A stretch of 64,000 nucleotides of DNA. It comes from Candidatus Faecousia intestinigallinarum (GTDB lineage: Bacteria > Bacillota > Clostridia > Oscillospirales > Oscillospiraceae). Position numbers and translations under genes: made by a program. Shown here piece by piece: positions 1 to 64,000 of the stretch. The DNA is taken from positions 1 through 64,000 of the forward strand of contig DVKX01000030.1 of assembly GCA_018715805.1 (NCBI GenBank), in the 5' to 3' direction. Numbering within the stretch: position 1 is the stretch's first letter; each line of letters starts with the position of its first letter. The notes under the pieces are model-generated. The model worked only from the letters and a program-made list of their open reading frames with translations. It ran no database searches and was not told the origin of the DNA.

Positions 1-306
1 GTCCCCCGCACCTGGCTGGCCGCCCAGCTGGCGCTGCGCACCGGGCTGGAACCGGTCATGCCCTTGGCGGGCACAGTGATCCCCGTTTCCTCCGACGGCA
101 TCACCATTCCCCAGACTTGGTACGGCCTGGCCTGGAAGCGCAGCAGCGGTGCCAATACCCGTGCCGTTCGTATGCTTATGGCCAACCTGCATGTCTCTCT
201 GGAGGATGCGCTGAAGCTCCTGGAGATCCCGAAATCCGAGCGCAATACCTACCGGAAGATCTGCGCTGCACGTGCGGGACAGAAAAAATCTCCAGAAATC
301 GGCTGA
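1..306 (+). CDS. Unknown protein, C-terminal part (5' end outside window)
   Basis: The open frame enters at base 1 and ends at a TGA, giving about 101 residues of the C-terminus. Codon use is GC-rich at third positions like the housekeeping genes, so the frame is probably real. The last third is helical, with LMANLHVSLEDALKLLEIP followed by a basic tail. That vaguely resembles the end of Rpn/PD-(D/E)XK nuclease-type proteins, but the upstream part gives no recognisable motif. I cannot assign a function. It lies just upstream of two toxin-antitoxin modules. Confidence 0.5.
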   Translation, partial: VPRTWLAAQLALRTGLEPVMPLAGTVIPVSSDGITIPQTWYGLAWKRSSGANTRAVRMLMANLHVSLEDALKLLEIPKSERNTYRKICAARAGQKKSPEIG

Positions 307-322
307 TGTTTGGAATTTGTTC

Positions 323-359
323 TTGACATTTTCTTGAATGTGCGCTATAATGTACACAT
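323..359 (+). promoter_or_regulatory. Sigma-70 promoter and putative operator of the first toxin-antitoxin module
   Basis: TTGACA (323-328) and TATAAT (346-351) are separated by 17 bp, a perfect vegetative promoter. An imperfect dyad, ATGTG at 338-342 against CACAT at 355-359, surrounds the -10 box. This is where autorepression by the antitoxin or antitoxin-toxin complex would be expected. AGGAGG follows at 361-366. Confidence 0.75.
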
Positions 360-373
360 AAGGAGGTGGGTTT

Positions 374-622
374 ATGCTGAACACCAATATTACGAACTTC
401 CGCAAAAACCTTTTCACCATGATGGAGCAGACGGTGCTTTACAACGAGCCGCTGAACATCTCTACCAAGGATGGCAACGCTGTGGTCATGAGCGAGGCGG
501 ACTACCGCAGCTTGATGGAGACGGTCTACCTTCTGTCTTTTCCCGGTATGCGGGAGAAGCTGCTGGATGGCGAAGCTGAGTCTCTGTCCGAGTGCATCCC
601 GGAGAGTGAGGTCGAGTGGTAA
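374..622 (+). CDS. Type II antitoxin, Phd/YefM family
   Basis: This 82-residue protein has the Phd/YefM pattern: an N-terminal DNA-binding part beginning NTNITNFRKNL, the hallmark VVMSEADYRSLMETVYLL, and an acidic C-terminal tail that would wrap the toxin. The family binds its own promoter as a dimer and neutralises a YoeB/RelE-type mRNA interferase. AGGAGG sits 7 bases before the ATG. The toxin gene starts at the base after this stop codon (TAA then GTG), so the two are translationally coupled. The promoter dyad just upstream is the likely autoregulatory operator. Confidence 0.88.
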   Translation: MLNTNITNFRKNLFTMMEQTVLYNEPLNISTKDGNAVVMSEADYRSLMETVYLLSFPGMREKLLDGEAESLSECIPESEVEW

Positions 623-889
623 GTGTACCAAATCGTTTATACAAAAACCGCCCTAAAGGACATTCCCAAAATCAAAAGCGCCCATTTGGACGGAAAGGTC
701 AAGGCATTGCTGGAAATCCTGCGAGAAAACCCCTACCAGACACCGCCCATCTATGAGAAGCTGATTGGCGATCTTCAGGGGCTGTATTCCAGGAGAATCA
801 ACATCCAGCACCGACTGGTATACCAAATCTTCGAGGAAGAAAAGACCGTGAAGATCATCAGTATTTGGACGCACTACGAACGAGTATAG
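623..889 (+). CDS. Toxin of the Txe/YoeB family (ribosome-dependent mRNA interferase)
   Basis: This 88-residue protein starts at a GTG directly abutting the antitoxin stop. Visible YoeB features are E45, R58 in LYSRRIN, R64 in HRLVYQI, and the terminal HY pair at 84-85, matching the E46/R59/R65/H83/Y84 catalytic set of E. coli YoeB. The family cleaves mRNA in the ribosomal A site. All key residues are present, so the toxin is probably active. Partner: the Phd/YefM antitoxin encoded immediately upstream. Confidence 0.88.
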   Translation: MYQIVYTKTALKDIPKIKSAHLDGKVKALLEILRENPYQTPPIYEKLIGDLQGLYSRRINIQHRLVYQIFEEEKTVKIISIWTHYERV

Positions 890-895
890 CAAAAA

Positions 896-918
896 GCGGG
901 GCAGTCCCCCTGCCCCGC
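896..918. terminator. Hairpin after the YoeB toxin (copy 1 of a repeated spacer)
   Basis: A perfect 9-bp stem (GCGGGGCAG/CTGCCCCGC) with a 5-base loop. Five A residues precede it on the plus strand, so the U-tract needed for intrinsic termination is on the minus-strand transcript. On the plus strand it would be weak. Nearly the same sequence recurs after the RelE toxin at 1480-1502. Confidence 0.6.
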
Positions 919-933
919 AGCGAAAAAATGGTA

Positions 934-970
934 TTGACATTGTAAACGCACTGTAGTATAATATACTACG
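934..970 (+). promoter_or_regulatory. Promoter with palindromic operator for the second toxin-antitoxin module
   Basis: TTGACA (934-939), 17-bp spacer, TATAAT (957-962). The -10 box lies inside a perfect 8-bp inverted repeat, GTAGTATA-A-TATACTAC (954-970), well suited to a ribbon-helix-helix antitoxin. Binding there would block RNA polymerase directly. AAAGGAG follows at about 971-977. Confidence 0.8.
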
Positions 971-985
971 AAAGGAGTTGATGTT

Positions 986-1207
986 ATGCCGTTCTCTATT
1001 CGACTGACTGAGGACGAACGCCGCCTGGTGGATAGCTATGCAAAGCTCCATTCGATCAGTGTTGGAGATGCATTTAAGCGGGCACTGTTTGAGAAGATCC
1101 AGGATGAATACGACATTACTGTTGCAAATGAAGCCTATGACGCGTATGTGCAGAGCGGAAAAAAGAGCCGCCCAATCAGCGAGTTCTGGAAGGAACTGGA
1201 TATATGA
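986..1207 (+). CDS. Antitoxin, RelB-like / DUF6290 ribbon-helix-helix family
   Basis: A 73-residue protein. The N-terminus MPFSIRLTEDERRLVDSYA is the beta strand plus helix of a ribbon-helix-helix domain, and SVGDAFKRALFEKIQDEYD is the second helix. The C-terminal half, ending in ISEFWKELDI, is the toxin-binding tail typical of DUF6290/RelB antitoxins. Its stop overlaps the toxin start (ATGA at 1204-1207). The perfect palindrome over its own -10 box is the likely binding site. It differs in family from the Phd/YefM antitoxin 400 bp upstream. Confidence 0.87.
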   Translation: MPFSIRLTEDERRLVDSYAKLHSISVGDAFKRALFEKIQDEYDITVANEAYDAYVQSGKKSRPISEFWKELDI

Positions 1208-1470
1208 GATATACCGTTGAAACGACCGATCAATTCGAGCGGGAATTCCGGAAGCTGGACAAATACACGCAGCGTATGCTCAAGTCCTGGATCCAAAAGA
1301 ATCTGGTCAACTGTGAGGATCCCCGCGCCAGAGGAAAAGGCTTGACAGCAAATCGCTCCGGGCAGTGGCGATACCGTATCGGAGATTACAGGCTGATTTG
1401 CCAAATTGAAGATGACCGGCTGGTTATTCTCGCCTTGAGCGTCGGCCACCGTAGAGACGTCTATCAGTAG
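1204..1470 (+). CDS. Toxin of the RelE/ParE family
   Basis: An 88-residue protein with the compact RelE fold signature: an N-terminal FEREFRKLDKYTQRML helix pair, then GQWRYRIGDYRLICQI and the C-terminal HRRDVY. The conserved basic and tyrosine residues of this mRNA interferase family (Arg in YRIGDYR, Arg-Arg-x-x-Tyr at the end) are present, so it is probably functional. The ATGA overlap with the antitoxin couples their translation. The hairpin at 1480-1502 follows 10 bases after the stop. Confidence 0.87.
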   Translation: MRYTVETTDQFEREFRKLDKYTQRMLKSWIQKNLVNCEDPRARGKGLTANRSGQWRYRIGDYRLICQIEDDRLVILALSVGHRRDVYQ

Positions 1471-1475
1471 ACAAC

Positions 1476-1550
1476 AAAAGCGGGGCAGTCCCCCTGCTCC
1501 GCAAAGTCGAGATAATCGGCATTGACATTTTTTGTGAACTCTGCTATTAT
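1476..1550 (+). repeat. Second copy of the hairpin-plus-promoter spacer, with an orphan promoter
   Basis: Bases 1476-1503 repeat 892-919 with a single difference, a T for C in the descending arm. The hairpin is 1480-1502. As in copy 1 it is followed by an ATTGACATT -35 block: TTGACA at 1522-1527, 17 bp, TATTAT at 1545-1550. Here no antitoxin gene follows. This looks like the regulatory remnant of a third module, or a cassette boundary. Confidence 0.65.
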
Positions 1551-2178
1551 CATCATTGATCATTTGGGTATTGCAAGTGCTGAAGCTGCCTGTGGAACTA
1601 GGCGCAATGCAAACTGCAACATCTGCCCCACAGACTTGCCGTTGGGTGGGTTCGCTAATATCGGGCGAGTGCCGCTGGCTACCAAAGCCAGATGCAGACG
1701 GCTACAGATAAAATATTCCCGGATGCTTCGCCAAAAGCATCCGGGAACGGAAGTCTGTAAGATATTTCCATGCCACTTACGACTGTCAACATCTTAGCAA
1801 ACCAACCCAGGTTTGTCAAGAGGGTATCTCCAAAAAGATACCGTTGATTAGTAAAAGGGCACGGGAACAATCCAATACGGAGGATTGATTCGGAAGGTCG
1901 GCAAGACGAACAGCGCCGTGACCGCAAACTTCCTGTTCCAAGGAAATTGCGAAAGCGCTCGATGCAGGGGTGAAAAGCCTGCTTTGCTACCGATGGACAA
2001 GCTCGTCAGAACATGGGGAAAACTGGTGGTGCAGCCCCCTGTGCGCAGAGGCGGGTTCTGAATCTCTGCCCCGATACCCTTTTGCGCACATTTCTCAACT
2101 TCCGAGTATCACTATACCCTTTTTGAATAACATCCTTCCCAGGCGCTGACAGGCTCAACGCCTGGGAAAGCTGTTTTT
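1551..2178. other. Gene-free accessory segment with strong hairpins
   Basis: No credible coding frame was found. Visible structure: a 13-bp stem at 1716-1747 (TTCCCGGATGCTT/AAGCATCCGGGAA); on the minus strand this is followed by ATATTTTATC, so it could terminate leftward transcripts. A 7-bp stem lies at 1824-1843 (GGTATCT/AGATACC). An 8-bp stem at 2139-2167 (CCCAGGCG/CGCCTGGG) is followed by a T-run toward the tRNA. The segment lies at the 3' side of a tRNA-Gly gene, so it may be the scar of an integrated element. Confidence 0.45.
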
Positions 2179-2252
2179 TGGAGCGGGTAATGGGAGTCGA
2201 ACCCACCTATCAACCTTGGGAAGGTCGCATTCTACCGATGAATTATACCCGC
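2179..2252 (-). tRNA. tRNA-Gly (anticodon CCC)
   Basis: The minus strand folds into a full cloverleaf. The acceptor GCGGGTA pairs perfectly with TACCCGC. The D arm is ATTC/GAAT, the anticodon stem CGACC/GGTTG with loop TTCCCAA (anticodon CCC, reads GGG), and the T arm GTGGG/CCCAT with loop TTCGACT. The discriminator is T and the 3' CCA is genome-encoded (2179-2181). The body is 71 nt. Its 3' end points toward the toxin-antitoxin region, the usual orientation for a tRNA used as an integration site. Confidence 0.95.
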
Positions 2253-2321
2253 GTTGCAGGCATTATTATAGCAGATACCGCGGCAAATAGCAAGTCTTTT
2301 TTTGTCGGAGAAAAAAAGTTT

Positions 2322-2882
2322 TCAAATTTGCTTCCCTTGTTCCCAAGGGAAAGGTTTGCCAGCCAGAACGGAATTACGAATATAGGCAAATGTCTCCTCC
2401 TCGCCCCGATCCCGGAGCATTAGAAGCAAATACTCCAGCTCCCGCTGGGTCTGCGGATGCATAAAGGTCTTTTCACGGCTGCGGTCATAGTATTCAAAAG
2501 CGGATGCGTCGGTATAGTCCTTGCCCTGGTAAGTCATGCACGCAGCCCGCCGATCCATCACCATCTCTACCAAGTACTTCCGCGGCATGGGAACCGGTCC
2601 ATACTGCCGCGTCTCCGGCAGCAGATCCGACCAGTACTCATAGTGATGCCGGTTGCGGCCTTTATGGTGCATCCAGGCAGTGCTGCAGCCCTCCGCCTCC
2701 CGCTGCGCGGAATTGGGACTGCGGTTGCCCTGGAAATATTTTACGCCGCAGCGAAACTCTGTGGGAGAAAACTTGGACAGGTCGTGGGTCAGTCCCTGCC
2801 AGTACAACCCCACCCGGAAGCACCCCCGGCGCACCAGGCGGCGGTGCCTGCACACCGTCTTAAAATGCTGCCAGGCTTTCAT
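2322..2882 (-). CDS. DUF5662 family protein
   Basis: A 186-residue protein. Recognisable blocks are LTHDLSKFSPTEF, AWMHHKGRNRHHYEYW and MPRKYLVEMVMDRRAA, which together mark the DUF5662 family. The clustered His and Asp residues suggest metal binding, but no function is established. I start at the ATG at 2882, which has GGGAGGA about 8 bases upstream. The frame stays open another 66 codons upstream, without a suitable ribosome site and across the promoter region of the divergent gene. It is a monocistronic gene between the tRNA and the small gene at 3027. Confidence 0.8.
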   Translation of the reverse strand: MKAWQHFKTVCRHRRLVRRGCFRVGLYWQGLTHDLSKFSPTEFRCGVKYFQGNRSPNSAQREAEGCSTAWMHHKGRNRHHYEYWSDLLPETRQYGPVPMPRKYLVEMVMDRRAACMTYQGKDYTDASAFEYYDRSREKTFMHPQTQRELEYLLLMLRDRGEEETFAYIRNSVLAGKPFPWEQGKQI

Positions 2883-2975
2883 CCAAGCATTCCTCCCTCT
2901 TACGTATTTTATTCCATTATAGCCCCCGCAGGCAGGAAATGCAAGCGCCAGGGCGAAATTAAAACATCTGGATTC

Positions 2976-3004
2976 TTGCCCATGCGGAGGAAATGTGCTA
3001 CAAT
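2976..3004 (+). promoter_or_regulatory. Promoter for the small unknown gene and MATE/ZIP genes
   Basis: TTGCCC (2976-2981), 17-bp spacer, TACAAT (2999-3004). Ribosome site AAAGGAG at 3011-3017 precedes the ATG at 3027. Confidence 0.6.
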
Positions 3005-3026
3005 AAATAAAAAGGAGTGTGTGTCC

Positions 3027-3254
3027 ATGGCGGAATACGAACTGGTCAGAGAAATCCAAAATCTGTGCCGCAACAATCAAATGCGGGACATATTTTTTGA
3101 GGAAGTGGAAACCGACGATCCGGAAGACTATGTCCGGCAGCTGCTACATGTAAGCAATCCGGAAATCAGCAAACAGACCCGGGAGGACGGCAGCGTTACT
3201 ATTTTCGCCGCCTGCGATGGGCTGACCCAAAAATTTATTTTTACGCCCATTTAA
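3027..3254 (+). CDS. Small conserved-looking unknown protein
   Basis: This 75-residue soluble protein has AAAGGAG ten bases before its ATG and a good promoter upstream. The sequence (MAEYELVREIQNLCRNNQ, then FFEEVETDDPEDYVRQLL) is acidic and helical with a short beta-like C-terminus. There is no signal peptide or membrane segment. I recognise no characterised family. It is only 20 bases upstream of a MATE transporter gene and probably co-transcribed with it. Confidence 0.7.
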   Translation: MAEYELVREIQNLCRNNQMRDIFFEEVETDDPEDYVRQLLHVSNPEISKQTREDGSVTIFAACDGLTQKFIFTPI

Positions 3255-3274
3255 GAAGGAGAAAAGAGAGAGAA

Positions 3275-4624
3275 ATGGATGAGCAAGAGCAAAAATTCAA
3301 TCAAATGACCCAGCCGCCCGTGGGCGGGCTGATCTGCCGGCTGGCAGTGCCATGCATTATCAGTATGCTGGTCACTTCCTTCTACAATATGGCGGACACC
3401 TTTTTTGTGGGTATGCTGAAGATCAACGCGGCCACCGGCGCGGTGGGCGTGGTATTTTCCATTATGGCCGTCATCCAGGCGGTGGGTTTTTTCTTTGGGC
3501 ACGGCAGCGGCAACTATATATCCCGCCAGCTGGGGGAGAAAAACTATGAGGAAGCCTCCAAAATGGCGGCTACCGGTTTCTTCTCCGCATTAGCGGCGGG
3601 CATTCTGATCTGCATTGCCGGACAGATTTTTCTGGAACCGCTGGCTTATCTGCTTGGCTCAACAGAAACTATCCTTCCCTATACCAAAGATTATCTGCGG
3701 GTCATCCTGCTGGGCACCCCTTGGATGACCACGAGCTTTGTGCTGAACAACCAGCTCCGCTACCAGGGAAGCGCCGCTTATGCCATGGTAGGCATTGTGG
3801 CCGGGGCGGTTTTGAATATTGGACTGGATCCTATTATGATCTTCTGGATGGATATGGGCGTGGCCGGCGCCGGCTGGGCCACCATTATCAGCCAGTTTGT
3901 CAGTTTTATCCTCCTGCTCATCGGCTGCAGCAAGGGTTCCAACATCCACATCCGCTTTTCTCAGATGCAGACGAAGTGGTTCTATTACAGCATGATCATC
4001 AAAGGCGGTCTCCCCTCCCTGGCACGGCAGGGGCTTGCCTCCCTGGCCACGATCTTTTTGAACGTGGCTGCCCGTCCTTTCGGCGACGCAGTGATCGCCG
4101 CCATGGGTGTCGTACAGCGGATCACCACCTTCGGCGGCTCCGCCATGATCGGCTTCGGTCAGGGATTCCAACCGGTGTGCGGCTTTAATTTCGGCGCAAA
4201 GCTTTATCGGCGGGTGAAAGACGGTTTCTGGTTCTGTGTCAAGGGCTCGTTTGTGTTTTTGGTGGCCATCAGTATTCTGGGCTATATCTTTGCTCCTCAG
4301 CTGATCGCCCTGTTCCGGGACGACCCCCAGGTCATCGCCTGCGGCACGCTGGCGCTTCGCCTTCAGTGCATTACGTTTCCCGCCCAGAGCTGGATTATCG
4401 TTAGCAATATGATGGCGCAGTCCATTGGCAGAACCATTCCCGCCACCCTCCTGGCTGCTGCGCGGCAGGGATTGTTTTTCATCCCCATCGTACTGCTGCT
4501 TCCTCTGATCCCTTCCATCGGCCTGATCGGCGTTCAGGCCGCGCAATCCGTGGCGGATCTGCTTACTCTGATCTTTGCAATTCCCCTGCAGCTTTATGTT
4601 TTGAAAACCATGGAGCGAAAGTAA
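3275..4624 (+). CDS. MATE family multidrug/toxin exporter
   Basis: 449 residues with twelve hydrophobic segments in two six-helix halves. The N-terminal signature GGLICRLAVPCIISMLVTSF then NMADTFFVGM is typical of the MATE fold. The second half repeats the pattern around QGFQPVCGFNFGAKLY. The family exports cationic drugs or metabolites from the cytoplasm in exchange for Na+ or H+; the substrate here is unknown. It sits between a small unknown gene and a ZIP metal transporter on the same strand. A second MATE gene lies convergent at 5471. Confidence 0.9.
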   Translation: MDEQEQKFNQMTQPPVGGLICRLAVPCIISMLVTSFYNMADTFFVGMLKINAATGAVGVVFSIMAVIQAVGFFFGHGSGNYISRQLGEKNYEEASKMAATGFFSALAAGILICIAGQIFLEPLAYLLGSTETILPYTKDYLRVILLGTPWMTTSFVLNNQLRYQGSAAYAMVGIVAGAVLNIGLDPIMIFWMDMGVAGAGWATIISQFVSFILLLIGCSKGSNIHIRFSQMQTKWFYYSMIIKGGLPSLARQGLASLATIFLNVAARPFGDAVIAAMGVVQRITTFGGSAMIGFGQGFQPVCGFNFGAKLYRRVKDGFWFCVKGSFVFLVAISILGYIFAPQLIALFRDDPQVIACGTLALRLQCITFPAQSWIIVSNMMAQSIGRTIPATLLAAARQGLFFIPIVLLLPLIPSIGLIGVQAAQSVADLLTLIFAIPLQLYVLKTMERK

Positions 4625-4638
4625 GAGGTTACTGACTT

Positions 4639-5418
4639 ATGCATCCTGTTCTATTTATTATTTTTCTGACCCTGTTCACCGGCGTGGGCGGCCTGGCTCT
4701 GGGGGGCGTTGCGGCCTCCCTGATCCGGCGGGAATCTCCCAGAGGCAGCAGTCTGCTGCTCAGCTTCACCGCAGGTTTAATGCTGTGCATTGTCTCCTTT
4801 GATATGGTGCCGGAGGCCATTGAGGCTGCAAGCAATCCTTATCTGGCGCCTGTCTTTCTAATTCTGGGCTTCGGCATTACCTTTTTGCTGAACTGCTGGA
4901 TTGACAAAAGCCAGCACCACGCAGACGAGCACCATTCCCATCAATGCGCCTGCGGTCATCACGATTTGCACAGCGCCGGAATTGTATTGGCCGCCGCTGT
5001 GGCGCTGCATAATATGCCGGTGGGTATGGCGGTGGGTACGGAGGTTTCTGTCCAGGGAATCGGCTGGGGCAGCGTCCTGGCCGCCGTCACCATTGGACTG
5101 CACAATATTCCGGAGGGGATGAGCATCGCCATTCCCCTGCTTCACGACGGCAGCAAGCGCATCGCCGCCATTGCCATTGCCGCCCTCAGCGGCATCCCCA
5201 CGGTGTTTGGCGCCTTGCTGGGCTATTTCATCGGCAGTCAGGCGGAATCTGCCCTTTCCATTGCCATGAGCCTGGCGGGAGGCGCCATGCTGTATGTGGT
5301 ATTCTTCGAACTGCTGCCGGAAAGCTACCGAAGCTGGCCTTCCAAATGGTCTATTTTGTCCACGATTCTGGGCTTTGCTCTGGGCGTTCTGCTATTGCTG
5401 TGTTTCAGCCACCACTGA
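4639..5418 (+). CDS. ZIP family divalent metal transporter
   Basis: 259 residues with about eight membrane segments. Helix IV carries HNMPVG (124-129) and helix V HNIPEG (155-160), the paired His/Glu metal-binding motifs of ZIP transporters. A histidine-rich cytoplasmic loop (residues 93-111, 8 His) lies between helices III and IV, as in zinc and iron carriers. The expected role is uptake of Zn2+ or another divalent metal. It starts 14 bases after the MATE stop with AAGAGG as ribosome site, so it is likely the last gene of that transcript. It ends before a bidirectional terminator. Confidence 0.92.
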   Translation: MHPVLFIIFLTLFTGVGGLALGGVAASLIRRESPRGSSLLLSFTAGLMLCIVSFDMVPEAIEAASNPYLAPVFLILGFGITFLLNCWIDKSQHHADEHHSHQCACGHHDLHSAGIVLAAAVALHNMPVGMAVGTEVSVQGIGWGSVLAAVTIGLHNIPEGMSIAIPLLHDGSKRIAAIAIAALSGIPTVFGALLGYFIGSQAESALSIAMSLAGGAMLYVVFFELLPESYRSWPSKWSILSTILGFALGVLLLLCFSHH

Positions 5419-5434
5419 TATTTATCCATAATCC

Positions 5435-5464
5435 AGCGCCGCCGCACAAAAGTGCGGCGGCGCT
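5435..5464. terminator. Bidirectional terminator between convergent transporter genes
   Basis: A 13-bp perfect GC-rich stem (AGCGCCGCCGCAC against its complement) with an AAAA loop lies between the ZIP gene (plus) and the second MATE gene (minus). The U-tracts are poor on both sides, but the position and stem strength support termination. Confidence 0.7.
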
Positions 5465-5470
5465 GCTGAT

Positions 5471-6844
5471 TTATTTTCGGAGGGTTTGTCCCGCTTCTAC
5501 GCTTTTGAAAATGCGCTGCAGCATCACCATGGCCACCGTGGCCAGGATGACCTCCGCCACAAATTGGGCATATGCCAATCCGTACAGCGGGAAAATCAGA
5601 TTCAGGATATAAAGCGCTGGGATCTCCAGCACGATTTTTCGCAGCAGCGCGAAAATCAGGGAACGCTTACCCATGCCGCAGGCCTGGAACACACCTACCG
5701 CCAGGAAGTCCAGCGCCAAAAACGGCAAGGCCAAAGAGAAGCCCTTTAAGAACGCGGCGCCATAGCCGATAATGGTCTCGTTCTTCATGAACATAGCCAC
5801 CAGTATTTCCGCCCCAAAGAAGCAGATTATCGCAGCCGCCACCACAAATATCAGGGAAACTTTCAAGGAGTAGGTGATCGTTTCCCGCAGCCGTTTGCCA
5901 TTCCCGCTGGAATAGTTATAACTCACCAGGGGCATAACCCCCTGGGAGAAGCCCATGGCCATATTCAACGGCACCATATTGATCTTCTGGGCGATCCCCA
6001 CCGCCGCCACCGCGTCTGCGCCGCCTACGGCGGCAAAATTGTTCAGGATGGTCATGCCTGTCACATTCAGAAGGTTCTGGATCGCGGCGGGGATTCCCAC
6101 CGCGCACACGCCAGTGACAATGCTCCTGCGAAATCCAAACATTTTGGGTCGGATGCATACGGCGGTTCGCTTCCGCCGCACGAATAACAGGACAAAAAAG
6201 TATCCGCAGGCAAATACATTGGAAATACAGGTGGCCAGACCCGCGCCGGAAGCGCCCATGTCCAATCCCCAGGGAAGGATGAAGATGGGATCCAAGATGA
6301 TGTTCAGCAGGCAGCCGCTCATGGTGCCAATGCTGGCATGAACCGTGGAGCCCTCCGCCCGCAGCAGGTAAGCCATGACCACATTCAGAATGGCCGGGAC
6401 AGCTCCCCAGCTTACAGTCCACAACAGGTATTCCCCTGTGGCCTGGGCGGTCTGTGCGTCCGCGCCCAAAATTTTCAGCGCCGGTACCCGCAGCAGGGTA
6501 TAGGCTAAAGAAAAGAACAGGCCGCTAAGAATGGCGCAGTAGAAGCCAAACGCGGAACTGCGGGATACCGTATCATAGTCCTTTCGACCCATAGCCCGGC
6601 TCATCATGCTGGACGCTCCCACGCCAAACAGATTGTTCACCGCATTGAAAGCCAGCAGCAGCGGCGCTGCCAATGTCACCGCCGCGTTCTGAATTGGCTC
6701 GTTGAGCATTCCAACAAAGAACGTATCGGACAGATTGTATATCACCATAACCAGGGAGCTGAGCACCGTGGGAATTGCCAGGGTCATCACAGCATTGGGA
6801 ATGGATCTTGTTTCAAATAATTCTATTTTGCGATCATCAACCAT
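5471..6844 (-). CDS. MATE family efflux transporter
   Basis: 457 residues and about twelve membrane helices. The N-terminus IELFETRSIPNAVMTLAIP followed by NLSDTFFVGML is a classic MATE start. The mid-protein PMVSYNY-like block appears as GVMPLVSYNYSSGNGKRL. I place the start at the ATG at 6844, which gives the usual MVDDRKIELFE N-terminus; a GTG 12 bases upstream is possible. It begins 19 bases after the PFL gene, so it is the last gene of the Dabb-ACT-PFL-MATE string. The substrate is unknown. Confidence 0.9.
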   Translation of the reverse strand: MVDDRKIELFETRSIPNAVMTLAIPTVLSSLVMVIYNLSDTFFVGMLNEPIQNAAVTLAAPLLLAFNAVNNLFGVGASSMMSRAMGRKDYDTVSRSSAFGFYCAILSGLFFSLAYTLLRVPALKILGADAQTAQATGEYLLWTVSWGAVPAILNVVMAYLLRAEGSTVHASIGTMSGCLLNIILDPIFILPWGLDMGASGAGLATCISNVFACGYFFVLLFVRRKRTAVCIRPKMFGFRRSIVTGVCAVGIPAAIQNLLNVTGMTILNNFAAVGGADAVAAVGIAQKINMVPLNMAMGFSQGVMPLVSYNYSSGNGKRLRETITYSLKVSLIFVVAAAIICFFGAEILVAMFMKNETIIGYGAAFLKGFSLALPFLALDFLAVGVFQACGMGKRSLIFALLRKIVLEIPALYILNLIFPLYGLAYAQFVAEVILATVAMVMLQRIFKSVEAGQTLRK

Positions 6845-6863
6845 AAAATCCAGCACTTCTTTC

Positions 6864-8222
6864 TCAATTCTTCAAGCTTTGCAGCGGTGCGGGGATCCGT
6901 CCGCCCCGAGCGATGAAGTCTTCGGCGCTCTCCGGGTGCACCGGCATTACCGGGGCGCTGCCCAGCAAACCGCCCATCTCCACACGGTCACCCACCGCCT
7001 TTCCCGGAGCGGGAATGATCCGCACGGCAGTGGTCTTGGAATTCACCATGCCGATGGCGGCTTCGTCGGCAATAATTGCCGAGATCGTAGCGGCGGGAGT
7101 GTCTCCGGGCACGGCGATCATATCCAATCCCACGGAGCATACGCAGGTCATAGCCTCCAGCTTGGCCAGCGTCAGTGTTCCCCGCTCCGCTGCGGCAATC
7201 ATGCCCTCGTCCTCAGATACCGGGATGAACGCGCCGGACAGACCGCCTACATGGTTGCTGGCCATCACGCCGCCTTTCTTTACCGCGTCATTCAGCAGCG
7301 CCAGGGCTGCCGTGGTGCCATGGGTACCGCAAACCTCCAGACCCATTTCCTCCAAAATCCGCGCCACGCTGTCGCCGACGGCGGGGGTGGGCGCCAGACT
7401 CAGATCTACAATACCAAAGGGTACTTCCAAACGGCGGGACGCCTCCTGGCCGATGAGCTGCCCCATTCGAGTGATGCGGAAAGCTGTTTTCTTCACCGTT
7501 TCCGCCACTATGTCAAAGGGCTGCCCTTTTACGTTCTCCAGGGCGTGGTGTACCACGCCGGGGCCGGACACGCCTACGTTCAGCGCGCACTCCGGCTCTC
7601 CTACCCCATGAAACGCCCCAGCCATAAAGGGGTTATCCTCCACAGCGTTGGCGAACACCACCAGTTTGGCGCAGCCCAGACCGTCCTGATCGGCTGTTAA
7701 TTCCGCAGTTTTCCGAATAATCCGTCCCATTTCCGCCACTGCGTCCATATTGATGCCCGCTTTGGTAGAACCCACATTCACACTGGCGCACACCCGCTCA
7801 GTAGCCTGCAGCGCCTCCGGGATAGAGCGGATCAGCGTCCAGTCACTGTTGGTGCAGCCCTTCTGCACCAGGGCGGAAAAGCCGCCGATAAAATTAACGC
7901 CGCAGGTCTTGGCAGCTTTGTCCATGGCCACGGCCAGGGGAACATAGCTATCCGCCCGGCAGCTTCCGCCTACAATGGCAATGGGCGTTACGGAAATTCG
8001 CTTGTTCACAATGGGAATGCCGAATTCGCTTTCCAGTTCCTCCCCCACCTGCACCAGCTTCTCTGCCCGACGGGTGATTTTATCATAGACCTTCCGGGCG
8101 CAAGCGGCCATATCCGTATCGGCGCAGTCCAGCAGGGAGATTCCCATGGTAATGGTGCGGATGTCCAAATGCCGCTTATCGATCATATCCTGCGTTTCAA
8201 TAATATCCTTTATATTCAGCAT
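6864..8222 (-). CDS. PFL family protein (UPF0210/DUF711)
   Basis: 452 residues, the usual length for UPF0210. Characteristic stretches are [65 protein letters not shown] and [13 protein letters not shown]. The family is structurally related to pyruvate formate-lyase-like folds but has no settled biochemical role. It is almost always next to an ACT-domain gene of UPF0237, as here 11 bases upstream. The two probably act together, with the ACT protein as a ligand sensor. Confidence 0.92.
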
Positions 8223-8233
8223 CGCAAGCTACC

Positions 8234-8503
8234 TCACACCCGGTGCATAGCGTTAAAAATATCCTCCCGCTGGATGCGGATGGACAATCCCATCTGACGG
8301 CCTTTCTCCTCCAGTTCCTTGCTGAGCAGCGCCAGGGGCAGCGTGCTCTTTTCCACATCCACCACCATCATCATGGTAAAGTAGCCCTGCATCACCGTCT
8401 GGCTGATGTCCAGGACGTTCACATTGTAATGCGCCAGCTCCGTGCACACGGAAGCAATAATGCCCACCGCGTCCTTACCCACCACCGTAACTACAGCTTT
8501 CAT
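8234..8503 (-). CDS. ACT domain protein, UPF0237 family
   Basis: 89 residues, exactly the family length, forming one ACT domain from KAVVTVVGKDAVGIIA to the end. ACT domains bind amino acids or similar small ligands and regulate partners. I start at the ATG at 8503 with GAGGAG about 7 bases upstream. A longer frame to 8518 would overlap the preceding gene's stop. Neighbour downstream: the PFL protein it is habitually paired with. Confidence 0.92.
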   Translation of the reverse strand: MKAVVTVVGKDAVGIIASVCTELAHYNVNVLDISQTVMQGYFTMMMVVDVEKSTLPLALLSKELEEKGRQMGLSIRIQREDIFNAMHRV

Positions 8504-8514
8504 TTTATTGCTCC

Positions 8515-8799
8515 TCACACTTCATAGTCCGCGCTTACACGGCTGTCCAGCCAGTCCCAGAACTGCTCCTTGGCCGCCAGATGCAGCGGATGCTCTGCAT
8601 ATGCCGCCAGCGCCTCCCGGCTTTCAAATTCCGAATACAGACAGTAATCCATGCCTCCCTGGAATACAGGGCGAACCTCCAGCTTCCTGAGTCCTGGGAT
8701 CTGCCCTACCAGCGGCTCCAGCAGAGAAGCGATGGTTTTTACAGCGTTCGTCTTTTCCACATCCTGCTTCAGTGTGTAGATCACAATATGCTTTACCAT
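8515..8799 (-). CDS. Dabb (stress-responsive A/B barrel) family protein
   Basis: A 94-residue ferredoxin-like dimeric alpha/beta barrel. It begins VKHIVIYTLK and has the family pattern GLRKLEVRP followed by DYCLYSEFESREALAAYAEHP. Members are small dimeric proteins, some of which act on aromatic or polyketide substrates; most bacterial ones are uncharacterised. GGAGGAAGAACT precedes the ATG. It heads the Dabb-ACT-PFL-MATE string. Confidence 0.88.
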   Translation of the reverse strand: MVKHIVIYTLKQDVEKTNAVKTIASLLEPLVGQIPGLRKLEVRPVFQGGMDYCLYSEFESREALAAYAEHPLHLAAKEQFWDWLDSRVSADYEV

Positions 8800-8824
8800 A
8801 GTTCTTCCTCCTTATGTACCAAAT

Positions 8825-8852
8825 ACCGGGGCCGGCATAGCGCGGCCCCGGT
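8825..8852 (-). terminator. Terminator after the ispH/rpsA operon
   Basis: The 9-bp stem ACCGGGGCC/GGCCCCGGT lies 15 bases beyond the stop of the fused ispH-rpsA gene on the minus strand. A weak T-rich stretch (TATTT) follows. It separates that operon from the Dabb gene. Confidence 0.65.
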
Positions 8853-8866
8853 ATGTAGGGTTTGAA

Positions 8867-10798
8867 TTATTCCGCAGACTCTTCCATCACAGCACGGATG
8901 GACAGGGAGATGCGCTTGCCCTCGGTGTCGATGTCCGTGATCTTCACCGTTACCGTCTGACCCTCAGAAACCACGTCCTCGGGCTTGTTCACCCGACGGT
9001 CGGAGAGCTGAGAAATGTGGATCAGGCCGTCCACACCGGGAATAATCTCGGCAAAGGCGCCGAAACTCATCAGCTTCACGATCTTGGCGTCCACCATATC
9101 GCCCACCTGATAGTTCTTCAGGAAAACAGCCCAGGGATTCGTCTCATCGGTACGATAGCCCAGGGAGATCTTCCGCTTCTCGGGGTCAAAGGAGATCACA
9201 TATACATCGATCTCGTCACCCACCTTCACCACTTCCGCAGGATTCTTGATGCGGTTCCAGCTCAGCTGGGATACGTGCACCATGCCGTCCACGCCGCCGA
9301 TGTCGACAAACGCGCCGTAGGAAGTCAGGGACTTCACCACGCCATGGTACTTGCTGCCCTCCTGGATCTCGCTCCAGATCTTCTCCTGCTTGGCTCTGCG
9401 CTCCTCCGCCAGAACGGCGCGGATGGAGCCAATAACCCGACGACGGGCGCGGTTGACCTCGGTGATCTTGATCTTAGCAGGCTTGCCCACCAGACCCGCC
9501 ATATCGCCGCCCTTGGCAACGCCGGACTGAGAAGCGGGGATAAATACCCGTACGCCCTTATAATTGGCCACCAGGCCGCCCTTGTTCTCCTCGGTGATGG
9601 TGGCTTCCACGGTCTCCCTGCTCTCGCACAGAGCCGCCATATCGTCCCATACCTTCATGCCCTCCAGCTTCTTCCTGGACAGCTGCACGGTGCCTTCCTG
9701 GTCGTTAACGCGCACCACGAATACCTCGATCTCGTCGCCCACCTTCAAAACATCCTCGGGCTTAACAGAGGGATCGGCACTGACTTCATCGTAGGGAATG
9801 TAGCCGGCGTGCTTGGCACCCAGATCCACCTGGATCTCGGTATTGCCGATGCCGGTGACAACACCGGTAACCTTATCTCCTGTATTTAAAGTCTTGATGC
9901 CCTGCTTGAGAAGTTCTGCAAAAGTCTCCTCCTGCACAGCCTCAGCGTTTACAATTTCGCTCATAGTCTTGTTGACCTCCTTTATAATCCACGCCGGTGT
10001 GGACGCACCAGCCGTGATTCCAACATCTGAAACACCACGGAAAAACGCTTGGGACAATTCGGACGCATTGTCCACCAGCACCACTTTTCCGCAATGCTCC
10101 CGGCAGATCATTGCGAGGCGGCCTGTGTTGGAACTGTGGATGTCACCTACTACGACCATGGCCTGACAAACGGAACTCAATTTTGCCGCTTCGCTCTGCC
10201 GGTATTCAGTTGCTCTACATATTGTATCAAAAATTCTCAGTCTAGTAAACTGTTTTTTTGCGAAATCCCCACACAATTTCCACAAAATTTCAGTGGACGT
10301 GGTCTGGGAAACCATGCAAATTGGCAAATCGGCTGGAATTCTCTTTTTTTCTGCCCAATCTTGCAGCTCTTGTAGGTTCTCAAAAATTTCGCACCGGCTG
10401 CACCAGCCGGCAATCCCCTCCACCTCGGGATGCGACCGGGTACCGATAATCACCGGCAGCCAGCCATCCTGCTCCGCTTGGGATACAATGGCGTGGATGC
10501 GCTTCACAAAGGGGCAGGTAGCGTCGATGATGGTCACATCCCGCCGCTCCAGCGCCTCCTGCACAGCCTTCGTCACACCATGGGAACGGATAATCACCGT
10601 GCTGCCCGGCGGGGCTTCCTCCGGTGCGGCAATGACCCGAACGCCCATTTTTGAAAAATGCTCCACGGCGTGGCGGTTGTGAATGATAGGTCCCAGAGTC
10701 AAGACGATCCCACCAGCCTTGGCCGCCTGCTCCACCAGCTCCACCGCCCGGTTTACGCCGAAGCAAAACCCGGCGCTTTTGGCCACTGTGACGCTCAT
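8867..10798 (-). CDS. ispH-rpsA: Fused 4-hydroxy-3-methylbut-2-enyl diphosphate reductase / ribosomal protein S1
   Basis: A 643-residue bifunctional protein. Residues 1-278 are IspH, the last enzyme of the MEP isoprenoid pathway, which makes IPP and DMAPP. It has the iron-sulfur cysteines in SAGFCFGVNRAV, DATCPFVKRIH and FDTICRATEYRQ, and the RSHGV and TRSHPEV motifs. Residues 279-643 carry four S1 RNA-binding domains (about 306-378, 393-462, 478-549, 562-637), resembling the ribosomal protein S1 found fused to IspH in several Clostridia. A strong ribosome site and ATG lie exactly at the junction (see 9962-9983), so a separate S1 product is possible. Its ATG overlaps the cmk stop by 4 bp. Confidence 0.94.
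   Translation of the reverse strand: MSVTVAKSAGFCFGVNRAVELVEQAAKAGGIVLTLGPIIHNRHAVEHFSKMGVRVIAAPEEAPPGSTVIIRSHGVTKAVQEALERRDVTIIDATCPFVKRIHAIVSQAEQDGWLPVIIGTRSHPEVEGIAGWCSRCEIFENLQELQDWAEKKRIPADLPICMVSQTTSTEILWKLCGDFAKKQFTRLRIFDTICRATEYRQSEAAKLSSVCQAMVVVGDIHSSNTGRLAMICREHCGKVVLVDNASELSQAFFRGVSDVGITAGASTPAWIIKEVNKTMSEIVNAEAVQEETFAELLKQGIKTLNTGDKVTGVVTGIGNTEIQVDLGAKHAGYIPYDEVSADPSVKPEDVLKVGDEIEVFVVRVNDQEGTVQLSRKKLEGMKVWDDMAALCESRETVEATITEENKGGLVANYKGVRVFIPASQSGVAKGGDMAGLVGKPAKIKITEVNRARRRVIGSIRAVLAEERRAKQEKIWSEIQEGSKYHGVVKSLTSYGAFVDIGGVDGMVHVSQLSWNRIKNPAEVVKVGDEIDVYVISFDPEKRKISLGYRTDETNPWAVFLKNYQVGDMVDAKIVKLMSFGAFAEIIPGVDGLIHISQLSDRRVNKPEDVVSEGQTVTVKITDIDTEGKRISLSIRAVMEESAE
9962..9983 (-). promoter_or_regulatory. 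Internal ribosome binding site and ATG at the IspH/S1 junction
   Basis: On the minus strand AAAGGAGGT lies about 10 bases before an in-frame ATG (9964-9962, Met279). It is as strong as any site in the window, although it sits inside a coding region. The ATG coincides with the end of the IspH domain. It could initiate a 365-residue free S1 protein. Confidence 0.6.
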
Positions 10799-11475
10799 AG
10801 CGGAATCTTCTTTCCCACTATTTCCCGCACCGCAGCAACAGCGCCTTCAATATCCAGCTCCGAGGTATCCACCAGCACCGCGTCTCTGGCTTGGCGCAGC
10901 GGAGCAATCGCCCGGTGGGTATCCTGATGATCCCGCTGCTCAATCTCCTGGAGGATCTTCTCATATTGTGCCTGCCGCCCCTTGGCCAGCAGTTCTTCCG
11001 TCCGGCGCTTTGCCCGCACCTGGCTGGAAGCCGTGAGAAAAATCTTCACATCAGCTTTCGGCAGTACCACTGTACCAATGTCCCGTCCGTCCATCACCAC
11101 ATTGTGCCGCTTAGCCATATCCCGCTGTAAGTCCAGCAGCATTTCCCGGGTAATGGGCAGCGCCGATACCAGGGAAGCTTTTTGGGATATATCCTGGGTA
11201 CGGATGTCCTCGGTCACATCCATACCGTTCATGAGCATATGCTGCACGCCTTCCTCATCGTACGCAATGGCCACTGTCAGCTCGTCCAGGTATCGCTCCA
11301 CGCCGTCCGTATCCTTGGGACTAATGCCCAGCAGATCCAGAAAATAAGCTACTGTGCGGTAAATGGCTCCTGTATCCACATAGTAATAACCCAGTTCTTT
11401 CGCCAGATGCCGGGCGATGGTGCTCTTGCCCGCTCCGGCGGGGCCGTCAATGGCGATAGAATAATGCTTTGCCAT
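10795..11475 (-). CDS. cmk: Cytidylate kinase
   Basis: 226 residues, normal for Cmk. It phosphorylates CMP and dCMP with ATP in pyrimidine nucleotide salvage. The P-loop is DGPAGAGKST near the start. YVDTGAIYR and MDGRDIGTVVLP are the nucleoside-binding and Asp-Arg motifs, and a lid follows around RAKRRTEELLAKG. The start chosen is the ATG at 11475, with GAGGAAA upstream. The stop overlaps the ispH-rpsA start (ATGA); cmk next to ispH/rpsA is a familiar arrangement in Clostridia. Confidence 0.95.
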   Translation of the reverse strand: MAKHYSIAIDGPAGAGKSTIARHLAKELGYYYVDTGAIYRTVAYFLDLLGISPKDTDGVERYLDELTVAIAYDEEGVQHMLMNGMDVTEDIRTQDISQKASLVSALPITREMLLDLQRDMAKRHNVVMDGRDIGTVVLPKADVKIFLTASSQVRAKRRTEELLAKGRQAQYEKILQEIEQRDHQDTHRAIAPLRQARDAVLVDTSELDIEGAVAAVREIVGKKIPL

Positions 11476-11500
11476 AGTCGTTTCCTCTTTTCTCCATATT

Positions 11501-12514
11501 TTATAAGCCGCGCAGTCGTCCCAAGGCGGCAGCCTCCCGCGCCACCACCTCTTGCGCGGTGAGTCCCAGCGCTTTTCCCACTTCCTCGGGGCTTTGGGGA
11601 AGTCCTCCCTCCAGCCCAAAGCGCAGAGACAGAAGCTTTCTGGTTTCTGCATCCAATTCTGAAAGCAGCTCGTCGATCCGCTGCCGGGTCTGGAAATACG
11701 CGGTATCCTCTACCGCCTGGCCGTCCTCCGCAGAAGGAGGCGGCGTCCGGTGCGCTTTTTCCAGCGCCTGGGCATCCGCAAACATCTTGGACACCACATA
11801 TCCATCCTCCAGAGAAATGCCCATCTCCTGGGCGATCTCCGCCACCAGGGGGTTCCGTCCCAGCCGGGTAAGCAGTCTTTCATCCGCAGCCCGGTAGTCT
11901 TCCAGCGCCTGACGCAGCTTTGCCCCTACGCCGCCGGAGCGCGCCTGAAGCAGCACCGCCTTCGCCATGGCCTGACGAATCCACCAGGCACAGTGCGCCC
12001 GAACATCGCCGCCCGCATAGCAGGACAGCCCCTGCCACAGACCCAGATTTCCCTCCTGGATCAAGTCCAGCAGCAGTACGCCCCATCCGGTATGCGCCTG
12101 CGCCAGTTCCACCACCAAGGGCAGCTGCGCTTCCGCCAGCTGTTCCAGCGCGGAGGCGTCCCCCGCCAGATATGCCTTTGTCAAGGATTCTAAGGAACTG
12201 TCGGGCAGCGCTTTTAGTTCCTGCAAATAAATACCAAGAGGATCCTCTGCAGGCAGCTCCAGCTCATGCCCCGCAGCCATCTGCGCCTCTTGGCGCAGCC
12301 GCGCTGCCTGCGCCCCCGTCTCCTCCCACTTGGGGAGGGTAGAGATATCCAAAGAGATCTGCCTGGCTTCCAGGTCGGCAAACGCCGCCTCCAGGGCATC
12401 CTCATCCTCCCCCTCCAGCAGGGTCAGCAGCCGTGCGCCGGAAAAACTGTCGCCCGGCCGCAGCCGGACAATGGCCAGCTCCCAGGGACTTTCCCCAAAG
12501 GTAATGTCATTCAT
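11501..12514 (-). CDS. Divergent sigma-70 family factor following rpoD
   Basis: 337 residues. An N-terminal ~95-residue extension ends in a region 1.2-like [11 protein letters not shown]. Region 2 is recognisable from [17 protein letters not shown] and [10 protein letters not shown]. Region 3 follows ([17 protein letters not shown]), then region 4 with [11 protein letters not shown] and a helix-turn-helix [21 protein letters not shown]. Compared with primary sigma factors, the region 4.2 RERARQ recognition residues are replaced by TAQEVVAR, and the TYATKW of region 2.4 is lost. It may recognise different promoters or be a modulator. The start overlaps the rpoD stop (ATGA). Confidence 0.82.
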
Positions 12515-13371
12515 TCCAAAAAATCCTCCAATCCCAGGGCTGCGCCCATCTCCTTCAGCTTTCCCATGGCCTGGCGCTCCACCTGCCGCGCCCGTTCCCG
12601 GGAAATGCCCAGCATTCCGCCGATCTCCTCCAGCGAATGGCTCACGCCATCCTCCAGTCCGAAACGCAGACGCAGCAGCTGCGCCTGCCGGGGAGACAGC
12701 TGCTCCAGAAGCCGCTCCATGGTTCGCTCCAACTCCTGCCGTACCAGATCCTGCTCCGGCTGCGACGCCCGGGCATTTTCCAATATCGCTCCCAAGCTGC
12801 TGTCCGCCCGTTCCCCGGCAGGGGCGTCCAGAGAGCAGGTTTCCGGCATCCGCGATAACAGCTTCTTCACCTGCTCGGGCTTCATCTCGCAGGCCGCCGC
12901 CAATTCTTCCAGCGTGGGCGCCGTCCCATTCTGCTGGAGCAAACGATTGCGAACCGCCTGTATCTTGCGCATTTTTTCCGCTGTATGAACCGGTACCCGG
13001 ATCACGCCGTTATGCTCCGCCACATACCGGGCGATTCCCTGACGGATCCACTTGGTCGCGTATGTAGAGAACCGAGTATCTCGGGTATAATCAAATTTTT
13101 TCGCCGCCGCCAGCAGGCCGATGCTCCCCTCCTGGATGAGATCCAGCAGCGGCACGCCCCTGCCGGTATACTCCCTGGCCACGGAAACCACCAAACGCAG
13201 GTTAGCGTTTACCATTTGCCGCACCGCCTCCTCGTCTCCCTGGGCGCAGCGGCGCGCCAGTTCCCGCTCCTCTTCCGGTTCCAGCAGCGGATACTGGCGG
13301 ATTTCCTGCAAATATTGGCGCACATCCTCTTCCCCGCTAGGGACAGGTGTGTCCACCGGTACAATGCTCAT
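12511..13371 (-). CDS. rpoD: RNA polymerase sigma factor RpoD-like (SigA)
   Basis: 286 residues with an intact primary-sigma core: region 1.2 [15 protein letters not shown]; region 2 [24 protein letters not shown] and [14 protein letters not shown]; region 3 [16 protein letters not shown]; region 4 [19 protein letters not shown] with [17 protein letters not shown]. It lacks an N-terminal region 1.1, so it is shorter than typical SigA. It directs RNA polymerase to TTGACA/TATAAT promoters. Its position immediately after dnaG with an ATGA overlap is the classical macromolecular-synthesis operon. It could be a second rpoD-like copy if the main sigA lies elsewhere. Confidence 0.85.
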
Positions 13372-15107
13372 GACTTCATTCCTTTTTGCTCTTTGAATTT
13401 CTCCCGCAGCGCCATCAGATCTTCCTCGCTGGATACTTGTCCCGCCCGGTGCTCCGCCTGAATGATGCGGATGCAGTCCTCCAGGACGGCTTCCTTCACC
13501 GGCTCTTGATGCCGCTGCACAATGCCCGCCAGGTGGGACATCTCCTCCTCGCTCAGATCCTCCAGCACCCCCGCGGCGACTTCCAACCCACGGCGGTAGC
13601 GCAGCTGCAGTTCCTCATAGATCCTGCCCAGCAGCGGGCTGGAAAATTCGCTGCACTGTAATCCCTTGGTCTGCTCCAAAAGCCCAGGCTCCTTCAGCAC
13701 CATAGCGATCACCGTTTCCTCCGCCATGGCGGACTTGATATTGTCGTAGCGAATGGCGCGGCTCTTGGGTTGGAGCGCCTGGGCGGGGGCAAGCTCCTGC
13801 TGCTCCCGCTTCTTCCGCTCCCGCGCCATGCGCCGCTGAAATGCCTTCTTGATTTCCAGCTTCATAGCATCCATGCTGATCCTGGCGGCTTCCGCCGCCC
13901 GGCCTCCATAGACCTCCCGCTGGACGGGGCTGTTCAGGGTGGAGATCATCTCCGCCGCCTCCCGGACAAATTTTACCCGCTGCTCATCATTTTCCAGGTC
14001 GTATTTCCGCATAATCGACCCCAGCTGGTATTCCACCCGGTTGGACGCCTCCTCCAGCAGCACCTTGAATCGGTCTGCACCGAATTTCCGCAAAAATTCA
14101 TCCGGATCCTTGGCGTCCCGCATCCGCAGCACCTTTACGCCGATCCCTGCCGCTTCCAGCATAGGGATGGCCCGGCGGGTGGCGTTTTGCCCCGCATCGT
14201 CCCCATCATAGATCAGCACCACCTGCTCGGTATACCGGGACAACAGCGCTGCGTGCTCCTGCGTCAGGCTAGTACCCAGAGAAGCCACAGCGCAGTCAAA
14301 TCCATGCTGATGCAGGGCGATGGCGTCCATGTACCCCTCTACCAGGATAAGATAGCCCAGCTTGCTCCGCTTCGCCAGGTTCAGCCCGAAGAGGTTTTTC
14401 CGTTTATTGAAAATATCCGTTTCTGGGGAATTCAGATATTTGGGGGTGGAGTCGTCCATCACCCGGCCGCCAAAGCCAATGACATTTCCCCGCACATCAA
14501 TGATGGGGAACATGAGCCGATTGCGGAATCGGTCGAAAATACGCCCATTCTTCTCCGAAACCAGCCCGCCGTCCCGCAGTTCCTGATCCGTATAGCCCTT
14601 GGCACGCATCGCGTCTACCAGCGCCGACCAGGAATTGGGGGCGAAACCGATGCCAAAACGGGTCAGCGTCCCCCGGGTCATCCCACGCCGCTGGGCATAA
14701 GCCAAGCCCTCCGCCCCCACCGGCGCATAAAGCTGGGCATGGAAAAACCGAGCGGCTTCCTTATGAAGCGCCCAAAGCCGCTCCTGGCGGCGGTAGCGGC
14801 TCTGATATTGTGCATCCTCCGGCACTTCCATGCCCGCCCGTTTGGCCAGGGCACGCACAGCGTCGGGGTAGCTGAGTCCCTCGATCTCCATCTGGAAATT
14901 GATGACGCCGCCCCCCTTATGGCAGCCGAAGCAATAATAGATTCCCTTATCCGGTGAAACGGAAAACGAGGCGGTTTTCTCCCCATGGAAAGGACACAGG
15001 CCAAACAGATTCGCCCCAGAGCGTTTCAGCTGCACATACTGGCTCACCACTTCCTCAATGGGGTTGCGAGCCACCAATTCATCAATAAACGACGGTGGAA
15101 ACGCCAT
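13368..15107 (-). CDS. dnaG: DNA primase
   Basis: 579 residues. It synthesises RNA primers at the replication fork. The N-terminal zinc-binding domain is [11 protein letters not shown] plus [10 protein letters not shown] (CHC2 pattern). The central catalytic core includes the TOPRIM motifs LVEGYMDAI and [12 protein letters not shown]. The C-terminal ~150 residues are the variable helicase-binding region. AAAGGAGGC precedes the ATG. The stop overlaps the rpoD ATG. In Clostridia dgt normally lies directly upstream; here an AT-rich insertion separates them. Confidence 0.96.
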
Positions 15108-15158
15108 ACGTCCGCCTCCTTTTCCATGAGATCCTGCTACGTCTTGGATAAAAGCGCG

Positions 15159-15590
15159 TTACCGCGCCTGCAGGCGGTTTCCCTCCGCCTTTTCTTCCCT
15201 TTCTTTGCCCCGCATCCGAGCAGCCAGACACTCAATGCCCATAATCACTGGAAAGAGCACATTGGGCACAGCGTGCAGTTCTGTCTTCACCACATAGGGC
15301 AGCACAGCCACGAACAGCGATGCGAACGCCGTCCAAAAAACGCCTTTGAGCCAGTACGGCTTTTCACTGACCGCATATCCAACGCCCAGACCGGTGCAAA
15401 TGACTGCCATCAGCCCGGCAAAGGCCGTAGCCAGCTGGGGGGCGCCCTCCGGCAGCATATCAAAATAGGAAAACGCCTGGATAGGCGTGCCCTCGCTCCA
15501 TACCAGCACCGTCCCCGGTACAGCACCAATACTCACAGCAATTGCCGGCAGCAGCACCAGGCAGACTTTCCATAGAATCTTTTTACGCAT
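15159..15590 (-). CDS. Small integral membrane protein of unknown function
   Basis: 143 residues with a basic start MRKKILWK and four predicted membrane segments (about 9-28, 49-70, 80-102, 106-123). A charged C-terminal tail (ARMRGKEREEKAEGNR) should be cytoplasmic. AGGAGGGCAGGAT precedes the ATG. Its base composition is GC-rich like dnaG rather than like the AT-rich DNA upstream, so it is probably native. The family is not recognised. It is 51 bases upstream of dnaG and could be co-transcribed with it. Confidence 0.72.
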   Translation of the reverse strand: MRKKILWKVCLVLLPAIAVSIGAVPGTVLVWSEGTPIQAFSYFDMLPEGAPQLATAFAGLMAVICTGLGVGYAVSEKPYWLKGVFWTAFASLFVAVLPYVVKTELHAVPNVLFPVIMGIECLAARMRGKEREEKAEGNRLQAR

Positions 15591-16047
15591 ATCCTGCCCT
15601 CCTGAAAACAGAAAGATTTTTATTGGTTTTATAGACGGAAACCGTCTTATAACTTCTTGTAAGTGTTTATAGAGGTATGGAAAAACCTTGATTTACAAGG
15701 TTTTTCCCATTCTTGCTTGTATCTTCTCATATCGCCGTATAAGTTGCTTTTGTAAAGTTGGGCACCATTTTAGCAACACAAATAAGGCAGTAAAGTACAA
15801 GCGCAAGACGGTGTGCCACACGCACAAAGACAGTTTGAAACTGCTCTTGTGATTTAATCAAATAAAGATATATCAATCTTCGATAAAGTAACAAGCAAAA
15901 AAGAGCATTAAAAGTTCCGTAGCAAGCATAGGAAAGTGGTACCCTTTCCGGAAAACTGTTTTATTTTTTTGCTGGTTGGGATAATCCCAAGCCCTTACAG
16001 ATCTGAATTTGTTTTACTCATCACATTATATGAAAAGCTTGTTTATC
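15591..16047. other. AT-rich gene-free segment, left part of the insertion
   Basis: No coding frame of merit. It contains a perfect 12-bp inverted repeat with a 5-base loop at 15679-15707 (GGAAAAACCTTG/CAAGGTTTTTCC), a block ATATCGCCGTA...TTGGGCACCA (15729-15767) that recurs in diverged form at 16803-16840, and a short stem near 15942-15961 (GGAAAG/CTTTCC). The composition is clearly more AT-rich than both flanks, which suggests acquired DNA. Confidence 0.5.
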
Positions 16048-16551
16048 TTACTTCACAATAAAATAACAATAATCAAGAATTACATTTCCTTTGTCATCTG
16101 GTGTTGTATAGCGAGGACACAGACAATTTTCAAAAGACCATACCGCCCCCTTATCGTCATGCCATATCTTCATACCCTTTTCAGCAAGTTTTTGCTTACA
16201 AGCACTTGTGTCGTGGACTTCGTTTTCTTTGCCGTAAATCCAACAAGTCCCTAAACTCAAATCCCTAAAATCAACACTTACAAAACCTTCAGGTACACGT
16301 GTATTTTCAGGAGCAAACATACCTATGTAATATTCAAAAGGTTGCTCGTCCGCCCGTCTTTCAACGCCAATATAACCGCCACCATTTTCCCAAAGAACAG
16401 TTATTTTGTCTGTACCGCCCATGGTTTTTTCAAGAATATCAAACCAACCATTTTGCCACCATTCGCCCCAATGTCCAAAATTATCGTATTTCTTTCCGAT
16501 AAATCTCATGGTAGGTATGTTTTCCTTGAATACGTTAATAATCTCTGCCAT
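16048..16551 (-). CDS. Effector-binding (GyrI-like) domain protein
   Basis: A 167-residue single-domain protein. The pattern MRFIGKKYDNFGHWGEWW, GGGYIGVERR, FEYYIGMFAP and the closing DYCYFIV matches the GyrI-like/AraC effector-binding fold (SRPBCC-unrelated barrel) that binds small hydrophobic or cationic ligands. There is no DNA-binding domain, so it would act as a standalone ligand binder or, as in E. coli SbmC/GyrI, a protein inhibitor. AAAGGAG precedes the ATG by 8 bases. Its AT-rich codons contrast with neighbouring genes, consistent with horizontal acquisition. Confidence 0.75.
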   Translation of the reverse strand: MAEIINVFKENIPTMRFIGKKYDNFGHWGEWWQNGWFDILEKTMGGTDKITVLWENGGGYIGVERRADEQPFEYYIGMFAPENTRVPEGFVSVDFRDLSLGTCWIYGKENEVHDTSACKQKLAEKGMKIWHDDKGAVWSFENCLCPRYTTPDDKGNVILDYCYFIVK

Positions 16552-17289
16552 AATGCATTCTCCTTTGCAAATTCTGATTTTTCAGTTTCTATGTTATATA
16601 GATTTTACTATCATATTGTGATTAATTCAACCTTTCATAAACAGCATAGCCAGCCACCCTCGTCAACGGTCGAGATGAACGGCTTCGCCCGACGCCCGCA
16701 AGTACGTCTGTCCCTGCTTATATGGCAGCCAAGAGAGCGAAAGCAACGAGTGCTTCCGCCCTCGCATAATATGGTTTTCCTTATATCTGCCCGTATCGTT
16801 TTATATCGTCATAGGAAATCTGGGCATCATTTGGGCACCAAAGCAGCAAAAATCAATGTTGTTCTGAGTGCCTTAATCTGCGAAAAGTCAGTATTTGCAA
16901 GGGATTTCACAGTTCCAGAAATTTAGATAGCAAAAATTCAAATACTATTTTTTATCGTATACGGGTGAAATCGTTTTTAAGCCTTTGCATGATATACAAA
17001 AATACCGAAATATGCCCTCCGGCAAGGCTTTTGTGTCCAAAAGTATTTTAATCTTTTAAGGAAATTGCAGCTTACAGTTTTTTCTCGTAACATATCTCCT
17101 GCGTTTCAAAACAGGATTTGACCTTTCCATAAAAATATCCCGTTTTATCAGGGCGCGGTATTAAAATAGCAGCCCGAACGTTTGGTATAACCGCTGCATT
17201 GGCAAAAAAGCAAGTGCTTATGCGCGTTTTGTCCGTTTTATCCATTACATCGCCAAAAAGTATCCTGCTATTTTTTACATTATAACATA
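16552..17289. other. AT-rich segment without a convincing gene, right part of the insertion
   Basis: Contains the second diverged copy of the repeat (ATATCGTCATA at 16803-16813, TTGGGCACCA at 16831-16840, preceded by a near copy TGGGCATCA). A GC-richer island at 16650-16770 holds a short stem (GCGAAAGCA/TGCTTCCGC). A leftward frame at about 17072-17245 (57 codons) has a TATAAT-like box but no ribosome site, so I do not call it. This looks like decayed mobile DNA. Confidence 0.45.
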
Positions 17290-18303
17290 TTACCCTCGGA
17301 TGTGCCACCCCATAGGAATAAAAATCTCGGTATATTTATCCACCGCATAATTATCCGTCATGCCTGCAATGTAGTCGCATACCGTCCGCTCCAGTCCGTC
17401 GAACGTCATCTGGGGCTGAAAAGTTTCCGGCATCGCATCGGGATGATTGTAGTAATGCTCATAAAGCCGCTGGAGCATCTCCTTTGCCTTGCTCTCCTCT
17501 CCTTTGGCCACCGGATTACGGTAGACCCTCTGGAACATGAAGCTGCGCAGATCTCTCAGCGCTTTATCCACCACCGGAGACAATAGAACCGCCCCCGCCT
17601 CCTTGGAAGTAAGGATACAGTCGCACACCAGCGTATTGATTCGATCCCGGTGCACCTGTCCTAAGACATGGGAAATACTCTCCGGGATGTCTTCATCCGT
17701 CAGAATGCCTGCCCGGATGGCGTCGTCTATGTCATGGTTCACATAGGCGATCTGATCGGACTTGCGCACCACCTGCCCTTCCAGGGTTTCCGGGATCTGA
17801 TCGCCGGTATGCCCCAGAATCCCCATGCGCACTTCATAGGTGAGATTCAGTCCCGCGCCGTCGTTTTCCAGCAGATCCACCACCCGCAGACTCTGCTCAT
17901 TATGGCGGAAGGGCTTGCCCAGGCAGTCGGACAGGGCGTCCTCGCCGGCATGTCCAAACGGCGTGTGCCCCAGGTCGTGCCCCATGGCAATGGCCTCTGC
18001 CAGATCCTCATTCAGTCCCAGCGCTCGGGTAATGGTACGGGCGATCCGTGCCACCTCCAGGGTGTGGGTCATGCGGGTGCGGTAATGATCGCCCTCCGGC
18101 CGCAGAAATACCTGGGTCTTGTGCATCAATCGGCGGAAGGATTTGCTATGTACAATGCGATCTGTATCCCGCTGATAGCAGGTACGCACATCCTGCTCCC
18201 GTTCCTCTAAGTACCGGGGTCTGCCCCGGCTCTCATCGGAAAACGCCGCCAGAGGATTCAGATTTCGGTGCTCCTGCCGCTCCAATTCTTCCCGTACTGT
18301 CAT
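17290..18303 (-). CDS. dgt: Deoxyguanosinetriphosphate triphosphohydrolase-like protein (HD domain)
   Basis: 337 residues. It hydrolyses dNTPs to deoxynucleosides and triphosphate. The HD-domain metal ligands are visible in order: H in RMTHTLEVARIA, the HD pair in MGHDLGHTPFGHAGE, and D in YVNHDIDDA. RDTDRIVHSKSFRRLMHKTQVF is the N-terminal family signature. In Clostridia this gene commonly sits directly upstream of dnaG; the AT-rich block at 15.6-17.3 kb interrupts that here. It follows yigZ by 24 bases. Confidence 0.94.
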   Translation of the reverse strand: MTVREELERQEHRNLNPLAAFSDESRGRPRYLEEREQDVRTCYQRDTDRIVHSKSFRRLMHKTQVFLRPEGDHYRTRMTHTLEVARIARTITRALGLNEDLAEAIAMGHDLGHTPFGHAGEDALSDCLGKPFRHNEQSLRVVDLLENDGAGLNLTYEVRMGILGHTGDQIPETLEGQVVRKSDQIAYVNHDIDDAIRAGILTDEDIPESISHVLGQVHRDRINTLVCDCILTSKEAGAVLLSPVVDKALRDLRSFMFQRVYRNPVAKGEESKAKEMLQRLYEHYYNHPDAMPETFQPQMTFDGLERTVCDYIAGMTDNYAVDKYTEIFIPMGWHIRG

Positions 18304-18327
18304 GCGTCATCGCTCCTTTGCAAATGA

Positions 18328-18951
18328 TTACACAGGAAAGGCACGGTATTCCAACCCCGTTTCCATGCCCTCCACCGTTCCGGCGGTGATATCCGCCACT
18401 TTTTTCAGAAACGCCGCAGCCTGCGCTTGTGGCAGCAGGATATCCAAGTCCACCTCCGCGCCGAACTGCGCGTCTCGCAGCACGCCGTCAAACTCCCCGA
18501 TCAGCAGCTTCAGCCGTTCATAATAGGCGTAGGGGCAGGGCACATACAGCGCCGCCCATACCCGTTTTCTGGATTTTCCCGCAGCGTCCACGGCGATCTT
18601 CGCCCCTTTCGCATAAGCGCGGGTCAGACCGCCCACCCCCAGAAGCGTGCCGCCGAAGTACCGGGTCACCACGCAAACCACGTTGTACAGGCCTTCCCGC
18701 TGCAGCACCTGCACCATAGGCATTCCCGCCGTACCGCCCGGCTCTCCGTCATCGGAAAAACGCACCGCCCCATCCCGGATAATATACGCCCAACAATTGT
18801 GGGTAGCGTCATAATGCCGTTTTCGCATAGCGTCAATTTTCTCTTGGGCTTCCGCCTCCGTCTCCACCGGCCAAATCCTGCCAATGAAGCGGGAGCGTTT
18901 TTCCACGAATTCTGCCTCCCCGAAACGGGTGGGAACCAGATATTCCTCCAA
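18328..18951 (-). CDS. yigZ: YigZ/IMPACT family protein
   Basis: About 207 residues with the YigZ layout. An N-terminal IMPACT domain has EKRSRFIGRIWPV, ATHNCWAYI, FSDDGEPGGTAGMPM and VVTRYFGGTLLGVGGLTRAY. A C-terminal domain of unknown function with a ferredoxin-like fold follows. The family is linked to translation control and RNA binding by analogy with eukaryotic IMPACT. I favour a TTG start at 18951: AAGGAG inside the hflX end is 8 bases upstream. A GTG at 18960 overlaps that ribosome site. Confidence 0.88.
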   Translation of the reverse strand: MEEYLVPTRFGEAEFVEKRSRFIGRIWPVETEAEAQEKIDAMRKRHYDATHNCWAYIIRDGAVRFSDDGEPGGTAGMPMVQVLQREGLYNVVCVVTRYFGGTLLGVGGLTRAYAKGAKIAVDAAGKSRKRVWAALYVPCPYAYYERLKLLIGEFDGVLRDAQFGAEVDLDILLPQAQAAAFLKKVADITAGTVEGMETGLEYRAFPV

Positions 18952-18953
18952 TC

Positions 18954-20222
18954 CTACCACTCCTTCGTGATATACAAACGTACTCGGCCATAGAGAATGG
19001 GGTCTACCACGGCTTCCACCTGGATACTGTCCTGCGTGTACTCCACCCCCATCACCTGGGCGCCGTCGTGGAGGGTCTGTACCAGGCCGCCCTGGCTGTA
19101 AGGCAGCTGCAGCAGAATATGATGCCGCCCCTGTCCCACCGCCGTCTCAATTTTTCGCAGCAGCTGCTCCATGCCCAGCCCCAAGGCTGCGGAAATAGCG
19201 ATCTTGTCCTCTCCCATAGGGATATCCTCCGGAGCCGCCAGATCCGCCTTGTTATAGCACTCCACAACAGGCGTGCCCGGCCTTGCCAGCTTGGCGATGA
19301 GCCGCTCCACCACCGCCATATGCTCCGCCCGATTGGGATCAGAGGCATCAATGACATGAAGCAGCACATCGGCATACTCCAGTTCCTCCAGCGTTGCCCG
19401 AAAGGCGTCCACCAGGTGGTGGGGCAGCTTGGCGATAAAACCCACCGTGTCCGAAAGAATGACCTCCAGATTGTCCGATACCCGCAGCTGCCGGGAGGTG
19501 GTATCCAGCGTGTCAAAGAGACGATTATTGGCGGGGATGCCCGCGCCGGTGAGCCGGTTCAGCAGCGTGGATTTTCCTGCGTTAGTATAGCCCACCAGAG
19601 CCACCACCGGCACAGCGTTCTTCTGCCGCCGCTGCCGCTGCACGCCCCGCACCTGCCGCACCTGTTCCAGCTCCCCCTGCAAGCGGGTAATGCGCTCCCG
19701 GATATGCCGCCGGTCGGATTCCAGCTTGGTTTCACCGGGGCCTCGCGTACCGATGCCGCCGCCCTGACGGCTGAGACTCTTGCCCATGCCGGAGAGCCGA
19801 GGCAGCAAATACTGATACTGCGCCAGTTCTACCTGCAGCCGCCCTTCCTTGGTCTTGGCGCGCTGGGCAAAAATATCCAATATCAGCGCGCTCCTGTCCA
19901 GTACCGGCACGCCGATGATCTCCTCCAGCGCCCGGATATTCCCGGGGGACAGTTCGTTGTCAAAAATCACCATGGTGGACTGGGTAACCTCCACCAGCAT
20001 CCGCACCTCCTGAGCCTTTCCCTCGCCGATAAAGCTGTGGGAATCCGGGGTGTGACGGTTTTGCAGGATTTTCCCGGTGCAGAAGCCCCCCGCTGTCTCC
20101 AGCAGGGCTTCCAGCTCCTCCAGAGTATCCTCCGTAGCGGTCTGCGCCTGGGTAAAGCAATCTGCGTTCAGCCCCACCAGCACCGCCCGCTCCTGTATGG
20201 TTTTTTCAAAGTTTCCTTCCAT
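18954..20222 (-). CDS. hflX: GTPase HflX
   Basis: 422 residues. This ribosome-associated GTPase splits or rescues 70S ribosomes under stress. The N-terminal HflX domain includes the glycine-rich GIGTRGPGETKLESDRR linker. The G domain shows G1 GYTNAGKST, G3 DTVGF and G4 NKAD. The C-terminal domain ends ILYGRVRLYITKEW. The ATG at 20222 is preceded by AGGAGGTAC; a frame 8 codons longer lacks a good start. It lies downstream of a GNAT gene and upstream of yigZ and dgt. Confidence 0.94.
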   Translation of the reverse strand: MEGNFEKTIQERAVLVGLNADCFTQAQTATEDTLEELEALLETAGGFCTGKILQNRHTPDSHSFIGEGKAQEVRMLVEVTQSTMVIFDNELSPGNIRALEEIIGVPVLDRSALILDIFAQRAKTKEGRLQVELAQYQYLLPRLSGMGKSLSRQGGGIGTRGPGETKLESDRRHIRERITRLQGELEQVRQVRGVQRQRRQKNAVPVVALVGYTNAGKSTLLNRLTGAGIPANNRLFDTLDTTSRQLRVSDNLEVILSDTVGFIAKLPHHLVDAFRATLEELEYADVLLHVIDASDPNRAEHMAVVERLIAKLARPGTPVVECYNKADLAAPEDIPMGEDKIAISAALGLGMEQLLRKIETAVGQGRHHILLQLPYSQGGLVQTLHDGAQVMGVEYTQDSIQVEAVVDPILYGRVRLYITKEW

Positions 20223-20249
20223 TGTACCTCCTGCCCCAGGGGGCAATCC

Positions 20250-20660
20250 TCAGTTCTGTTTCGTAAAGGCCATGCATCCGGCATCCTCCGCCGGGACAAA
20301 ACCCAATTTTCGATAAAATGCCGCTGTTTCCGGCGTGCGATCCGTCAGCAGCACCTTCTGCCGTACCTGCGGATACCGAGAGAGCAGTTCGTTCAGCAAT
20401 GCGCCGCCCACGCCCCGGCGCTGGTATTCCGGCCGCACCAGGACATCCTGTATATAAAGGATTGTCGTTTCATCCCCCACAGCCCGGGCAAGTCCGATCA
20501 ATTCCCCATCCCGCCGGGCAGTCACCACAGCCAAAGAACGTGCCAACCCAGCTTTCAGTGCCTCCGGCCGATGGGTGTAGGCCGTCCAGCCCACGCTTTT
20601 ATACAGCGTCAGCACCTGATCAACGTCCAGTTCCCAGCCATTTTCCCAAGAGATCTCCAT
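20250..20660 (-). CDS. GNAT family N-acetyltransferase
   Basis: 136 residues. The GNAT acetyl-CoA site is seen as IQDVLVRPEYQRRGVGGALL (Q/RxxGxG/A motif), followed by the closing AAFYRKLGFVPAEDAGCMAF. The LTLYKSVGWTAYTHRPEAL region gives substrate specificity and is typical of a common small GNAT subgroup. The acceptor is unknown. GGAGGTTGCAGT precedes the ATG at 20660. The rpmE terminator lies just upstream, so it may begin the GNAT-hflX-yigZ-dgt transcript. Confidence 0.9.
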   Translation of the reverse strand: MEISWENGWELDVDQVLTLYKSVGWTAYTHRPEALKAGLARSLAVVTARRDGELIGLARAVGDETTILYIQDVLVRPEYQRRGVGGALLNELLSRYPQVRQKVLLTDRTPETAAFYRKLGFVPAEDAGCMAFTKQN

Positions 20661-20682
20661 ACTGCAACCTCCAAGAATATAC

Positions 20683-20717
20683 AAAAAGTCCGCACCACGC
20701 TTACGCGGTGCGGACTT
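20683..20717 (-). terminator. Intrinsic terminator of rpmE
   Basis: The 11-bp stem AAGTCCGCACC/GGTGCGGACTT is followed by TTTTTG in the minus direction, a few bases after the rpmE stop. Confidence 0.88.
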
Positions 20718-20722
20718 CGCTC

Positions 20723-20923
20723 TTACTTCAGGCCAAAGCGCTTATTAAACCGGTCAACGCGTCCACCGGTATCAACCAGCTTCTGCTTGCCGGTATAGAA
20801 AGGGTGGCACTTGGAGCAGATTTCAACGCGGATGTCCTTCTTGGTGGAGCCAGTCGTAAAGACATTGCCACAGGCACAGCGAATGGTGGTCTGTTCGTAC
20901 TTGGGATGGATACCTTCTCTCAT
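20723..20923 (-). CDS. rpmE: 50S ribosomal protein L31
   Basis: 66 residues, the normal size. It begins [20 protein letters not shown] and contains [24 protein letters not shown]. The cysteines in CACGN and CSKC make this the zinc-binding (C+) form. The start is the ATG at 20923 with AAAGAGGT seven bases upstream. It is monocistronic, between its own promoter and a strong terminator. Confidence 0.96.
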
Positions 20924-20989
20924 GATGTTCACCTCTTTCTAGTCTGCTTAAAAGGGCGCAAAACCCCAGCAATTCTCAATCGCCCACAC

Positions 20990-21018
20990 ATCATACCACA
21001 TTCGTTTTCAGAATGCAA
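20990..21018 (-). promoter_or_regulatory. rpmE promoter
   Basis: Minus strand TTGCAT (21018-21013), 17-bp spacer, TATGAT (20995-20990), about 65 bases before the rpmE ATG. Confidence 0.7.
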
Positions 21019-21046
21019 GTCTTTTTTTCGGATTTTCGCGGATTTC

Positions 21047-22270
21047 TTAAAACGCCCAGTTGCCGTTCCGGAAAACCGGTACGATGCGCCCATCCCAGGT
21101 GGTAGCGTCGATGTTCATGGAGTCGCAGCCGATCATAAAGTCCTCGTGGATCATGGAATCATTCACACCCAGCGCGCGGCACTCCTCCAGCGTCTTGCTC
21201 TGGAAATCCCGGATGGTATCCGCAAAGCCGGCGCCCAGCGCCAGGTGGCAGGCGGCGTTCTCATCGAAAAGGGTATTGTAGAACAGCAGCCCGCTCTGGG
21301 CGATGGGGCTGGCCTGCGGCACCAGAGCACATTCCCCAAGATAGGCTGCGCCTTCGTCCATGGCGATCATCTGCTTCAGAAGTTCCTCCCCCTTCTCCGC
21401 GTGCACCTCCACTGCTTTGCCGCCCGCAAAGCGGATGGAGAAGCCCTCAATCAGCTGACCATTATAGGATAGGGGCTTGGTGGCATACACAATGCCCTCC
21501 GCCTGGCCGCGCATAGGGGTAATAAAACATTCCTCCGTAGGGATATTGGGATTAAAGAACGTCCCTTGCCGGATGGTTTCCCCGCCGCCGCAGAACTGCC
21601 CCTCGGGGATCATGCCCACCGTCAGATCAGTACCGTTATCCGCAGTATAGTGCAGCTTGGCGATGCCAAGGTCGTTGAGATACCGGCACCGCGCCATTAG
21701 GTCTGCGTCGTGTGCCTGCCAGGCCGCCACGGCGTCTCCTTCCACCCGGGAGGCAGCGAGAATGGCTTCCCACAATTTCTCCACTGCCTGACTGCCCCGC
21801 AGACCGGGGAACACCTTCTTCGCCCAGGCGACGCCGGGAACGGCGGCAATGCACCACTGCTGCCGGTTGTGCATCTGGTCGGCATAGGGCTTGAGAACAG
21901 GGTAGCGCATCTGCATGGCCTTCCCCTGCTTCTCCGTATCCACGCCTTTCTGGCTATCCGGGTCCTCAGATACCAGATGGATACGGCAGGGCAGCGTCTC
22001 TACCTGGCGCTTGCGCTTTTCGATCTGCCACTGCTCTACTGTGCCCAGAGTCTTCAGGCTCTGGTAGCGGATATGCAGCTTCTCCAGCGCCGGATAGTTC
22101 CATTCCACCGTTACTTTCTTTGCCTTGGCCTTATAGGCCTCCTCCACTACCATCTGCACAAATTCCGGCTGATCCAGGTCGGCGTGGATGATAACCTCCT
22201 GCCCTTTCTGCACATTCCCGCCCATACGGACGATCAGGCGGGCGTATTCCCGCAAAACAGTCTTTTTCAT
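21047..22270 (-). CDS. Aminopeptidase, M29 family
   Basis: 407 residues, matching thermophilic M29 aminopeptidases (AmpS/AmpT type). They are dinuclear-metal enzymes that release N-terminal residues from peptides. The C-terminal metal site region includes EGFSIRFAGGKAVEV, AYLGECALVPQASPIAQSG, NTLFDENAACHLALG and the closing HEDFMIGCDSMNIDA. The N-terminal domain has NVQKGQEVIIHAD. The ATG at 22270 is preceded by AAAGGAG 11 bases upstream. It is apparently monocistronic. Confidence 0.92.
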   Translation of the reverse strand: MKKTVLREYARLIVRMGGNVQKGQEVIIHADLDQPEFVQMVVEEAYKAKAKKVTVEWNYPALEKLHIRYQSLKTLGTVEQWQIEKRKRQVETLPCRIHLVSEDPDSQKGVDTEKQGKAMQMRYPVLKPYADQMHNRQQWCIAAVPGVAWAKKVFPGLRGSQAVEKLWEAILAASRVEGDAVAAWQAHDADLMARCRYLNDLGIAKLHYTADNGTDLTVGMIPEGQFCGGGETIRQGTFFNPNIPTEECFITPMRGQAEGIVYATKPLSYNGQLIEGFSIRFAGGKAVEVHAEKGEELLKQMIAMDEGAAYLGECALVPQASPIAQSGLLFYNTLFDENAACHLALGAGFADTIRDFQSKTLEECRALGVNDSMIHEDFMIGCDSMNIDATTWDGRIVPVFRNGNWAF

Positions 22271-22349
22271 CGCTGGTTTTGCTCCTTTCAAAATCTTTCG
22301 CTATTCTATCAGATTTCCCTCCGTTCGTCAATCCTTTGCCAGGCGCGCC

Positions 22350-22378
22350 TTGACTGGATTTGCGCCCCATGGTATAAT
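22350..22378 (+). promoter_or_regulatory. Promoter of the lipoprotein and homocysteine methyltransferase genes
   Basis: TTGACT (22350-22355), 17-bp spacer, TATAAT (22373-22378). A GGAGGAGA block lies in the leader at about 22394, some 35 bases before the lipoprotein ATG. Confidence 0.8.
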
Positions 22379-22435
22379 CAAGCGGAATATTGGGAGGAGA
22401 ACTCAGAATTATTTTGTGAAAGGTCGCTGTGAATT

Positions 22436-22900
22436 ATGAACAAAAAACTGCTGCTTTTGCTGCCTGCCCTGCTGCTGACTCTGTCAGCCTGCGGCGAGGA
22501 CACCGAAACTGTACCCACCACCACCGCTCCCCTGCCCACCCTCCAGCAGACCGCCACCGTGGCCGGGCTGGAAATCACCAGCGTGCCCACGGAGCCGCCC
22601 ACGGAAGCCCCCGCTACCGAAGCGCCCACGGAAGCCGTCACCGCCTATGGAGAGGGCACCTACTATCTCACCGCCGTGCTGAATTCCGGCGCGGATGGAG
22701 AATTTATCTATGACGAACTCACCTTTGTAGACGGGAAACTGACGATACACTTCTTTTCCTCCAGCCAGCTTGGCAAGGGCGGCTACGGCCCCAATTGCTC
22801 CGACGAGCTGCAGTTCTCTCCCTGCTTTACCATGACCGTGGAGGAAGCCATCGCCTACTATGAAGCGCAGGGCTGCACCGTAACTGTTCAGGAGGCATAA
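22436..22900 (+). CDS. Lipoprotein with threonine/proline-rich linker
   Basis: 154 residues. A lipoprotein signal peptide (MNKK, then leucines and the lipobox LSAC) would be cleaved before Cys19. Residues 20-70 are a Thr/Pro/Ala/Glu-rich spacer with repeats such as TEPPTEAPATEAPTEA, typical of a stalk crossing the cell wall. A compact C-terminal domain (GEGTYYLTAVL to the end) contains two Cys that may form a disulfide. The domain family is unknown. The ribosome site is weak (GAAAGG). It is probably co-transcribed with the next gene, 9 bases downstream. Confidence 0.82.
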   Translation: MNKKLLLLLPALLLTLSACGEDTETVPTTTAPLPTLQQTATVAGLEITSVPTEPPTEAPATEAPTEAVTAYGEGTYYLTAVLNSGADGEFIYDELTFVDGKLTIHFFSSSQLGKGGYGPNCSDELQFSPCFTMTVEEAIAYYEAQGCTVTVQEA

Positions 22901-22909
22901 GAGATCCGT

Positions 22910-23785
22910 ATGCTGAGCAAGCAAGAATTTCAAAATCTGGCTGCCCGCCGCCTGTTGATCCTGGACGGCGCCACCGGTTCCAATCTGATGAAAGCCGGGA
23001 TGCCCCGAGGCTGCTGCACCGAGCAATGGGTTCTGGAGCATCCGCAGGCGCTTCTGGATTTGCAGCGCGCTTATGTCCAGGCCGGAAGCGACATCCTGTA
23101 CGCGCCTACGTTTCAGGCGCAGCCCATTGCCCTGGAAAAAGTAGGATTGGGGGAAAAGACTGAGCAGGTAAACGCCCAGCTGGTATCCCTCACCCGATCT
23201 GTGGCAGGAAATTGTTTCGTCGCAGGAAATTTGACTACCCTGGCAGCCTTCTGCGACAGCTATGATGAAGCCAACTTTGATGTATTGGTGGAGAATTACC
23301 GCCGCCAGATCCGCGGCCTGTTGGACGGCGGCGCGGATCTGCTGGCTGCGGAAACGTTGATGTACCCCATGGAATCGGAAGCCATCCTCACCGCCGCCGA
23401 ACTGGAAGGCGCCGGAGCCGTTCTCTATACCTTTACCATGCAGCCGGACGGTACGCTGTTTTCTGGTCGGGACGTTGGGCCTATTCTGCAGGAATTGGCG
23501 CGGGCGGGAGCCGCCGCCGTGGGCTTCAACTGCGTTGCCGCCGATGCTCAGCTCCCCGGCTTGGTAAGCAAATTAAAGCGTTATGTAAACTTTCCGCTGG
23601 TGTGCAAGCCCAATGCCGGTATGCCCGTCATCACTGCGCAAGGGGCGGAGTACCCTATGGGCGCAGTGGAATTTGCCAACATTCTGCAAGACTGCCGGCA
23701 AATGGGCGCCACCATTCTGGGCGGCTGCTGCGGAACTGCCCCGGAGCACATCGCCGCCCTCCGCCATATTGTTTCCAGCCAGTAG
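22910..23785 (+). CDS. Homocysteine S-methyltransferase family protein
   Basis: 291 residues corresponding to the homocysteine-binding barrel, like the N-terminal domain of cobalamin-dependent methionine synthase or YbgG/MmuM. LILDGATGSNLMKAGM starts the barrel. The zinc-binding cysteines are in GFNCV and the terminal GGCCGT. No folate or cobalamin domain is attached, so it either uses a small methyl donor such as S-methylmethionine or works with separate methionine synthase modules. AGGAGG overlaps the preceding stop. It ends before a strong terminator. Confidence 0.88.
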   Translation: MLSKQEFQNLAARRLLILDGATGSNLMKAGMPRGCCTEQWVLEHPQALLDLQRAYVQAGSDILYAPTFQAQPIALEKVGLGEKTEQVNAQLVSLTRSVAGNCFVAGNLTTLAAFCDSYDEANFDVLVENYRRQIRGLLDGGADLLAAETLMYPMESEAILTAAELEGAGAVLYTFTMQPDGTLFSGRDVGPILQELARAGAAAVGFNCVAADAQLPGLVSKLKRYVNFPLVCKPNAGMPVITAQGAEYPMGAVEFANILQDCRQMGATILGGCCGTAPEHIAALRHIVSSQ

Positions 23786-23792
23786 TTCTCCC

Positions 23793-23825
23793 AAAATTAC
23801 GCCCGGCAGCGGGCGTAATTTTTTT
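23793..23825 (+). terminator. Intrinsic terminator after the homocysteine methyltransferase gene
   Basis: Stem AAAATTACGCCCG/CGGGCGTAATTTT, 4-base loop, continuing in a T-run. Confidence 0.9.
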
Positions 23826-23826
23826 G

Positions 23827-23855
23827 TTGCCAACAACGTCGACATTTGCTATAAT
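23827..23855 (+). promoter_or_regulatory. Promoter placed 9 bases before the next start codon
   Basis: TTGCCA (23827-23832), 17-bp spacer, perfect TATAAT (23850-23855). Transcription would start about 23861-23863, next to the ATG at 23865, predicting a leaderless or near-leaderless mRNA. Confidence 0.7.
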
Positions 23856-23864
23856 GACGCTGTT

Positions 23865-25280
23865 ATGGAAAAAAGAATACATTTGTATGTCAGTCGGAAA
23901 AACGCGCTGACATGGCTGATGGCACTGTGCCTGATCGGCTCGGCAGTGGCCCGCATTGTGATACCCGGTTTGAAAGGGTCCGAGGTATCGCTGAACGTGT
24001 GGAGCCAAATCGTTCTGCCAATTTTCGCCACTGTGCTCTATGTGCTCATCACTCTGATGGATGGAAAAGAACGTTTCTACAAAACCGCCATCCCGGTTTG
24101 GATTCTCGGTATCTACTTCGGCATCACCATGCTGGATTATTTCTCTTCCCCCATGGTGCTGGGTCTGTACTGGATCGCCATTGTATTTTTCTGCGTGCTT
24201 TACACGCAGATCACCTCCGGCGTGGTGCGTCAGGTATGGCTGTTGCTGTTTCTGTTCGCCTGCCCGCTGGGCGCCCTGGGCTATCTGCGCCGGGAAGCCA
24301 TTCTGGTGGGCAATTGGCTGGCGGCTTCCGCCATTTTGCCGGATGTGCTGCTGGTGCTGGGATGGATCCTGTTGGTATTTGCCATCCGTATCCATCCGGT
24401 AAACGAGTATCACCCCACCTGGGGCGATCGGAACGATGGCCGCCGGGTGCGCAGCCTGCCGCCCATGAATCAGATGGTTCCCTACATCATGGTCAACAGG
24501 AACTCCGCCACCAATTATTTCACGGAATCGCTGGAGATCTCTCATGTGGAGCGTTATATCCGGCAGAAGCGCCGGGAGGGGCTTACCAATTTCGGCATCA
24601 CCCATGTGCTGCTGGCCTGCTATGCCCGCACCATTGCCCGTTATCCCAGTCTGAACCGGTTCGTAAGCGGCCAGAAGGTATTCAGCCGGGGCAACGACAT
24701 TCAATTCTGCATGACCATCAAAAAGGAAATGCACTCCGACGCCCCAGAGACGGTCATCAAAGTGCATTTGTCCCCCTACGATACTGCGGAAGACGTATAC
24801 AATAAATTAAATGCCCAGGTGGAAAAAGTAAAGAACACGCCCCTGGACTCCGACTTTGACAATACCGCTCACGCTCTCACTTTGATCCCAGGCGTTTTCC
24901 TGAAATTCACCGTGTGGCTGCTGAAGACCCTGGACTATTTCGGCTTGCTTCCCAAATTCCTGCTGGAGATCAGCCCCTTCCATGGCAGCGTGTTCTTCAC
25001 CTCTATGGGTTCTCTGGGAATCCCGCCCATTTACCATCACCTCTACGACTTCGGAAACCTGCCGGTGTTCTGTTCTTTCGGCATGAAGCGCCGGGCGCTG
25101 GAGGTGCAGGAGGACGGCCAAGTGGTGCAGAAAAAATACGTGGACGTCAAATTCTGCCTGGACGAGCGCATTGTGGATGGCTTCTATTACGCCGCTTTCT
25201 TTAAGCACTACAAACGGGTGCTGCTCCATCCTGAAGTGTTGGATGCGCCCCCGGAAGAAGTCGTTCAGGACGCGGAATAA
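23865..25280 (+). CDS. Membrane protein with 2-oxoacid dehydrogenase E2-like acyltransferase domain
   Basis: 471 residues. The N-terminal ~170 residues contain about six membrane helices. A soluble C-terminal half (about 205-450) resembles the E2/chloramphenicol acetyltransferase fold: VPYIMVNRNSATNYF, ISHVERYIRQKR, GITHVLLACYARTIARYPSLN and, at the end, DERIVDGFYYAAF. In active E2 enzymes this last motif is DHRxxDG; here Glu434 replaces the catalytic His, so chemistry is doubtful or different. No lipoyl domain is present. I choose the ATG at 23865; it has no ribosome site and is almost leaderless. Its stop overlaps the birA start. Confidence 0.75.
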   Translation: MEKRIHLYVSRKNALTWLMALCLIGSAVARIVIPGLKGSEVSLNVWSQIVLPIFATVLYVLITLMDGKERFYKTAIPVWILGIYFGITMLDYFSSPMVLGLYWIAIVFFCVLYTQITSGVVRQVWLLLFLFACPLGALGYLRREAILVGNWLAASAILPDVLLVLGWILLVFAIRIHPVNEYHPTWGDRNDGRRVRSLPPMNQMVPYIMVNRNSATNYFTESLEISHVERYIRQKRREGLTNFGITHVLLACYARTIARYPSLNRFVSGQKVFSRGNDIQFCMTIKKEMHSDAPETVIKVHLSPYDTAEDVYNKLNAQVEKVKNTPLDSDFDNTAHALTLIPGVFLKFTVWLLKTLDYFGLLPKFLLEISPFHGSVFFTSMGSLGIPPIYHHLYDFGNLPVFCSFGMKRRALEVQEDGQVVQKKYVDVKFCLDERIVDGFYYAAFFKHYKRVLLHPEVLDAPPEEVVQDAE

Positions 25281-26269
25281 TGAAAGACGCTGTACTGTCT
25301 GAGCTGCGGAATGCAGACGAATATCTTTCCGGCCAGGAATTGAGCGTTCGGCTGGGCGTATCCCGGACAGCGGTATGGAAAGCCGTGGAAAAGCTTCGCC
25401 GGGAAGGCTACACCATCCGTTCCGCTCCCAATCGGGGCTATCGGCTGGAAAAGACGGCGCTTCCCCTCTGCCGGGAGGAAATCCTGGCGCGGCTGCCGGA
25501 GGACTTTCCCTGGCAGGACAGAATCCTCTGCCTGGACAGCGTGGATTCCACCAATACCCGTTTGAAAGCCATGGCCGCGCAAGGCGCGCCCCATGGCAGT
25601 GCAGTGATTGCAGAGCAGCAGACCAGCGGTCGGGGGCGTCGGGGCAGGAGCTTTTCCTCTCCTCCCGGCATGGGGGTATATCTTTCCGTGCTCCTGCGCC
25701 CTAACTGCCGCCCTGAGGAATTGATGCATCTGACCTGCGCGGCGGCAGTGGCAGTCTGCAATGCCATTGCATCGGTTACCGGGCTGCAGCCGGGCATCAA
25801 ATGGACCAACGACATTGTCCTTAACGGCAAGAAGCTGGTGGGCATCCTCACAGAACTGTCCCTGGAGGCGGAAAGCGGCTGCGTTGAATACGCCGTCATC
25901 GGCGCTGGCATCAACTGCTGCCAGCAAAAATCGGACTTCCCGGAAGAAATTCAGGACATCGCTACCTCTCTCCGTCTGGCTGTGGGAAAACCCATTGACC
26001 GCAACGCCGTAGCCGCCGCAATGCTCCGCGCGATGGCGGAAATGGAGCAGCATCTTCTAACCGGTCAGGCTGCCATTCTGGCAGATTACCGCCAACGCTG
26101 CATAACCCTGGGCAAGGAAATTGCGCTTCTCCGGGGCGAGGAACGCCGCTACGGCACTGCGCTGGACGTGGACACGCAGGGCGCGCTGCTGGTCGCCTTT
26201 GCCGACGGCCACATCGAAACCGTAAATTCTGGAGAAGTCAGCGTCCGGGGTATGTACGGCTATGTATAA
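25280..26269 (+). CDS. birA: Biotin-[acetyl-CoA-carboxylase] ligase / biotin repressor
   Basis: 329 residues, the bifunctional BirA layout. An N-terminal winged helix-turn-helix (LSGQELSVRLGVSRTAVWKA) is followed by the catalytic domain with biotin-AMP loop GRGRRGRSF and KWTNDIVLNGKKLVGIL, and an SH3-like C-terminal domain. It attaches biotin to carboxylases and may repress biotin genes. The ATG shares one base with the preceding stop (TAATG), so translation is coupled to the membrane acyltransferase. No biotin biosynthesis gene is in view. Confidence 0.95.
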   Translation: MKDAVLSELRNADEYLSGQELSVRLGVSRTAVWKAVEKLRREGYTIRSAPNRGYRLEKTALPLCREEILARLPEDFPWQDRILCLDSVDSTNTRLKAMAAQGAPHGSAVIAEQQTSGRGRRGRSFSSPPGMGVYLSVLLRPNCRPEELMHLTCAAAVAVCNAIASVTGLQPGIKWTNDIVLNGKKLVGILTELSLEAESGCVEYAVIGAGINCCQQKSDFPEEIQDIATSLRLAVGKPIDRNAVAAAMLRAMAEMEQHLLTGQAAILADYRQRCITLGKEIALLRGEERRYGTALDVDTQGALLVAFADGHIETVNSGEVSVRGMYGYV

Positions 26270-26296
26270 AAAGCTTCAATTTTGACAAAATAACAG

Positions 26297-26325
26297 TTGA
26301 TTTTTTGCTGGTTTCTGGTTATACT
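26297..26325 (+). promoter_or_regulatory. Promoter of the cysteine-rich mini membrane protein
   Basis: TTGATT (26297-26302), 17-bp spacer, TATACT (26320-26325). The GGAGGG ribosome site is near 26351. Confidence 0.65.
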
Positions 26326-26361
26326 GGTAGCGGTAATATAAAAAGCAACGGAGGGTTTTTT

Positions 26362-26664
26362 ATGAAGTTATTCAATGCTATCGTCAAAGTTGTTGTGGCG
26401 CTTGCCGCTGTGGCCGGCGCTGTGTATGTGGTGGCTACCTATGGCGAGCAGATCGTTGCCTGGGCAAAGCGGCTCTGGGCGCGCCTGGAGGATTGCCACT
26501 GCTGCGAGTGCGAGGATTGCGATTGCGAAGACTGCGACTGCCAGTGCGATGAGCAGGAGGAAACCGCTGCAGAAGATCCTGCGGAGGAAGCGGTTCCTGC
26601 TGGGGAAGAAGCCCCCGCTGACGAGACTGCGGTCGTTGCCGATGAAGCCGATTTTGAAGGCTGA
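26362..26664 (+). CDS. Cysteine-rich acidic mini membrane protein
   Basis: 100 residues. There is one membrane helix (about 5-26, AIVKVVVALAAVAGAVYVV), then an amphipathic basic stretch (WAKRLWARLE). Residues 45-62 are a CxC/CxxC cluster with nine cysteines alternating with Asp/Glu. The remaining 38 residues are Glu/Ala/Pro-rich and strongly acidic. The cluster looks metallothionein-like, and with the charge pattern could bind Zn, Cu or Cd at the inner membrane face; this is inference. Promoter, GGAGGG ribosome site and a strong terminator make it a well-defined single-gene unit. Confidence 0.8.
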   Translation: MKLFNAIVKVVVALAAVAGAVYVVATYGEQIVAWAKRLWARLEDCHCCECEDCDCEDCDCQCDEQEETAAEDPAEEAVPAGEEAPADETAVVADEADFEG

Positions 26665-26675
26665 AAAAGGAATCT

Positions 26676-26710
26676 GTCCCGCCGGGAAAAATCCCCGGCG
26701 GGACATTTTT
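26676..26710 (+). terminator. Intrinsic terminator after the cysteine-rich gene
   Basis: Stem GTCCCGCCGGG/CCCGGCGGGAC followed by ATTTTT, 12 bases past the stop. Confidence 0.9.
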
Positions 26711-26766
26711 ATGCGTTCAGAACTTCTCCTGCCGGCACTGCCGTCTTTTCCCGGATGCGCGCTCAC

Positions 26767-27219
26767 TTATTCCTGCGCCCGGATTCTATGGGCATTCTCA
26801 TACGCCCTGCGGATCTCCTCCGGCAATTCCTCTGCCCCCATAGAACGCAGACGCTCCTCATTGCCGTCCTCCATTGCCCGGTCGTAGTACCAGCACTTAT
26901 AGCGGATCATATCCAATACACGCTCCAGCCGCCGGATTTCGTCCTCCACCGCCTCCCGGCGCTTTTCAAACATTTCCCGGCGCTGCCGATAGGTTTCGCT
27001 GCCCTGGGCACACCAGGTCATGAACTGCTTAATATCCTTGATCTCCATGCCCGATTGCTTCAGACACTCAATAACCCGGAGCGCTTCCAATTCCTGCTCC
27101 GCGAATTTTCGGATGCCGGAGGCGCGCTGCAAGTTGGGAAACAGCCCCTCCTTATCGTAGTAGCGCAGGGTAGACACCGGCAGCCCAAACATCTCCGATA
27201 CCTGTCCAATGGTATACAT
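26767..27219 (-). CDS. MerR family transcriptional regulator
   Basis: 150 residues. The N-terminal winged helix is YTIGQVSEMFGLPVSTLRYYDKEGLFP, the MerR signature. A long coiled-coil dimerisation helix (about 80-115) follows. The C-terminal part lacks the Cys pattern of metal sensors, so it belongs with the drug/aldehyde/redox-type subgroup. The start is the ATG at 27219, with GGAGG six bases upstream. It is divergent from a flavin reductase gene whose promoter has the 19-bp spacer and dyad expected for a MerR target. Confidence 0.9.
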   Translation of the reverse strand: MYTIGQVSEMFGLPVSTLRYYDKEGLFPNLQRASGIRKFAEQELEALRVIECLKQSGMEIKDIKQFMTWCAQGSETYRQRREMFEKRREAVEDEIRRLERVLDMIRYKCWYYDRAMEDGNEERLRSMGAEELPEEIRRAYENAHRIRAQE

Positions 27220-27256
27220 CTCCAACCTCCATCAAAAATTTTTTCGAAAATATATC

Positions 27257-27287
27257 TTGACCTAAAGTCAGCTTCATGGTTTATGAT
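27257..27287 (+). promoter_or_regulatory. MerR-type promoter with operator in a 19-bp spacer
   Basis: TTGACC (27257-27262) and TATGAT (27282-27287) are 19 bp apart instead of 17. The spacer holds an imperfect dyad, CCTAAAG against CTTCATGG (27261-27280). MerR activators twist such over-long spacers to allow transcription, so the divergently encoded MerR protein very likely controls 27339-28863. Confidence 0.8.
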
Positions 27288-27338
27288 TATTATACACGCA
27301 ATAGGACGCCGTGTCAAATCTGTTTCAGGAGGTCTTTT

Positions 27339-27878
27339 ATGTCCAAACATATTCTTATCATCGCCACCAGTCTGCGCCCCCGGAGCAATTCCGACGCGTT
27401 GGCCGATGCTTTCCTGGCCGGGGCGGAATCTGCCGGCCATGCCGTGGAGAAGGTCAGTCTCAAGGGGAAATCTCTGGCGTTCTGCCGGGGCTGCATGGCC
27501 TGCCAGCAAACAGGCGCCTGTCCCATCCCCGACGATGTTCCCGAAGTATTGGAGAAAATGCGCCGGGCGGATGTCATCGTTTTCGCCACTCCCATTTACT
27601 ACTACGAAATGTGCGGGCAGATGAAAACCCTGCTGGACAGAGCCAACCCCCTATATGGCTCCAATTACAGCTTCCGGGATATTTACTTCCTCGCCACGGC
27701 GGCAGAGGATCTGCCGGAAGTCCCCCATCGGGCGATCAGCGGCTTGCAGGGATGGATCGACTGCTTTGAAAAGGCCGCGCTGGCCGGCAGTGTGTTTGCA
27801 GGCGGCGTAAACGAACAAGGTGAAATTACGGGACATCCCGCGCTGCAAACCGCCTATACCATGGGCGCGTCCGTGTGA
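27339..27878 (+). CDS. Flavodoxin-fold NAD(P)H-dependent FMN reductase
   Basis: 179 residues. The flavodoxin-like N-terminus HILIIATSLRPRSNSDALA has the SxRxxSN-type FMN phosphate loop. FATPIYYYEMCGQMKTLLDR is the conserved FMN/dimer motif. CRGCMACQQTGACPIPDD is a four-Cys segment seen in the iron-sulfur flavoprotein-like subgroup of anaerobes. Likely reduction of quinones, nitro or azo compounds using NAD(P)H; the substrate is unknown. AGGAGGTCTTTT precedes the ATG. It is first in a MerR-controlled two-gene operon with a hydrolase 13 bases downstream. Confidence 0.88.
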   Translation: MSKHILIIATSLRPRSNSDALADAFLAGAESAGHAVEKVSLKGKSLAFCRGCMACQQTGACPIPDDVPEVLEKMRRADVIVFATPIYYYEMCGQMKTLLDRANPLYGSNYSFRDIYFLATAAEDLPEVPHRAISGLQGWIDCFEKAALAGSVFAGGVNEQGEITGHPALQTAYTMGASV

Positions 27879-27891
27879 AAGGAGCAGAACA

Positions 27892-28863
27892 ATGGAACAA
27901 GCATTGCATTTGGGAACAGAATGGGACAAAACCTTTCCAAAGAGTCCGTTGGTTGACCATAGAAAGGTGGTTTTCCACAACCGCTACGGCATTACCCTGG
28001 CCGCTGACCTGTATCAGCCCAAGGATGCCCGGGAGAAGCTCCCTGCCATTGCGGTAAGCGGTCCTTTTGGCGCAGTAAAGGAGCAGTCCTCCGGATTGTA
28101 CGCCCAGACTCTGGCGGAACTGGGATTCCTGACCATCGCCTTCGACCCCTCGTTCACCGGGGAGAGCGGCGGCGCGCCCCGATATGTGGCCTCCCCGGAC
28201 ATCAACACCGAGGATTTTCAGGCAGCTGTGGATTTTCTGTCCGTCCAGGAGAACGTAGATCCCAACAAGATCGGTATCCTGGGCATCTGCGGCTGGGGCG
28301 GTATGGCACTGAACGCGGCGGCTATCGACACCCGCATCAAAGCCGCCGTCGCCGTAACCATGTACGATATGTCCCGGGTAAACGCCAAGGGATATTTCGA
28401 CGCAGAGGATTCCCCGGATACTCGCCATGAAAAACGGAAAGCCCTGAATGCCCAACGGACGGAGGATTATCGGAACGGCGGCTATGCACTGGCCGGAGGC
28501 GTTGCGGACACGATTCCAGAGGATGCGCCGTTTTTCGTAAAGGACTACTACGACTATTACAAAACACCCCGGGGCTACCATCCCCGTTCCCTAAATTCCA
28601 ATGGGGGCTGGAACGTGACCTCCGCGCTATCTTTTCTAAATATGCCCATCATGCACTACATTGGTGAAATCCGCAGCGCGGTTTTGCTGGTGCATGGAGA
28701 AAAAGCCCATTCCTGCTACTTCAGCCGAGACGCCTATGCTATGCTGACCGGCAACAACAAAGAACTGCTGATTATCCCGGATGCAGTCCATACCGATCTC
28801 TATGACCGGCGGGACGTCATTCCCTTTGAAAAAATTGCCGCATTTTACCGGGAGAATTGGTAA
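27892..28863 (+). CDS. Alpha/beta hydrolase
   Basis: 323 residues with an alpha/beta hydrolase fold. It has the oxyanion region AVSGPFGAVKEQ, the nucleophile elbow LGICGWGGMALNAA, and a late VHTDLYD histidine. At the elbow the residue in the Ser position is Cys (GICGWG), as in dienelactone hydrolase-like enzymes, so the triad may be Cys-based. AAAGGAGCAGAACA precedes the ATG. Co-transcribed with the flavin reductase under MerR-type control, which suggests breakdown or detoxification of a small electrophile or ester. It ends at a bidirectional terminator. Confidence 0.87.
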   Translation: MEQALHLGTEWDKTFPKSPLVDHRKVVFHNRYGITLAADLYQPKDAREKLPAIAVSGPFGAVKEQSSGLYAQTLAELGFLTIAFDPSFTGESGGAPRYVASPDINTEDFQAAVDFLSVQENVDPNKIGILGICGWGGMALNAAAIDTRIKAAVAVTMYDMSRVNAKGYFDAEDSPDTRHEKRKALNAQRTEDYRNGGYALAGGVADTIPEDAPFFVKDYYDYYKTPRGYHPRSLNSNGGWNVTSALSFLNMPIMHYIGEIRSAVLLVHGEKAHSCYFSRDAYAMLTGNNKELLIIPDAVHTDLYDRRDVIPFEKIAAFYRENW

Positions 28864-28874
28864 CTGCAAAAATT

Positions 28875-28906
28875 CCGGCTCTGCCAATGGCAGAGCCGGT
28901 TTTCTT
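28875..28906. terminator. Bidirectional terminator between hydrolase and pepT
   Basis: An 11-bp perfect stem (CCGGCTCTGCC/GGCAGAGCCGG, loop AAT) with TTTTCTT on the plus side and AATTTTT on the minus side. Confidence 0.9.
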
Positions 28907-30110
28907 ATTCCACATGCGTAAGCAATTCCACCAGCATTTGGGTGCACTGCTCCATATCCTCCACCGGAATATACTCAAAGCGGCCATGGAAGTTTTCCCC
29001 GCCGGTACACAGATTGGGACAAGGCAGCCCCGCATAGGAAAGCCGCGCGCCGTCCGTACCGCCGCGAACCGGCGCTGTCCGCGCCTCCATGCCCGCAGCA
29101 CCCATGGCGCGCATGGCGCGCTCCACAATATACATACAGGGTTCTATCTTCTCCCGCATATTGTAGTAGCTGTCCCGAATGGTGAGGTTTACTGTTCCCG
29201 CGCCATATTTACGGTTCAGAAACGCTGCCGCCGCCTCCATCATCGCTTTCTTTTCCCGGAACTTTTCCATATCATGATCCCGGATGATATAGCGCAGCCG
29301 CGCCTGCTCCACGCTGCCCTGCATATCCGTCAGATGGAAAAAGCCCTCATACCCCTCGGTATATTCCGGTTTCTGCCCCTGTGGAAGCATCCCCTGGAAT
29401 TCCATGGCGATATACTGGGCGTTCACCATCTTGTCCTTGGCGGAGCCGGGATGGATATTCCGTCCACGAAACTCCACCTGCGCCCCGGCGGCGTTGAAGG
29501 TTTCATATTCCAGCTCCCCCACCGTTCCGCCATCGCAGGTATAGGCATAGTCCGCACCGAAGTCCTTCAAATTGAACCTATCTGCACCCCGGCCGATCTC
29601 CTCGTCCGGGGTGAAGGCAATGCGCAGCGAAGCGTGGGGCTGACCGCCTGACAGGAGGCGCTCTGCCGCTGTAAGGATCTCCGCAATTCCGGCCTTGTCA
29701 TCCGCACCCAGCAGAGTGGTGCCGTCGGTGACGATCAGGCGCTTGCCCCGGTGCCGCGCCAGGTTGGGGTATTCCTGCTCCCGCAGATAGATGCCTTTTT
29801 CCGCGTTGAGGCAAATATCCGCGCCGTCATAGCGCACAACTCTTGCCCGGATATTGCCGCCGGGAGCGTCCGGAGATGTATCCATGTGGGCGATGAGACC
29901 GATGACCGGCAGGCTGGGGTCGCCGGGAACGGTGCCGTATACATAGCCGTTTTCATCCATATAGGCATCCTGGATACCCATTTCCTGCATCTCCTCCACC
30001 AAGCGCGTGGCAAAGACCCGCTGCTTGGCGGTGGACGGGCAGGTTTCGGAAAATTCATCGGACTGGGTGTCGTAGTTTACATAACGCAAAAAGCGCTCCG
30101 CTGCATTCAT
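28905..30110 (-). CDS. pepT: Peptidase T (tripeptide aminopeptidase)
   Basis: 401 residues, M20 family. It removes the N-terminal residue from tripeptides in the cytoplasm. The zinc ligands and catalytic acids appear in order: HMDTSPD, GADDKAGIAEIL, TPDEEIGRGAD, CDGG and, near the C-terminus, TGGENFHGRFEYIP. The dimerisation domain includes FRGRNIHPGSAKDKMVNA. The start is the ATG at 30110 with AAGGAGAAG upstream; the frame is open further but crosses the ackA terminator. Located directly after ackA. Confidence 0.95.
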   Translation of the reverse strand: MNAAERFLRYVNYDTQSDEFSETCPSTAKQRVFATRLVEEMQEMGIQDAYMDENGYVYGTVPGDPSLPVIGLIAHMDTSPDAPGGNIRARVVRYDGADICLNAEKGIYLREQEYPNLARHRGKRLIVTDGTTLLGADDKAGIAEILTAAERLLSGGQPHASLRIAFTPDEEIGRGADRFNLKDFGADYAYTCDGGTVGELEYETFNAAGAQVEFRGRNIHPGSAKDKMVNAQYIAMEFQGMLPQGQKPEYTEGYEGFFHLTDMQGSVEQARLRYIIRDHDMEKFREKKAMMEAAAAFLNRKYGAGTVNLTIRDSYYNMREKIEPCMYIVERAMRAMGAAGMEARTAPVRGGTDGARLSYAGLPCPNLCTGGENFHGRFEYIPVEDMEQCTQMLVELLTHVE

Positions 30111-30127
30111 ATGCTTCTCCTTCTCAT

Positions 30128-30156
30128 AAAAAGCGGGACGGATGACCCGCCCCGCT
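30128..30156 (-). terminator. Terminator after ackA
   Basis: On the minus strand, AGCGGGGCGG pairs with CCGTCCCGCT and is followed by TTTTTA, 14 bases after the ackA stop. Confidence 0.8.
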
Positions 30157-30169
30157 TCGTGTGGTTTTC

Positions 30170-31360
30170 TTATTTTGCCGCGTTGACCAGCTCGGCGGTA
30201 TCCTGCGCGATCATCAGTTCCTCGTTGGTGGGAATGACCCAGACCTTCACCTTGGAATCCTCGGCGCTGATCAGGGCTTCCTCTCCCCGTATCTTGTTCT
30301 TTGCCTTGTCCAGCTTCACGCCCATGTATTCCAGGCCCTCGCAGATCCGCTCCCGCATTTCCGCAGAGTTCTCGCCCACGCCGGCGGTGAATACCAGACA
30401 ATCGCAGCCGCCCAGCGCAGCGGCATAAGCGCCGATATACTTACGCACTTCATAAGCAAACTTATCCAGCGCCAGAGCGGCGTCGGCGTTGCCTTCTTCG
30501 GCGGCGTTCTCAATGTCCCGGAAGTCGGAGGACACGCCGGACAGCGCCAGCACGCCGGACTTCTTATTCAGCATATTCAAGCACTCGTCGGCACTCATGC
30601 CGTACCTGTTCATGATAAACTGTACCACGCAGGCGTCAATATCGCCGGAGCGGGTACCCATGCAGACGCCGGCCAGCGGGGACAGGCCCATGGAGGTATC
30701 CTGGCATTTGCCATCCTTTACCGCAGACAGGGAGGAACCGTTGCCCAGATGGCAGTTAATCAGCTTGAACTCCTTGGTACCCATCAATGCGGCTGCCCGA
30801 CGGGATACATACTTGTGGGAAGTACCGTGGAAGCCGTAACGGCGGATATCGTCGTTCTCATAGTATTCCTTGGGAATAGCGTAACGATACGCCTTAGCGG
30901 GCATCGTCATATGGAAAGCGGTGTCAAACACAGCCACCTGGGGCTTGCCGGGCATCACTTTCTGGCAGGCGCGGATTCCCATCAGGTTGGCGGGGTTGTG
31001 CAGGGGTCCCAGAGGAATGCAGTCCTCAATGGCCTTAATGCAGGCATCGTCAATAATGCAGGAATCACTGAACTTCATGCCGCCATGGAGCACCCGGTGG
31101 CCAACGGCATCGATCTCATCCGTGGACTTGATCACGCCCTCCACAGGATCCACCAGGATCTCCAGCACGGCAGTGATGGCCTCGGAATGGGTAGGCATCG
31201 CCAGTTCCTTGACCACTTTCTTGTCCCCCACCTTGTGGGTCAGGCGGCCGTCGATGCCGATGCGTTCGCAAAGTCCCTTGGCAGATACCGCGCCGGTCTC
31301 CGGATCCATCAGCTGATATTTGAGGCTGGAGCTGCCGGCGTTAATAACCAGAATGTTCAT
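30170..31360 (-). CDS. ackA: Acetate kinase
   Basis: 396 residues. It interconverts acetyl phosphate + ADP and acetate + ATP, the substrate-level phosphorylation step of acetate fermentation. Signatures: MNILVINAGSSSLKYQL, VFDTAFHMTMP, GFHGTSHKYV, INCHLGNGSSL and VFTAGVGENS. AGGAGGAGATTCCC precedes the ATG. A promoter lies 70 bases upstream and a terminator follows, so it is monocistronic. Phosphotransacetylase (pta), often adjacent, is not in the window. Confidence 0.97.
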   Translation of the reverse strand: MNILVINAGSSSLKYQLMDPETGAVSAKGLCERIGIDGRLTHKVGDKKVVKELAMPTHSEAITAVLEILVDPVEGVIKSTDEIDAVGHRVLHGGMKFSDSCIIDDACIKAIEDCIPLGPLHNPANLMGIRACQKVMPGKPQVAVFDTAFHMTMPAKAYRYAIPKEYYENDDIRRYGFHGTSHKYVSRRAAALMGTKEFKLINCHLGNGSSLSAVKDGKCQDTSMGLSPLAGVCMGTRSGDIDACVVQFIMNRYGMSADECLNMLNKKSGVLALSGVSSDFRDIENAAEEGNADAALALDKFAYEVRKYIGAYAAALGGCDCLVFTAGVGENSAEMRERICEGLEYMGVKLDKAKNKIRGEEALISAEDSKVKVWVIPTNEELMIAQDTAELVNAAK

Positions 31361-31428
31361 GGGAATCTCCTCCTAAAAATCTGTTTTCATTTTTTCAGTT
31401 TTATGGTAATATACCCATAGCTAGGTTT

Positions 31429-31457
31429 ATTTTACCTGATTCTTCCGGATTTCTCAA
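31429..31457 (-). promoter_or_regulatory. ackA promoter
   Basis: Minus strand TTGAGA (31457-31452), 17-bp spacer, TAAAAT (31434-31429). Confidence 0.65.
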
Positions 31458-31494
31458 GTCCTGAAAGCAACTTTTTTCGCAAGGGCGTGATTTT

Positions 31495-32643
31495 TTGCAC
31501 ATCAGCGGCATTATCTGCGAGTATAATCCTCTGCATTTGGGGCATCAGAAACAATTCCGCCTGCTGCGGGAGACAAAAGGAGCGGAGAGCGCCATCGTCT
31601 GCCTGATGAGCGGCAATTTTGTTCAGCGGGGAAAGCCAGCCCTGCTGGATAAACAAGTACGCGCCAAGGCCGCCATCCTTTCCGGGGCGGATCTGGTGCT
31701 GGAACTGCCCGCAGGGGCAGCGCTCTCCTCCGCCGAAGGATTTGCCGCCGGGGCGGTGCATATTCTCGCCCCCATTTGTCAAAGCCTGTGCTTCGGCGCG
31801 GAGCACCCGGACATAAAGTCTATCTGGGAAACCGCCCGGACGCTTCTCTCCCCGGGCTTCTCCCCGGCTTTGCGGCAGCAGCTGAGCCAAGGGCTTTCCT
31901 TCCCCGCCGCCCGGCAGGCGGCGCTGGAGCTTCTGGGCGGGGACAGCCGGCTGCTCACCAGCCCCAACGACATTCTGGCAGTGGAATACGCCAAAGCCGT
32001 CCTGTCTCAAAACGTTCCGCTGGAATTGCTGCCCATTTCCCGGGATGGGGATTATCACTCCGCCGAGCCCGATGCGGAAAACCCCTCCGCCACCTTCCTC
32101 CGCCGGGAAATGCGGGCAGGGGGAAACTGGCAGGCGTTCGTACCGCCGGAGACGCTGGAATGTTATCAGGGTGCGCCGCTGCATACTCTTGATGCTGGTG
32201 AACGCGCTGTCCTGGCGCGGCTGCGCACCATGACGGAAGCAGAATTTGCCGCTCTGCCCTTCGGCTCGGAAGGGCTTTGGCGGAAACTGATGCGCGAAGC
32301 GCGGCGGCAGCCCCGTCTGGAGGGGATTTTGGAAGCGGTGAAATCCAAGCGCTATACCCGCACCCGTCTGAACCGGATGCTTCTGTGCGCTTACCTGGGA
32401 CTAGGCCAGGAGGATCTGGAAACGCCGCCGCCCTATATCCGTATTCTGGCTTTCAACAACCGTGGACGGGAGATTCTCCGGCAGCACAAGGATGCGGCAA
32501 GGCTGGTTAATCTTGGAGAGGACGTCCGATGCCCTTACCAAGACCTGGAAAACCGTCTGGACGATCTGTATGGCCTCTTTGCCCTGCCCCAGCCAGAACC
32601 CGCCGGACAGGCTCCCCGCCGCCGGATCTTTTATACGCCATAG
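31495..32643 (+). CDS. tmcAL: tRNA(Met) cytidine acetate ligase (TmcAL)
   Basis: 382 residues, nucleotidyltransferase fold (YlbM family). In B. subtilis it activates acetate with ATP and forms N4-acetylcytidine at the wobble base of elongator tRNA-Met. Motifs: GIICEYNPLHLGH (HxGH), LMSGNFVQRGKPALLDK, GADLVLELP and SPNDILAVEYAKA. The only fitting start is TTG at 31495, which gives exactly the family N-terminus; AAGGG lies upstream. It is divergent from ackA, the other acetate-handling enzyme. Confidence 0.92.
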   Translation: MHISGIICEYNPLHLGHQKQFRLLRETKGAESAIVCLMSGNFVQRGKPALLDKQVRAKAAILSGADLVLELPAGAALSSAEGFAAGAVHILAPICQSLCFGAEHPDIKSIWETARTLLSPGFSPALRQQLSQGLSFPAARQAALELLGGDSRLLTSPNDILAVEYAKAVLSQNVPLELLPISRDGDYHSAEPDAENPSATFLRREMRAGGNWQAFVPPETLECYQGAPLHTLDAGERAVLARLRTMTEAEFAALPFGSEGLWRKLMREARRQPRLEGILEAVKSKRYTRTRLNRMLLCAYLGLGQEDLETPPPYIRILAFNNRGREILRQHKDAARLVNLGEDVRCPYQDLENRLDDLYGLFALPQPEPAGQAPRRRIFYTP

Positions 32644-32647
32644 CGCG

Positions 32648-32683
32648 AATTGTCCCGCCGAAGATCCGGCGGGACAATTTTTT
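32648..32683 (+). terminator. Terminator after tmcAL
   Basis: A 12-bp stem (AATTGTCCCGCC/GGCGGGACAATT) followed by a T-run. Confidence 0.92.
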
Positions 32684-32684
32684 C

Positions 32685-32713
32685 TGTACATCCGGGACAA
32701 ACTATGCTATAAT
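32685..32713 (+). promoter_or_regulatory. Promoter of the SCP2-like/aminotransferase operon
   Basis: TGTACA (32685-32690), 17-bp spacer, perfect TATAAT (32708-32713). AAGGGAG lies 8 bases before the first ATG. Confidence 0.65.
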
Positions 32714-32744
32714 GCAGAAAACTTTGTCTGAAGGGAGAATCGCC

Positions 32745-33509
32745 ATGAAAGATGCCAAGGCTATGGCCTATGTGAATATGTACGGTGTGCTGGGCACGTT
32801 GGAAAACCTGTGCGCCATGGATGCGGACGCCCAAGACGTCCTGGAGCATCTGAAAAAACCGGTGAGCTTGTGTTTCCATGTAAAGGACGGCCCCTGCTGC
32901 ACTTTCCACTTTACGAAAAGCGGCTGCCGCATGACCGAGGGGGAGCAGGGCTGCACCTGTAAAATGACCTTTTCCAGCCCGGAGAAATTTAACGCTCTGA
33001 TCGACAACAGTAAGCCCGGCCTGCCCACCAAGCACCCCGCCCAGGTGCTTTCTTTCCTGCTGGGGCCTTTCACCGCCCTGACCAACCGTCTGACGGAGCT
33101 TCTGCGCCCCGGAGAGGAGCAGCTCCGCGACCCGGCGTTCTTTGAGGAGAGCACCCTGCTCACCATGTATACCATTGCGGGCGCCATCTCCGCCCTGGCC
33201 AACCACGACCCTATTTCTCGGATCTCCGCCGGAAACACCGTGGACGGGCAGGTGCAGCTGGGCATCGCCGGGAAGCTGGCAGTTACCATCTGCGTAAAGG
33301 ATCACCGCTTCACCACAGTGAAGGCTCCCTGTGACAGCCCCCGAGCCATCATGGAATTTGCCTCCGTACAGCTGGCGCACGACCTTTTTGCCGGGCAGGC
33401 TTCCACCATCAATGAACTGTGCAAGGGCGCCATCCGGCTGCGGGGCATGATCTCCATGGTGGACAACATCAACCGGATTCTCGACCGGGTGGCCGTGTAC
33501 CTGGGATAA
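32745..33509 (+). CDS. Unknown protein, possibly SCP2-like lipid-binding fold
   Basis: 254 residues, soluble. The segment around residues 40-100 (VSLCFHVKDGPCCTFHF, then CTCKMTFSSPEKFNALI) has the alternating strand pattern and the closing 's-pe-f-li' turn of SCP2 sterol-carrier domains, but similarity is by eye only. The second half is helical, with a repeat-like strand pair (QVQLGIAGKLAVTICVKD). Several Cys lie in the first half. It is first in a three-gene operon with a class III aminotransferase (12 bases downstream) and a FakA-like mini domain. I cannot assign a reaction. Confidence 0.6.
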   Translation: MKDAKAMAYVNMYGVLGTLENLCAMDADAQDVLEHLKKPVSLCFHVKDGPCCTFHFTKSGCRMTEGEQGCTCKMTFSSPEKFNALIDNSKPGLPTKHPAQVLSFLLGPFTALTNRLTELLRPGEEQLRDPAFFEESTLLTMYTIAGAISALANHDPISRISAGNTVDGQVQLGIAGKLAVTICVKDHRFTTVKAPCDSPRAIMEFASVQLAHDLFAGQASTINELCKGAIRLRGMISMVDNINRILDRVAVYLG

Positions 33510-33521
33510 GGAGGAAGAAAA

Positions 33522-34796
33522 ATGAGCAAATATCCTGAATACGATCACAGCAAAAGCCGGGCTTGGTTCGACCGGGCGCTGAACGTGATTCCCTCCGGCA
33601 TTTACGGCCACTTAGGCCCCTCCGAGGGGCTGTTCCTGCCTTTGGAGAAATGGCCGCTGATCTCCTCCAAAGCAAAGGGAACTTATTTCTGGGACATGGA
33701 CGGCAACCGCTACCTGGACTTCATGTGTGCCTACGGCCCCAATGTGCTGGGCTATGGCGACGCGGATGTGGACAGAGCCGCCATGGAGCAGCTGATGGCG
33801 GGCAACTGCACCACCGCCCCCTCCTATAAAATGGTGGAGTGCGCCGAGCTGCTCACCGATACCGTGGCCTGCGCCGACTGGGCGTTTTTCATGAAAAACG
33901 GAACGGACGCCACCACCTTCGGCGTCCTCACCGCCCGCGCCGCCACCGGGAAGAAAAAGACTATCTTTCTGAAAGGCTACTACCATGGCAACCAGCCCTG
34001 GGCAATGAAAGCGGACTACCCCGGTATTCTGCCGGAGGAAGTTGCCAACAATATCATCGTCCCCTGGTTTGATCTGGACGCGCTGGAACAGGCTTATCTG
34101 GAAAACGGCGGCGACATCGCCGCTCTGATCGCCCAGCCCTACGACCACGGCAATTTCGCAGACAACCGCTGTGCCACTAAAGAATACTGGGCGGCCGTGC
34201 GGAAATTCTGCACCAAGCACGGCATCGTGCTCATCATCGACGATGTGCGCGCCGGTTTCCGGCTGGATCTGGCAGGATCCGACCACTACTATGGCTTTGA
34301 GGCAGATATTATCTGCTTCTGCAAGGCGCTGGCCAACGGCTACAATATGTCCGCCGCCTGCGGAAAGGAGTTTCTCCGTCCCGCCGCCTCCAGTTTGAGC
34401 TACACCGGCTCGTACTGGATGAGCGCCGAGCCTTTCGCCGCCTGCATTGCCTGCCTGAATAAGATGAAAGCGCTGGATACGCCCGCTTTGTTCCGCCGGC
34501 TGGGCGAGCAGCTCACCGCCGGCCTCCGGGACGCCGGAAAAACCCATGGCTTTGATCTGGTAGTCTCCGGCGAACCGGCACTGTTCTATTTGCGCATCGC
34601 CAACGATGACAGCCTGATGCTCCACCAGGAGTGGGTGGCCGCCTGCGTCAGCCGGGGGCTGTTCCTTACCAGCCATCACAACCATTTCCTAAACGCCGCC
34701 GTCACCCAGGAGGACATTGCCCTCGCCGTGGACATCGCAGACGACGCTTTCTCCGTGGTGGCACAAGCGCATCCCGAATTGGACTTTACCGTATAA
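33522..34796 (+). CDS. Class III aminotransferase (glutamate-1-semialdehyde mutase-like)
   Basis: 424 residues, PLP enzyme of fold type I. The N-terminal GTYFWDMDGNRYLDF and FMKNGTDATTFGVLTARAATG are typical of the HemL/class III group. IDDVRAGFRLD holds the Asp contacting the PLP nitrogen, and FCKALANGYNMSAACG contains the Schiff-base Lys. HemL itself is unlikely because no haem genes are nearby and the DEVxTGFR block is changed to DDVRAGFR. The substrate is unknown. AAGGAGGAAGAAAA precedes the ATG. Middle gene of the 32.7-35.1 kb operon. Confidence 0.85.
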   Translation: MSKYPEYDHSKSRAWFDRALNVIPSGIYGHLGPSEGLFLPLEKWPLISSKAKGTYFWDMDGNRYLDFMCAYGPNVLGYGDADVDRAAMEQLMAGNCTTAPSYKMVECAELLTDTVACADWAFFMKNGTDATTFGVLTARAATGKKKTIFLKGYYHGNQPWAMKADYPGILPEEVANNIIVPWFDLDALEQAYLENGGDIAALIAQPYDHGNFADNRCATKEYWAAVRKFCTKHGIVLIIDDVRAGFRLDLAGSDHYYGFEADIICFCKALANGYNMSAACGKEFLRPAASSLSYTGSYWMSAEPFAACIACLNKMKALDTPALFRRLGEQLTAGLRDAGKTHGFDLVVSGEPALFYLRIANDDSLMLHQEWVAACVSRGLFLTSHHNHFLNAAVTQEDIALAVDIADDAFSVVAQAHPELDFTV

Positions 34797-34807
34797 GGAG
34801 GCGCGCC

Positions 34808-35059
34808 ATGACGGAATTTCGCTATGATACGCAGCTGCTTATTGAGGGCGAGGGATTGGACGAGGACGCCATCCACGACTACTTCTGCGCCCATTTTCAG
34901 GGTGACTGTCTGCTGGCCGTAGGGGATGAAAACCTTATCAAAATCCATTTTCACACCAATACTCCGTGGGAAGTTTTGGAATACTGCGCCAGTCTGGGGG
35001 AAATCTTCGACATTGTGGTAGAGGATATGTTCCGCCAGTCCAGAGGGCTGCAGGGATAA
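34808..35059 (+). CDS. Standalone domain related to the C-terminus of FakA/YloV
   Basis: 83 residues. The order GEGLDEDAIHDYF, GDCLLAVGDENLIKIHFHT, PWEVLEYCASLGEIFDI and VEDMFRQ closely follows the C-terminal domain of fatty-acid kinase FakA/YloV and related DAK-phosphatase proteins (GDSLVVVGD..KVHVHT..PG.VL). Here it occurs alone, without the kinase domain. In FakA this part contacts the fatty-acid carrier FakB. AAGGAGGCGCGCC precedes the ATG. Last gene of the operon before a terminator. A regulatory or carrier-binding role is plausible but unproven. Confidence 0.72.
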   Translation: MTEFRYDTQLLIEGEGLDEDAIHDYFCAHFQGDCLLAVGDENLIKIHFHTNTPWEVLEYCASLGEIFDIVVEDMFRQSRGLQG

Positions 35060-35071
35060 GCTCCATAGATC

Positions 35072-35099
35072 GCCGCCCCGCAGCGCGGGGCGGCTTTTT
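35072..35099 (+). terminator. Terminator of the three-gene operon
   Basis: A 10-bp stem (GCCGCCCCGC/GCGGGGCGGC) with a 3-base loop, followed by TTTTT. Confidence 0.92.
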
Positions 35100-35159
35100 C
35101 TGATGCAGCCCTATAAATTCAGCCGGGGATGCAGCCCCACCCTGCTCCTAACCAAAAAG

Positions 35160-35196
35160 CCGGGACGTCCTTTGGAGAGAGACGTCCCGGTTTTTT
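35160..35196. terminator. Bidirectional terminator serving the ABC permease gene
   Basis: Stem CCGGGACGTC/GACGTCCCGG, T6 on the plus side and TTTTT (as AAAAA at 35154-35158) on the minus side, between convergent units. Confidence 0.9.
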
Positions 35197-35214
35197 GCTA
35201 TGTGCAGATATTTA

Positions 35215-35937
35215 TTATTTCAGCTCCGTGCGCCGGATCACCCCATAGGAGAGCGCGTTCAGGAGCGCCGCCAGAATGAGGAATGTGAGAACCGGCAGCG
35301 CCACATAGATGGAGCCGTCCCCCAGGAATCCCATGGCCGTCCTACAAAACAACGCGATGGCCTGGACGGTCTCCGCCGAAAGCACAAATTGGAACAGGGC
35401 GCCAACAAGCAGGATGAGCCCACTGATCCCCACGCCGATAAACAGGAAAACCAGTTTCCCCACCTTGCTGATTACCAACGCTCCCAGATAGAACACGCTG
35501 CAAACCATCAGGTACAGCGCCGTCAGCCACAGCCAATTGGCCAGGGGATCGCCATAGCCGTACAGCACGCCATAGAGGGTGAAATAAGTCCCTCCCGTAA
35601 AATGATGAATCCCATTTCCGACGATGGTATCGATCAGCGCCATGGTGCCGCAGATCACCAAAAACATACAGATGTTGGAAAGATAAATGTATTTCCGGGT
35701 GTATCCATTCTGGATCAGCTCCTTGAAATCCTCCCGGTAGCTCAATATGCCAAGCACGCTCACAAAGACTACAGAGCTGATCTCCAGCCCATTGGAGCCC
35801 ATATGTTTGCCGCCGGTAAGAATTGAGACAATGGCAAAAATAGCAGCGGTGATGGCGCATTCGATGGCGTAAAAGATGGCCACCGGCCTTATTTTCGTTG
35901 CGCACTCATATAGGATCGCCTGCTTTAATTTACGCAT
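35215..35937 (-). CDS. ABC transporter permease
   Basis: 240 residues with about six membrane segments: an N-terminal cytoplasmic start MRKLKQAILYECATKIRP, segments near 18-40, 50-65, 85-108, 130-155, 160-185, and a final one near 208-230. There is no periplasmic signal. As the partner of the ATP-binding protein encoded directly upstream (8-bp overlap), it forms an exporter-type half transporter like the YtrB/YtrC systems. The substrate is unknown; related GntR-linked systems respond to cell-wall stress or antibiotics. Confidence 0.85.
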   Translation of the reverse strand: MRKLKQAILYECATKIRPVAIFYAIECAITAAIFAIVSILTGGKHMGSNGLEISSVVFVSVLGILSYREDFKELIQNGYTRKYIYLSNICMFLVICGTMALIDTIVGNGIHHFTGGTYFTLYGVLYGYGDPLANWLWLTALYLMVCSVFYLGALVISKVGKLVFLFIGVGISGLILLVGALFQFVLSAETVQAIALFCRTAMGFLGDGSIYVALPVLTFLILAALLNALSYGVIRRTELK

Positions 35938-36799
35938 TTTCGTGACCGCCTTTCTCCGTCAGTTTGACAAACAGCTTCTGCAAATTCATGGCCGCAAGCT
36001 GCAAATTGCTTTTTGCGGGAAGCGCCGATTTTTCTCCCAGTACATAGGCGACCTTCAAATTCCCCAATCCATCGCAGCCAATCACATGCTTGCCCTGGCA
36101 GTATTCGTCCACCTCCTGCGCCAGACCGGAAACACTGTATCCCTTATCCAGCAGCGTCTCCACGTTCTCCTGCAGAAGGATCTTCCCCTCGTCGATCACC
36201 ACAACCTCCTCAATGATATTGGCGACCTCTTCGATCAGGTGCGTGGCAAGGATCAGGGTTCTTTCCCCGCCCTCAAATTCCTTCAGGAGCAAGTTGTAGA
36301 ACAGTTCTCTGTGATTGGCGTCCAGACCCAATACCGGCTCGTCAAACACCACATAAGGCACATTCAGCGACAAGGCAACGATCAGTTTGAAAATCGACTG
36401 ATAGCCTTTAGACAGGGCTTTGAATGGCTTTTTTACATTCAGGCCAAATTTTTGCGCCATTGCAAATGCTTTGTCCCGGTCAAAGTGATCGTGAAACCGG
36501 TTGGTCCATTGAAAGTGCTCGCTGACTTTCAAATCCCGGTCGTACAAATCCGCTTCGCTCATGCAGAACAGCTTCCCCTGGATCTCCATATTCTCCCGCG
36601 CCGGAGCCCCATCGATCAGAATTTCCCCTGAATCGGCAAAAATACGGTTGGCCATGATATTGATGAGGGTAGATTTGCCTGCGCCGTTTCTTCCCAAAAG
36701 TCCGTAGATCTTTCCAAATTGAAAAGTAACCGAAACATCCTCCAGTGCGGTGATGTCTTTATACCGCTTTGTTATATGCTTTACTTCAATGGCGTTCAT
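35930..36799 (-). CDS. ABC transporter ATP-binding protein
   Basis: 289 residues. Walker A is GLLGRNGAGKST, the signature motif is degenerate (ALSKGYQSIFKLIVALSL, in place of LSGGQ), Walker B is YVVFDEPVLGLD and the switch His is in LATHLIEE. A ~75-residue C-terminal extension follows the nucleotide-binding domain, as in YtrB-type exporters. It overlaps the regulator gene upstream by 14 bp and the permease downstream by 8 bp, so the three form one tightly packed GntR-ATPase-permease operon. Confidence 0.92.
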   Translation of the reverse strand: MNAIEVKHITKRYKDITALEDVSVTFQFGKIYGLLGRNGAGKSTLINIMANRIFADSGEILIDGAPARENMEIQGKLFCMSEADLYDRDLKVSEHFQWTNRFHDHFDRDKAFAMAQKFGLNVKKPFKALSKGYQSIFKLIVALSLNVPYVVFDEPVLGLDANHRELFYNLLLKEFEGGERTLILATHLIEEVANIIEEVVVIDEGKILLQENVETLLDKGYSVSGLAQEVDEYCQGKHVIGCDGLGNLKVAYVLGEKSALPAKSNLQLAAMNLQKLFVKLTEKGGHENA

Positions 36800-37163
36800 G
36801 CTCGTATCCCCTTTCTATCAGCATGATGATCTCTTCCTTCGTCATCTTCAGTTTGACGGCCTCGCCGACCAGCGTCGCAATATACTGCTCATAGAACTGG
36901 CTCTGCCGCTTTTGGCGTATTTTTTCCACGGCACCTTCTTTAACAAACATTCCAAGACCCCTTTTCTTATAGATAATTTCCTCATCCACCAGCATATTCA
37001 TCCCTTTCAGAACCGTATGGGGATTGATGCTCAGCAGGGCGGAAATTTCATTGGTGGACGGGATTTGCGTCTCCTCGGGAAATACGCCTGTGAAGATGGA
37101 ATCCTCCAGCTGCTCTGCGATCTGAAGGAAGATGGGTTTGTCTAAGTTCGGATTGACATACAA
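36786..37163 (-). CDS. GntR family regulator, YtrA subfamily
   Basis: 125 residues. The winged helix is PIFLQIAEQLEDSIFTGVFPEETQIPSTNEISALLSINPHTVLKGMNML, then a short dimerising tail, characteristic of the small YtrA class. The frame is open to 37232, but that ATG lies inside the promoter -10 box. I therefore start at the TTG at 37163, eight bases after AAGGGGG. It probably represses its own operon through the palindrome at 37191-37208. Confidence 0.87.
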   Translation of the reverse strand: MYVNPNLDKPIFLQIAEQLEDSIFTGVFPEETQIPSTNEISALLSINPHTVLKGMNMLVDEEIIYKKRGLGMFVKEGAVEKIRQKRQSQFYEQYIATLVGEAVKLKMTKEEIIMLIERGYEHERH

Positions 37164-37190
37164 AAACTGCGCCCCCTTGTTTGCTGGTTT

Positions 37191-37251
37191 GTTAGTTAAG
37201 TAACTAACTAGCTTACGAGCAAAGTATAGCATACTGAACCTCCGTTGTCAA
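37191..37251 (-). promoter_or_regulatory. Promoter and palindromic operator of the GntR-ABC operon
   Basis: Minus strand TTGACA (37251-37246), 17-bp spacer, TATACT (37228-37223). Just downstream of the transcription start is a perfect 8-bp inverted repeat GTTAGTTA-CT-TAACTAAC (37191-37208), the likely GntR operator. Bound repressor would block elongation or initiation. Confidence 0.82.
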
Positions 37252-37300
37252 CACCTTTCCGAAAAAAATTGTTTTCAACTACGCATCCGCAAAAAGAAGC

Positions 37301-37346
37301 AAATAAGCTCCGAAAACAGGAAAAATCCCATTTTCGGAGCTTATTT
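37301..37346 (-). terminator. Terminator after the DUF2500 gene
   Basis: A 16-bp perfect stem (AAATAAGCTCCGAAAA and its complement) with a 14-base loop, 19 bases beyond the stop on the minus strand, flanked by A/T tracts on both sides. Confidence 0.8.
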
Positions 37347-37364
37347 ATTCCACTCGTCTTCCGT

Positions 37365-37736
37365 TTATTTTCGTTCAAAACCCAAGTATCGGGTTCCCTG
37401 GAAGGTAAGTTTCCCCCGGTCGCCTTCCACCAGCAGTCCGTACTCGTCTCCCCGGACGCTTAGCTCGATCCGGTCGCCGCTTTCCACCTGGAACGTTGCA
37501 AAATAGGTCGTAGAATGGCTGTGCATTTCATTGGTGTGGTGGTGCCGGGATACCTGCATCCGCTTCGTCACCACCGTGGCATCCACCGTCAGCTTGGGGG
37601 CGTGATTATTTTTGTTCCACTGGAACAGGCCTCGGATCAGCGTTGCCACAATAACCGCCAGAATCAGGAAAAACACAATGAAAAACATGATGCTGAACAG
37701 GTTGAACTCGTTATTGAAGCCTCCATAAAAGTCCAT
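37365..37736 (-). CDS. DUF2500 domain-containing membrane protein
   Basis: 123 residues. One N-terminal membrane helix (about 13-37) is followed by a beta-rich extracytoplasmic or cytoplasmic domain: VDATVVTKRMQVSRHHH, TTYFATFQVESGDRIEL, VRGDEYGLLVEGDRGKLTFQGTRYLGF. This is the DUF2500 pattern. The function is unknown. The HHHTNEMHSH stretch might bind metal. AAGGAGGCGGGCGT precedes the ATG. It lies 24 bases downstream of mreB and is probably co-transcribed with it. Confidence 0.87.
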   Translation of the reverse strand: MDFYGGFNNEFNLFSIMFFIVFFLILAVIVATLIRGLFQWNKNNHAPKLTVDATVVTKRMQVSRHHHTNEMHSHSTTYFATFQVESGDRIELSVRGDEYGLLVEGDRGKLTFQGTRYLGFERK

Positions 37737-37760
37737 ACGCCCGCCTCCTTAAAAAATCAT

Positions 37761-38798
37761 TTACTCCCGCATGATCCGCTTGCGGGCGATATTGATGGGT
37801 CCCTCCGTCATGTGATTGATCCAGCCAAGGCTCTTGCCGCAGCCGAATGCCACGCAGGACTCCGGGTCATCGGCAATGGAGCAGAGAATCCCGGTGCGCT
37901 CGGTGATCAGCTGCGCCATACCCCAGATCTGGCAGCCGCCGCCTGTCAGGGTGATGCCGTTTTCAGAAATATCGCTGACCAGCTCCGGAGAAGTTTCCTC
38001 CAGCACAGAGAGCACTTCATCCGCCAGCTGCCGTGCGGGACGGCGGAGCACCTCGTAGATTTCCGAGGCAAGCAGCGTCAGTTCCCTGGGCATACCGTTT
38101 TTCGCGTCCCGGCCTTTTACGATCATGCTGATATCCTCCGGCCGGGGATAGACGCAGCCGATCTGAATTTTGATATCCTCTGCAGTGGCCTGGCCGATAA
38201 CGATACCATGCCGCCGCCGGACATACCGGGCAATGGTTTCATCGAAAGCGTCTCCGGCCACGGTAATGGAGGAAGACGCCGCCACACCGTTCAGGCTCAG
38301 CACCGCAATATCCGTAGTACCGGCTCCCACATCCACCACCATGTGGCCGTTGGGTCCCTGAATGTCCAGCCCCGCCCCCAGCGCAGCCGCCAGCGGCTCT
38401 TCAATCAAGTATACCCGGCGGGCGCCGGCTTCCAGCGCCGCATTGATTACCGTCCGTTCCTCCACCTCCGTGACGCCGCTGGGTACGCAGATGACCACCC
38501 GGGGCTTGGGCGTGAATATAGAGGTCTTTGTAGCGGAGCGGAACAGCGCCTGCAATAGCCGCACAGTCATCTCATGGTCGGAGATGACCCCGTCCCGCAG
38601 AGGCCGCATGGCCACCACATTGCCGGGGGTACGTCCCAGCATATTCCGAGCCGCTGCGCCCACCTGCAAAATTCTTCCGGTATTCTTGTCCACCGCAACT
38701 ACGGATGGCTCGCGCACCACGATACCCTTTCCGTCGGCATAAATCAGCACATTGGCTGTTCCCAGATCTACACCCAGGTCATTGGAGAAAAATGGCAT
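37761..38798 (-). CDS. mreB: Rod shape-determining protein MreB/Mbl
   Basis: 345 residues, bacterial actin that organises lateral cell-wall synthesis at the inner membrane. Nucleotide-binding motifs: LGVDLGTANVLIY (phosphate 1), EEPLAAALGAGLDI, VDVGAGTTDIAVLSLNG (phosphate 2) and LTGGGCQIWGM (adenosine). The N-terminal PFFSNDLG could anchor at the membrane. The ATG at 38798 has AGGTGA as ribosome site; a GTG 9 bases upstream is less likely. mreC and mreD are not adjacent. It follows comF, so it may be an Mbl/MreBH-like paralog. Confidence 0.9.
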   Translation of the reverse strand: MPFFSNDLGVDLGTANVLIYADGKGIVVREPSVVAVDKNTGRILQVGAAARNMLGRTPGNVVAMRPLRDGVISDHEMTVRLLQALFRSATKTSIFTPKPRVVICVPSGVTEVEERTVINAALEAGARRVYLIEEPLAAALGAGLDIQGPNGHMVVDVGAGTTDIAVLSLNGVAASSSITVAGDAFDETIARYVRRRHGIVIGQATAEDIKIQIGCVYPRPEDISMIVKGRDAKNGMPRELTLLASEIYEVLRRPARQLADEVLSVLEETSPELVSDISENGITLTGGGCQIWGMAQLITERTGILCSIADDPESCVAFGCGKSLGWINHMTEGPINIARKRIMRE

Positions 38799-38819
38799 AT
38801 TCGTCACCTACTGTAAAAA

Positions 38820-39473
38820 TTATTCTTGTCTGGCCGCAGCAACTGCGGCGCAGTACACTTCCGCCGCCCCTGCGCTGCGCAATTCCCGAGCGCATTCGCT
38901 TACGGTAGCGCCGGTGGTGATAATATCATCCACCAGCAGCACCCGCTTTCCGGCAAAGCGCTCCGGCTGCACCGCCCGATACACGCCCAATACATTGGCT
39001 CGGCGCTCCGCCTGGCCATGAATGCCAGATTGCGGCGGATTGTGCCGGATCTTTTTCAGGGTCTGCACAGGCTGGATTTCCAGTTCCTCGCCCAACGCCT
39101 GCGCCAGCAGCGCCACCTGGTCGTAGCCTCTGCGCAGCCGCCGCCTGGAACTGACCGGCACCCAAGTGAGCACATCGAACTCCAGACCTTCGCTGAGCAG
39201 CCGCATCGCCAGCAGGCGGCCATAGCTTCCGGCATAAGACCGGGCATTTTGAAATTTATAGCGCAGCAGGCTTTTCCTGACTGCTCCTTCATAATACCAT
39301 AAAGCCCGCCAGCTTGCAACAAAGGAAATGCTTTTTCTCCCAGAATGATGGTCAAACGTCTCTTCCCGGCACCGCCGGCACAGATCCTGCCCTTCCGCAT
39401 CCAGGATTTTTCCGCACAGTACGCATTTGCTGGGAAAGAGCAGCTCCCATATCCACGCCGCCGCTTTTTTCAT
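38820..39473 (-). CDS. comF: ComF family protein (phosphoribosyltransferase-like)
   Basis: 217 residues. An N-terminal zinc finger (CVLCGK and LCRRC) precedes a type I phosphoribosyltransferase domain with VLLVDDIITTGATVSE as the PRPP loop. KKIRHNPPQSGI and RRANVLGVYRA are the usual ComF motifs. In competent bacteria ComF assists uptake of single-stranded DNA with the helicase ComFA. Here it overlaps recD2 by 4 bp (ATGA), linking it to DNA processing. Confidence 0.93.
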   Translation of the reverse strand: MKKAAAWIWELLFPSKCVLCGKILDAEGQDLCRRCREETFDHHSGRKSISFVASWRALWYYEGAVRKSLLRYKFQNARSYAGSYGRLLAMRLLSEGLEFDVLTWVPVSSRRRLRRGYDQVALLAQALGEELEIQPVQTLKKIRHNPPQSGIHGQAERRANVLGVYRAVQPERFAGKRVLLVDDIITTGATVSECARELRSAGAAEVYCAAVAAARQE

Positions 39474-41689
39474 GGCATCTTCCCCTGCAGCCGCAGCTTC
39501 AGCCCCGTATACCGCCGGCCTACCTTTGCATTATTGGTCATTGCCGCCACGGTATCCTCCCGGCCTACCAGTATCAGCAATTCCCGGGCGCGGGTCACGG
39601 CGGTATAGAGCACGCTGCGGTTCAGCAGATATGGAGAACCGCCCCAGACCGAGAGAATCACCGCCCGGTACTCGCTGCCCTGACTCTTATGCACCGTCAT
39701 GGCATAGGCCGGCTCCAATTCCTCCAGCATGGTGAAATCATACTCTGCCACCCGGTCGTCAAAAGCGATGGTCATACATTCTGTTCCCTGGTCAATGCGC
39801 TGAATGACGCCAATATCGCCGTTATAGATACCGCTGCCCACAGCGCTGCCATCAGCCTTCTTCCATTGGATATCATAATTGTTTCGGGTCTGCATGACCC
39901 GATCCCCCTCCCGGAAAGCATAACCCAGGAATCTGTGCTCTTTTTTCTCCTGCGATGGAGGATTTAGGCAGCCTTGCAGTAAATTGTTCAGGCTCACAGT
40001 CCCCACGCCGCCTTTCCGGGTGGGACTGAGCACCTGGATTTCATTGGGTTGGATTCCCATGTTTTTGGGGAGTCTGACGGCGCACAGCCCCGCGATGGTC
40101 TGCCCCACCTCCTGCTCTGAGCGGCAGGGCAGGAAAAAGAAGTCGCTCTTCCGATTCCGCAGATCTGGCAGTTCCCCCCGGTTAATGCGGTGGGCATTCA
40201 TAACAATAAGGCTCTCCCGCGCCTGTCGGAAAATCTCCGTCAAACGCACCGACGGCAAAGCCTCGCTGCGCAGAATGTCCCCAAAAGGGAAGCCCGGCCC
40301 CACCGGCGGCAGCTGATCCGGATCTCCCACAAAAACCAGCCGCTTTTCAGCGGGAACCGCCTGCAGCAGGCTGTGCAGCAGCAAAATATCCACCATGGAC
40401 ATCTCGTCCACAATAATGGCGTCCGCTTTCAGTGGATTCTCCTCGTCCCGGGCGAAGAACATCCGCCCAGTATTGGGATCAACCCCTGCCTCCAAAAGGC
40501 GGTGGATGGTAGACGCCTCCCGGCCGGTGACCTCCGTCAGTCGTTTGGCCGCCCGGCCTGTGGGCGCCGCCAAGAGACAATCCAGCCCCATCTGGTCATA
40601 CAGCGACAGAATTCCGTTGACAATGCTGGTCTTGCCAGTGCCGGGCCCGCCGGTAATCAGCAGTACCCCGGCAGCGGCAGCCTCTCGGATGGCCTGCTCC
40701 TGCCGCTGAGAATAAGTAAGCCCGCTTTCCTTTGCCGCCTTGCGCACCATTTCGTCTAAATTTTGAGGGACGCTGCGGCGCTCCTGGGCAAGCTGCCGGA
40801 GACGCTGGGCGCAATAGGCCTCCGCCTCCTGTACCTGCGGCAGATAGTCTGCCGAAACACCTGCCAGCTGCTCCTCCCGGATACGTTCCCCCTCCAGCAG
40901 CCGCTGGATCCCGGCGGTCACTGCCGTCTGTTCCACTCCCAAAAGCTGCGCTGTGGCGGCGGCGAGCTTCTCCCGGGGCAGGAAGCTATGCCCAGCCGTC
41001 AGGTTATAGCGAAGCTCAAAGAGGATACCCGCCTCGATACGCCGCGGATCGTCCCCCGTCACGCCAATTTCAATGGCAAACCGATCCACCGATCCGAAGG
41101 ACGCCTCCAGCCCCTCTTCCATGAGCAGATACGGGTCGTCGTAAAGCAGTTCCATAGCCTGCTCCCCATACATCCGATAGGTACGCACTGCCAACTGGGC
41201 GGGCAGGCCATGCTGCGCAAAAATCTCCATCAGCCGCCGTACGCCTGTCTGCATCTGAAATTCCCTGCCGATCTCCTTGGCCTTCGCCAGGGAAATACCC
41301 GGTATCTGCGCCAATTTTTCCGGCTCCCGTTCCATGATCTCCCATGTCTGCTGCCCGAAGTGCTCCACGACCCGGGCAGCGGTTCTGGGGCCGATGCCCT
41401 TGATGATCCGGCTGGATAAATACGCCAATATCTGCGCCTGTGTCTGCGGCAGCAGACGCTCCAGAAATTCCGCTTCAAACTGGCGGCCATAGCTGGCATG
41501 GCTGCTCCATTTGCCCGTGACCATCAGCTCCTCCCCCACGCCGGGCAGGGGAATGGTACCCACCACGGTGTGCGTCTGTCCGTCCTGGCACTGCAGCCGC
41601 ACCACAGCATAGCCGTTCTCATAGTTCTGGAACACCACCGCCGTGATCGCTCCCTGCAAAATCTCCATCTCTTGTTCGTGCAATTCCAC
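39470..41689 (-). CDS. recD2: ATP-dependent RecD-like DNA helicase (RecD2)
   Basis: 739 residues, SF1B 5'-3' helicase. The N-terminal OB-like domain and helix-hairpin-helix repeats (IKGIGPRTAARVVEHFG, IPGISLAKAKEIG) are the RecD2-specific part. Walker A is LLITGGPGTGKTSIVN, motif II IIVDEMSMVD, motif III FVGDPDQLPPVGPG, and the late motif YAMTVHKSQGSEY. It acts in DNA repair without RecBC. A GTG start (41689) with AGGAGCGA is used; a later ATG exists at codon 8. Operon recD2-comF-mreB-DUF2500. Confidence 0.93.
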   Translation of the reverse strand: MELHEQEMEILQGAITAVVFQNYENGYAVVRLQCQDGQTHTVVGTIPLPGVGEELMVTGKWSSHASYGRQFEAEFLERLLPQTQAQILAYLSSRIIKGIGPRTAARVVEHFGQQTWEIMEREPEKLAQIPGISLAKAKEIGREFQMQTGVRRLMEIFAQHGLPAQLAVRTYRMYGEQAMELLYDDPYLLMEEGLEASFGSVDRFAIEIGVTGDDPRRIEAGILFELRYNLTAGHSFLPREKLAAATAQLLGVEQTAVTAGIQRLLEGERIREEQLAGVSADYLPQVQEAEAYCAQRLRQLAQERRSVPQNLDEMVRKAAKESGLTYSQRQEQAIREAAAAGVLLITGGPGTGKTSIVNGILSLYDQMGLDCLLAAPTGRAAKRLTEVTGREASTIHRLLEAGVDPNTGRMFFARDEENPLKADAIIVDEMSMVDILLLHSLLQAVPAEKRLVFVGDPDQLPPVGPGFPFGDILRSEALPSVRLTEIFRQARESLIVMNAHRINRGELPDLRNRKSDFFFLPCRSEQEVGQTIAGLCAVRLPKNMGIQPNEIQVLSPTRKGGVGTVSLNNLLQGCLNPPSQEKKEHRFLGYAFREGDRVMQTRNNYDIQWKKADGSAVGSGIYNGDIGVIQRIDQGTECMTIAFDDRVAEYDFTMLEELEPAYAMTVHKSQGSEYRAVILSVWGGSPYLLNRSVLYTAVTRARELLILVGREDTVAAMTNNAKVGRRYTGLKLRLQGKMP

Positions 41690-41742
41690 TCGCTCCTGTT
41701 CTGATGGGTGACGTCGCCGCCTTTTCCCACGGCTTTTTTCTT

Positions 41743-41771
41743 AGTGTACAATATTTTTCTGAAAATGGAAA
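41743..41771 (-). promoter_or_regulatory. Probable promoter of recD2
   Basis: Minus strand TTTCCA (41771-41766), 17-bp spacer, TACACT (41748-41743). It is divergent from the ATP synthase promoter. Confidence 0.45.
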
Positions 41772-41842
41772 GTCCCTGTCCATTCTTTTTCGGTTTTCTT
41801 CCCCGCCTTCCGTAAAATTTCCGGCAACTGCATAATTCTTCC

Positions 41843-41871
41843 TTGAATTTTGGCAGAATTTAGAGTATACT
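41843..41871 (+). promoter_or_regulatory. Promoter of the ATP synthase operon
   Basis: TTGAAT (41843-41848), 17-bp spacer, TATACT (41866-41871). The first gene of the operon starts 32 bases later behind GGGGGCGGAGC. Confidence 0.7.
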
Positions 41872-41902
41872 AACTGCATAGTATTTTTTCTGGGGGCGGA
41901 GC

Positions 41903-42160
41903 ATGAAAAACGCGAGTTTGCTGGTATGGCTGACCCAGCTGGGTCTGTCCGTGGCGCTGCCCCTGGCTGGTTTCATTTGGCTGGCTGTATGGCTGCGGGA
42001 TAGCTGCGGCTGGGGTGGCTGGGTGGTATGGGTCGGGATCCTGGTGGGTCTTTGCTGCGCCATCGATGGTCTGCGGCAGTCTCTGAAAGCTATGGAACGC
42101 CTAAGCCGCGGCAAAAAGCCGCCTCCCACCGACGCCATTTCCTTTAACGACCACACATAA
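41903..42160 (+). CDS. atpZ: AtpZ/AtpI-family small membrane protein
   Basis: 85 residues with two membrane helices (about 8-30 and 39-60) linked by a Gly/Trp-rich turn, and a basic tail (RLSRGKKPPP). It has the AtpZ (DUF3989/AtpI-related) plan: WLTQLGLSVALPLAGFIWL and then a second helix. In Bacillus and alkaliphiles AtpZ with AtpI assists assembly of the c-ring or Mg2+ supply to the ATP synthase. It is first in the operon, 14 bases before atpI. Confidence 0.8.
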   Translation: MKNASLLVWLTQLGLSVALPLAGFIWLAVWLRDSCGWGGWVVWVGILVGLCCAIDGLRQSLKAMERLSRGKKPPPTDAISFNDHT

Positions 42161-42174
42161 GCAAAGAGGTACCC

Positions 42175-42579
42175 ATGGATTCCCGAAAAATCGTATTGAA
42201 AGAAACCGCCGTTGTCGCCTTGGGGCAGGCAGTCTGTGTAGGCGTGATGCTGGCGGTCTACGCCCTGCTGGGCAAATTCAGCATCCCGGTTCTGCTGGGC
42301 GGTATCGTGGGCGGTATTCTGGCTCTCGCCAATTTCCTGTTCATGGCCATCAGCGCCAACTTGGCGGCAGACAAGGCGGAGAAGCAGGACGTGGCCGGGG
42401 GCAAGGCATTGATTCAGCGCTCCTTTCTGCTGCGTCTGGCAGTGCTGGCGCTGCTCCTGTTCGCCTGCGTCAAAAGCGGCTTTTTCGATCTCATCGCTCT
42501 GCTGCTTCCTCTGCTGTTTGTCCGGCCGGTACTGACTGTGGCCGCATTTTTTGAAAAGAAGGAGGGATCTGCCTCATGA
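42175..42579 (+). CDS. atpI: ATP synthase subunit I (AtpI)
   Basis: 134 residues with four hydrophobic segments (about 10-31, 36-60, 78-98, 101-123) and a GG-rich second helix, VLLGGIVGGILALANF, characteristic of AtpI. It helps assemble the c-ring in the membrane and is not part of the final enzyme. AAAGAGG precedes the ATG. It overlaps atpB by 4 bp (ATGA). Confidence 0.87.
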   Translation: MDSRKIVLKETAVVALGQAVCVGVMLAVYALLGKFSIPVLLGGIVGGILALANFLFMAISANLAADKAEKQDVAGGKALIQRSFLLRLAVLALLLFACVKSGFFDLIALLLPLLFVRPVLTVAAFFEKKEGSAS

Positions 42580-43481
42580 ACGTAAGTGTCACCGGCGCGT
42601 ATATCTACTATGTTATTCCTATTTTGGGCGGTATTCCCATCACCCAGACCACCGTATCCCTGGCGGCAGTGACCATATTGCTCACCATCGCTTCCTATTG
42701 CCTGGGGAGAAATCTGACAAAGCGGCCGGGAAACCTCCAGGTGCTCACCGAGAAAGGGATCACCATGATGTACAACATGGTAGTGGAAACCATGGGCGCT
42801 CATAACGCCAACTGGTTTCCCTATATCTGTACCATCTTTCTTTCCTCCATCTGCGGCTCCCTCATCGGCATGACCGGCTTCCTCCGCTCCACCACTGCGG
42901 ATCTCAGCGTCCCTCTGGCCTGGGCGGTGCTCACTTCCGCCATCATCTGGTATCAAAGTATCCGGCACAATGGCTTCCTCGGCTGGCTGAAAGGCTTCAC
43001 TGAGCCGGTGGCGGTCATGACCCCTATGAACCTTATCTCCGAGGTGGCGCAGCCGGTTTCCATGGCTTTCCGTCATTTCGGTAACGTAGCGGGCGGCGGC
43101 GTGATCACCAGTATTCTGTATACGGCGCTGGGCATGGGTTCCGCCGTGCTGCTGAATCTCATTTCCGCCACCATATTCGTGCCAATCATCCTGCTGGCGC
43201 TGGCTGTGGGGCTATATTTCTGGGGACGAAAAACCCAAAAGGCCGTCCGCCGGATCGCTGGACTCGCCTTGGGCGTGCTGGCCATCCTGGGACTGCTGCA
43301 ATATGCCGGGGTTCTTTCCGGCGTACCCATCCTGCAATTCGGCATTCCTGCCGTGCTGTCCATTTATTTTGACGTCTTCTCCGGCTTTGTTCAGGCGCTG
43401 GTATTCAGTATGTTGAGCATGGTCTATATTTCCAGCGCTTGCCCCCCGCCGGAGGAAGCCAACCATTCAGGAAATTCTTAA
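42576..43481 (+). CDS. atpB: ATP synthase Fo subunit a
   Basis: 301 residues, integral membrane stator subunit with the ion half-channels. Helices span nearly the whole length. The essential Arg facing the c-ring lies in PVSMAFRHFGNVAGGGV. TPMNLISEVAQP is the conserved segment just before. The C-terminus ends in the usual VFSMLSMVYISSA helix. It is a little longer than average because of an extra hydrophilic loop around FWGRKTQKAVRR. Ion specificity is set mainly by subunit c, which here looks Na+ type. Confidence 0.94.
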   Translation: MNVSVTGAYIYYVIPILGGIPITQTTVSLAAVTILLTIASYCLGRNLTKRPGNLQVLTEKGITMMYNMVVETMGAHNANWFPYICTIFLSSICGSLIGMTGFLRSTTADLSVPLAWAVLTSAIIWYQSIRHNGFLGWLKGFTEPVAVMTPMNLISEVAQPVSMAFRHFGNVAGGGVITSILYTALGMGSAVLLNLISATIFVPIILLALAVGLYFWGRKTQKAVRRIAGLALGVLAILGLLQYAGVLSGVPILQFGIPAVLSIYFDVFSGFVQALVFSMLSMVYISSACPPPEEANHSGNS

Positions 43482-43492
43482 TATTTCAATAG

Positions 43493-43768
<276 letters not shown>

Positions 43769-43804
43769 GTCCCTTTCCCATTCTAAACGAAAGGAGCAAT
43801 GAAG

Positions 43805-44311
43805 GTGCAAGAATTTGAAGCCTTTCTGGGGGTCAACTTCTGGAATTCCCTGTTCGCGTTGGCAAACCTGGCTCTGCTGGTGTTTGTTATGAAGAAATTT
43901 CTGTACGGTCCTGTGATGAAAATGATCCAGTCCCGGCAGAAAGAAATCGATGATCTCTATTCCGACGCGAATTCCGCCAAAGCCTCTGCGCAGGCGCTTC
44001 AATCAGAGTACCAGCAGAAGCTCTCGGAAGCCCAGCAGACCAGCGAACAGCTGGTGAAAGAGGCCGTCGCCCGGGGGCACAGCCGTGAGGAAGAGATCCT
44101 CCGCAATGCCAACGCAGAAGCTGCCGCCATTCTGGACAAGGCTGCCGCTGATGTGGCGCGGGAGAAGAAGAAAGCCGTCAACGACGCCAAGGACGAGATT
44201 TCCGTTATCGCCCTGGCCATTGCCGGGAAGGTAGTCGGCCGGGAACTGAGCGATGCAGATCAATCCCGTCTGGTGGACAGCTTTATTGAAGCGTTGGGTG
44301 ACAGCCAATGA
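43805..44311 (+). CDS. atpF: ATP synthase Fo subunit b
   Basis: 168 residues. An N-terminal membrane helix (FWNSLFALANLALLVFVMKKFLY region) is followed by a long Ala/Glu/Lys-rich coiled coil that forms the peripheral stalk and reaches subunit delta. I favour the GTG at 43805, eight bases after AAAGGAG; the in-frame ATG at 43799 is only two bases from that ribosome site. It overlaps atpH by 4 bp. Confidence 0.93.
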   Translation: MQEFEAFLGVNFWNSLFALANLALLVFVMKKFLYGPVMKMIQSRQKEIDDLYSDANSAKASAQALQSEYQQKLSEAQQTSEQLVKEAVARGHSREEEILRNANAEAAAILDKAAADVAREKKKAVNDAKDEISVIALAIAGKVVGRELSDADQSRLVDSFIEALGDSQ

Positions 44312-44847
44312 CCCAGATCGGAACGCTTTACGCCCAGGCGCTCTACGGCTTGGCGCAGGAAGAAAACACGGCGGCAGCCACCATGCAGGAGTTAAACGCC
44401 CTGGAGGAGAGCTTTTCCCAGGAGCCGGGCTTCCTGCGGCTGCTTTCCAGTCCAAACCTTTCCAAACAGGAACGGTGCCGGATCTTAGACGACAGCTTCC
44501 GGGGGAAGATCAGCCGGAATGTGCTGAATTTCCTAAAGCTGCTCACCGAAAAGGGCTATGCCCGGCATTTTCCCGACTGCTGTCGGGCTTTTGAAAATTA
44601 CTACAATGAAGATCACGGCATCCTGCCCGTGACCGCCGTCACCGCAGTGCCGCTGACTCAGGAGCAATCCGAAAGGCTGGCGGACAAGCTTTCCGCGCTC
44701 ACCGGCAAGGCCATTCAGCTGCACAATCGCGTGGACGCAAGCTGCCTGGGCGGCGTCCGCTTGGATTATGACGGCAGGCAGGTGGATGACACGGTGTCCC
44801 ACCGGCTGGAAAATATCCGCAATTTGTTGAAAAACACCGTACTCTGA
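44308..44847 (+). CDS. atpH: ATP synthase F1 subunit delta
   Basis: 179 residues. It joins the b dimer to the top of the alpha3beta3 head. An N-terminal helical bundle ([35 protein letters not shown]) is followed by the C-terminal beta region with the conserved [25 protein letters not shown]. The start overlaps the atpF stop (ATGA). Confidence 0.94.
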
Positions 44848-44869
44848 CAGAAAGCAGGTACCGTATTCT

Positions 44870-46384
44870 ATGGAATTACGACCCGAAGAAATCACAAAGA
44901 TCATTCGCAGCCAAATCAAAAACTATGAAAACAAGCTGGAACAGAGTGAAACCGGCGTGGTAATCATCGTTGGCGACGGCATTGCCAAAGTTTCCGGCCT
45001 GGACAACTGCATGGCCGGAGAATTGGTGGAATTCCCCAACGGTTCTTATGGTATGGCGCAAAATCTGGAAGAAGATACTGTGTCCATCGTCATCCTGGGT
45101 ACGGACAACGGCATCCGGGAAGGCGACACCGTAAAGCGTACCGGGCGCGTGGTCTCCGTTCCTGTGGGCAGCGGCCTAATCGGCCGCGTGGTCAATGCGC
45201 TGGGCGAGCCCATCGATGGGAAAGGCCCTGTCTCCGCCGAAGACTACCGCCCCATTGAAATGCCCGCACCGGGCATTATCGACCGGGAACCTGTGAACGT
45301 TCCTCTGCAAACCGGTATCAAAGCCATCGATTCCATGATCCCCATTGGCCGCGGCCAGCGAGAATTGATCATCGGCGACCGGCAGACCGGCAAGACCACC
45401 ATTGCCACCGACACCATCCTGAACCAGAAGGGCAAGGATGTGCTGTGTATTTATGTGGCCATCGGCCAGAAGCGCTCCACTGTGGCGCAGATCGTCAGCA
45501 ATCTTACCATAGGCGGCGCTATGGATTATACCATTGTGGTATCCGCCACCGCTTCCGAACTGGCGCCTATGCAGTACATCGCCCCCTATGCCGGCTGTAC
45601 CATGGGCGAGCACTTCATGCATCAGGGGAAAGACGTGCTGGTGGTCTATGACGACCTGAGCAAGCACGCCGTGGCCTACCGTGCCATCTCTCTGCTGATC
45701 CGCCGTCCCCCCGGACGGGAAGCCTATCCTGGCGATGTATTCTATCTCCACTCCCGGCTCCTGGAGCGGGCGGCGCATCTATCCCCGGCTAAGGGCGGCG
45801 GCAGCCTGACAGCGCTGCCCATCATCGAGACTCAGGCGGGCGATGTCTCCGCTTATATCCCCACCAACGTGATCTCCATCACCGACGGTCAGATCTATCT
45901 GGAGTCCGAGCTGTTCAATGCCGGCATTATGCCCGCTGTAAACCCGGGCATTTCCGTATCCCGTGTGGGCGGCGACGCACAGATCAAGGCTATGAAGAAA
46001 GTTTCCGGCTCCCTGAAGCTGCTCTACTCCCAGTACCGGGAGCTGCAGAGCTTTGCACAGTTCGGCTCCGATTTGGACGCGGATACCAAGTCCCGTCTTG
46101 CTCAGGGCGAACGGATCGTGGCGGTGCTGAAACAGAAAAACGGAGAGCCGGTGGAGGTCGCCCAGCAGGTGTGCATCCTCTACGCCGTCACCCATGGGTA
46201 TCTGGCCAATGTCGCCGTGGAGGACATTCCAGAGTTCGAGCGGCAGCTGGAAAGCTACATGGATACTGCCCATCCTGAAATTCTCTCCGCTATCCGCGCC
46301 ACCGGTAAGCTGGAAAGCGAAACCGAGGACGCGCTCAAAGCCGCGCTGGACGCGCTGCTGGCACAATTTCAAGTTGGTAAATAA
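44870..46384 (+). CDS. atpA: ATP synthase F1 subunit alpha
   Basis: 504 residues. The non-catalytic nucleotide-binding subunit. Walker A is [13 protein letters not shown]. The arginine finger lies in [14 protein letters not shown]. The C-terminal helical domain matches the usual length. Cytoplasmic F1 head, alternating with beta. It follows atpH by 22 bases. Confidence 0.98.
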
Positions 46385-46400
46385 GGAAGGAGGCTGACGC

Positions 46401-47237
46401 ATGGCTGGCGTTTCCACCAAGGAAATCAAAACCCGTATCCGCAGTATGGAAAGCACCAAGCAAATTACAAAGGCCATGGAAATGGTAGCAGCCTCCAAGC
46501 TGCGCCGCGCCCAGAACCAGGTGCTTTCCGCCCGTCCTTATTTTGAGATTTTATATTCCACCATCAACGACATTGTTGATTCCACCCAGGATTTTTCCTC
46601 TCCCTATTTGGCGCCCCGCGCCGGACAAAAAACCGCTTATGTGGTGATTGCCGGCGACCGCGGCTTGGCCGGCGGCTATAACAGCAACATTCTGAAAATG
46701 GTCTGGGCAGAGATAGCAGATCAGGAAGCCCTGGTGCTGCCCATCGGCAAAAAGGCCGTGGAATTTTTCAAGGCCAGAGGCACCGTACTGCTCACGGAAA
46801 AATATGCGGAAGCGGAAAACGTCTCAGTCGGCGACTGCTTTTCCCTGGCCAAATGGCTGTGCAAAGGGTATTTAGAGGGGGAATATGACGAAATCCGGGT
46901 AGCCTTTACCAATTTTGTCTCCGTCCTCTCCCAGTCCCCCAGCACCTTACGGCTACTGCCCTTGCAGCCGCGTCCCACAGGAGGACACCCTGCGGACATC
47001 CTCTACGAGCCAGACAGCGCCGCTGTTTTTGACGCCATCATTCCGGAGTATCTGGGAGGTGTGCTGTACGGGGCGCTGTGCGAGAGCCGCGCGTCTGAGC
47101 AGGCCGCCCGACGGACGGCTATGGAATCCGCCACCCAGAATGCGGAGGATATGATTGCCGATCTGAGCCTGAAATTCAACCAGGCGCGTCAGGCGGCCAT
47201 CACCCAGGAGATCACCGAGATTGTTGCGGGCGCATAA
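46401..47237 (+). CDS. atpG: ATP synthase F1 subunit gamma
   Basis: 278 residues, central rotary shaft. N-terminal helix KEIKTRIRSMESTKQITKAMEMVAASKLRRA and C-terminal helix ESATQNAEDMIADLSLKFNQARQ... form the coiled coil, ending ITQEITEIVAGA. The central Rossmann-like part contains VIAGDRGLAGGYN. GAAGGAGGCTGACGC precedes the ATG. Confidence 0.97.
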   Translation: MAGVSTKEIKTRIRSMESTKQITKAMEMVAASKLRRAQNQVLSARPYFEILYSTINDIVDSTQDFSSPYLAPRAGQKTAYVVIAGDRGLAGGYNSNILKMVWAEIADQEALVLPIGKKAVEFFKARGTVLLTEKYAEAENVSVGDCFSLAKWLCKGYLEGEYDEIRVAFTNFVSVLSQSPSTLRLLPLQPRPTGGHPADILYEPDSAAVFDAIIPEYLGGVLYGALCESRASEQAARRTAMESATQNAEDMIADLSLKFNQARQAAITQEITEIVAGA

Positions 47238-47246
47238 GCCCTTTGA

Positions 47247-49072
<1,826 letters not shown>

Positions 49073-49081
49073 ATATATTTT

Positions 49082-49106
49082 ATCCCCACCGAAAGCCGGT
49101 GGGGAT
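49082..49106 (+). terminator. Terminator of the ATP synthase operon
   Basis: Stem ATCCCCACC/GGTGGGGAT ten bases after the atpC stop, followed by TATTTCT. Confidence 0.75.
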
Positions 49107-49257
49107 TATTTCTGCCCAAGCACGAGCAGTCCTTGAGCAAGACGAACCCTCTGTGGGAAAGCGCAGCAGATAGGCCAATGTCAAAGCCTTGGGCTGGGGC
49201 ATCACAGCAAGTCCCCGCCGGAAACCCCGGCGGGGACAATTGCCAGCGCTTATTCTT

Positions 49258-49737
49258 TTATTCCGGAGGTAAGGTGGCGATGGTTCCCACATCCGGGGGC
49301 AGCATTCTGTCCTCGTCCAATACTTCATATTCCGACAAGTCCAACCCCTCCTTACACTCCGCCGGGATATACCAGAAGCTCAGAGCAATGAGGTACCGGC
49401 CATCGTAGTCCACAACGAACTGATCAAATTCCCTTTTTCCCCAGGACATATCTTCTCTTTCTGTTCGCATCAGCCACAGCTTTGGGCCAAGCGTCTTCAT
49501 CTCCAGGATGCGGTTGCTGATTTCCGGTCTATAACCCTCGAAAATCGCGTCAATAATGGAGGGGCAGTAAATGGTCATCCGCATACTGCTTTCCGGTTCT
49601 TCTTCTTTGCAGGCATCCAGATAAGTCTGGGCAAATTCTCGTACCTCTTTTGGAACCCCGGATGTATCGGAGCAACCTGTCAGCAGCATTCCCACCAGTA
49701 TCAGGCAACACAGTAATAAGATAATCAGTTTCTTCAT
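49258..49737 (-). CDS. Lipoprotein of unknown function
   Basis: 159 residues. Signal peptide MKKLIILLLCCLILVGMLLTG with lipobox LLTGC, predicted lipid anchor on Cys22. The mature domain starts SDTSGVPKEVREFAQTYLDAC and contains a two-sheet-like pattern ending EYEVLDEDRMLPP. This looks like a DUF4878/NTF2-like small lipoprotein, but I cannot assign it. It follows a secreted protein gene by 25 bases on the same strand, so the two are probably an operon. Confidence 0.8.
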   Translation of the reverse strand: MKKLIILLLCCLILVGMLLTGCSDTSGVPKEVREFAQTYLDACKEEEPESSMRMTIYCPSIIDAIFEGYRPEISNRILEMKTLGPKLWLMRTEREDMSWGKREFDQFVVDYDGRYLIALSFWYIPAECKEGLDLSEYEVLDEDRMLPPDVGTIATLPPE

Positions 49738-49762
49738 GATAGAACCCCCTTATGTATTAGGA

Positions 49763-50350
49763 TTAGTTAGTGGAACGATAGACCGCAACACTACCAAACA
49801 CATAGTCGGTGCCATTGACTGGCGATATATTCCGAATAAATGAGTAGATTTTCTCTGCTCTTGGCAGCGTGCTTACTTTCACTTGCAGATCATGCGACCC
49901 ATTTTTTCTGACATCTTTATACGCGCCCGGTACTTTTATGTAATCACCAGTGGACATATCCAAAACACACAACCCAAAGCGCATAGTCATACTCTGATCA
50001 TTTGACGCAGAATGATGCAAGTCCGCTTTACAGATGATGTACTCTGTCCCATCGGGTAAATACATCGGGTAGAAACTCTTGTTTGCATCCGTAGCTGAAC
50101 GGCTACTCAACAGGTTTGTTACATGTGTCGCTTTGATAGCAAACAGCAACTTGTAGCTATAGCCTCCTTCGCTGAGATCTTCCGGAAAAGTCGGTGCGCG
50201 CGTTTCCGGAAGGATAATTCCCGTCTCGTTTTCCGTGCTGCCCAGGTAATCAGGATCATCCGTTTCCGCAGCGTAGACGGGCAAGAAGAGGCAGAACATC
50301 ATTACCAGCGCAAAAAACAGGGAGAAAAAGCGTAAAGTCGTTTTTTTCAT
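49763..50350 (-). CDS. Secreted protein of unknown function
   Basis: 195 residues. Signal peptide MKKTTLRFFSLFFALVMMFC with cleavage expected after VYA, leaving AETDDPDYLGS. The mature part is rich in Thr, Ser and Asn with a beta pattern (EYIICKADLHHS, MTMRFGLCVLDMSTGDYIKVPG, NGTDYVFGSVAVYRS), suggesting a single extracellular beta domain. There is no sorting motif or repeat. AAAGGACGGAATTGTT precedes the ATG at 50350. Confidence 0.78.
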   Translation of the reverse strand: MKKTTLRFFSLFFALVMMFCLFLPVYAAETDDPDYLGSTENETGIILPETRAPTFPEDLSEGGYSYKLLFAIKATHVTNLLSSRSATDANKSFYPMYLPDGTEYIICKADLHHSASNDQSMTMRFGLCVLDMSTGDYIKVPGAYKDVRKNGSHDLQVKVSTLPRAEKIYSFIRNISPVNGTDYVFGSVAVYRSTN

Positions 50351-50712
50351 AACAATTCCGTCCTTTCCATTTGCTATTTTTGGGCGTACCATTTTTCCAT
50401 TTGCTGTATTTGGGGGTTACCAGAATTTCTCCTCTCCTTTCTTCCTGTATACCTGTATATATGTTCGTTTAGCTGATCCCGTCGCCCGCAGTGCGCCTTC
50501 GATCTTGAGCGCCGGCCTTTTGCGCGCAGCTATACCTCCGCCGCGCCCTCTGCTAAACCTTAATTATATTATAAAGTTAAAAAAATTTTTGTCAAGCAGC
50601 ATTATTTTGTCACATTTATGCCTTTTCTGTTGTGTCCGTTCCATACAATTATCCCCGCCGATCCTCGGCGGGGATAATCTTGCCAGCACGCCGGAAAATC
50701 TCCGGCCAGGCT
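50351..50712 (-). promoter_or_regulatory. Long leader and promoter of the secreted-protein operon
   Basis: Minus strand TTGACA (50595-50590), 16-bp spacer, TATAAT (50573-50568), giving a leader of about 210 nt. The leader contains two 21-bp direct repeats (50364-50384 and 50394-50414, 19 of 21 identical, 30-bp period), each with GCAAATGGAAA on the minus strand. An extra AGGAG-rich stretch lies at about 50430-50440. Possibly a site for a regulator or a translated leader. Confidence 0.6.
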
Positions 50713-51555
50713 TTAGGTGGTTTTATAGCCGCAGCAGCCGGCATTTCCCTTGCCGCTTTGTTTATTGTCGCAGCAATTCCTGGGCGCAAACTGCCCTGTG
50801 GGGAAGGGAATCCGGGAGAACATCTCGCAGGGATCCTCTGCGCAGCCCACATCGTCGCAGCACTCCTTGGTGGGGATGCAGTAATCCAGCACGGGTACAA
50901 CCACTTGCGCGTCGCGCTCCAGCCGGATGATGGAGAACTGCCCCAGGGTAACGAACAGCCGGCGCCGGTCGCCGGAGAGCACCAATTCATCGTCGAACAT
51001 CCCCCGGATCTTGGCCGGGATCTGCGCGGCGGTGTTCTCCTTACAGTGGCAGTCGCAGACCTCCCGCACACAGGAACTGAGCACCATGGGGTCCAGCACC
51101 TCCACCACGGCGGTGGGGCGGTTGGCACTTTGCAGCGTAGCCCCGTCGGCCTCTCCAATGCGGGTGTCGCTGGTGAAGATATGCGCCTTGCTGTCCTCGC
51201 CGCACAGCGCTACCCGCTTGGAAAAGCAGGCTAAGCCGTAAAGCGTGGCCGGCCGGGTGGCGCCAATGACGGCGTCCGCCAGCACCCGATAGTAGAAGGT
51301 CACATCAATGCAATAATGATTCGGATCAAAGGCCATCGGCTCCACATCGATATAGGTATGCAGCAGTTCCGCGCAGCGCACCTTGGCGCTGGTGGCCGTG
51401 TCCAGCAGGCACTGGGATCCCTTGGTCAGATAGACCCGCAGATCCTCGATGCAGTCCTTATCCCGGCAGCTGTCCGTGATCTTTCGCGTGTGGATGGCGA
51501 GCGCTCCGGCCTGATCATCCGGCCCGCAGCGCATCCCTCTGGAATTGTCAGACAT
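50713..51555 (-). CDS. Cysteine-rich conserved protein, possibly spore-associated
   Basis: 280 residues, no signal peptide. The first part (RKITDSCRDKDCIEDLRVYLT, VRCAELLHTYIDVEPMAF, IDVTFYYRVLADA) forms a beta-rich domain. A second domain includes CVREVCDCHCKENTAAQIP, and the end is rich in Cys (RNCCDNK, NAGCCGY). About twenty cysteines would allow extensive disulfide cross-linking. This resembles coat or exosporium proteins of spore formers, but the assignment is inference. AGGAGGTATTCACC precedes the ATG at 51555. An extended frame to 51957 lacks a start and changes composition. Confidence 0.72.
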   Translation of the reverse strand: MSDNSRGMRCGPDDQAGALAIHTRKITDSCRDKDCIEDLRVYLTKGSQCLLDTATSAKVRCAELLHTYIDVEPMAFDPNHYCIDVTFYYRVLADAVIGATRPATLYGLACFSKRVALCGEDSKAHIFTSDTRIGEADGATLQSANRPTAVVEVLDPMVLSSCVREVCDCHCKENTAAQIPAKIRGMFDDELVLSGDRRRLFVTLGQFSIIRLERDAQVVVPVLDYCIPTKECCDDVGCAEDPCEMFSRIPFPTGQFAPRNCCDNKQSGKGNAGCCGYKTT

Positions 51556-51977
51556 GGTGAATACCTCCTGTTGGATTTCACAGTGCATAAGCAAAAACCG
51601 CTTATAGGACAGTTTATGCGCTTCTTTACCGGCTGTGCATCCTGCAAGCCGCTTTCCATTCAATACGGTATCCAGCGTCCCCAGGAAGGGAAAACACAAA
51701 ATCTTCCGTTCTAAATTTATATGAGCACAAGATATTGTATATATTGGGTATTTTTTACTGAACTGTGAAACGACTGCGGCCGCGTCCTTTCCGTTTGCTC
51801 TTTTTCCCCGACAATTTTTCCGAGCGCCGCGCGGCGTTTTTCTTCGCTTTTCCCCCACATCGCCGCCGCTTTTTGTCATTCTCCCTGGCTCCAGCGGAAA
51901 AACGCGGACTTTTTCCCCATTACCCCATTTTTCTGTATTCCGGGGAACTTCCAACAAATAGCGCTCTTTCCAGGCGT
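51556..51977. other. Intergenic region between the cysteine-rich gene and nrdD
   Basis: No gene is seen. On the minus strand CATATAAAT (51723-51715) with ATA 14 bases upstream loosely recalls a sporulation sigma-E site for the cysteine-rich gene, but the match is partial. The rest is low in structure. Confidence 0.4.
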
Positions 51978-52028
51978 TATCAATATTTTGTGTTTTGCAC
52001 TTGACAAAAGCACAATATGTAGTATAAT
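51978..52028 (+). promoter_or_regulatory. nrdD promoter with two NrdR-type boxes
   Basis: TTGACA (52001-52006), 16-bp spacer, TATAAT (52023-52028). Box 1 (51978-51993) matches 12 of 16 and box 2 (52010-52025) 13 of 16 positions of the NrdR consensus ACACWATATMTWGTGT. Their starts are 32 bp apart, three helical turns, the arrangement known for NrdR control of nrd genes. Box 2 overlaps the -10 element. Confidence 0.75.
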
Positions 52029-52080
52029 GGGTATCACACGGCGCGGTTTCGCCAAATGTCGCGCAGAAGGAGGACTACCT

Positions 52081-54306
52081 ATGAAAATTATTAAGAGAAA
52101 CGGTGCGGAAGTCGTTTTCGATATCAATAAGATTATCATGGCCGTCACCAAGGCCAATCAAGCGGCCGACGAGAAAGTCCGTATGACCCCCCTGCAGATC
52201 CAGCGCATCTCCCAGAGCGTGCAGATCTCCTGCGAGGAGATGGGGCGCAGCCCCTCCGTGGAGGAAATCCAGGATCTAGTGGAGAAAGCCATTATGGCGC
52301 ACGGCGCTTTTGAGGTAGCCAAGCAGTATATTACCTACCGCTACACCCGCAGCCTGCTGCGCCAGTCCAATACCACGGATGACCGCATCCTCTCCCTCAT
52401 TGAGTGCAACAACGAAGAAGTGAAGCAGGAGAACGCCAATAAGAATCCCACCATCAACGCGGTGCAGCGGGACTATATGGCCGGCGAGGTGTCCAAGGAC
52501 ATCACCCAGCGTATCCTCCTCCCCGCCGATGTGGTGGCCGCCCATGAGGCCGGCATTATCCACTTCCACGACTCCGACTACTACGCCCAGCATATGCACA
52601 ACTGCGACCTGGTGAACCTGGAGGATATGCTCCAGAACGGCACCGTGATCTCCGGTACGCTCATTGAGAAGCCCCACTCTTTCTCCACCGCCTGCAATAT
52701 CGCCACCCAGATCATCGCCCAGGTGGCCTCCAACCAGTACGGCGGCCAGTCCATCAGTCTGACCCATCTGGCGCCCTTTGTGCAGGTGAGCCGTGAGAAA
52801 ATCCGCCGCAATGTGGAACAGGAAATGCAGGTGTTCGGCATCCAGCCCACGGAAGCGCAGATTTCCAAAGTTGTGGAAGAGCGCCTCCGGGACGAAGTCC
52901 GCCGGGGCGTGCAGACCATCCAGTATCAGGTAGTCACGTTAATGACTACTAACGGTCAGGCGCCGTTCATCACCGTATTTATGTACCTGAACGAAGCCCG
53001 CAGCCCTCAGGAGAAGCAGGATTTGGCTTTGATCATCGAGGAAATGCTCCGTCAGCGTTATGAGGGCGTGAAGAACGAAAGCGGCGTGTGGATCACCCCC
53101 GCTTTCCCCAAGCTGATCTATGTGCTGGAGGAGGACAATGTCCGGGAGGGCTCCCCCTACTGGTATCTTACCCGTCTTGCTGCTCAGTGCACTGCCAAGC
53201 GGATGGTACCCGACTATATCAGCGAGAAAAAAATGCGGGAGTACAAGCTCTCCAAGGGCGAGACTGTGGGACACGGCGACGTGTACACCTGCATGGGCTG
53301 CCGGTCTTTCCTGACTCCTGACCGCTCCGGCAACGGCTGGAACAACATTGCCAACGCCAAGAATTATGAGCCAGGCAAGCCCAAGTACTACGGCCGCTTT
53401 AACCAGGGCGTGGTCACCATCAACCTGGTGGATGTGGCGCTGTCCTCTCAGCGGGATACCGCCAAATTCTGGGAAATTTTTGACGAGCGGCTGGATCTGT
53501 GCCATCGGGCGCTGCGCTGCCGCCACGAGCGGCTGAAAGGCACCCTGTCCGACGCCGCCCCCATCCTGTGGCAGTACGGCGCACTGGCACGGCTGGAAAA
53601 GGGCGAACCCATTGACAAGCTGCTCTACGGCGGCTACTCGACCATCTCTCTGGGCTATGCCGGACTTTATGAGTGCGTAAAATATATGACCGGCCGCTCC
53701 CACACCGACCCAGAGGCCAAGCCCTTTGCCCTGCAGGTAATGCAGCATATGAACGACAAGTGCCTGGAGTGGAAAACCGCCGAGGATATTGACTACTCTC
53801 TGTACGGCACCCCCTTGGAGTCCACCACCTACAAGTTCGCCAAATGCCTGCAAAACCGCTTCGGCATGATCCCCGGCATCACGGACAAGAGTTATATTAC
53901 CAACTCCTACCATGTCCACGTAACCGAGGAAATTGATGCTTTCACCAAGCTGGCCTTCGAGGCGGAGTTCCAGCAGCTCTCCCCCGGCGGCGCCATCAGC
54001 TATGTGGAAGTGCCGGATATGCAGAACAACATCGACGCCGTACTGGAGCTGATGCAGTTCATTTACGACAACATCATGTATGCCGAGCTGAATACCAAGA
54101 GCGACTACTGCCAGGTCTGCGGCTACGACGGCGAGATCGAGATTCAGGAGGATGCAGACGGCAAGCTGGTATGGATTTGCCCCCAGTGCGGCAATACCGA
54201 CCAGAGCAAGATGAATGTGGCTCGCCGCACCTGCGGCTACATCGGCACCCAGTTCTGGAATCAGGGCCGCACCCAGGAGATTAAGGATCGGGTGCTCCAC
54301 CTGTAA
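52081..54306 (+). CDS. nrdD: Anaerobic ribonucleoside-triphosphate reductase
   Basis: 741 residues. The class III enzyme reduces NTPs to dNTPs with a glycyl radical. The N-terminal ATP-cone (MKIIKRNGAEVVFDINKI) gives allosteric control. Catalytic cysteines lie in SFSTACNIA and TCMGCRS. The C-terminal zinc site is CQVCGYD and CPQCGN. The glycyl radical loop is RRTCGYIGTQFWNQGR. AAGGAGGACTACCT precedes the ATG. The activase gene nrdG, usually next door, is absent here. Confidence 0.97.
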   Translation: MKIIKRNGAEVVFDINKIIMAVTKANQAADEKVRMTPLQIQRISQSVQISCEEMGRSPSVEEIQDLVEKAIMAHGAFEVAKQYITYRYTRSLLRQSNTTDDRILSLIECNNEEVKQENANKNPTINAVQRDYMAGEVSKDITQRILLPADVVAAHEAGIIHFHDSDYYAQHMHNCDLVNLEDMLQNGTVISGTLIEKPHSFSTACNIATQIIAQVASNQYGGQSISLTHLAPFVQVSREKIRRNVEQEMQVFGIQPTEAQISKVVEERLRDEVRRGVQTIQYQVVTLMTTNGQAPFITVFMYLNEARSPQEKQDLALIIEEMLRQRYEGVKNESGVWITPAFPKLIYVLEEDNVREGSPYWYLTRLAAQCTAKRMVPDYISEKKMREYKLSKGETVGHGDVYTCMGCRSFLTPDRSGNGWNNIANAKNYEPGKPKYYGRFNQGVVTINLVDVALSSQRDTAKFWEIFDERLDLCHRALRCRHERLKGTLSDAAPILWQYGALARLEKGEPIDKLLYGGYSTISLGYAGLYECVKYMTGRSHTDPEAKPFALQVMQHMNDKCLEWKTAEDIDYSLYGTPLESTTYKFAKCLQNRFGMIPGITDKSYITNSYHVHVTEEIDAFTKLAFEAEFQQLSPGGAISYVEVPDMQNNIDAVLELMQFIYDNIMYAELNTKSDYCQVCGYDGEIEIQEDADGKLVWICPQCGNTDQSKMNVARRTCGYIGTQFWNQGRTQEIKDRVLHL

Positions 54307-54322
54307 GATTGTTTTCAAATTC

Positions 54323-54362
54323 AAGCAAAGCCAATCCCTGCGGGATTGGCTTTGCTTGTTTT
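54323..54362 (+). terminator. Terminator after nrdD
   Basis: A 16-bp perfect stem (AAGCAAAGCCAATCCC and complement), 3-base loop, followed by GTTTT. Confidence 0.93.
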
Positions 54363-54506
54363 GGCAGGTTGACATAATTCTATTGCTCCCGTCCAGATGC
54401 CTCTCTGCCAGAGGTGCGGAAGCGGAGCGCCAGACGCTATTTCCCCTTCTCTTTCTGTTTCCTCTGGCGGTGGAGGGGCTGCAATTCCTCGTCTTATGAA
54501 AAAATT

Positions 54507-54540
54507 TTACCGGGGTACGGCTCTATGCCGTCCCCGGTAA
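54507..54540 (-). terminator. Terminator after rsgA
   Basis: On the minus strand TTACCGGGG/CCCCGGTAA with an inner ACGGC/GCCGT stem, followed by AATTTTTTC. It ends the large priA-rsgA cluster. Confidence 0.9.
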
Positions 54541-54553
54541 TTGGATTGCTTTC

Positions 54554-55438
54554 TCACTTGACCTCCCAGGCCTTAAATTGGCTGGCTTTTTCATAGAGCC
54601 GCAGATAACTCTGATAGCGGCTTGGCTCTACAGCACCCGTTTCCACCGCCCGGCGCAGGGCGCAGGCAGGTTCCTTTCGGTGAGAACAGTCATGGAATTG
54701 GCAATTCCCCAGGTAGGGGGCAAAATCCGGAAAGGCGTACTGCAAATTCTCCTTAAGAATCACTTCCATCTGGTCTGTATCAAAGGAAGAGAAGCCCGGC
54801 GTATCTGCCACAAAGGTATCCTCTCCCAAAGCGTACAACTCCACATGGCGGGTAGTATGCCGTCCGCGCCCCAGCTTTTCCGATACCTCCCCAGTGGCCA
54901 GGGACAGCCCCGGGCACAGCCGGTTCAGGATACTGCTCTTTCCCACCCCGGAGTTACCGGTAAAGGCGGTGAGCTTCCCCCGGATCAGCTGGCGCAGTTC
55001 CTCCACGCCCAGTCCTGTCTCCGCGCTGGTCTGGATCACGGGAAATCCCGCACGGCGGTAAATTCCCGCCAAGTCATCCCCTGTATCCAGATCGCACTTA
55101 TTTACACAGATATAGACGTTCACCTGCTGATCTGCGGCAATGGCCGCCACCCGGTCAATGAGGTAGGGATCTGTCACCGGGTTTACATTGGCGGCAAAGA
55201 TTACCAATGCATCCACATTGGCAATGGCGGGACGGACAAAGCAGTTTCGCCGGGGAAAAATTCGTTCCACCATACCCTTGCCGTGCTCCACAGTGATCTC
55301 CACCATGTCCCCGGTGAGGGGGCTGACCTCCCGGCGCAGGCTTCCCCTGCCCCGGCAGGTCACGTTCCCCATGGCCGTCTGTACTTCATAAAATCCGCTG
55401 AGCGAGCGCAGGATGCGCCCCGTTGTTCTCTCTGCCAT
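54554..55438 (-). CDS. rsgA: Ribosome small subunit GTPase RsgA
   Basis: 294 residues. A circularly permuted GTPase that matures the 30S subunit. Order: OB fold (GFYEVQTAMGNVTCRGRG), G4 VNKCDL, G5 TSAETG, G1 FTGNSGVGKSS, G3 DTPGF, then the zinc finger NCQFHDCSH...EPACAL. The ATG overlaps the kinase gene stop by one base. Standard position after the PASTA kinase in Firmicutes. Confidence 0.96.
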   Translation of the reverse strand: MAERTTGRILRSLSGFYEVQTAMGNVTCRGRGSLRREVSPLTGDMVEITVEHGKGMVERIFPRRNCFVRPAIANVDALVIFAANVNPVTDPYLIDRVAAIAADQQVNVYICVNKCDLDTGDDLAGIYRRAGFPVIQTSAETGLGVEELRQLIRGKLTAFTGNSGVGKSSILNRLCPGLSLATGEVSEKLGRGRHTTRHVELYALGEDTFVADTPGFSSFDTDQMEVILKENLQYAFPDFAPYLGNCQFHDCSHRKEPACALRRAVETGAVEPSRYQSYLRLYEKASQFKAWEVK

Positions 55439-57708
55439 CAGCTTGTAAAGTCCACCTTCTGCGTCTGGAAGTATTTTCCATTGATATATACATCATAGTA
55501 TACCACGCCGGAACCGGTAAGCTCCAGCTGCACATAGGAACCGCCGTCTGCAATGGTCTGCTCGTGTATCACCTGGTCATTCAGCCGGATACTGACTGTG
55601 TATTCCTCCACGTGCCCCTCCAGCAAGCCGAAAGTCACCGTTTTCGTAACCGCAGGCGGGGTTGTCGGCACTGTAGTAGGCGGCTCAGTGGGTCCTTTGG
55701 AAATCTGCAGCACAATCTGCGATTTGATATCCGCCAGCGTATCCGGGTTGATGGACTGCCTCACCACGGTATTTTCTGCCGCGTCATTGTCCACCAGTTC
55801 CTCCTTCACATTGTCAAAGCCCATTTCCGCCAGCTTCCGCCTCGCCTCGTCCAGCGTATCGCCCACCACATTGGGTACCGCCCGCTTCACCACGCCGCTG
55901 GAAACCTCCAGCGTGACTTCCGTGGTCACATCCGCCTCCGTATGTGCCCGGAGGCTCTGGTTAATCACCTCGCCGCTGGGCCGGTCGCTGTCCACCTCTT
56001 CAATCTCCACATTCTTGAAGCCGTTTTCCGCAAGTTTCTCCACCGCGGCCGTTTCGTTCATGCCCTCCACATTGGGCACTTCCATCATGCCTGTGCTGAC
56101 CCAGAGCGTTACCGTCTGCCCATCTTCCAGTGGCTGACCTTCAAAGGGATCCGTACGGATAATCCGCCCCTTTGTCACCGTCGGACTGTTTTCCTGACGG
56201 ATCATAGGCACGATTCCCTGCCCCTCCAGGAAATTCTCCGCCATAGACTGCTCCATGCCCACCAGGTTTTCCATGGTTTTGTCCAGCGGTTCCTCTCCCA
56301 GGCTCACATCCACATATACCACGGTATTTTCAACAACCATCTCGCCGGCATTGGGGGTTTGCCCCATGATCTGGTCTTTTTCATATTCATCGCTGTACAT
56401 CCGCTCCCGCAGGGTAATCTGCAGATCTGCGTATGTAGGCAGCTCCTCAAAATTTTCGCCCAGCAATGCCGGTACCTGCACCATCTTTTCTTCCGACCCA
56501 ACGCCGCTGCCAAAGAGAACCACCAGGAATACCACAATCGCCAAAACCGCTACCGCCGAACAGGCTACGATGGCAATGGTGGTAATGCGGTTGCGCTTCT
56601 CCTCTTCCTCCCGGCGGCGCTGACTTTCCCGTCCGGCGGGGGTACGCCCTGTGCCGGCATGGGCGGTACTGCCGCCGCTTCGGGCAGGTGCAGTTTCCCG
56701 TTTGCGCTGCGCCGGCTCCGCCGTCTGCTCCCGGTGAACCCTGGGCGGTTCTCCCCGGCGATCCGCCACCCGCTCCGCTGTGGTGCGGGGATGGGCAGGC
56801 GCCTGTTCCTGTGGCCGCACGCCGGTCAGATGCAGCGCTGCATCCATATCCCCTGTGTCATATTGGAACCGGATAGCGGGATCTTTACGGAATTCCTCCA
56901 TATCGTAGAGCATGGCGGTAGCAGAGTCATAGCGGTCGTTGGGGTCGTGCGCCATGGCCTTCATAATGATCTGCTCCAGTCCGCCAGGGATATTAGGGTT
57001 CAGAGTAGAGGGCAGCGGCGCGCCGCCATTGATGTGCTGGATGGCCACCGCTACAGGAGACTCCCCGTCAAAGGGCGGCCTGCCCGCCATCATTTCATAC
57101 ATCACGACGCCCAGGGAATAAATATCCGAACGGTTATCCACCCGACTGCCCTTGGCCTGCTCTGGAGAGATATAGTGCACGGAGCCCAGCGCCTCCTTAG
57201 TCAGCGTGTTGCCCTTGGACATGATCCGGGCAATGCCGAAATCTGCCACCTTCACAGAGCCATTTTTCAGCACCATTACATTGTGGGGCTTAATGTCCCG
57301 GTGGACAATCCCCCGGCTGTGGGCGTGCTCCAGCGCTTTGGCGATCTGCATGGCAAAATGCAGCGTCTCCTTCCAATTCAGGATGCCCTTCTTCTCCATG
57401 TATTGCTTCAGGCTGATGCCGTCGATCAGCTCCATAACGATATAATCCGCCTCAAGAGAAGTGGAGACATCGTACACTGATACAATATTCGGGTGGCTGA
57501 GCATGGCCACCGCCTGTCCCTCCGCATGGAACCGGCGGCGAAACTCCTCATCCTGGGAGTATTCATCCTTCAGGATCTTCACTGCTACCAGTCTGTTCAG
57601 CCGATGACAGCGAGCTTTATATACCACGGCCATGCCTCCGGTGCCAATGACCTCCAGAATCTCATAACGGTTGTCCAGCAGACGGCCAATATATTTATCT
57701 GTATCCAT
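55438..57708 (-). CDS. prkC: PASTA-domain Ser/Thr protein kinase (PrkC/Stk type)
   Basis: 756 residues. Kinase domain 1-270: G-loop VIGTGGMAVVYKA, K44 in VAVKIL, HRDIKPHN (D137), DFGIAR. A basic, proline-rich juxtamembrane linker (about 290-372) leads to a membrane helix (374-400). Four extracellular PASTA domains follow (about 408-471, 474-540, 542-605, 608-672), sensing muropeptides or lipid II. A Thr/Pro stalk and a ~75-residue C-terminal domain of beta type end the protein. AAAGGAG precedes the ATG at 57708. The cognate phosphatase is encoded directly upstream. Confidence 0.96.
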   Translation of the reverse strand: MDTDKYIGRLLDNRYEILEVIGTGGMAVVYKARCHRLNRLVAVKILKDEYSQDEEFRRRFHAEGQAVAMLSHPNIVSVYDVSTSLEADYIVMELIDGISLKQYMEKKGILNWKETLHFAMQIAKALEHAHSRGIVHRDIKPHNVMVLKNGSVKVADFGIARIMSKGNTLTKEALGSVHYISPEQAKGSRVDNRSDIYSLGVVMYEMMAGRPPFDGESPVAVAIQHINGGAPLPSTLNPNIPGGLEQIIMKAMAHDPNDRYDSATAMLYDMEEFRKDPAIRFQYDTGDMDAALHLTGVRPQEQAPAHPRTTAERVADRRGEPPRVHREQTAEPAQRKRETAPARSGGSTAHAGTGRTPAGRESQRRREEEEKRNRITTIAIVACSAVAVLAIVVFLVVLFGSGVGSEEKMVQVPALLGENFEELPTYADLQITLRERMYSDEYEKDQIMGQTPNAGEMVVENTVVYVDVSLGEEPLDKTMENLVGMEQSMAENFLEGQGIVPMIRQENSPTVTKGRIIRTDPFEGQPLEDGQTVTLWVSTGMMEVPNVEGMNETAAVEKLAENGFKNVEIEEVDSDRPSGEVINQSLRAHTEADVTTEVTLEVSSGVVKRAVPNVVGDTLDEARRKLAEMGFDNVKEELVDNDAAENTVVRQSINPDTLADIKSQIVLQISKGPTEPPTTVPTTPPAVTKTVTFGLLEGHVEEYTVSIRLNDQVIHEQTIADGGSYVQLELTGSGVVYYDVYINGKYFQTQKVDFTS

Positions 57709-57734
57709 ATCGCAGTTCTCCTTTCCCGTCCGGG

Positions 57735-58466
57735 CTAGATCTGAATGAGTACGCTGGTCACATTGTCCGGCGCGCCCCGGGATTTGGCAATGTCCAGCAA
57801 GCGTTGACAGCACATCTGCTTATTGACGCCGTGCACCACTTCAAACAGGATCTCCTGGTCGTCCATCATATTGGAAAGGCCGTCGCTGCACAGCAGCAGA
57901 CAATCTCCCCGGGACAGCTTGCAGTGGAACAGATCGCTTTCCACCACCGGCTCCGTGCCGATGGCGCGGGTAATAAAGTTCTTTCCGGGATAAGTCCTGG
58001 CGCGCTCCGGCGTCAGCTCTCCCCGCTCCACCATCATCTGCACCAGCGAATGGTCTTTCGTGACCTGCTGGATGCCGGTTCGGTCAATGGTGTAAACCCG
58101 GCTGTCTCCCACGTTGATGATGGTAGCTTCTTTTCCATGGAGCAGGACAGCCACCAGGGTAGTGCCCATGCCCAAAAACTCTTCAAATTGCTTGGATTGG
58201 TCAAAAACTGTAAAATTCGCCAGCTTTACCGCACCCCGGAGCATTTGGTTGGTGCTTTCCCGATCCAAACTGCTTACCCATGTGCGCTTTACCTCCTGGG
58301 TGAATACCTCCACCGCCAGGGAACTGGCCACATTGCCGGATTTGGCGCCGCCCATGCCATCACAGACCACACACAGCAGGGTATTTCTGTCCAGCTGTTC
58401 TATTTGATAGGAATCCTGGTTCTGGGTTCGAATACAGCCAGGGTCTGAAAGTGACCAATATTGCAT
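57735..58466 (-). CDS. prpC: PP2C-type protein phosphatase (PrpC/Stp)
   Basis: 243 residues, PPM family. It dephosphorylates the PASTA kinase and its targets. Metal-binding motifs: RTQNQDSY, VCDGMGGAKSGNVAS, NVGDSRVYT, CSDGLSNMM, and GAPDNVTSVLI at the end. AAAGGAGCAAGTCCT precedes the ATG. 26 bases before the kinase gene. Confidence 0.95.
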   Translation of the reverse strand: MQYWSLSDPGCIRTQNQDSYQIEQLDRNTLLCVVCDGMGGAKSGNVASSLAVEVFTQEVKRTWVSSLDRESTNQMLRGAVKLANFTVFDQSKQFEEFLGMGTTLVAVLLHGKEATIINVGDSRVYTIDRTGIQQVTKDHSLVQMMVERGELTPERARTYPGKNFITRAIGTEPVVESDLFHCKLSRGDCLLLCSDGLSNMMDDQEILFEVVHGVNKQMCCQRLLDIAKSRGAPDNVTSVLIQI

Positions 58467-58490
58467 AGGACTTGCTCCTTTCCTGAAAGA

Positions 58491-59519
58491 CTATGCTTGT
58501 TGCTTTGTATAGTTTCTGCGCAGCTGCCCGCAGGAAGCGTCGATATCGCCGCCCAATGTCCGCCGCACCGTTGCGCTGATGCCGCCATCCGTCAGGATCC
58601 GCTGGAATTCCGCCACCGCCTGACGGGTGCTGGGCTTCAGCGGGCTTTCCTCCACCCGATTCAGGGGAATCAGGTTCACATGCGCGGGCAGTCCTTTCAG
58701 CCGCTGCAGCAGCTCTCGGGCGTGCTCCGGCGCATCGTTCACGCCTTGAATCATAGCGTATTCAAAAGAAATCCGTCGGGAGGTGGCAGCATAATACCGC
58801 CGGCAGGCGTCCAGCAGTATATCCACAGGATAAGCGCGGTTTATCGGCATGATCGTGTCCCGCACCGCGTCATTGGGCGCGTGCAGAGACACCGACAGGG
58901 TAAGCTGCAGCTTTTCCTGCGCCAGTGCGTCGATTTTTGGCACAATGCCGCAGGTGGACAAGCTAATATGCCGCATGGAGATATTCATCCCCTCCGGGCT
59001 GTTCACCAAGGACAGGAAGCGCAGCACGTTTTCATAATTGTCCAGCGGTTCGCCGATACCCATGAGCACAATATGGGAAATGGGCAAGCCGGAATCCAGC
59101 TGGGTGTAGAGCACCTGATCCAGCATTTCCTGCGGCTCCAGCCTGCGCACCAAGCCGCCCAGCGTGGATGCGCAGAAAGCGCAGCCCATCCGGCAGCCCA
59201 CTTCCGAAGAAATACATACGGTGTTGCCGTAATGGTAGCGCATCAGCACCGTTTCCACGCAGTTACCGTCGGCCAGCCGCCAGAGGTACTTGATGGTGCC
59301 GTCCCGCTGAGACGCCTGCCTGCGGACGGCCTGGGGGATGTATAGGGGGTATTGCGCTGCCAAAGTTTCCCGCAGAGCTTTCGGCAGGTTGCTCATCTGT
59401 TGATAACCCGCTCCCTGATGAAGCCAGCCATAGAGCTGCTTGGCACGAAAGGCGGGCTGCCCCATATTTTCCAGCATCGCTGCCAGCTCCGGCAGCGTCA
59501 TGGCTCTGATATGTTTCAT
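58491..59519 (-). CDS. rlmN: 23S rRNA A2503 / tRNA A37 methyltransferase RlmN
   Basis: 342 residues. Radical SAM enzyme. The 4Fe-4S motif CRMGCAFC is present. GIGEPLDNYENVLRFL, STCGIVPKI and the C-terminal DASCGQLR cysteine (methyl carrier) complete the signature. The start overlaps the rsmB stop (ATGA). Confidence 0.96.
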   Translation of the reverse strand: MKHIRAMTLPELAAMLENMGQPAFRAKQLYGWLHQGAGYQQMSNLPKALRETLAAQYPLYIPQAVRRQASQRDGTIKYLWRLADGNCVETVLMRYHYGNTVCISSEVGCRMGCAFCASTLGGLVRRLEPQEMLDQVLYTQLDSGLPISHIVLMGIGEPLDNYENVLRFLSLVNSPEGMNISMRHISLSTCGIVPKIDALAQEKLQLTLSVSLHAPNDAVRDTIMPINRAYPVDILLDACRRYYAATSRRISFEYAMIQGVNDAPEHARELLQRLKGLPAHVNLIPLNRVEESPLKPSTRQAVAEFQRILTDGGISATVRRTLGGDIDASCGQLRRNYTKQQA

Positions 59520-60835
59520 ACTGCCTTCCGCATCCGGCAGATAAAGAAGCCGTCGGTATCATATTGCCCCGGAACCAAAGTAAGCATCCCGGTATGGTTT
59601 TCTGGAAACACATTGGGCAAAGGCAGCTCTTCCAACGAAAAATCCTTTCGATACCGCAAAAACGCTTCCACAACCGCCTCGTTTTCCCGTTTCAGCAGGG
59701 TACAGGTGGAGTAGAGCAGCACACCGCCGGGCTTCACATATTCCGCCTGCCGGTTGAGAATGCGCAGCTGCATCTCCGGCAGCGTCTCCATCTCCACCGG
59801 GTCTTTATAACGGATGTCCGGTTTTTTACGGATGATCCCATAACCGGAGCAGGGTACATCAGCCAACACCACATCCATTTTACCGGCCCAATCGGGAAAA
59901 TTCTCTGTCGCGTCCCATTCTGTCACCCGCACATTGTGCAGTCCCAGCCGATCCGCTCCGTGTTGAATCAACGTTGTCTTATGCCGATGAATGTCGGCGG
60001 CAATGATCTCCCCCTTGCCCTCCAGTGCCATAGCTGCGGCAAAGGTCTTGCCACCCGGAGCCGCGCAGCAATCCAGCACCTGTGTATCCTCCCGCTTGGG
60101 AATCTGTGCACAGAGGACGCATAGCTTTGCAGCTGCATCCTGGACATAGAACAATCCTTCCCGGAAAGCCTCCAGGCGCTCCAAATTGCCCGTATTGGAG
60201 AGCACCAGGCAATTCTCCATCCAACTGTGGGGCAGCGCCTTCACCTGTTCTGCCTCCAGCCTTTCCATCAATTTCTCCCGAGTGATGCGCAGGGTATTTA
60301 CCTGCACCACCGTCAGGGGTATATCATTGTTGGCTGCCAACATAGGCTCCAGCAGCGCTTCCCCAATGTCCTGGCGGAGCAAATCGATGAGCTTCTGCGG
60401 GTGACTGTAACGCACTTCTAAGCTCTCCGGCAGCGCCAAGGTTCCTTTGGTACGCACAGCGCTGCGCAGCACGCCGTTTACCAGCCCTGCGATCTTTGGC
60501 TGGAAGCGGCAGTATTGCTTAGCCAATGCCACCGATTCGTTTACTGCGGCGGAATCCGGCACCTTTTCCAATTCATAGATCTGGTACAGTCCCATATGCA
60601 GGATGTCCCGCGCCACCGGGTGCAGATCCTTCACGCGCCCATTGAGCAGCTGCTGCAAAAAGTAGTCCAGCAATCCCCGGTGCTGCAGCACACCGTAGCA
60701 CAGCCGGGTAGCCAGCGCTGCGTCTCGCCTGTCCAGCTTGTCCCGGGCAATATAATCCTTCAATACGCCGTTGCTCCAGGCCGCCCGCTTCCGGCAGGCG
60801 ATCAGTGCGTCCAGCGCCGTTTTTCTCGCTGACAT
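59516..60835 (-). CDS. rsmB: 16S rRNA C967 methyltransferase RsmB
   Basis: 439 residues. An N-terminal NusB-like RNA-binding domain (ALDALIACRKRAAWSNGVL) precedes a SAM-dependent m5C methyltransferase domain with CCAAPGGKTFAAA, the catalytic Cys pair in DVPCSGYG and YSTCTL. Its ATG follows the fmt stop by two bases. Confidence 0.95.
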   Translation of the reverse strand: MSARKTALDALIACRKRAAWSNGVLKDYIARDKLDRRDAALATRLCYGVLQHRGLLDYFLQQLLNGRVKDLHPVARDILHMGLYQIYELEKVPDSAAVNESVALAKQYCRFQPKIAGLVNGVLRSAVRTKGTLALPESLEVRYSHPQKLIDLLRQDIGEALLEPMLAANNDIPLTVVQVNTLRITREKLMERLEAEQVKALPHSWMENCLVLSNTGNLERLEAFREGLFYVQDAAAKLCVLCAQIPKREDTQVLDCCAAPGGKTFAAAMALEGKGEIIAADIHRHKTTLIQHGADRLGLHNVRVTEWDATENFPDWAGKMDVVLADVPCSGYGIIRKKPDIRYKDPVEMETLPEMQLRILNRQAEYVKPGGVLLYSTCTLLKRENEAVVEAFLRYRKDFSLEELPLPNVFPENHTGMLTLVPGQYDTDGFFICRMRKAV

Positions 60836-60837
60836 GT

Positions 60838-61746
60838 CTATCCCTCCAAGGGGTGGCCGCGGAAATAATCTGCCGCCGCCATTGGTTTTCCGCCGTCGGC
60901 CTGCAGGCGCTGGATCTCCACAGCGCCCTGGCCGCAGGCAACCCGCAATCCGGTTTTGGTTAAGCCCAAGATCTCTCCCGGCGCGCCGCTGCCCTCCGCG
61001 ACTACGGTCTTATGGATCTTAAATCGCGTACCGTTGATCTCCGCAGTGGCCACCGGCCAGGGATGCAGCCCCCGTACATGGTTATGCACCTGCCAGGCGG
61101 TTTTCCTCCAGTCGATGGGGCTCATGGACTTGTCCAGCATGGGGGCAAAGGTGGCTTTGCTGCCATCTTGAGGCGTGGCAGTCACCGCGTCCCGTTCCAG
61201 CGCCCCCAGGGTCTTTGAAAGCAATCCCGCGCCCAGTTCTGCCAGCCGACTCAGCAGCTCTCCCGCCGTCTCATTGGGGTCGATGGGGGTCTTTACAGCG
61301 TCAATCATGTCCCCCGCATCCATTTCCCGCACCAGATACATGGCGGTAACTCCCGTCTCCACCTTTCCGTCCAGCACCGCCCACTGATAGGGCGCAGAAC
61401 CCCGGTATTCCGGCAGCAGGCTGGCATGGATATTGATGCAGCCTTTCTTGGGCACATCCAGCACCTTCTGGGGCAAGATACGGCCATAGGCCACCACCGC
61501 CACCACATCCGGCTGCAAATCCCGCAGCTGCTGTACCGATGCTTCCTCCCGGAAATTTTCCGGCTGGAAAACGGGGATGCCATGCTTCTGCGCCAGTTCC
61601 TTCACGGGAGACGCCGTCAGCTTCATTCCCCGGTTCTTTGGCCGATCCGGCTGGGTAAAGACCCCCACCACCTGGTAGCCGTCCTCCAAGATTCTATGCA
61701 GGCAGGTCGCCGCAATTTCCGGCGTACCCATGAAAACCACACGCAT
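60838..61746 (-). CDS. fmt: Methionyl-tRNA formyltransferase
   Basis: 302 residues. It formylates initiator Met-tRNA with 10-formyl-THF. RVVFMGTPEIAATCLH starts the Rossmann fold. The catalytic region is INIHASLLPEYRGSAPYQWA, and the C-terminal OB domain includes RGLHPWPVA. The ATG at 61746 has GGGAGG as ribosome site; a frame five codons longer is less suitable. Next to def, which later removes the formyl group. Confidence 0.97.
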   Translation of the reverse strand: MRVVFMGTPEIAATCLHRILEDGYQVVGVFTQPDRPKNRGMKLTASPVKELAQKHGIPVFQPENFREEASVQQLRDLQPDVVAVVAYGRILPQKVLDVPKKGCINIHASLLPEYRGSAPYQWAVLDGKVETGVTAMYLVREMDAGDMIDAVKTPIDPNETAGELLSRLAELGAGLLSKTLGALERDAVTATPQDGSKATFAPMLDKSMSPIDWRKTAWQVHNHVRGLHPWPVATAEINGTRFKIHKTVVAEGSGAPGEILGLTKTGLRVACGQGAVEIQRLQADGGKPMAAADYFRGHPLEG

Positions 61747-61764
61747 GGCAAAACCTCCCAACGC

Positions 61765-62238
61765 TTATTCTTGTGGTTCCAATTCCTCGTCCGTAAGGAA
61801 GCGCTCCATCACTTCCGTATACATGATGCCGTCCAAATGATCCAATTCATGGCAGAAACACCGAGCGACAATTTCTTCCCCCTCCGCTTCATACCAATTG
61901 CCGTCCCGATCCTGGGCGCGAACCTTGGCGTGCATGGGGCGCTTCACCAAACCGTACTTCCCCGGCAGGCTTAGGCAGCCCTCAGGACCCTCCTGCTCGC
62001 CGCTGGTTTCCACCAGTTCCGGGTTCACCAGTTCCAGAACTTCCTCGCCGGTGTCCACAATGACCACCCGGCGGAGAATCCCCACCTGGGGCGCCGCCAG
62101 ACCCACGCCGCCGGCATCCGCCAGGGTCTCCTGCATATCATCCAGCAGCTTATGCAGCCTCCGGTCGAAATTGGTCACCGGTTTGCAAACTTTATGCAGC
62201 GCCGGTTCCCGATCGTTCAAAATCTTCCGCAATCCCAT
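61765..62238 (-). CDS. def: Peptide deformylase
   Basis: 157 residues. Removes the N-formyl group from nascent proteins. All three motifs are intact: GVGLAAPQVG, EGCLSLPG and HELDHLDG (metal ligands Cys and two His, catalytic Glu). The start is the ATG at 62238 with GAGGGA upstream. An earlier in-frame ATG overlaps the priA end. Confidence 0.96.
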   Translation of the reverse strand: MGLRKILNDREPALHKVCKPVTNFDRRLHKLLDDMQETLADAGGVGLAAPQVGILRRVVIVDTGEEVLELVNPELVETSGEQEGPEGCLSLPGKYGLVKRPMHAKVRAQDRDGNWYEAEGEEIVARCFCHELDHLDGIMYTEVMERFLTDEELEPQE

Positions 62239-62251
62239 AATATCCCTCTTT

Positions 62252-64000
62252 CTAATCCAGTCCATTCACATCTGCGAACACGTTGACGCCCCGGTTTTGT
62301 TTATCCTGGGCGCTCTGCCTCAGCAGATGGGCGATCACCTGCCGCAGCGGCTTGTCCATCCGGCAGCGCAGCGTCAGCCGGTAACGGAAGTAAAAATTGA
62401 TTTTTGGCACCGGGCAGGGCGCCGGCCCCAGAAGGGTATACGTTTCTCGTGTTTCCTGACGCAGAATACTGCGCAAGCTGTCCCGGAAAGCCGCCGCAGC
62501 CCGGAGCACCCTGGCCTCCTCTTGGCCGGTGAAAGTGATCTCCGTATTGTCTCCAAAGGGCGGAAAGCCCTGCACCCGCCGCAGCTGCTGCTCTAAAGCA
62601 TAAAAGCCGCTATAATCCTGGCTGGCCGCCAGGCGGATGACCGGATGCCGGGGCGTCATAGTTTGAATGATCGCTCGTCCCGGGACATTCCCCCGCCCTG
62701 CCCTGCCTACTACCTGAGTAAGCATATTGAAGGTTGTCTCTGCCGCCCGGTAGCTGCTGCTGTACAGGCTCATGTCCCCGTCCAGCACCCCCACCAGAGT
62801 GACCTCCGGCAAATTCAGCCCCTTGGCCACCATCTGGGTTCCCAGCAGCACCGGGATCTTCTCCTCCTGAAAGCGGGAAAGGATTTGCTCGTGGGTATTG
62901 GCAGCGGTCACGGTATCCGCGTCCATCCGCTCCACCCGGATCCCCGGAAATCGGGCTTCCAGCTCCTGCTGCACTTTCTGGGTGCCGGTTCCTACCCGCT
63001 TCAATCTGCCGCCGCAATGGGGGCATTCCTGGGGGACGCTCTGGGAATAGCCGCAGTAGTGGCACATGAGCCGCTCATTCGCGCTGTGATAGGTAAGTCT
63101 GGCGCTGCACCTGGGGCATTCCGGGGATTCCCGGCAGTCCACGCATACCAGCGCCCGGCTGTTGCCCCGGCGATTCAGAAAGAGGATCGCCTGCTGTCCG
63201 GCGTTTATGGTTTCCTCCAGCGCCGCCTGCAGCGGGTAACTCAGGGAAGTTTCGTTTCCGTCCCGCAGTTCCTCTCCCATGTCCACGATCTCCACCCGGG
63301 GAAGAGTCTGCCCATTATACCGGCGTTCCAATCGGTAAAGGCTGTAATCCCCCGTTTCCGCCCGGAACATTGTCTCAATGGTGGGCGTCGCAGAGCCCAG
63401 CACCACCAGCGATCGTTCTTTCGCGCCCCGCCAGATGGCCACCTCTTTTGTGGAATACCGGGGCGTGTTCTCTGATTTATAGGAGTGCTCCTGTTCTTCA
63501 TCCAGGATAATCAGTCCCAAATGGGGGCAAGGCGCAAACACCGCCGAACGCGTACCCACCACTACCCGGGCTTCCCCGGAGCGGATACGCTTCCACTGGT
63601 CATACCGCTCTCCCATGGGCAGGCTGCTGTGCAGCACCGCCACCTGATCCCCGAAATATGCCGCCAATAAGCCCAGCAGCTGAGGCGTCAGGGCGATTTC
63701 CGGTACCAGGAAAACAGCGCTTTTCCCAGCCTCTAATGTCTTTTGTATCAATTTTAGATATACCGACGTTTTCCCCGAGCCGGTGACCCCATGCAGCAGA
63801 GCCACCCCAGGCTTTTCTCCGTCCATTTGACGCGCCAGACCGTCATAGGCGGCCTGCTGCGCCTCGTCCAGCACCAACGGTTCGGAAACAGGCGTCGGCG
63901 GAATTTCCCGGCAGCGAAGCGCCGGTTTCTCTTCTAGGTTTACATAACCCATATCTGCCAGCCGCCGCAGGGTGACGGGCTTCGCCCCGGTAAAATAGCA
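62252..64000 (-). CDS. priA: Primosomal protein N' / replication restart helicase PriA (N-terminus outside window)
   Basis: About 582 C-terminal residues are in the window; the frame runs through the right edge. Walker A HGVTGSGKTSVY, motif II DEEQEHSYK (His of DEEH replaced by Gln), PRYSTKEVAIW, and a zinc region with eight cysteines (CVDCRESPECPRC, CHYCGYSQ, CPHCGG). Helicase motifs V/VI are in GTQMVAKGLNLPEV and TQVVGRAGRG. It reloads the replisome at stalled forks. It heads the priA-def-fmt-rsmB-rlmN-prpC-prkC-rsgA cluster. Confidence 0.96.
   Translation of the reverse strand, partial: CYFTGAKPVTLRRLADMGYVNLEEKPALRCREIPPTPVSEPLVLDEAQQAAYDGLARQMDGEKPGVALLHGVTGSGKTSVYLKLIQKTLEAGKSAVFLVPEIALTPQLLGLLAAYFGDQVAVLHSSLPMGERYDQWKRIRSGEARVVVGTRSAVFAPCPHLGLIILDEEQEHSYKSENTPRYSTKEVAIWRGAKERSLVVLGSATPTIETMFRAETGDYSLYRLERRYNGQTLPRVEIVDMGEELRDGNETSLSYPLQAALEETINAGQQAILFLNRRGNSRALVCVDCRESPECPRCSARLTYHSANERLMCHYCGYSQSVPQECPHCGGRLKRVGTGTQKVQQELEARFPGIRVERMDADTVTAANTHEQILSRFQEEKIPVLLGTQMVAKGLNLPEVTLVGVLDGDMSLYSSSYRAAETTFNMLTQVVGRAGRGNVPGRAIIQTMTPRHPVIRLAASQDYSGFYALEQQLRRVQGFPPFGDNTEITFTGQEEARVLRAAAAFRDSLRSILRQETRETYTLLGPAPCPVPKINFYFRYRLTLRCRMDKPLRQVIAHLLRQSAQDKQNRGVNVFADVNGLD

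What the first reader, a model, noticed from the sequence alone, without database searches (positions are those of the whole stretch)
32745..35059. Uncharacterised operon: SCP2-like protein, class III aminotransferase, and an isolated FakA-type C-terminal domain
Promoter, three tightly spaced genes and terminator define one unit. A possible lipid-binding protein and a domain that in FakA contacts fatty-acid carriers flank a PLP aminotransferase that is not a typical HemL. This hints at amination of a carrier-bound or lipid-like substrate, a pathway I cannot match to a known one.
Basis: inference. Interest (0 to 1): 0.6.

Follow-up and report, generated by a model that had tools for sequence, protein, structure and literature searches.

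The report
Lipid-carrier and aminotransferase operon in Clostridia
Some uncultured gut bacteria carry a two-gene unit, a lipid-binding-type protein plus an aminotransferase, which in relatives is joined to an altered transketolase; together they look like an undescribed route for breaking down or building sphingosine-like amino lipids.

Summary
The three ORFs, promoter and terminator are real. The conserved unit is orf1-orf2; orf3 is an incidental neighbour. orf1 is predicted with high confidence (pLDDT 90.6) to be a tandem SCP2-fold protein. orf2 is a class III aminotransferase that groups with FumI, the enzyme that removes the C2 amine of hydrolysed fumonisin (a sphingoid analogue), and not with HemL. 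orf1 and orf2 are adjacent in every orf1 locus read, co-occur exactly in two genome samples, and their divergences correlate at r=0.98. orf3 is a free-standing FakA middle (zinc/dimerisation) domain, not the C-terminal domain, and 24 of the 26 genomes with full-length copies lack orf1.

New here: in 22 loci the pair heads a five-gene operon with a split transketolase and a second SCP2-like protein. All 27 such transketolases have Asp469 (E. coli numbering) replaced by Ala, and those in aminotransferase-bearing genomes also lack Arg358; housekeeping transketolases of the same genomes keep both. In E. coli these sites are engineered to accept non-polar aldehydes. Best reading: aminotransferase plus transketolase interconvert a lipid 2-amino-1,3-diol (sphingoid-like), its 1,3-dihydroxy-2-ketone and a fatty aldehyde. 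Fold, linkage and substitutions are shown; substrate and direction are inferred. The window's genome lacks the special transketolase.

The parts
32685..32713 (+). Promoter-like site TGTACA-17-TATAAT with TG before the -10, just after the terminator of the upstream gene
   Evidence: 10 of 12 matches; a -10-like box also lies upstream of orf1 in L008, L009, L010 and L085
32745..33509 (+). orf1: 254-aa tandem SCP2-like protein (N-terminal half about aa 1-120, C-terminal half about aa 121-254); no Pfam, NCBIfam or PHROGs hit of its own
   Evidence: no hit; members L034 and L088 hit SCP2 just under the cut-off (E 7e-4 and 8e-4); model pLDDT 90.6; Foldseek top hits all SCP2 or SCP2-containing alkylsulfatases; VIA-align Z up to 11.9
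33522..34796 (+). orf2: 424-aa class III PLP aminotransferase of the FumI-like clade; PLP lysine by alignment K268 (codon 34323-34325)
   Evidence: PF00202 E 8e-37; best solved structure FumI 6hbs E 1.7e-83, next HemL E 7.5e-42; tree and motifs
34808..35059 (+). orf3: 83-aa free-standing FakA-like middle domain; co-transcribed here, incidental to the conserved unit
   Evidence: PF21645 E 4e-18; dispersed elsewhere; zinc-ligand Cys replaced by Asp, HxH kept
35072..35099 (+). Rho-independent terminator
   Evidence: 10 G-C pairs, loop 3, T5

Best explanation
The core is a two-gene lipid-amine module. The SCP2-like protein (orf1) holds a hydrophobic substrate for the FumI-like aminotransferase (orf2). 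orf2 interconverts the amine of a lipid vicinal amino alcohol, most likely a 2-amino-1,3-diol of the sphingoid-base type, and the matching 1,3-dihydroxy-2-ketone, using an oxo acid such as pyruvate. In many relatives the ketone is the substrate of the co-encoded split transketolase, which moves its two-carbon ketol unit to a sugar phosphate and frees a fatty aldehyde (or runs in reverse); a second SCP2-like protein accompanies it and, in some genomes, a class 3 aldehyde dehydrogenase oxidises the aldehyde. This would be sphingoid-base catabolism without S1P lyase, or synthesis without serine palmitoyltransferase if reversed. Shown: fold, families, operon and genome linkage, active-site substitutions. 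Inferred: substrate, direction, lipid hand-over. The window's genome appears to hold only the orf1-orf2 step.
For: orf1 tandem SCP2 fold. orf2: phmmer 284 bits to FumI against 147 to the best HemL; the 14 module aminotransferases form one clade (100/100) joined to the FumI group (89/81), with HemL outside, and share its motifs CAYGPN, KNGxDAT, DDVRAGFR, TGSxW and HNxF. FumI moves the C2 amine of hydrolysed fumonisin to pyruvate (PMC2933618); fumonisins are sphinganine analogues (PMC7711896). orf1-orf2 adjacent in all loci read, 3-23 nt apart in 31 of 32, distance r=0.98; exact co-occurrence among 99 relatives and in the 393-genome class sample, where the aminotransferase is found in exactly the four genomes that hold orf1 proper. 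Five-gene operon orf1-AT-TKN-TKC-SCP2' in 22 loci; the fifth protein is also SCP2-like. Transketolase D469A in 27 of 27, R358 lost in the 23 from aminotransferase-bearing genomes, catalytic His kept; seven housekeeping transketolases of orf1-bearing genomes keep R358 and D469. E. coli transketolase changed at these sites takes non-polar or aromatic aldehydes (PMC5073344, PMC7661550). G140 bears the pair on one contig and TKN-TKC-SCP2'-ALDH on another; the ALDH is class 3, matching human fatty aldehyde dehydrogenase at E 5e-122. Coupled transketolase and transaminase is an engineered route to amino-alcohols such as 2-amino-1,3,4-butanetriol (PMC5813273).
Against: The window's genome (98.8% complete) has neither a D469A transketolase nor this ALDH, so the full pathway cannot be claimed there. 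About 37-40% identical FumI-like aminotransferases sit in plasmid clusters that look like small-amine or polyol catabolism (dimethylformamidase, dimethylamine monooxygenase, four-carbon-acid kinase plus class II aldolase), so the family does not fix the substrate. An SCP2 fold is not proof of lipid binding. Known transketolases make 3S ketols (own knowledge), whereas natural sphinganine is 2S,3R. No transporter or lipase in the unit. No biochemical or expression data.
Confidence: 0.4

Rival explanations
1. The module handles another hydrophobic amine (aromatic, terpenoid or polyketide-like amino alcohol from diet or host) rather than a sphingoid base; same chemistry, different tail. SCP2-like proteins act as non-polar substrate holders.
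For: The same transketolase sites (R358, S385, D469, R520) are those mutated to take aromatic aldehydes; the linked ALDH also resembles benzaldehyde dehydrogenase MdlD (E 5e-137); SCP2 domains also occur in alkylsulfatases acting on detergents.
Against: FumI acts on a long-chain sphingoid analogue; class 3 ALDH and SCP2 both fit long chains equally well. Nothing specific points to an aromatic substrate.
Confidence: 0.25
2. Same enzymes run in the biosynthetic direction: transketolase adds a ketol unit to a fatty aldehyde and the aminotransferase aminates it, making a sphingoid-like membrane or signal lipid without serine palmitoyltransferase.
Against: ALDH linkage in G140 and in the f60 variant loci, and Zn-ADH/MerR linkage in the f58 and f60 variants, look catabolic; FumI is catabolic.
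Confidence: 0.15
3. The substrate is a polar amino-polyol or amino sugar derivative, and the SCP2-like proteins are structural subunits or chaperones with no lipid role.
For: Alphaproteobacterial FumI-like aminotransferases lie beside four-carbon-acid kinases and class II aldolases; L033, L036 and L038 carry an aldolase/second-aminotransferase cluster next to the module, in L033 with an FGGY kinase.
Against: Loss of Asp469 and Arg358, positions tied to polar or phosphorylated acceptors in E. coli transketolase, argues against a hydroxylated or phosphorylated acceptor; two SCP2-fold proteins per operon would be unexplained.
Confidence: 0.15
4. One reading: orf1, orf2 and orf3 form one three-part system in which a FakA-type domain contacts a fatty-acid carrier and orf2 aminates a carrier-bound substrate.
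For: Co-transcription in this genome and in G054/L008.
Against: orf3 is the FakA middle domain (zinc, dimerisation), not the carrier-contacting part; 24 of 26 genomes with a full-length copy have no orf1; G012 and G035 have orf1-orf2 without it.
Confidence: 0.03

Closest known systems
FumI, aminopentol (hydrolysed fumonisin B1) aminotransferase of Sphingopyxis sp. MTA144 (PDB 6hbs)
   Same: Closest solved structure; shares the active-site motifs DDVRAGFR, KNGxDAT, CAYGPN, TGSxW and HNxF; sister group in the tree
   Different: Under 40% identical; FumI works on a 1-deoxy sphingoid analogue in a soil isolate; the loci read here carry SCP2-like partners and, often, a transketolase
SCP2 / UbiJ lipid-carrier proteins
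   Same: Same predicted fold, Z about 9-12 over about 110 residues
   Different: Here two SCP2-like halves in one 254-aa chain; sequence below Pfam's cut-off; locked to an aminotransferase gene
Split-gene transketolase of Carboxydothermus hydrogenoformans (6yaj/6yak)
   Same: Same two-subunit architecture, the best hit for both subunits
   Different: The module's transketolases carry D469A, and R358A/S/T in aminotransferase-bearing genomes; the C. hydrogenoformans enzyme keeps Arg and Asp at those positions in the alignment
Engineered transketolase-transaminase cascades for amino-alcohols (PMC5813273)
   Same: Same order of chemistry: aldehyde plus ketol, then amination to an amino alcohol
   Different: Man-made, short polar substrates, no lipid carrier
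FakA fatty acid kinase, middle domain (for orf3)
   Same: Pfam FakA-like_M, HxH zinc ligands kept
   Different: Free-standing 83-aa protein, zinc-ligand Cys replaced by Asp, no kinase or C-terminal domain

Membership tests
SCP2 fold / SCP-2 superfamily (orf1) | SCP2 alpha/beta fold | tested here: met
   pLDDT 90.6; Foldseek E 1e-4; Z up to 11.9, rmsd 2.5 over 104 residues
SCP2 fold / SCP-2 superfamily (orf1) | Sequence above Pfam PF02036 gathering score | tested here: not met
   No hit for the window protein; best family members reach 20.3 bits against 21.3
SCP2 fold / SCP-2 superfamily (orf1) | Lipid binding | not testable with these tools
   Needs purified protein
FumI-like class III aminotransferases (orf2) | Phylogenetic grouping with FumI, apart from HemL | tested here: met
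   module clade 100/100, joined with the FumI clade 89/81 (short of the starred level); HemL outside
FumI-like class III aminotransferases (orf2) | C2 deamination of a sphingoid-like substrate with pyruvate | not testable with these tools
   Biochemical assay needed
HemL (glutamate-1-semialdehyde aminomutase) | Score above the NCBIfam hemL cut-off | tested here: not met
   172 bits against a cut-off of 527
FakA (orf3) | Kinase (N), middle and C-terminal domains in one chain | tested here: not met
   83 aa, middle domain only
FakA (orf3) | Cys/His/His zinc site of the middle domain | tested here: not met
   HxH kept, Cys replaced by Asp in all ten copies aligned; metal binding itself not tested
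Transketolase (module partner in relatives) | ThDP/catalytic His 26, 66, 100, 261 (E. coli numbering) | tested here: met
   All full-length rows
Transketolase (module partner in relatives) | Sugar-phosphate acceptor residues R358 and D469 | tested here: not met
   D469A in 27 of 27; R358 A/S/T in the 23 from aminotransferase-bearing genomes and kept in the 4 ADH-linked ones

The most novel reading that the evidence does not exclude
A natural transketolase-transaminase pathway for sphingoid-type amino lipids in anaerobic gut Clostridia: breakdown without S1P lyase or synthesis without serine palmitoyltransferase, served by tandem SCP2 carriers.
Probability: 0.3. Interest if true: 0.9.

Novelty: new variant of a known kind. 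Interest (0 to 1): 0.6.

Why it matters
Gut Clostridia meet large amounts of host and bacterial sphingolipids, and the two textbook enzymes for sphingoid bases are serine palmitoyltransferase (making) and S1P lyase (breaking). A transketolase that cuts a ketone made by a FumI-like aminotransferase would be a third chemistry, would return the head-group carbons to the pentose phosphate pool, and would be testable at once with two or three purified enzymes. It would also supply natural transketolases already altered at the site that engineers mutate to take non-polar aldehydes.

Tried and rejected
(1) Three-gene unit: rejected, orf3 is scattered. (2) orf3 as carrier-contacting domain: rejected, it is the middle domain. 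(3) orf2 as HemL: rejected. (4) Published description of an SCP2/aminotransferase/transketolase unit or of transketolase-based sphingoid metabolism: none found in the library searches; the library lacks most subscription journals. (5) Sequence search of the orf1 profile against PDB: no hit; only the fold comparison worked. (6) A special transketolase or linked ALDH elsewhere in the window genome: not found. (7) From memory, the Sphingopyxis fum cluster holds a ThDP (acetolactate-synthase-like) enzyme and aldehyde dehydrogenase after FumI, the same logic as here; I could not confirm it in the held papers, so it is not used as evidence. (8) A homologue of the fifth-gene SCP2-like protein in the window genome: none found.

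Full report
OBSERVATION. The window holds three consecutive same-strand genes at the stated coordinates: orf1 32745-33509, orf2 33522-34796 and orf3 34808-35059, with 12 and 11 nt between them, a TGTACA-17-TATAAT promoter match at 32685-32713 and a strong intrinsic terminator at 35072-35094. The scan alone does not lift the promoter above chance (3 found, 2.2 expected), but a TATAAT-like or TATACT-like -10 lies at a similar distance upstream of orf1 in four relatives (L008, L009, L010, L085). The genus is probably Candidatus Faecousia (order Oscillospirales): a same-genus genome carries a 7803-base contig that appears to be the Faecousia faecigallinarum contig of the same length (inference).

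ORF1. The window protein hits no Pfam, NCBIfam or PHROGs family. Two relatives touch SCP2 (PF02036) just under the cut-off, L034 with its C-terminal half and L088 with its N-terminal half. An AlphaFold2 model from 31 homologues has mean pLDDT 90.6 and two successive helix plus beta-sheet units. Foldseek's best matches are SCP2 proteins, UbiJ and the SCP2 domains of alkylsulfatases (E 1e-4), and VIA-align gives Z up to 11.9 (rmsd 2.5 over 104 residues), mostly for the C-terminal half; some alignments span both halves, as a swapped arrangement would.

ORF2. A class III aminotransferase (PF00202) far below the hemL cut-off (172 against 527 bits). Its best solved structure is FumI, E 1.7e-83, well ahead of any HemL. 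In a maximum-likelihood tree, 14 aminotransferases of this module form one clade (100/100) that joins FumI and alphaproteobacterial and betaproteobacterial relatives (89/81); E. coli HemL lies outside. Motifs shared with FumI but not with HemL include CAYGPN, KNGxDAT, DDVRAGFR, TGSxW and HNxF. FumI moves the C2 amine of hydrolysed fumonisin B1 to pyruvate (PMC2933618); fumonisins are sphinganine analogues (PMC7711896). FumI-like aminotransferases on plasmids also lie beside dimethylformamidase, dimethylamine monooxygenase and sugar-acid kinase/aldolase genes, so the family by itself does not prove a lipid substrate.

ORF3. Pfam FakA-like_M, E 4e-18: the middle domain, which in S. aureus FakA binds zinc through Cys240, His282 and His284 and holds the dimer (PMC11617999). 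It is not the C-terminal domain. In orf3 and its relatives the Cys is Asp and the HxH is kept. Full-length free-standing copies, 70% or more identical, occur in 26 of 149 order genomes, at unrelated places such as between pyrF and pyrE or near ribosomal genes; 24 of those genomes lack orf1. It follows orf2 here and in G054/L008, but not in G012 or G035. It is therefore an incidental passenger, and an unexplained conserved small protein in its own right.

THE REAL UNIT. orf1 and orf2 are adjacent and in the same order in every orf1 locus read, with 3-23 nt between them in 31 of 32 (the exception reflects the start codon chosen). Their pairwise distances correlate at r=0.98 over 528 pairs; shared ancestry adds to this figure. 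Among 99 relatives both occur in the same five genomes including this one. In a class-wide sample of 393 genomes the aminotransferase occurs in exactly the four that hold orf1 proper. The family is rare and patchy.

THE LARGER MODULE. In 22 loci, from the CAG:217-like clade plus L036, L038 and G349 (L103), the order is orf1, aminotransferase, transketolase N, transketolase C, second SCP2-like protein. The fifth protein matches the orf1 profile (E about 1e-9) and its model (pLDDT 85) also matches SCP2 proteins. In G140 the orf1-AT pair lies on one contig and TKN-TKC-SCP2'-aldehyde dehydrogenase on another. That dehydrogenase is class 3, the family of human fatty aldehyde dehydrogenase (E 5e-122); it also resembles benzaldehyde dehydrogenase. 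Four further genomes (L104-L107) carry TKN-TKC-SCP2'-Zn-ADH-MerR, the two f60 ones with ALDH as well, without the aminotransferase.

THE TRANSKETOLASE IS ALTERED. All 27 distinct transketolase C subunits of these clusters have Ala at E. coli position 469. The 23 from aminotransferase-bearing genomes also have Ala, Ser or Thr at 358, while the four ADH-linked ones keep Arg. Catalytic His 26, 66, 100 and 261, and His 461 and Arg 520, are kept. Seven housekeeping transketolases from orf1-bearing genomes, including the window's own, keep Arg358 and Asp469. E. coli transketolase changed at R358, S385, D469 and R520 takes aromatic aldehydes (PMC7661550), and the S385Y/D469T/R520Q lineage was walked from phosphorylated to non-polar aliphatic and aromatic acceptors (PMC5073344). 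So the natural enzyme appears adapted to a non-polar aldehyde.

MECHANISM (inferred). Amine: R-CHOH-CH(NH2)-CH2OH plus oxo acid gives R-CHOH-CO-CH2OH plus amino acid (aminotransferase). Transketolase then moves HOCH2-CO- to an aldose phosphate and releases R-CHO; the aldehyde dehydrogenase, where present, oxidises it. SCP2-like proteins would carry the hydrophobic species. In the ADH variants the ketone would come from an alcohol instead of an amine. The long-chain version of this amine is a sphingoid base. Coupled transketolase and transaminase steps are already used by engineers to make amino-alcohols such as 2-amino-1,3,4-butanetriol (PMC5813273).

LIMITS. The window's own genome (98.8% complete) has the pair but no altered transketolase and no such ALDH, so at most the amine/ketone step can be claimed there. 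Substrate, direction and lipid binding are not shown. Transketolase normally gives 3S ketols, whereas sphinganine is 3R (own knowledge). The literature library lacks most subscription journals, so novelty is provisional.

Noticed in passing
window 34808-35059; L060-L081, L089: A free-standing 83-aa FakA middle domain, 70-88% identical across many families of the order, at unrelated loci, with the zinc-ligand Cys changed to Asp: an unexplained, strongly conserved small protein.
   Followed up: partly
L104, L105, L106, L107: Variant cluster without the aminotransferase: split transketolase (D469A, R358 kept), SCP2-like protein, Zn-alcohol dehydrogenase and MerR regulator, in L105 and L107 also a class 3-like ALDH.
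   Followed up: partly
L033 1-4748 (minus strand), L036 98-2847, L038: Divergent neighbour of the module: a 497-504 aa HemL-like second aminotransferase with a 408-aa class II aldolase, and in L033 also a TetR regulator and an FGGY kinase.
   Followed up: partly
L114, L115 (Agrobacterium, Shinella plasmids): FumI-like aminotransferases next to acetoin-dehydrogenase-like ThDP subunits: again an aminotransferase paired with a ThDP enzyme.
   Followed up: no
L103 2841-5634: In G349 the five-gene operon is followed by a glyoxalase-like protein, a BaiCD/bilirubin-reductase-like flavin oxidoreductase and a TetR regulator.
   Followed up: no
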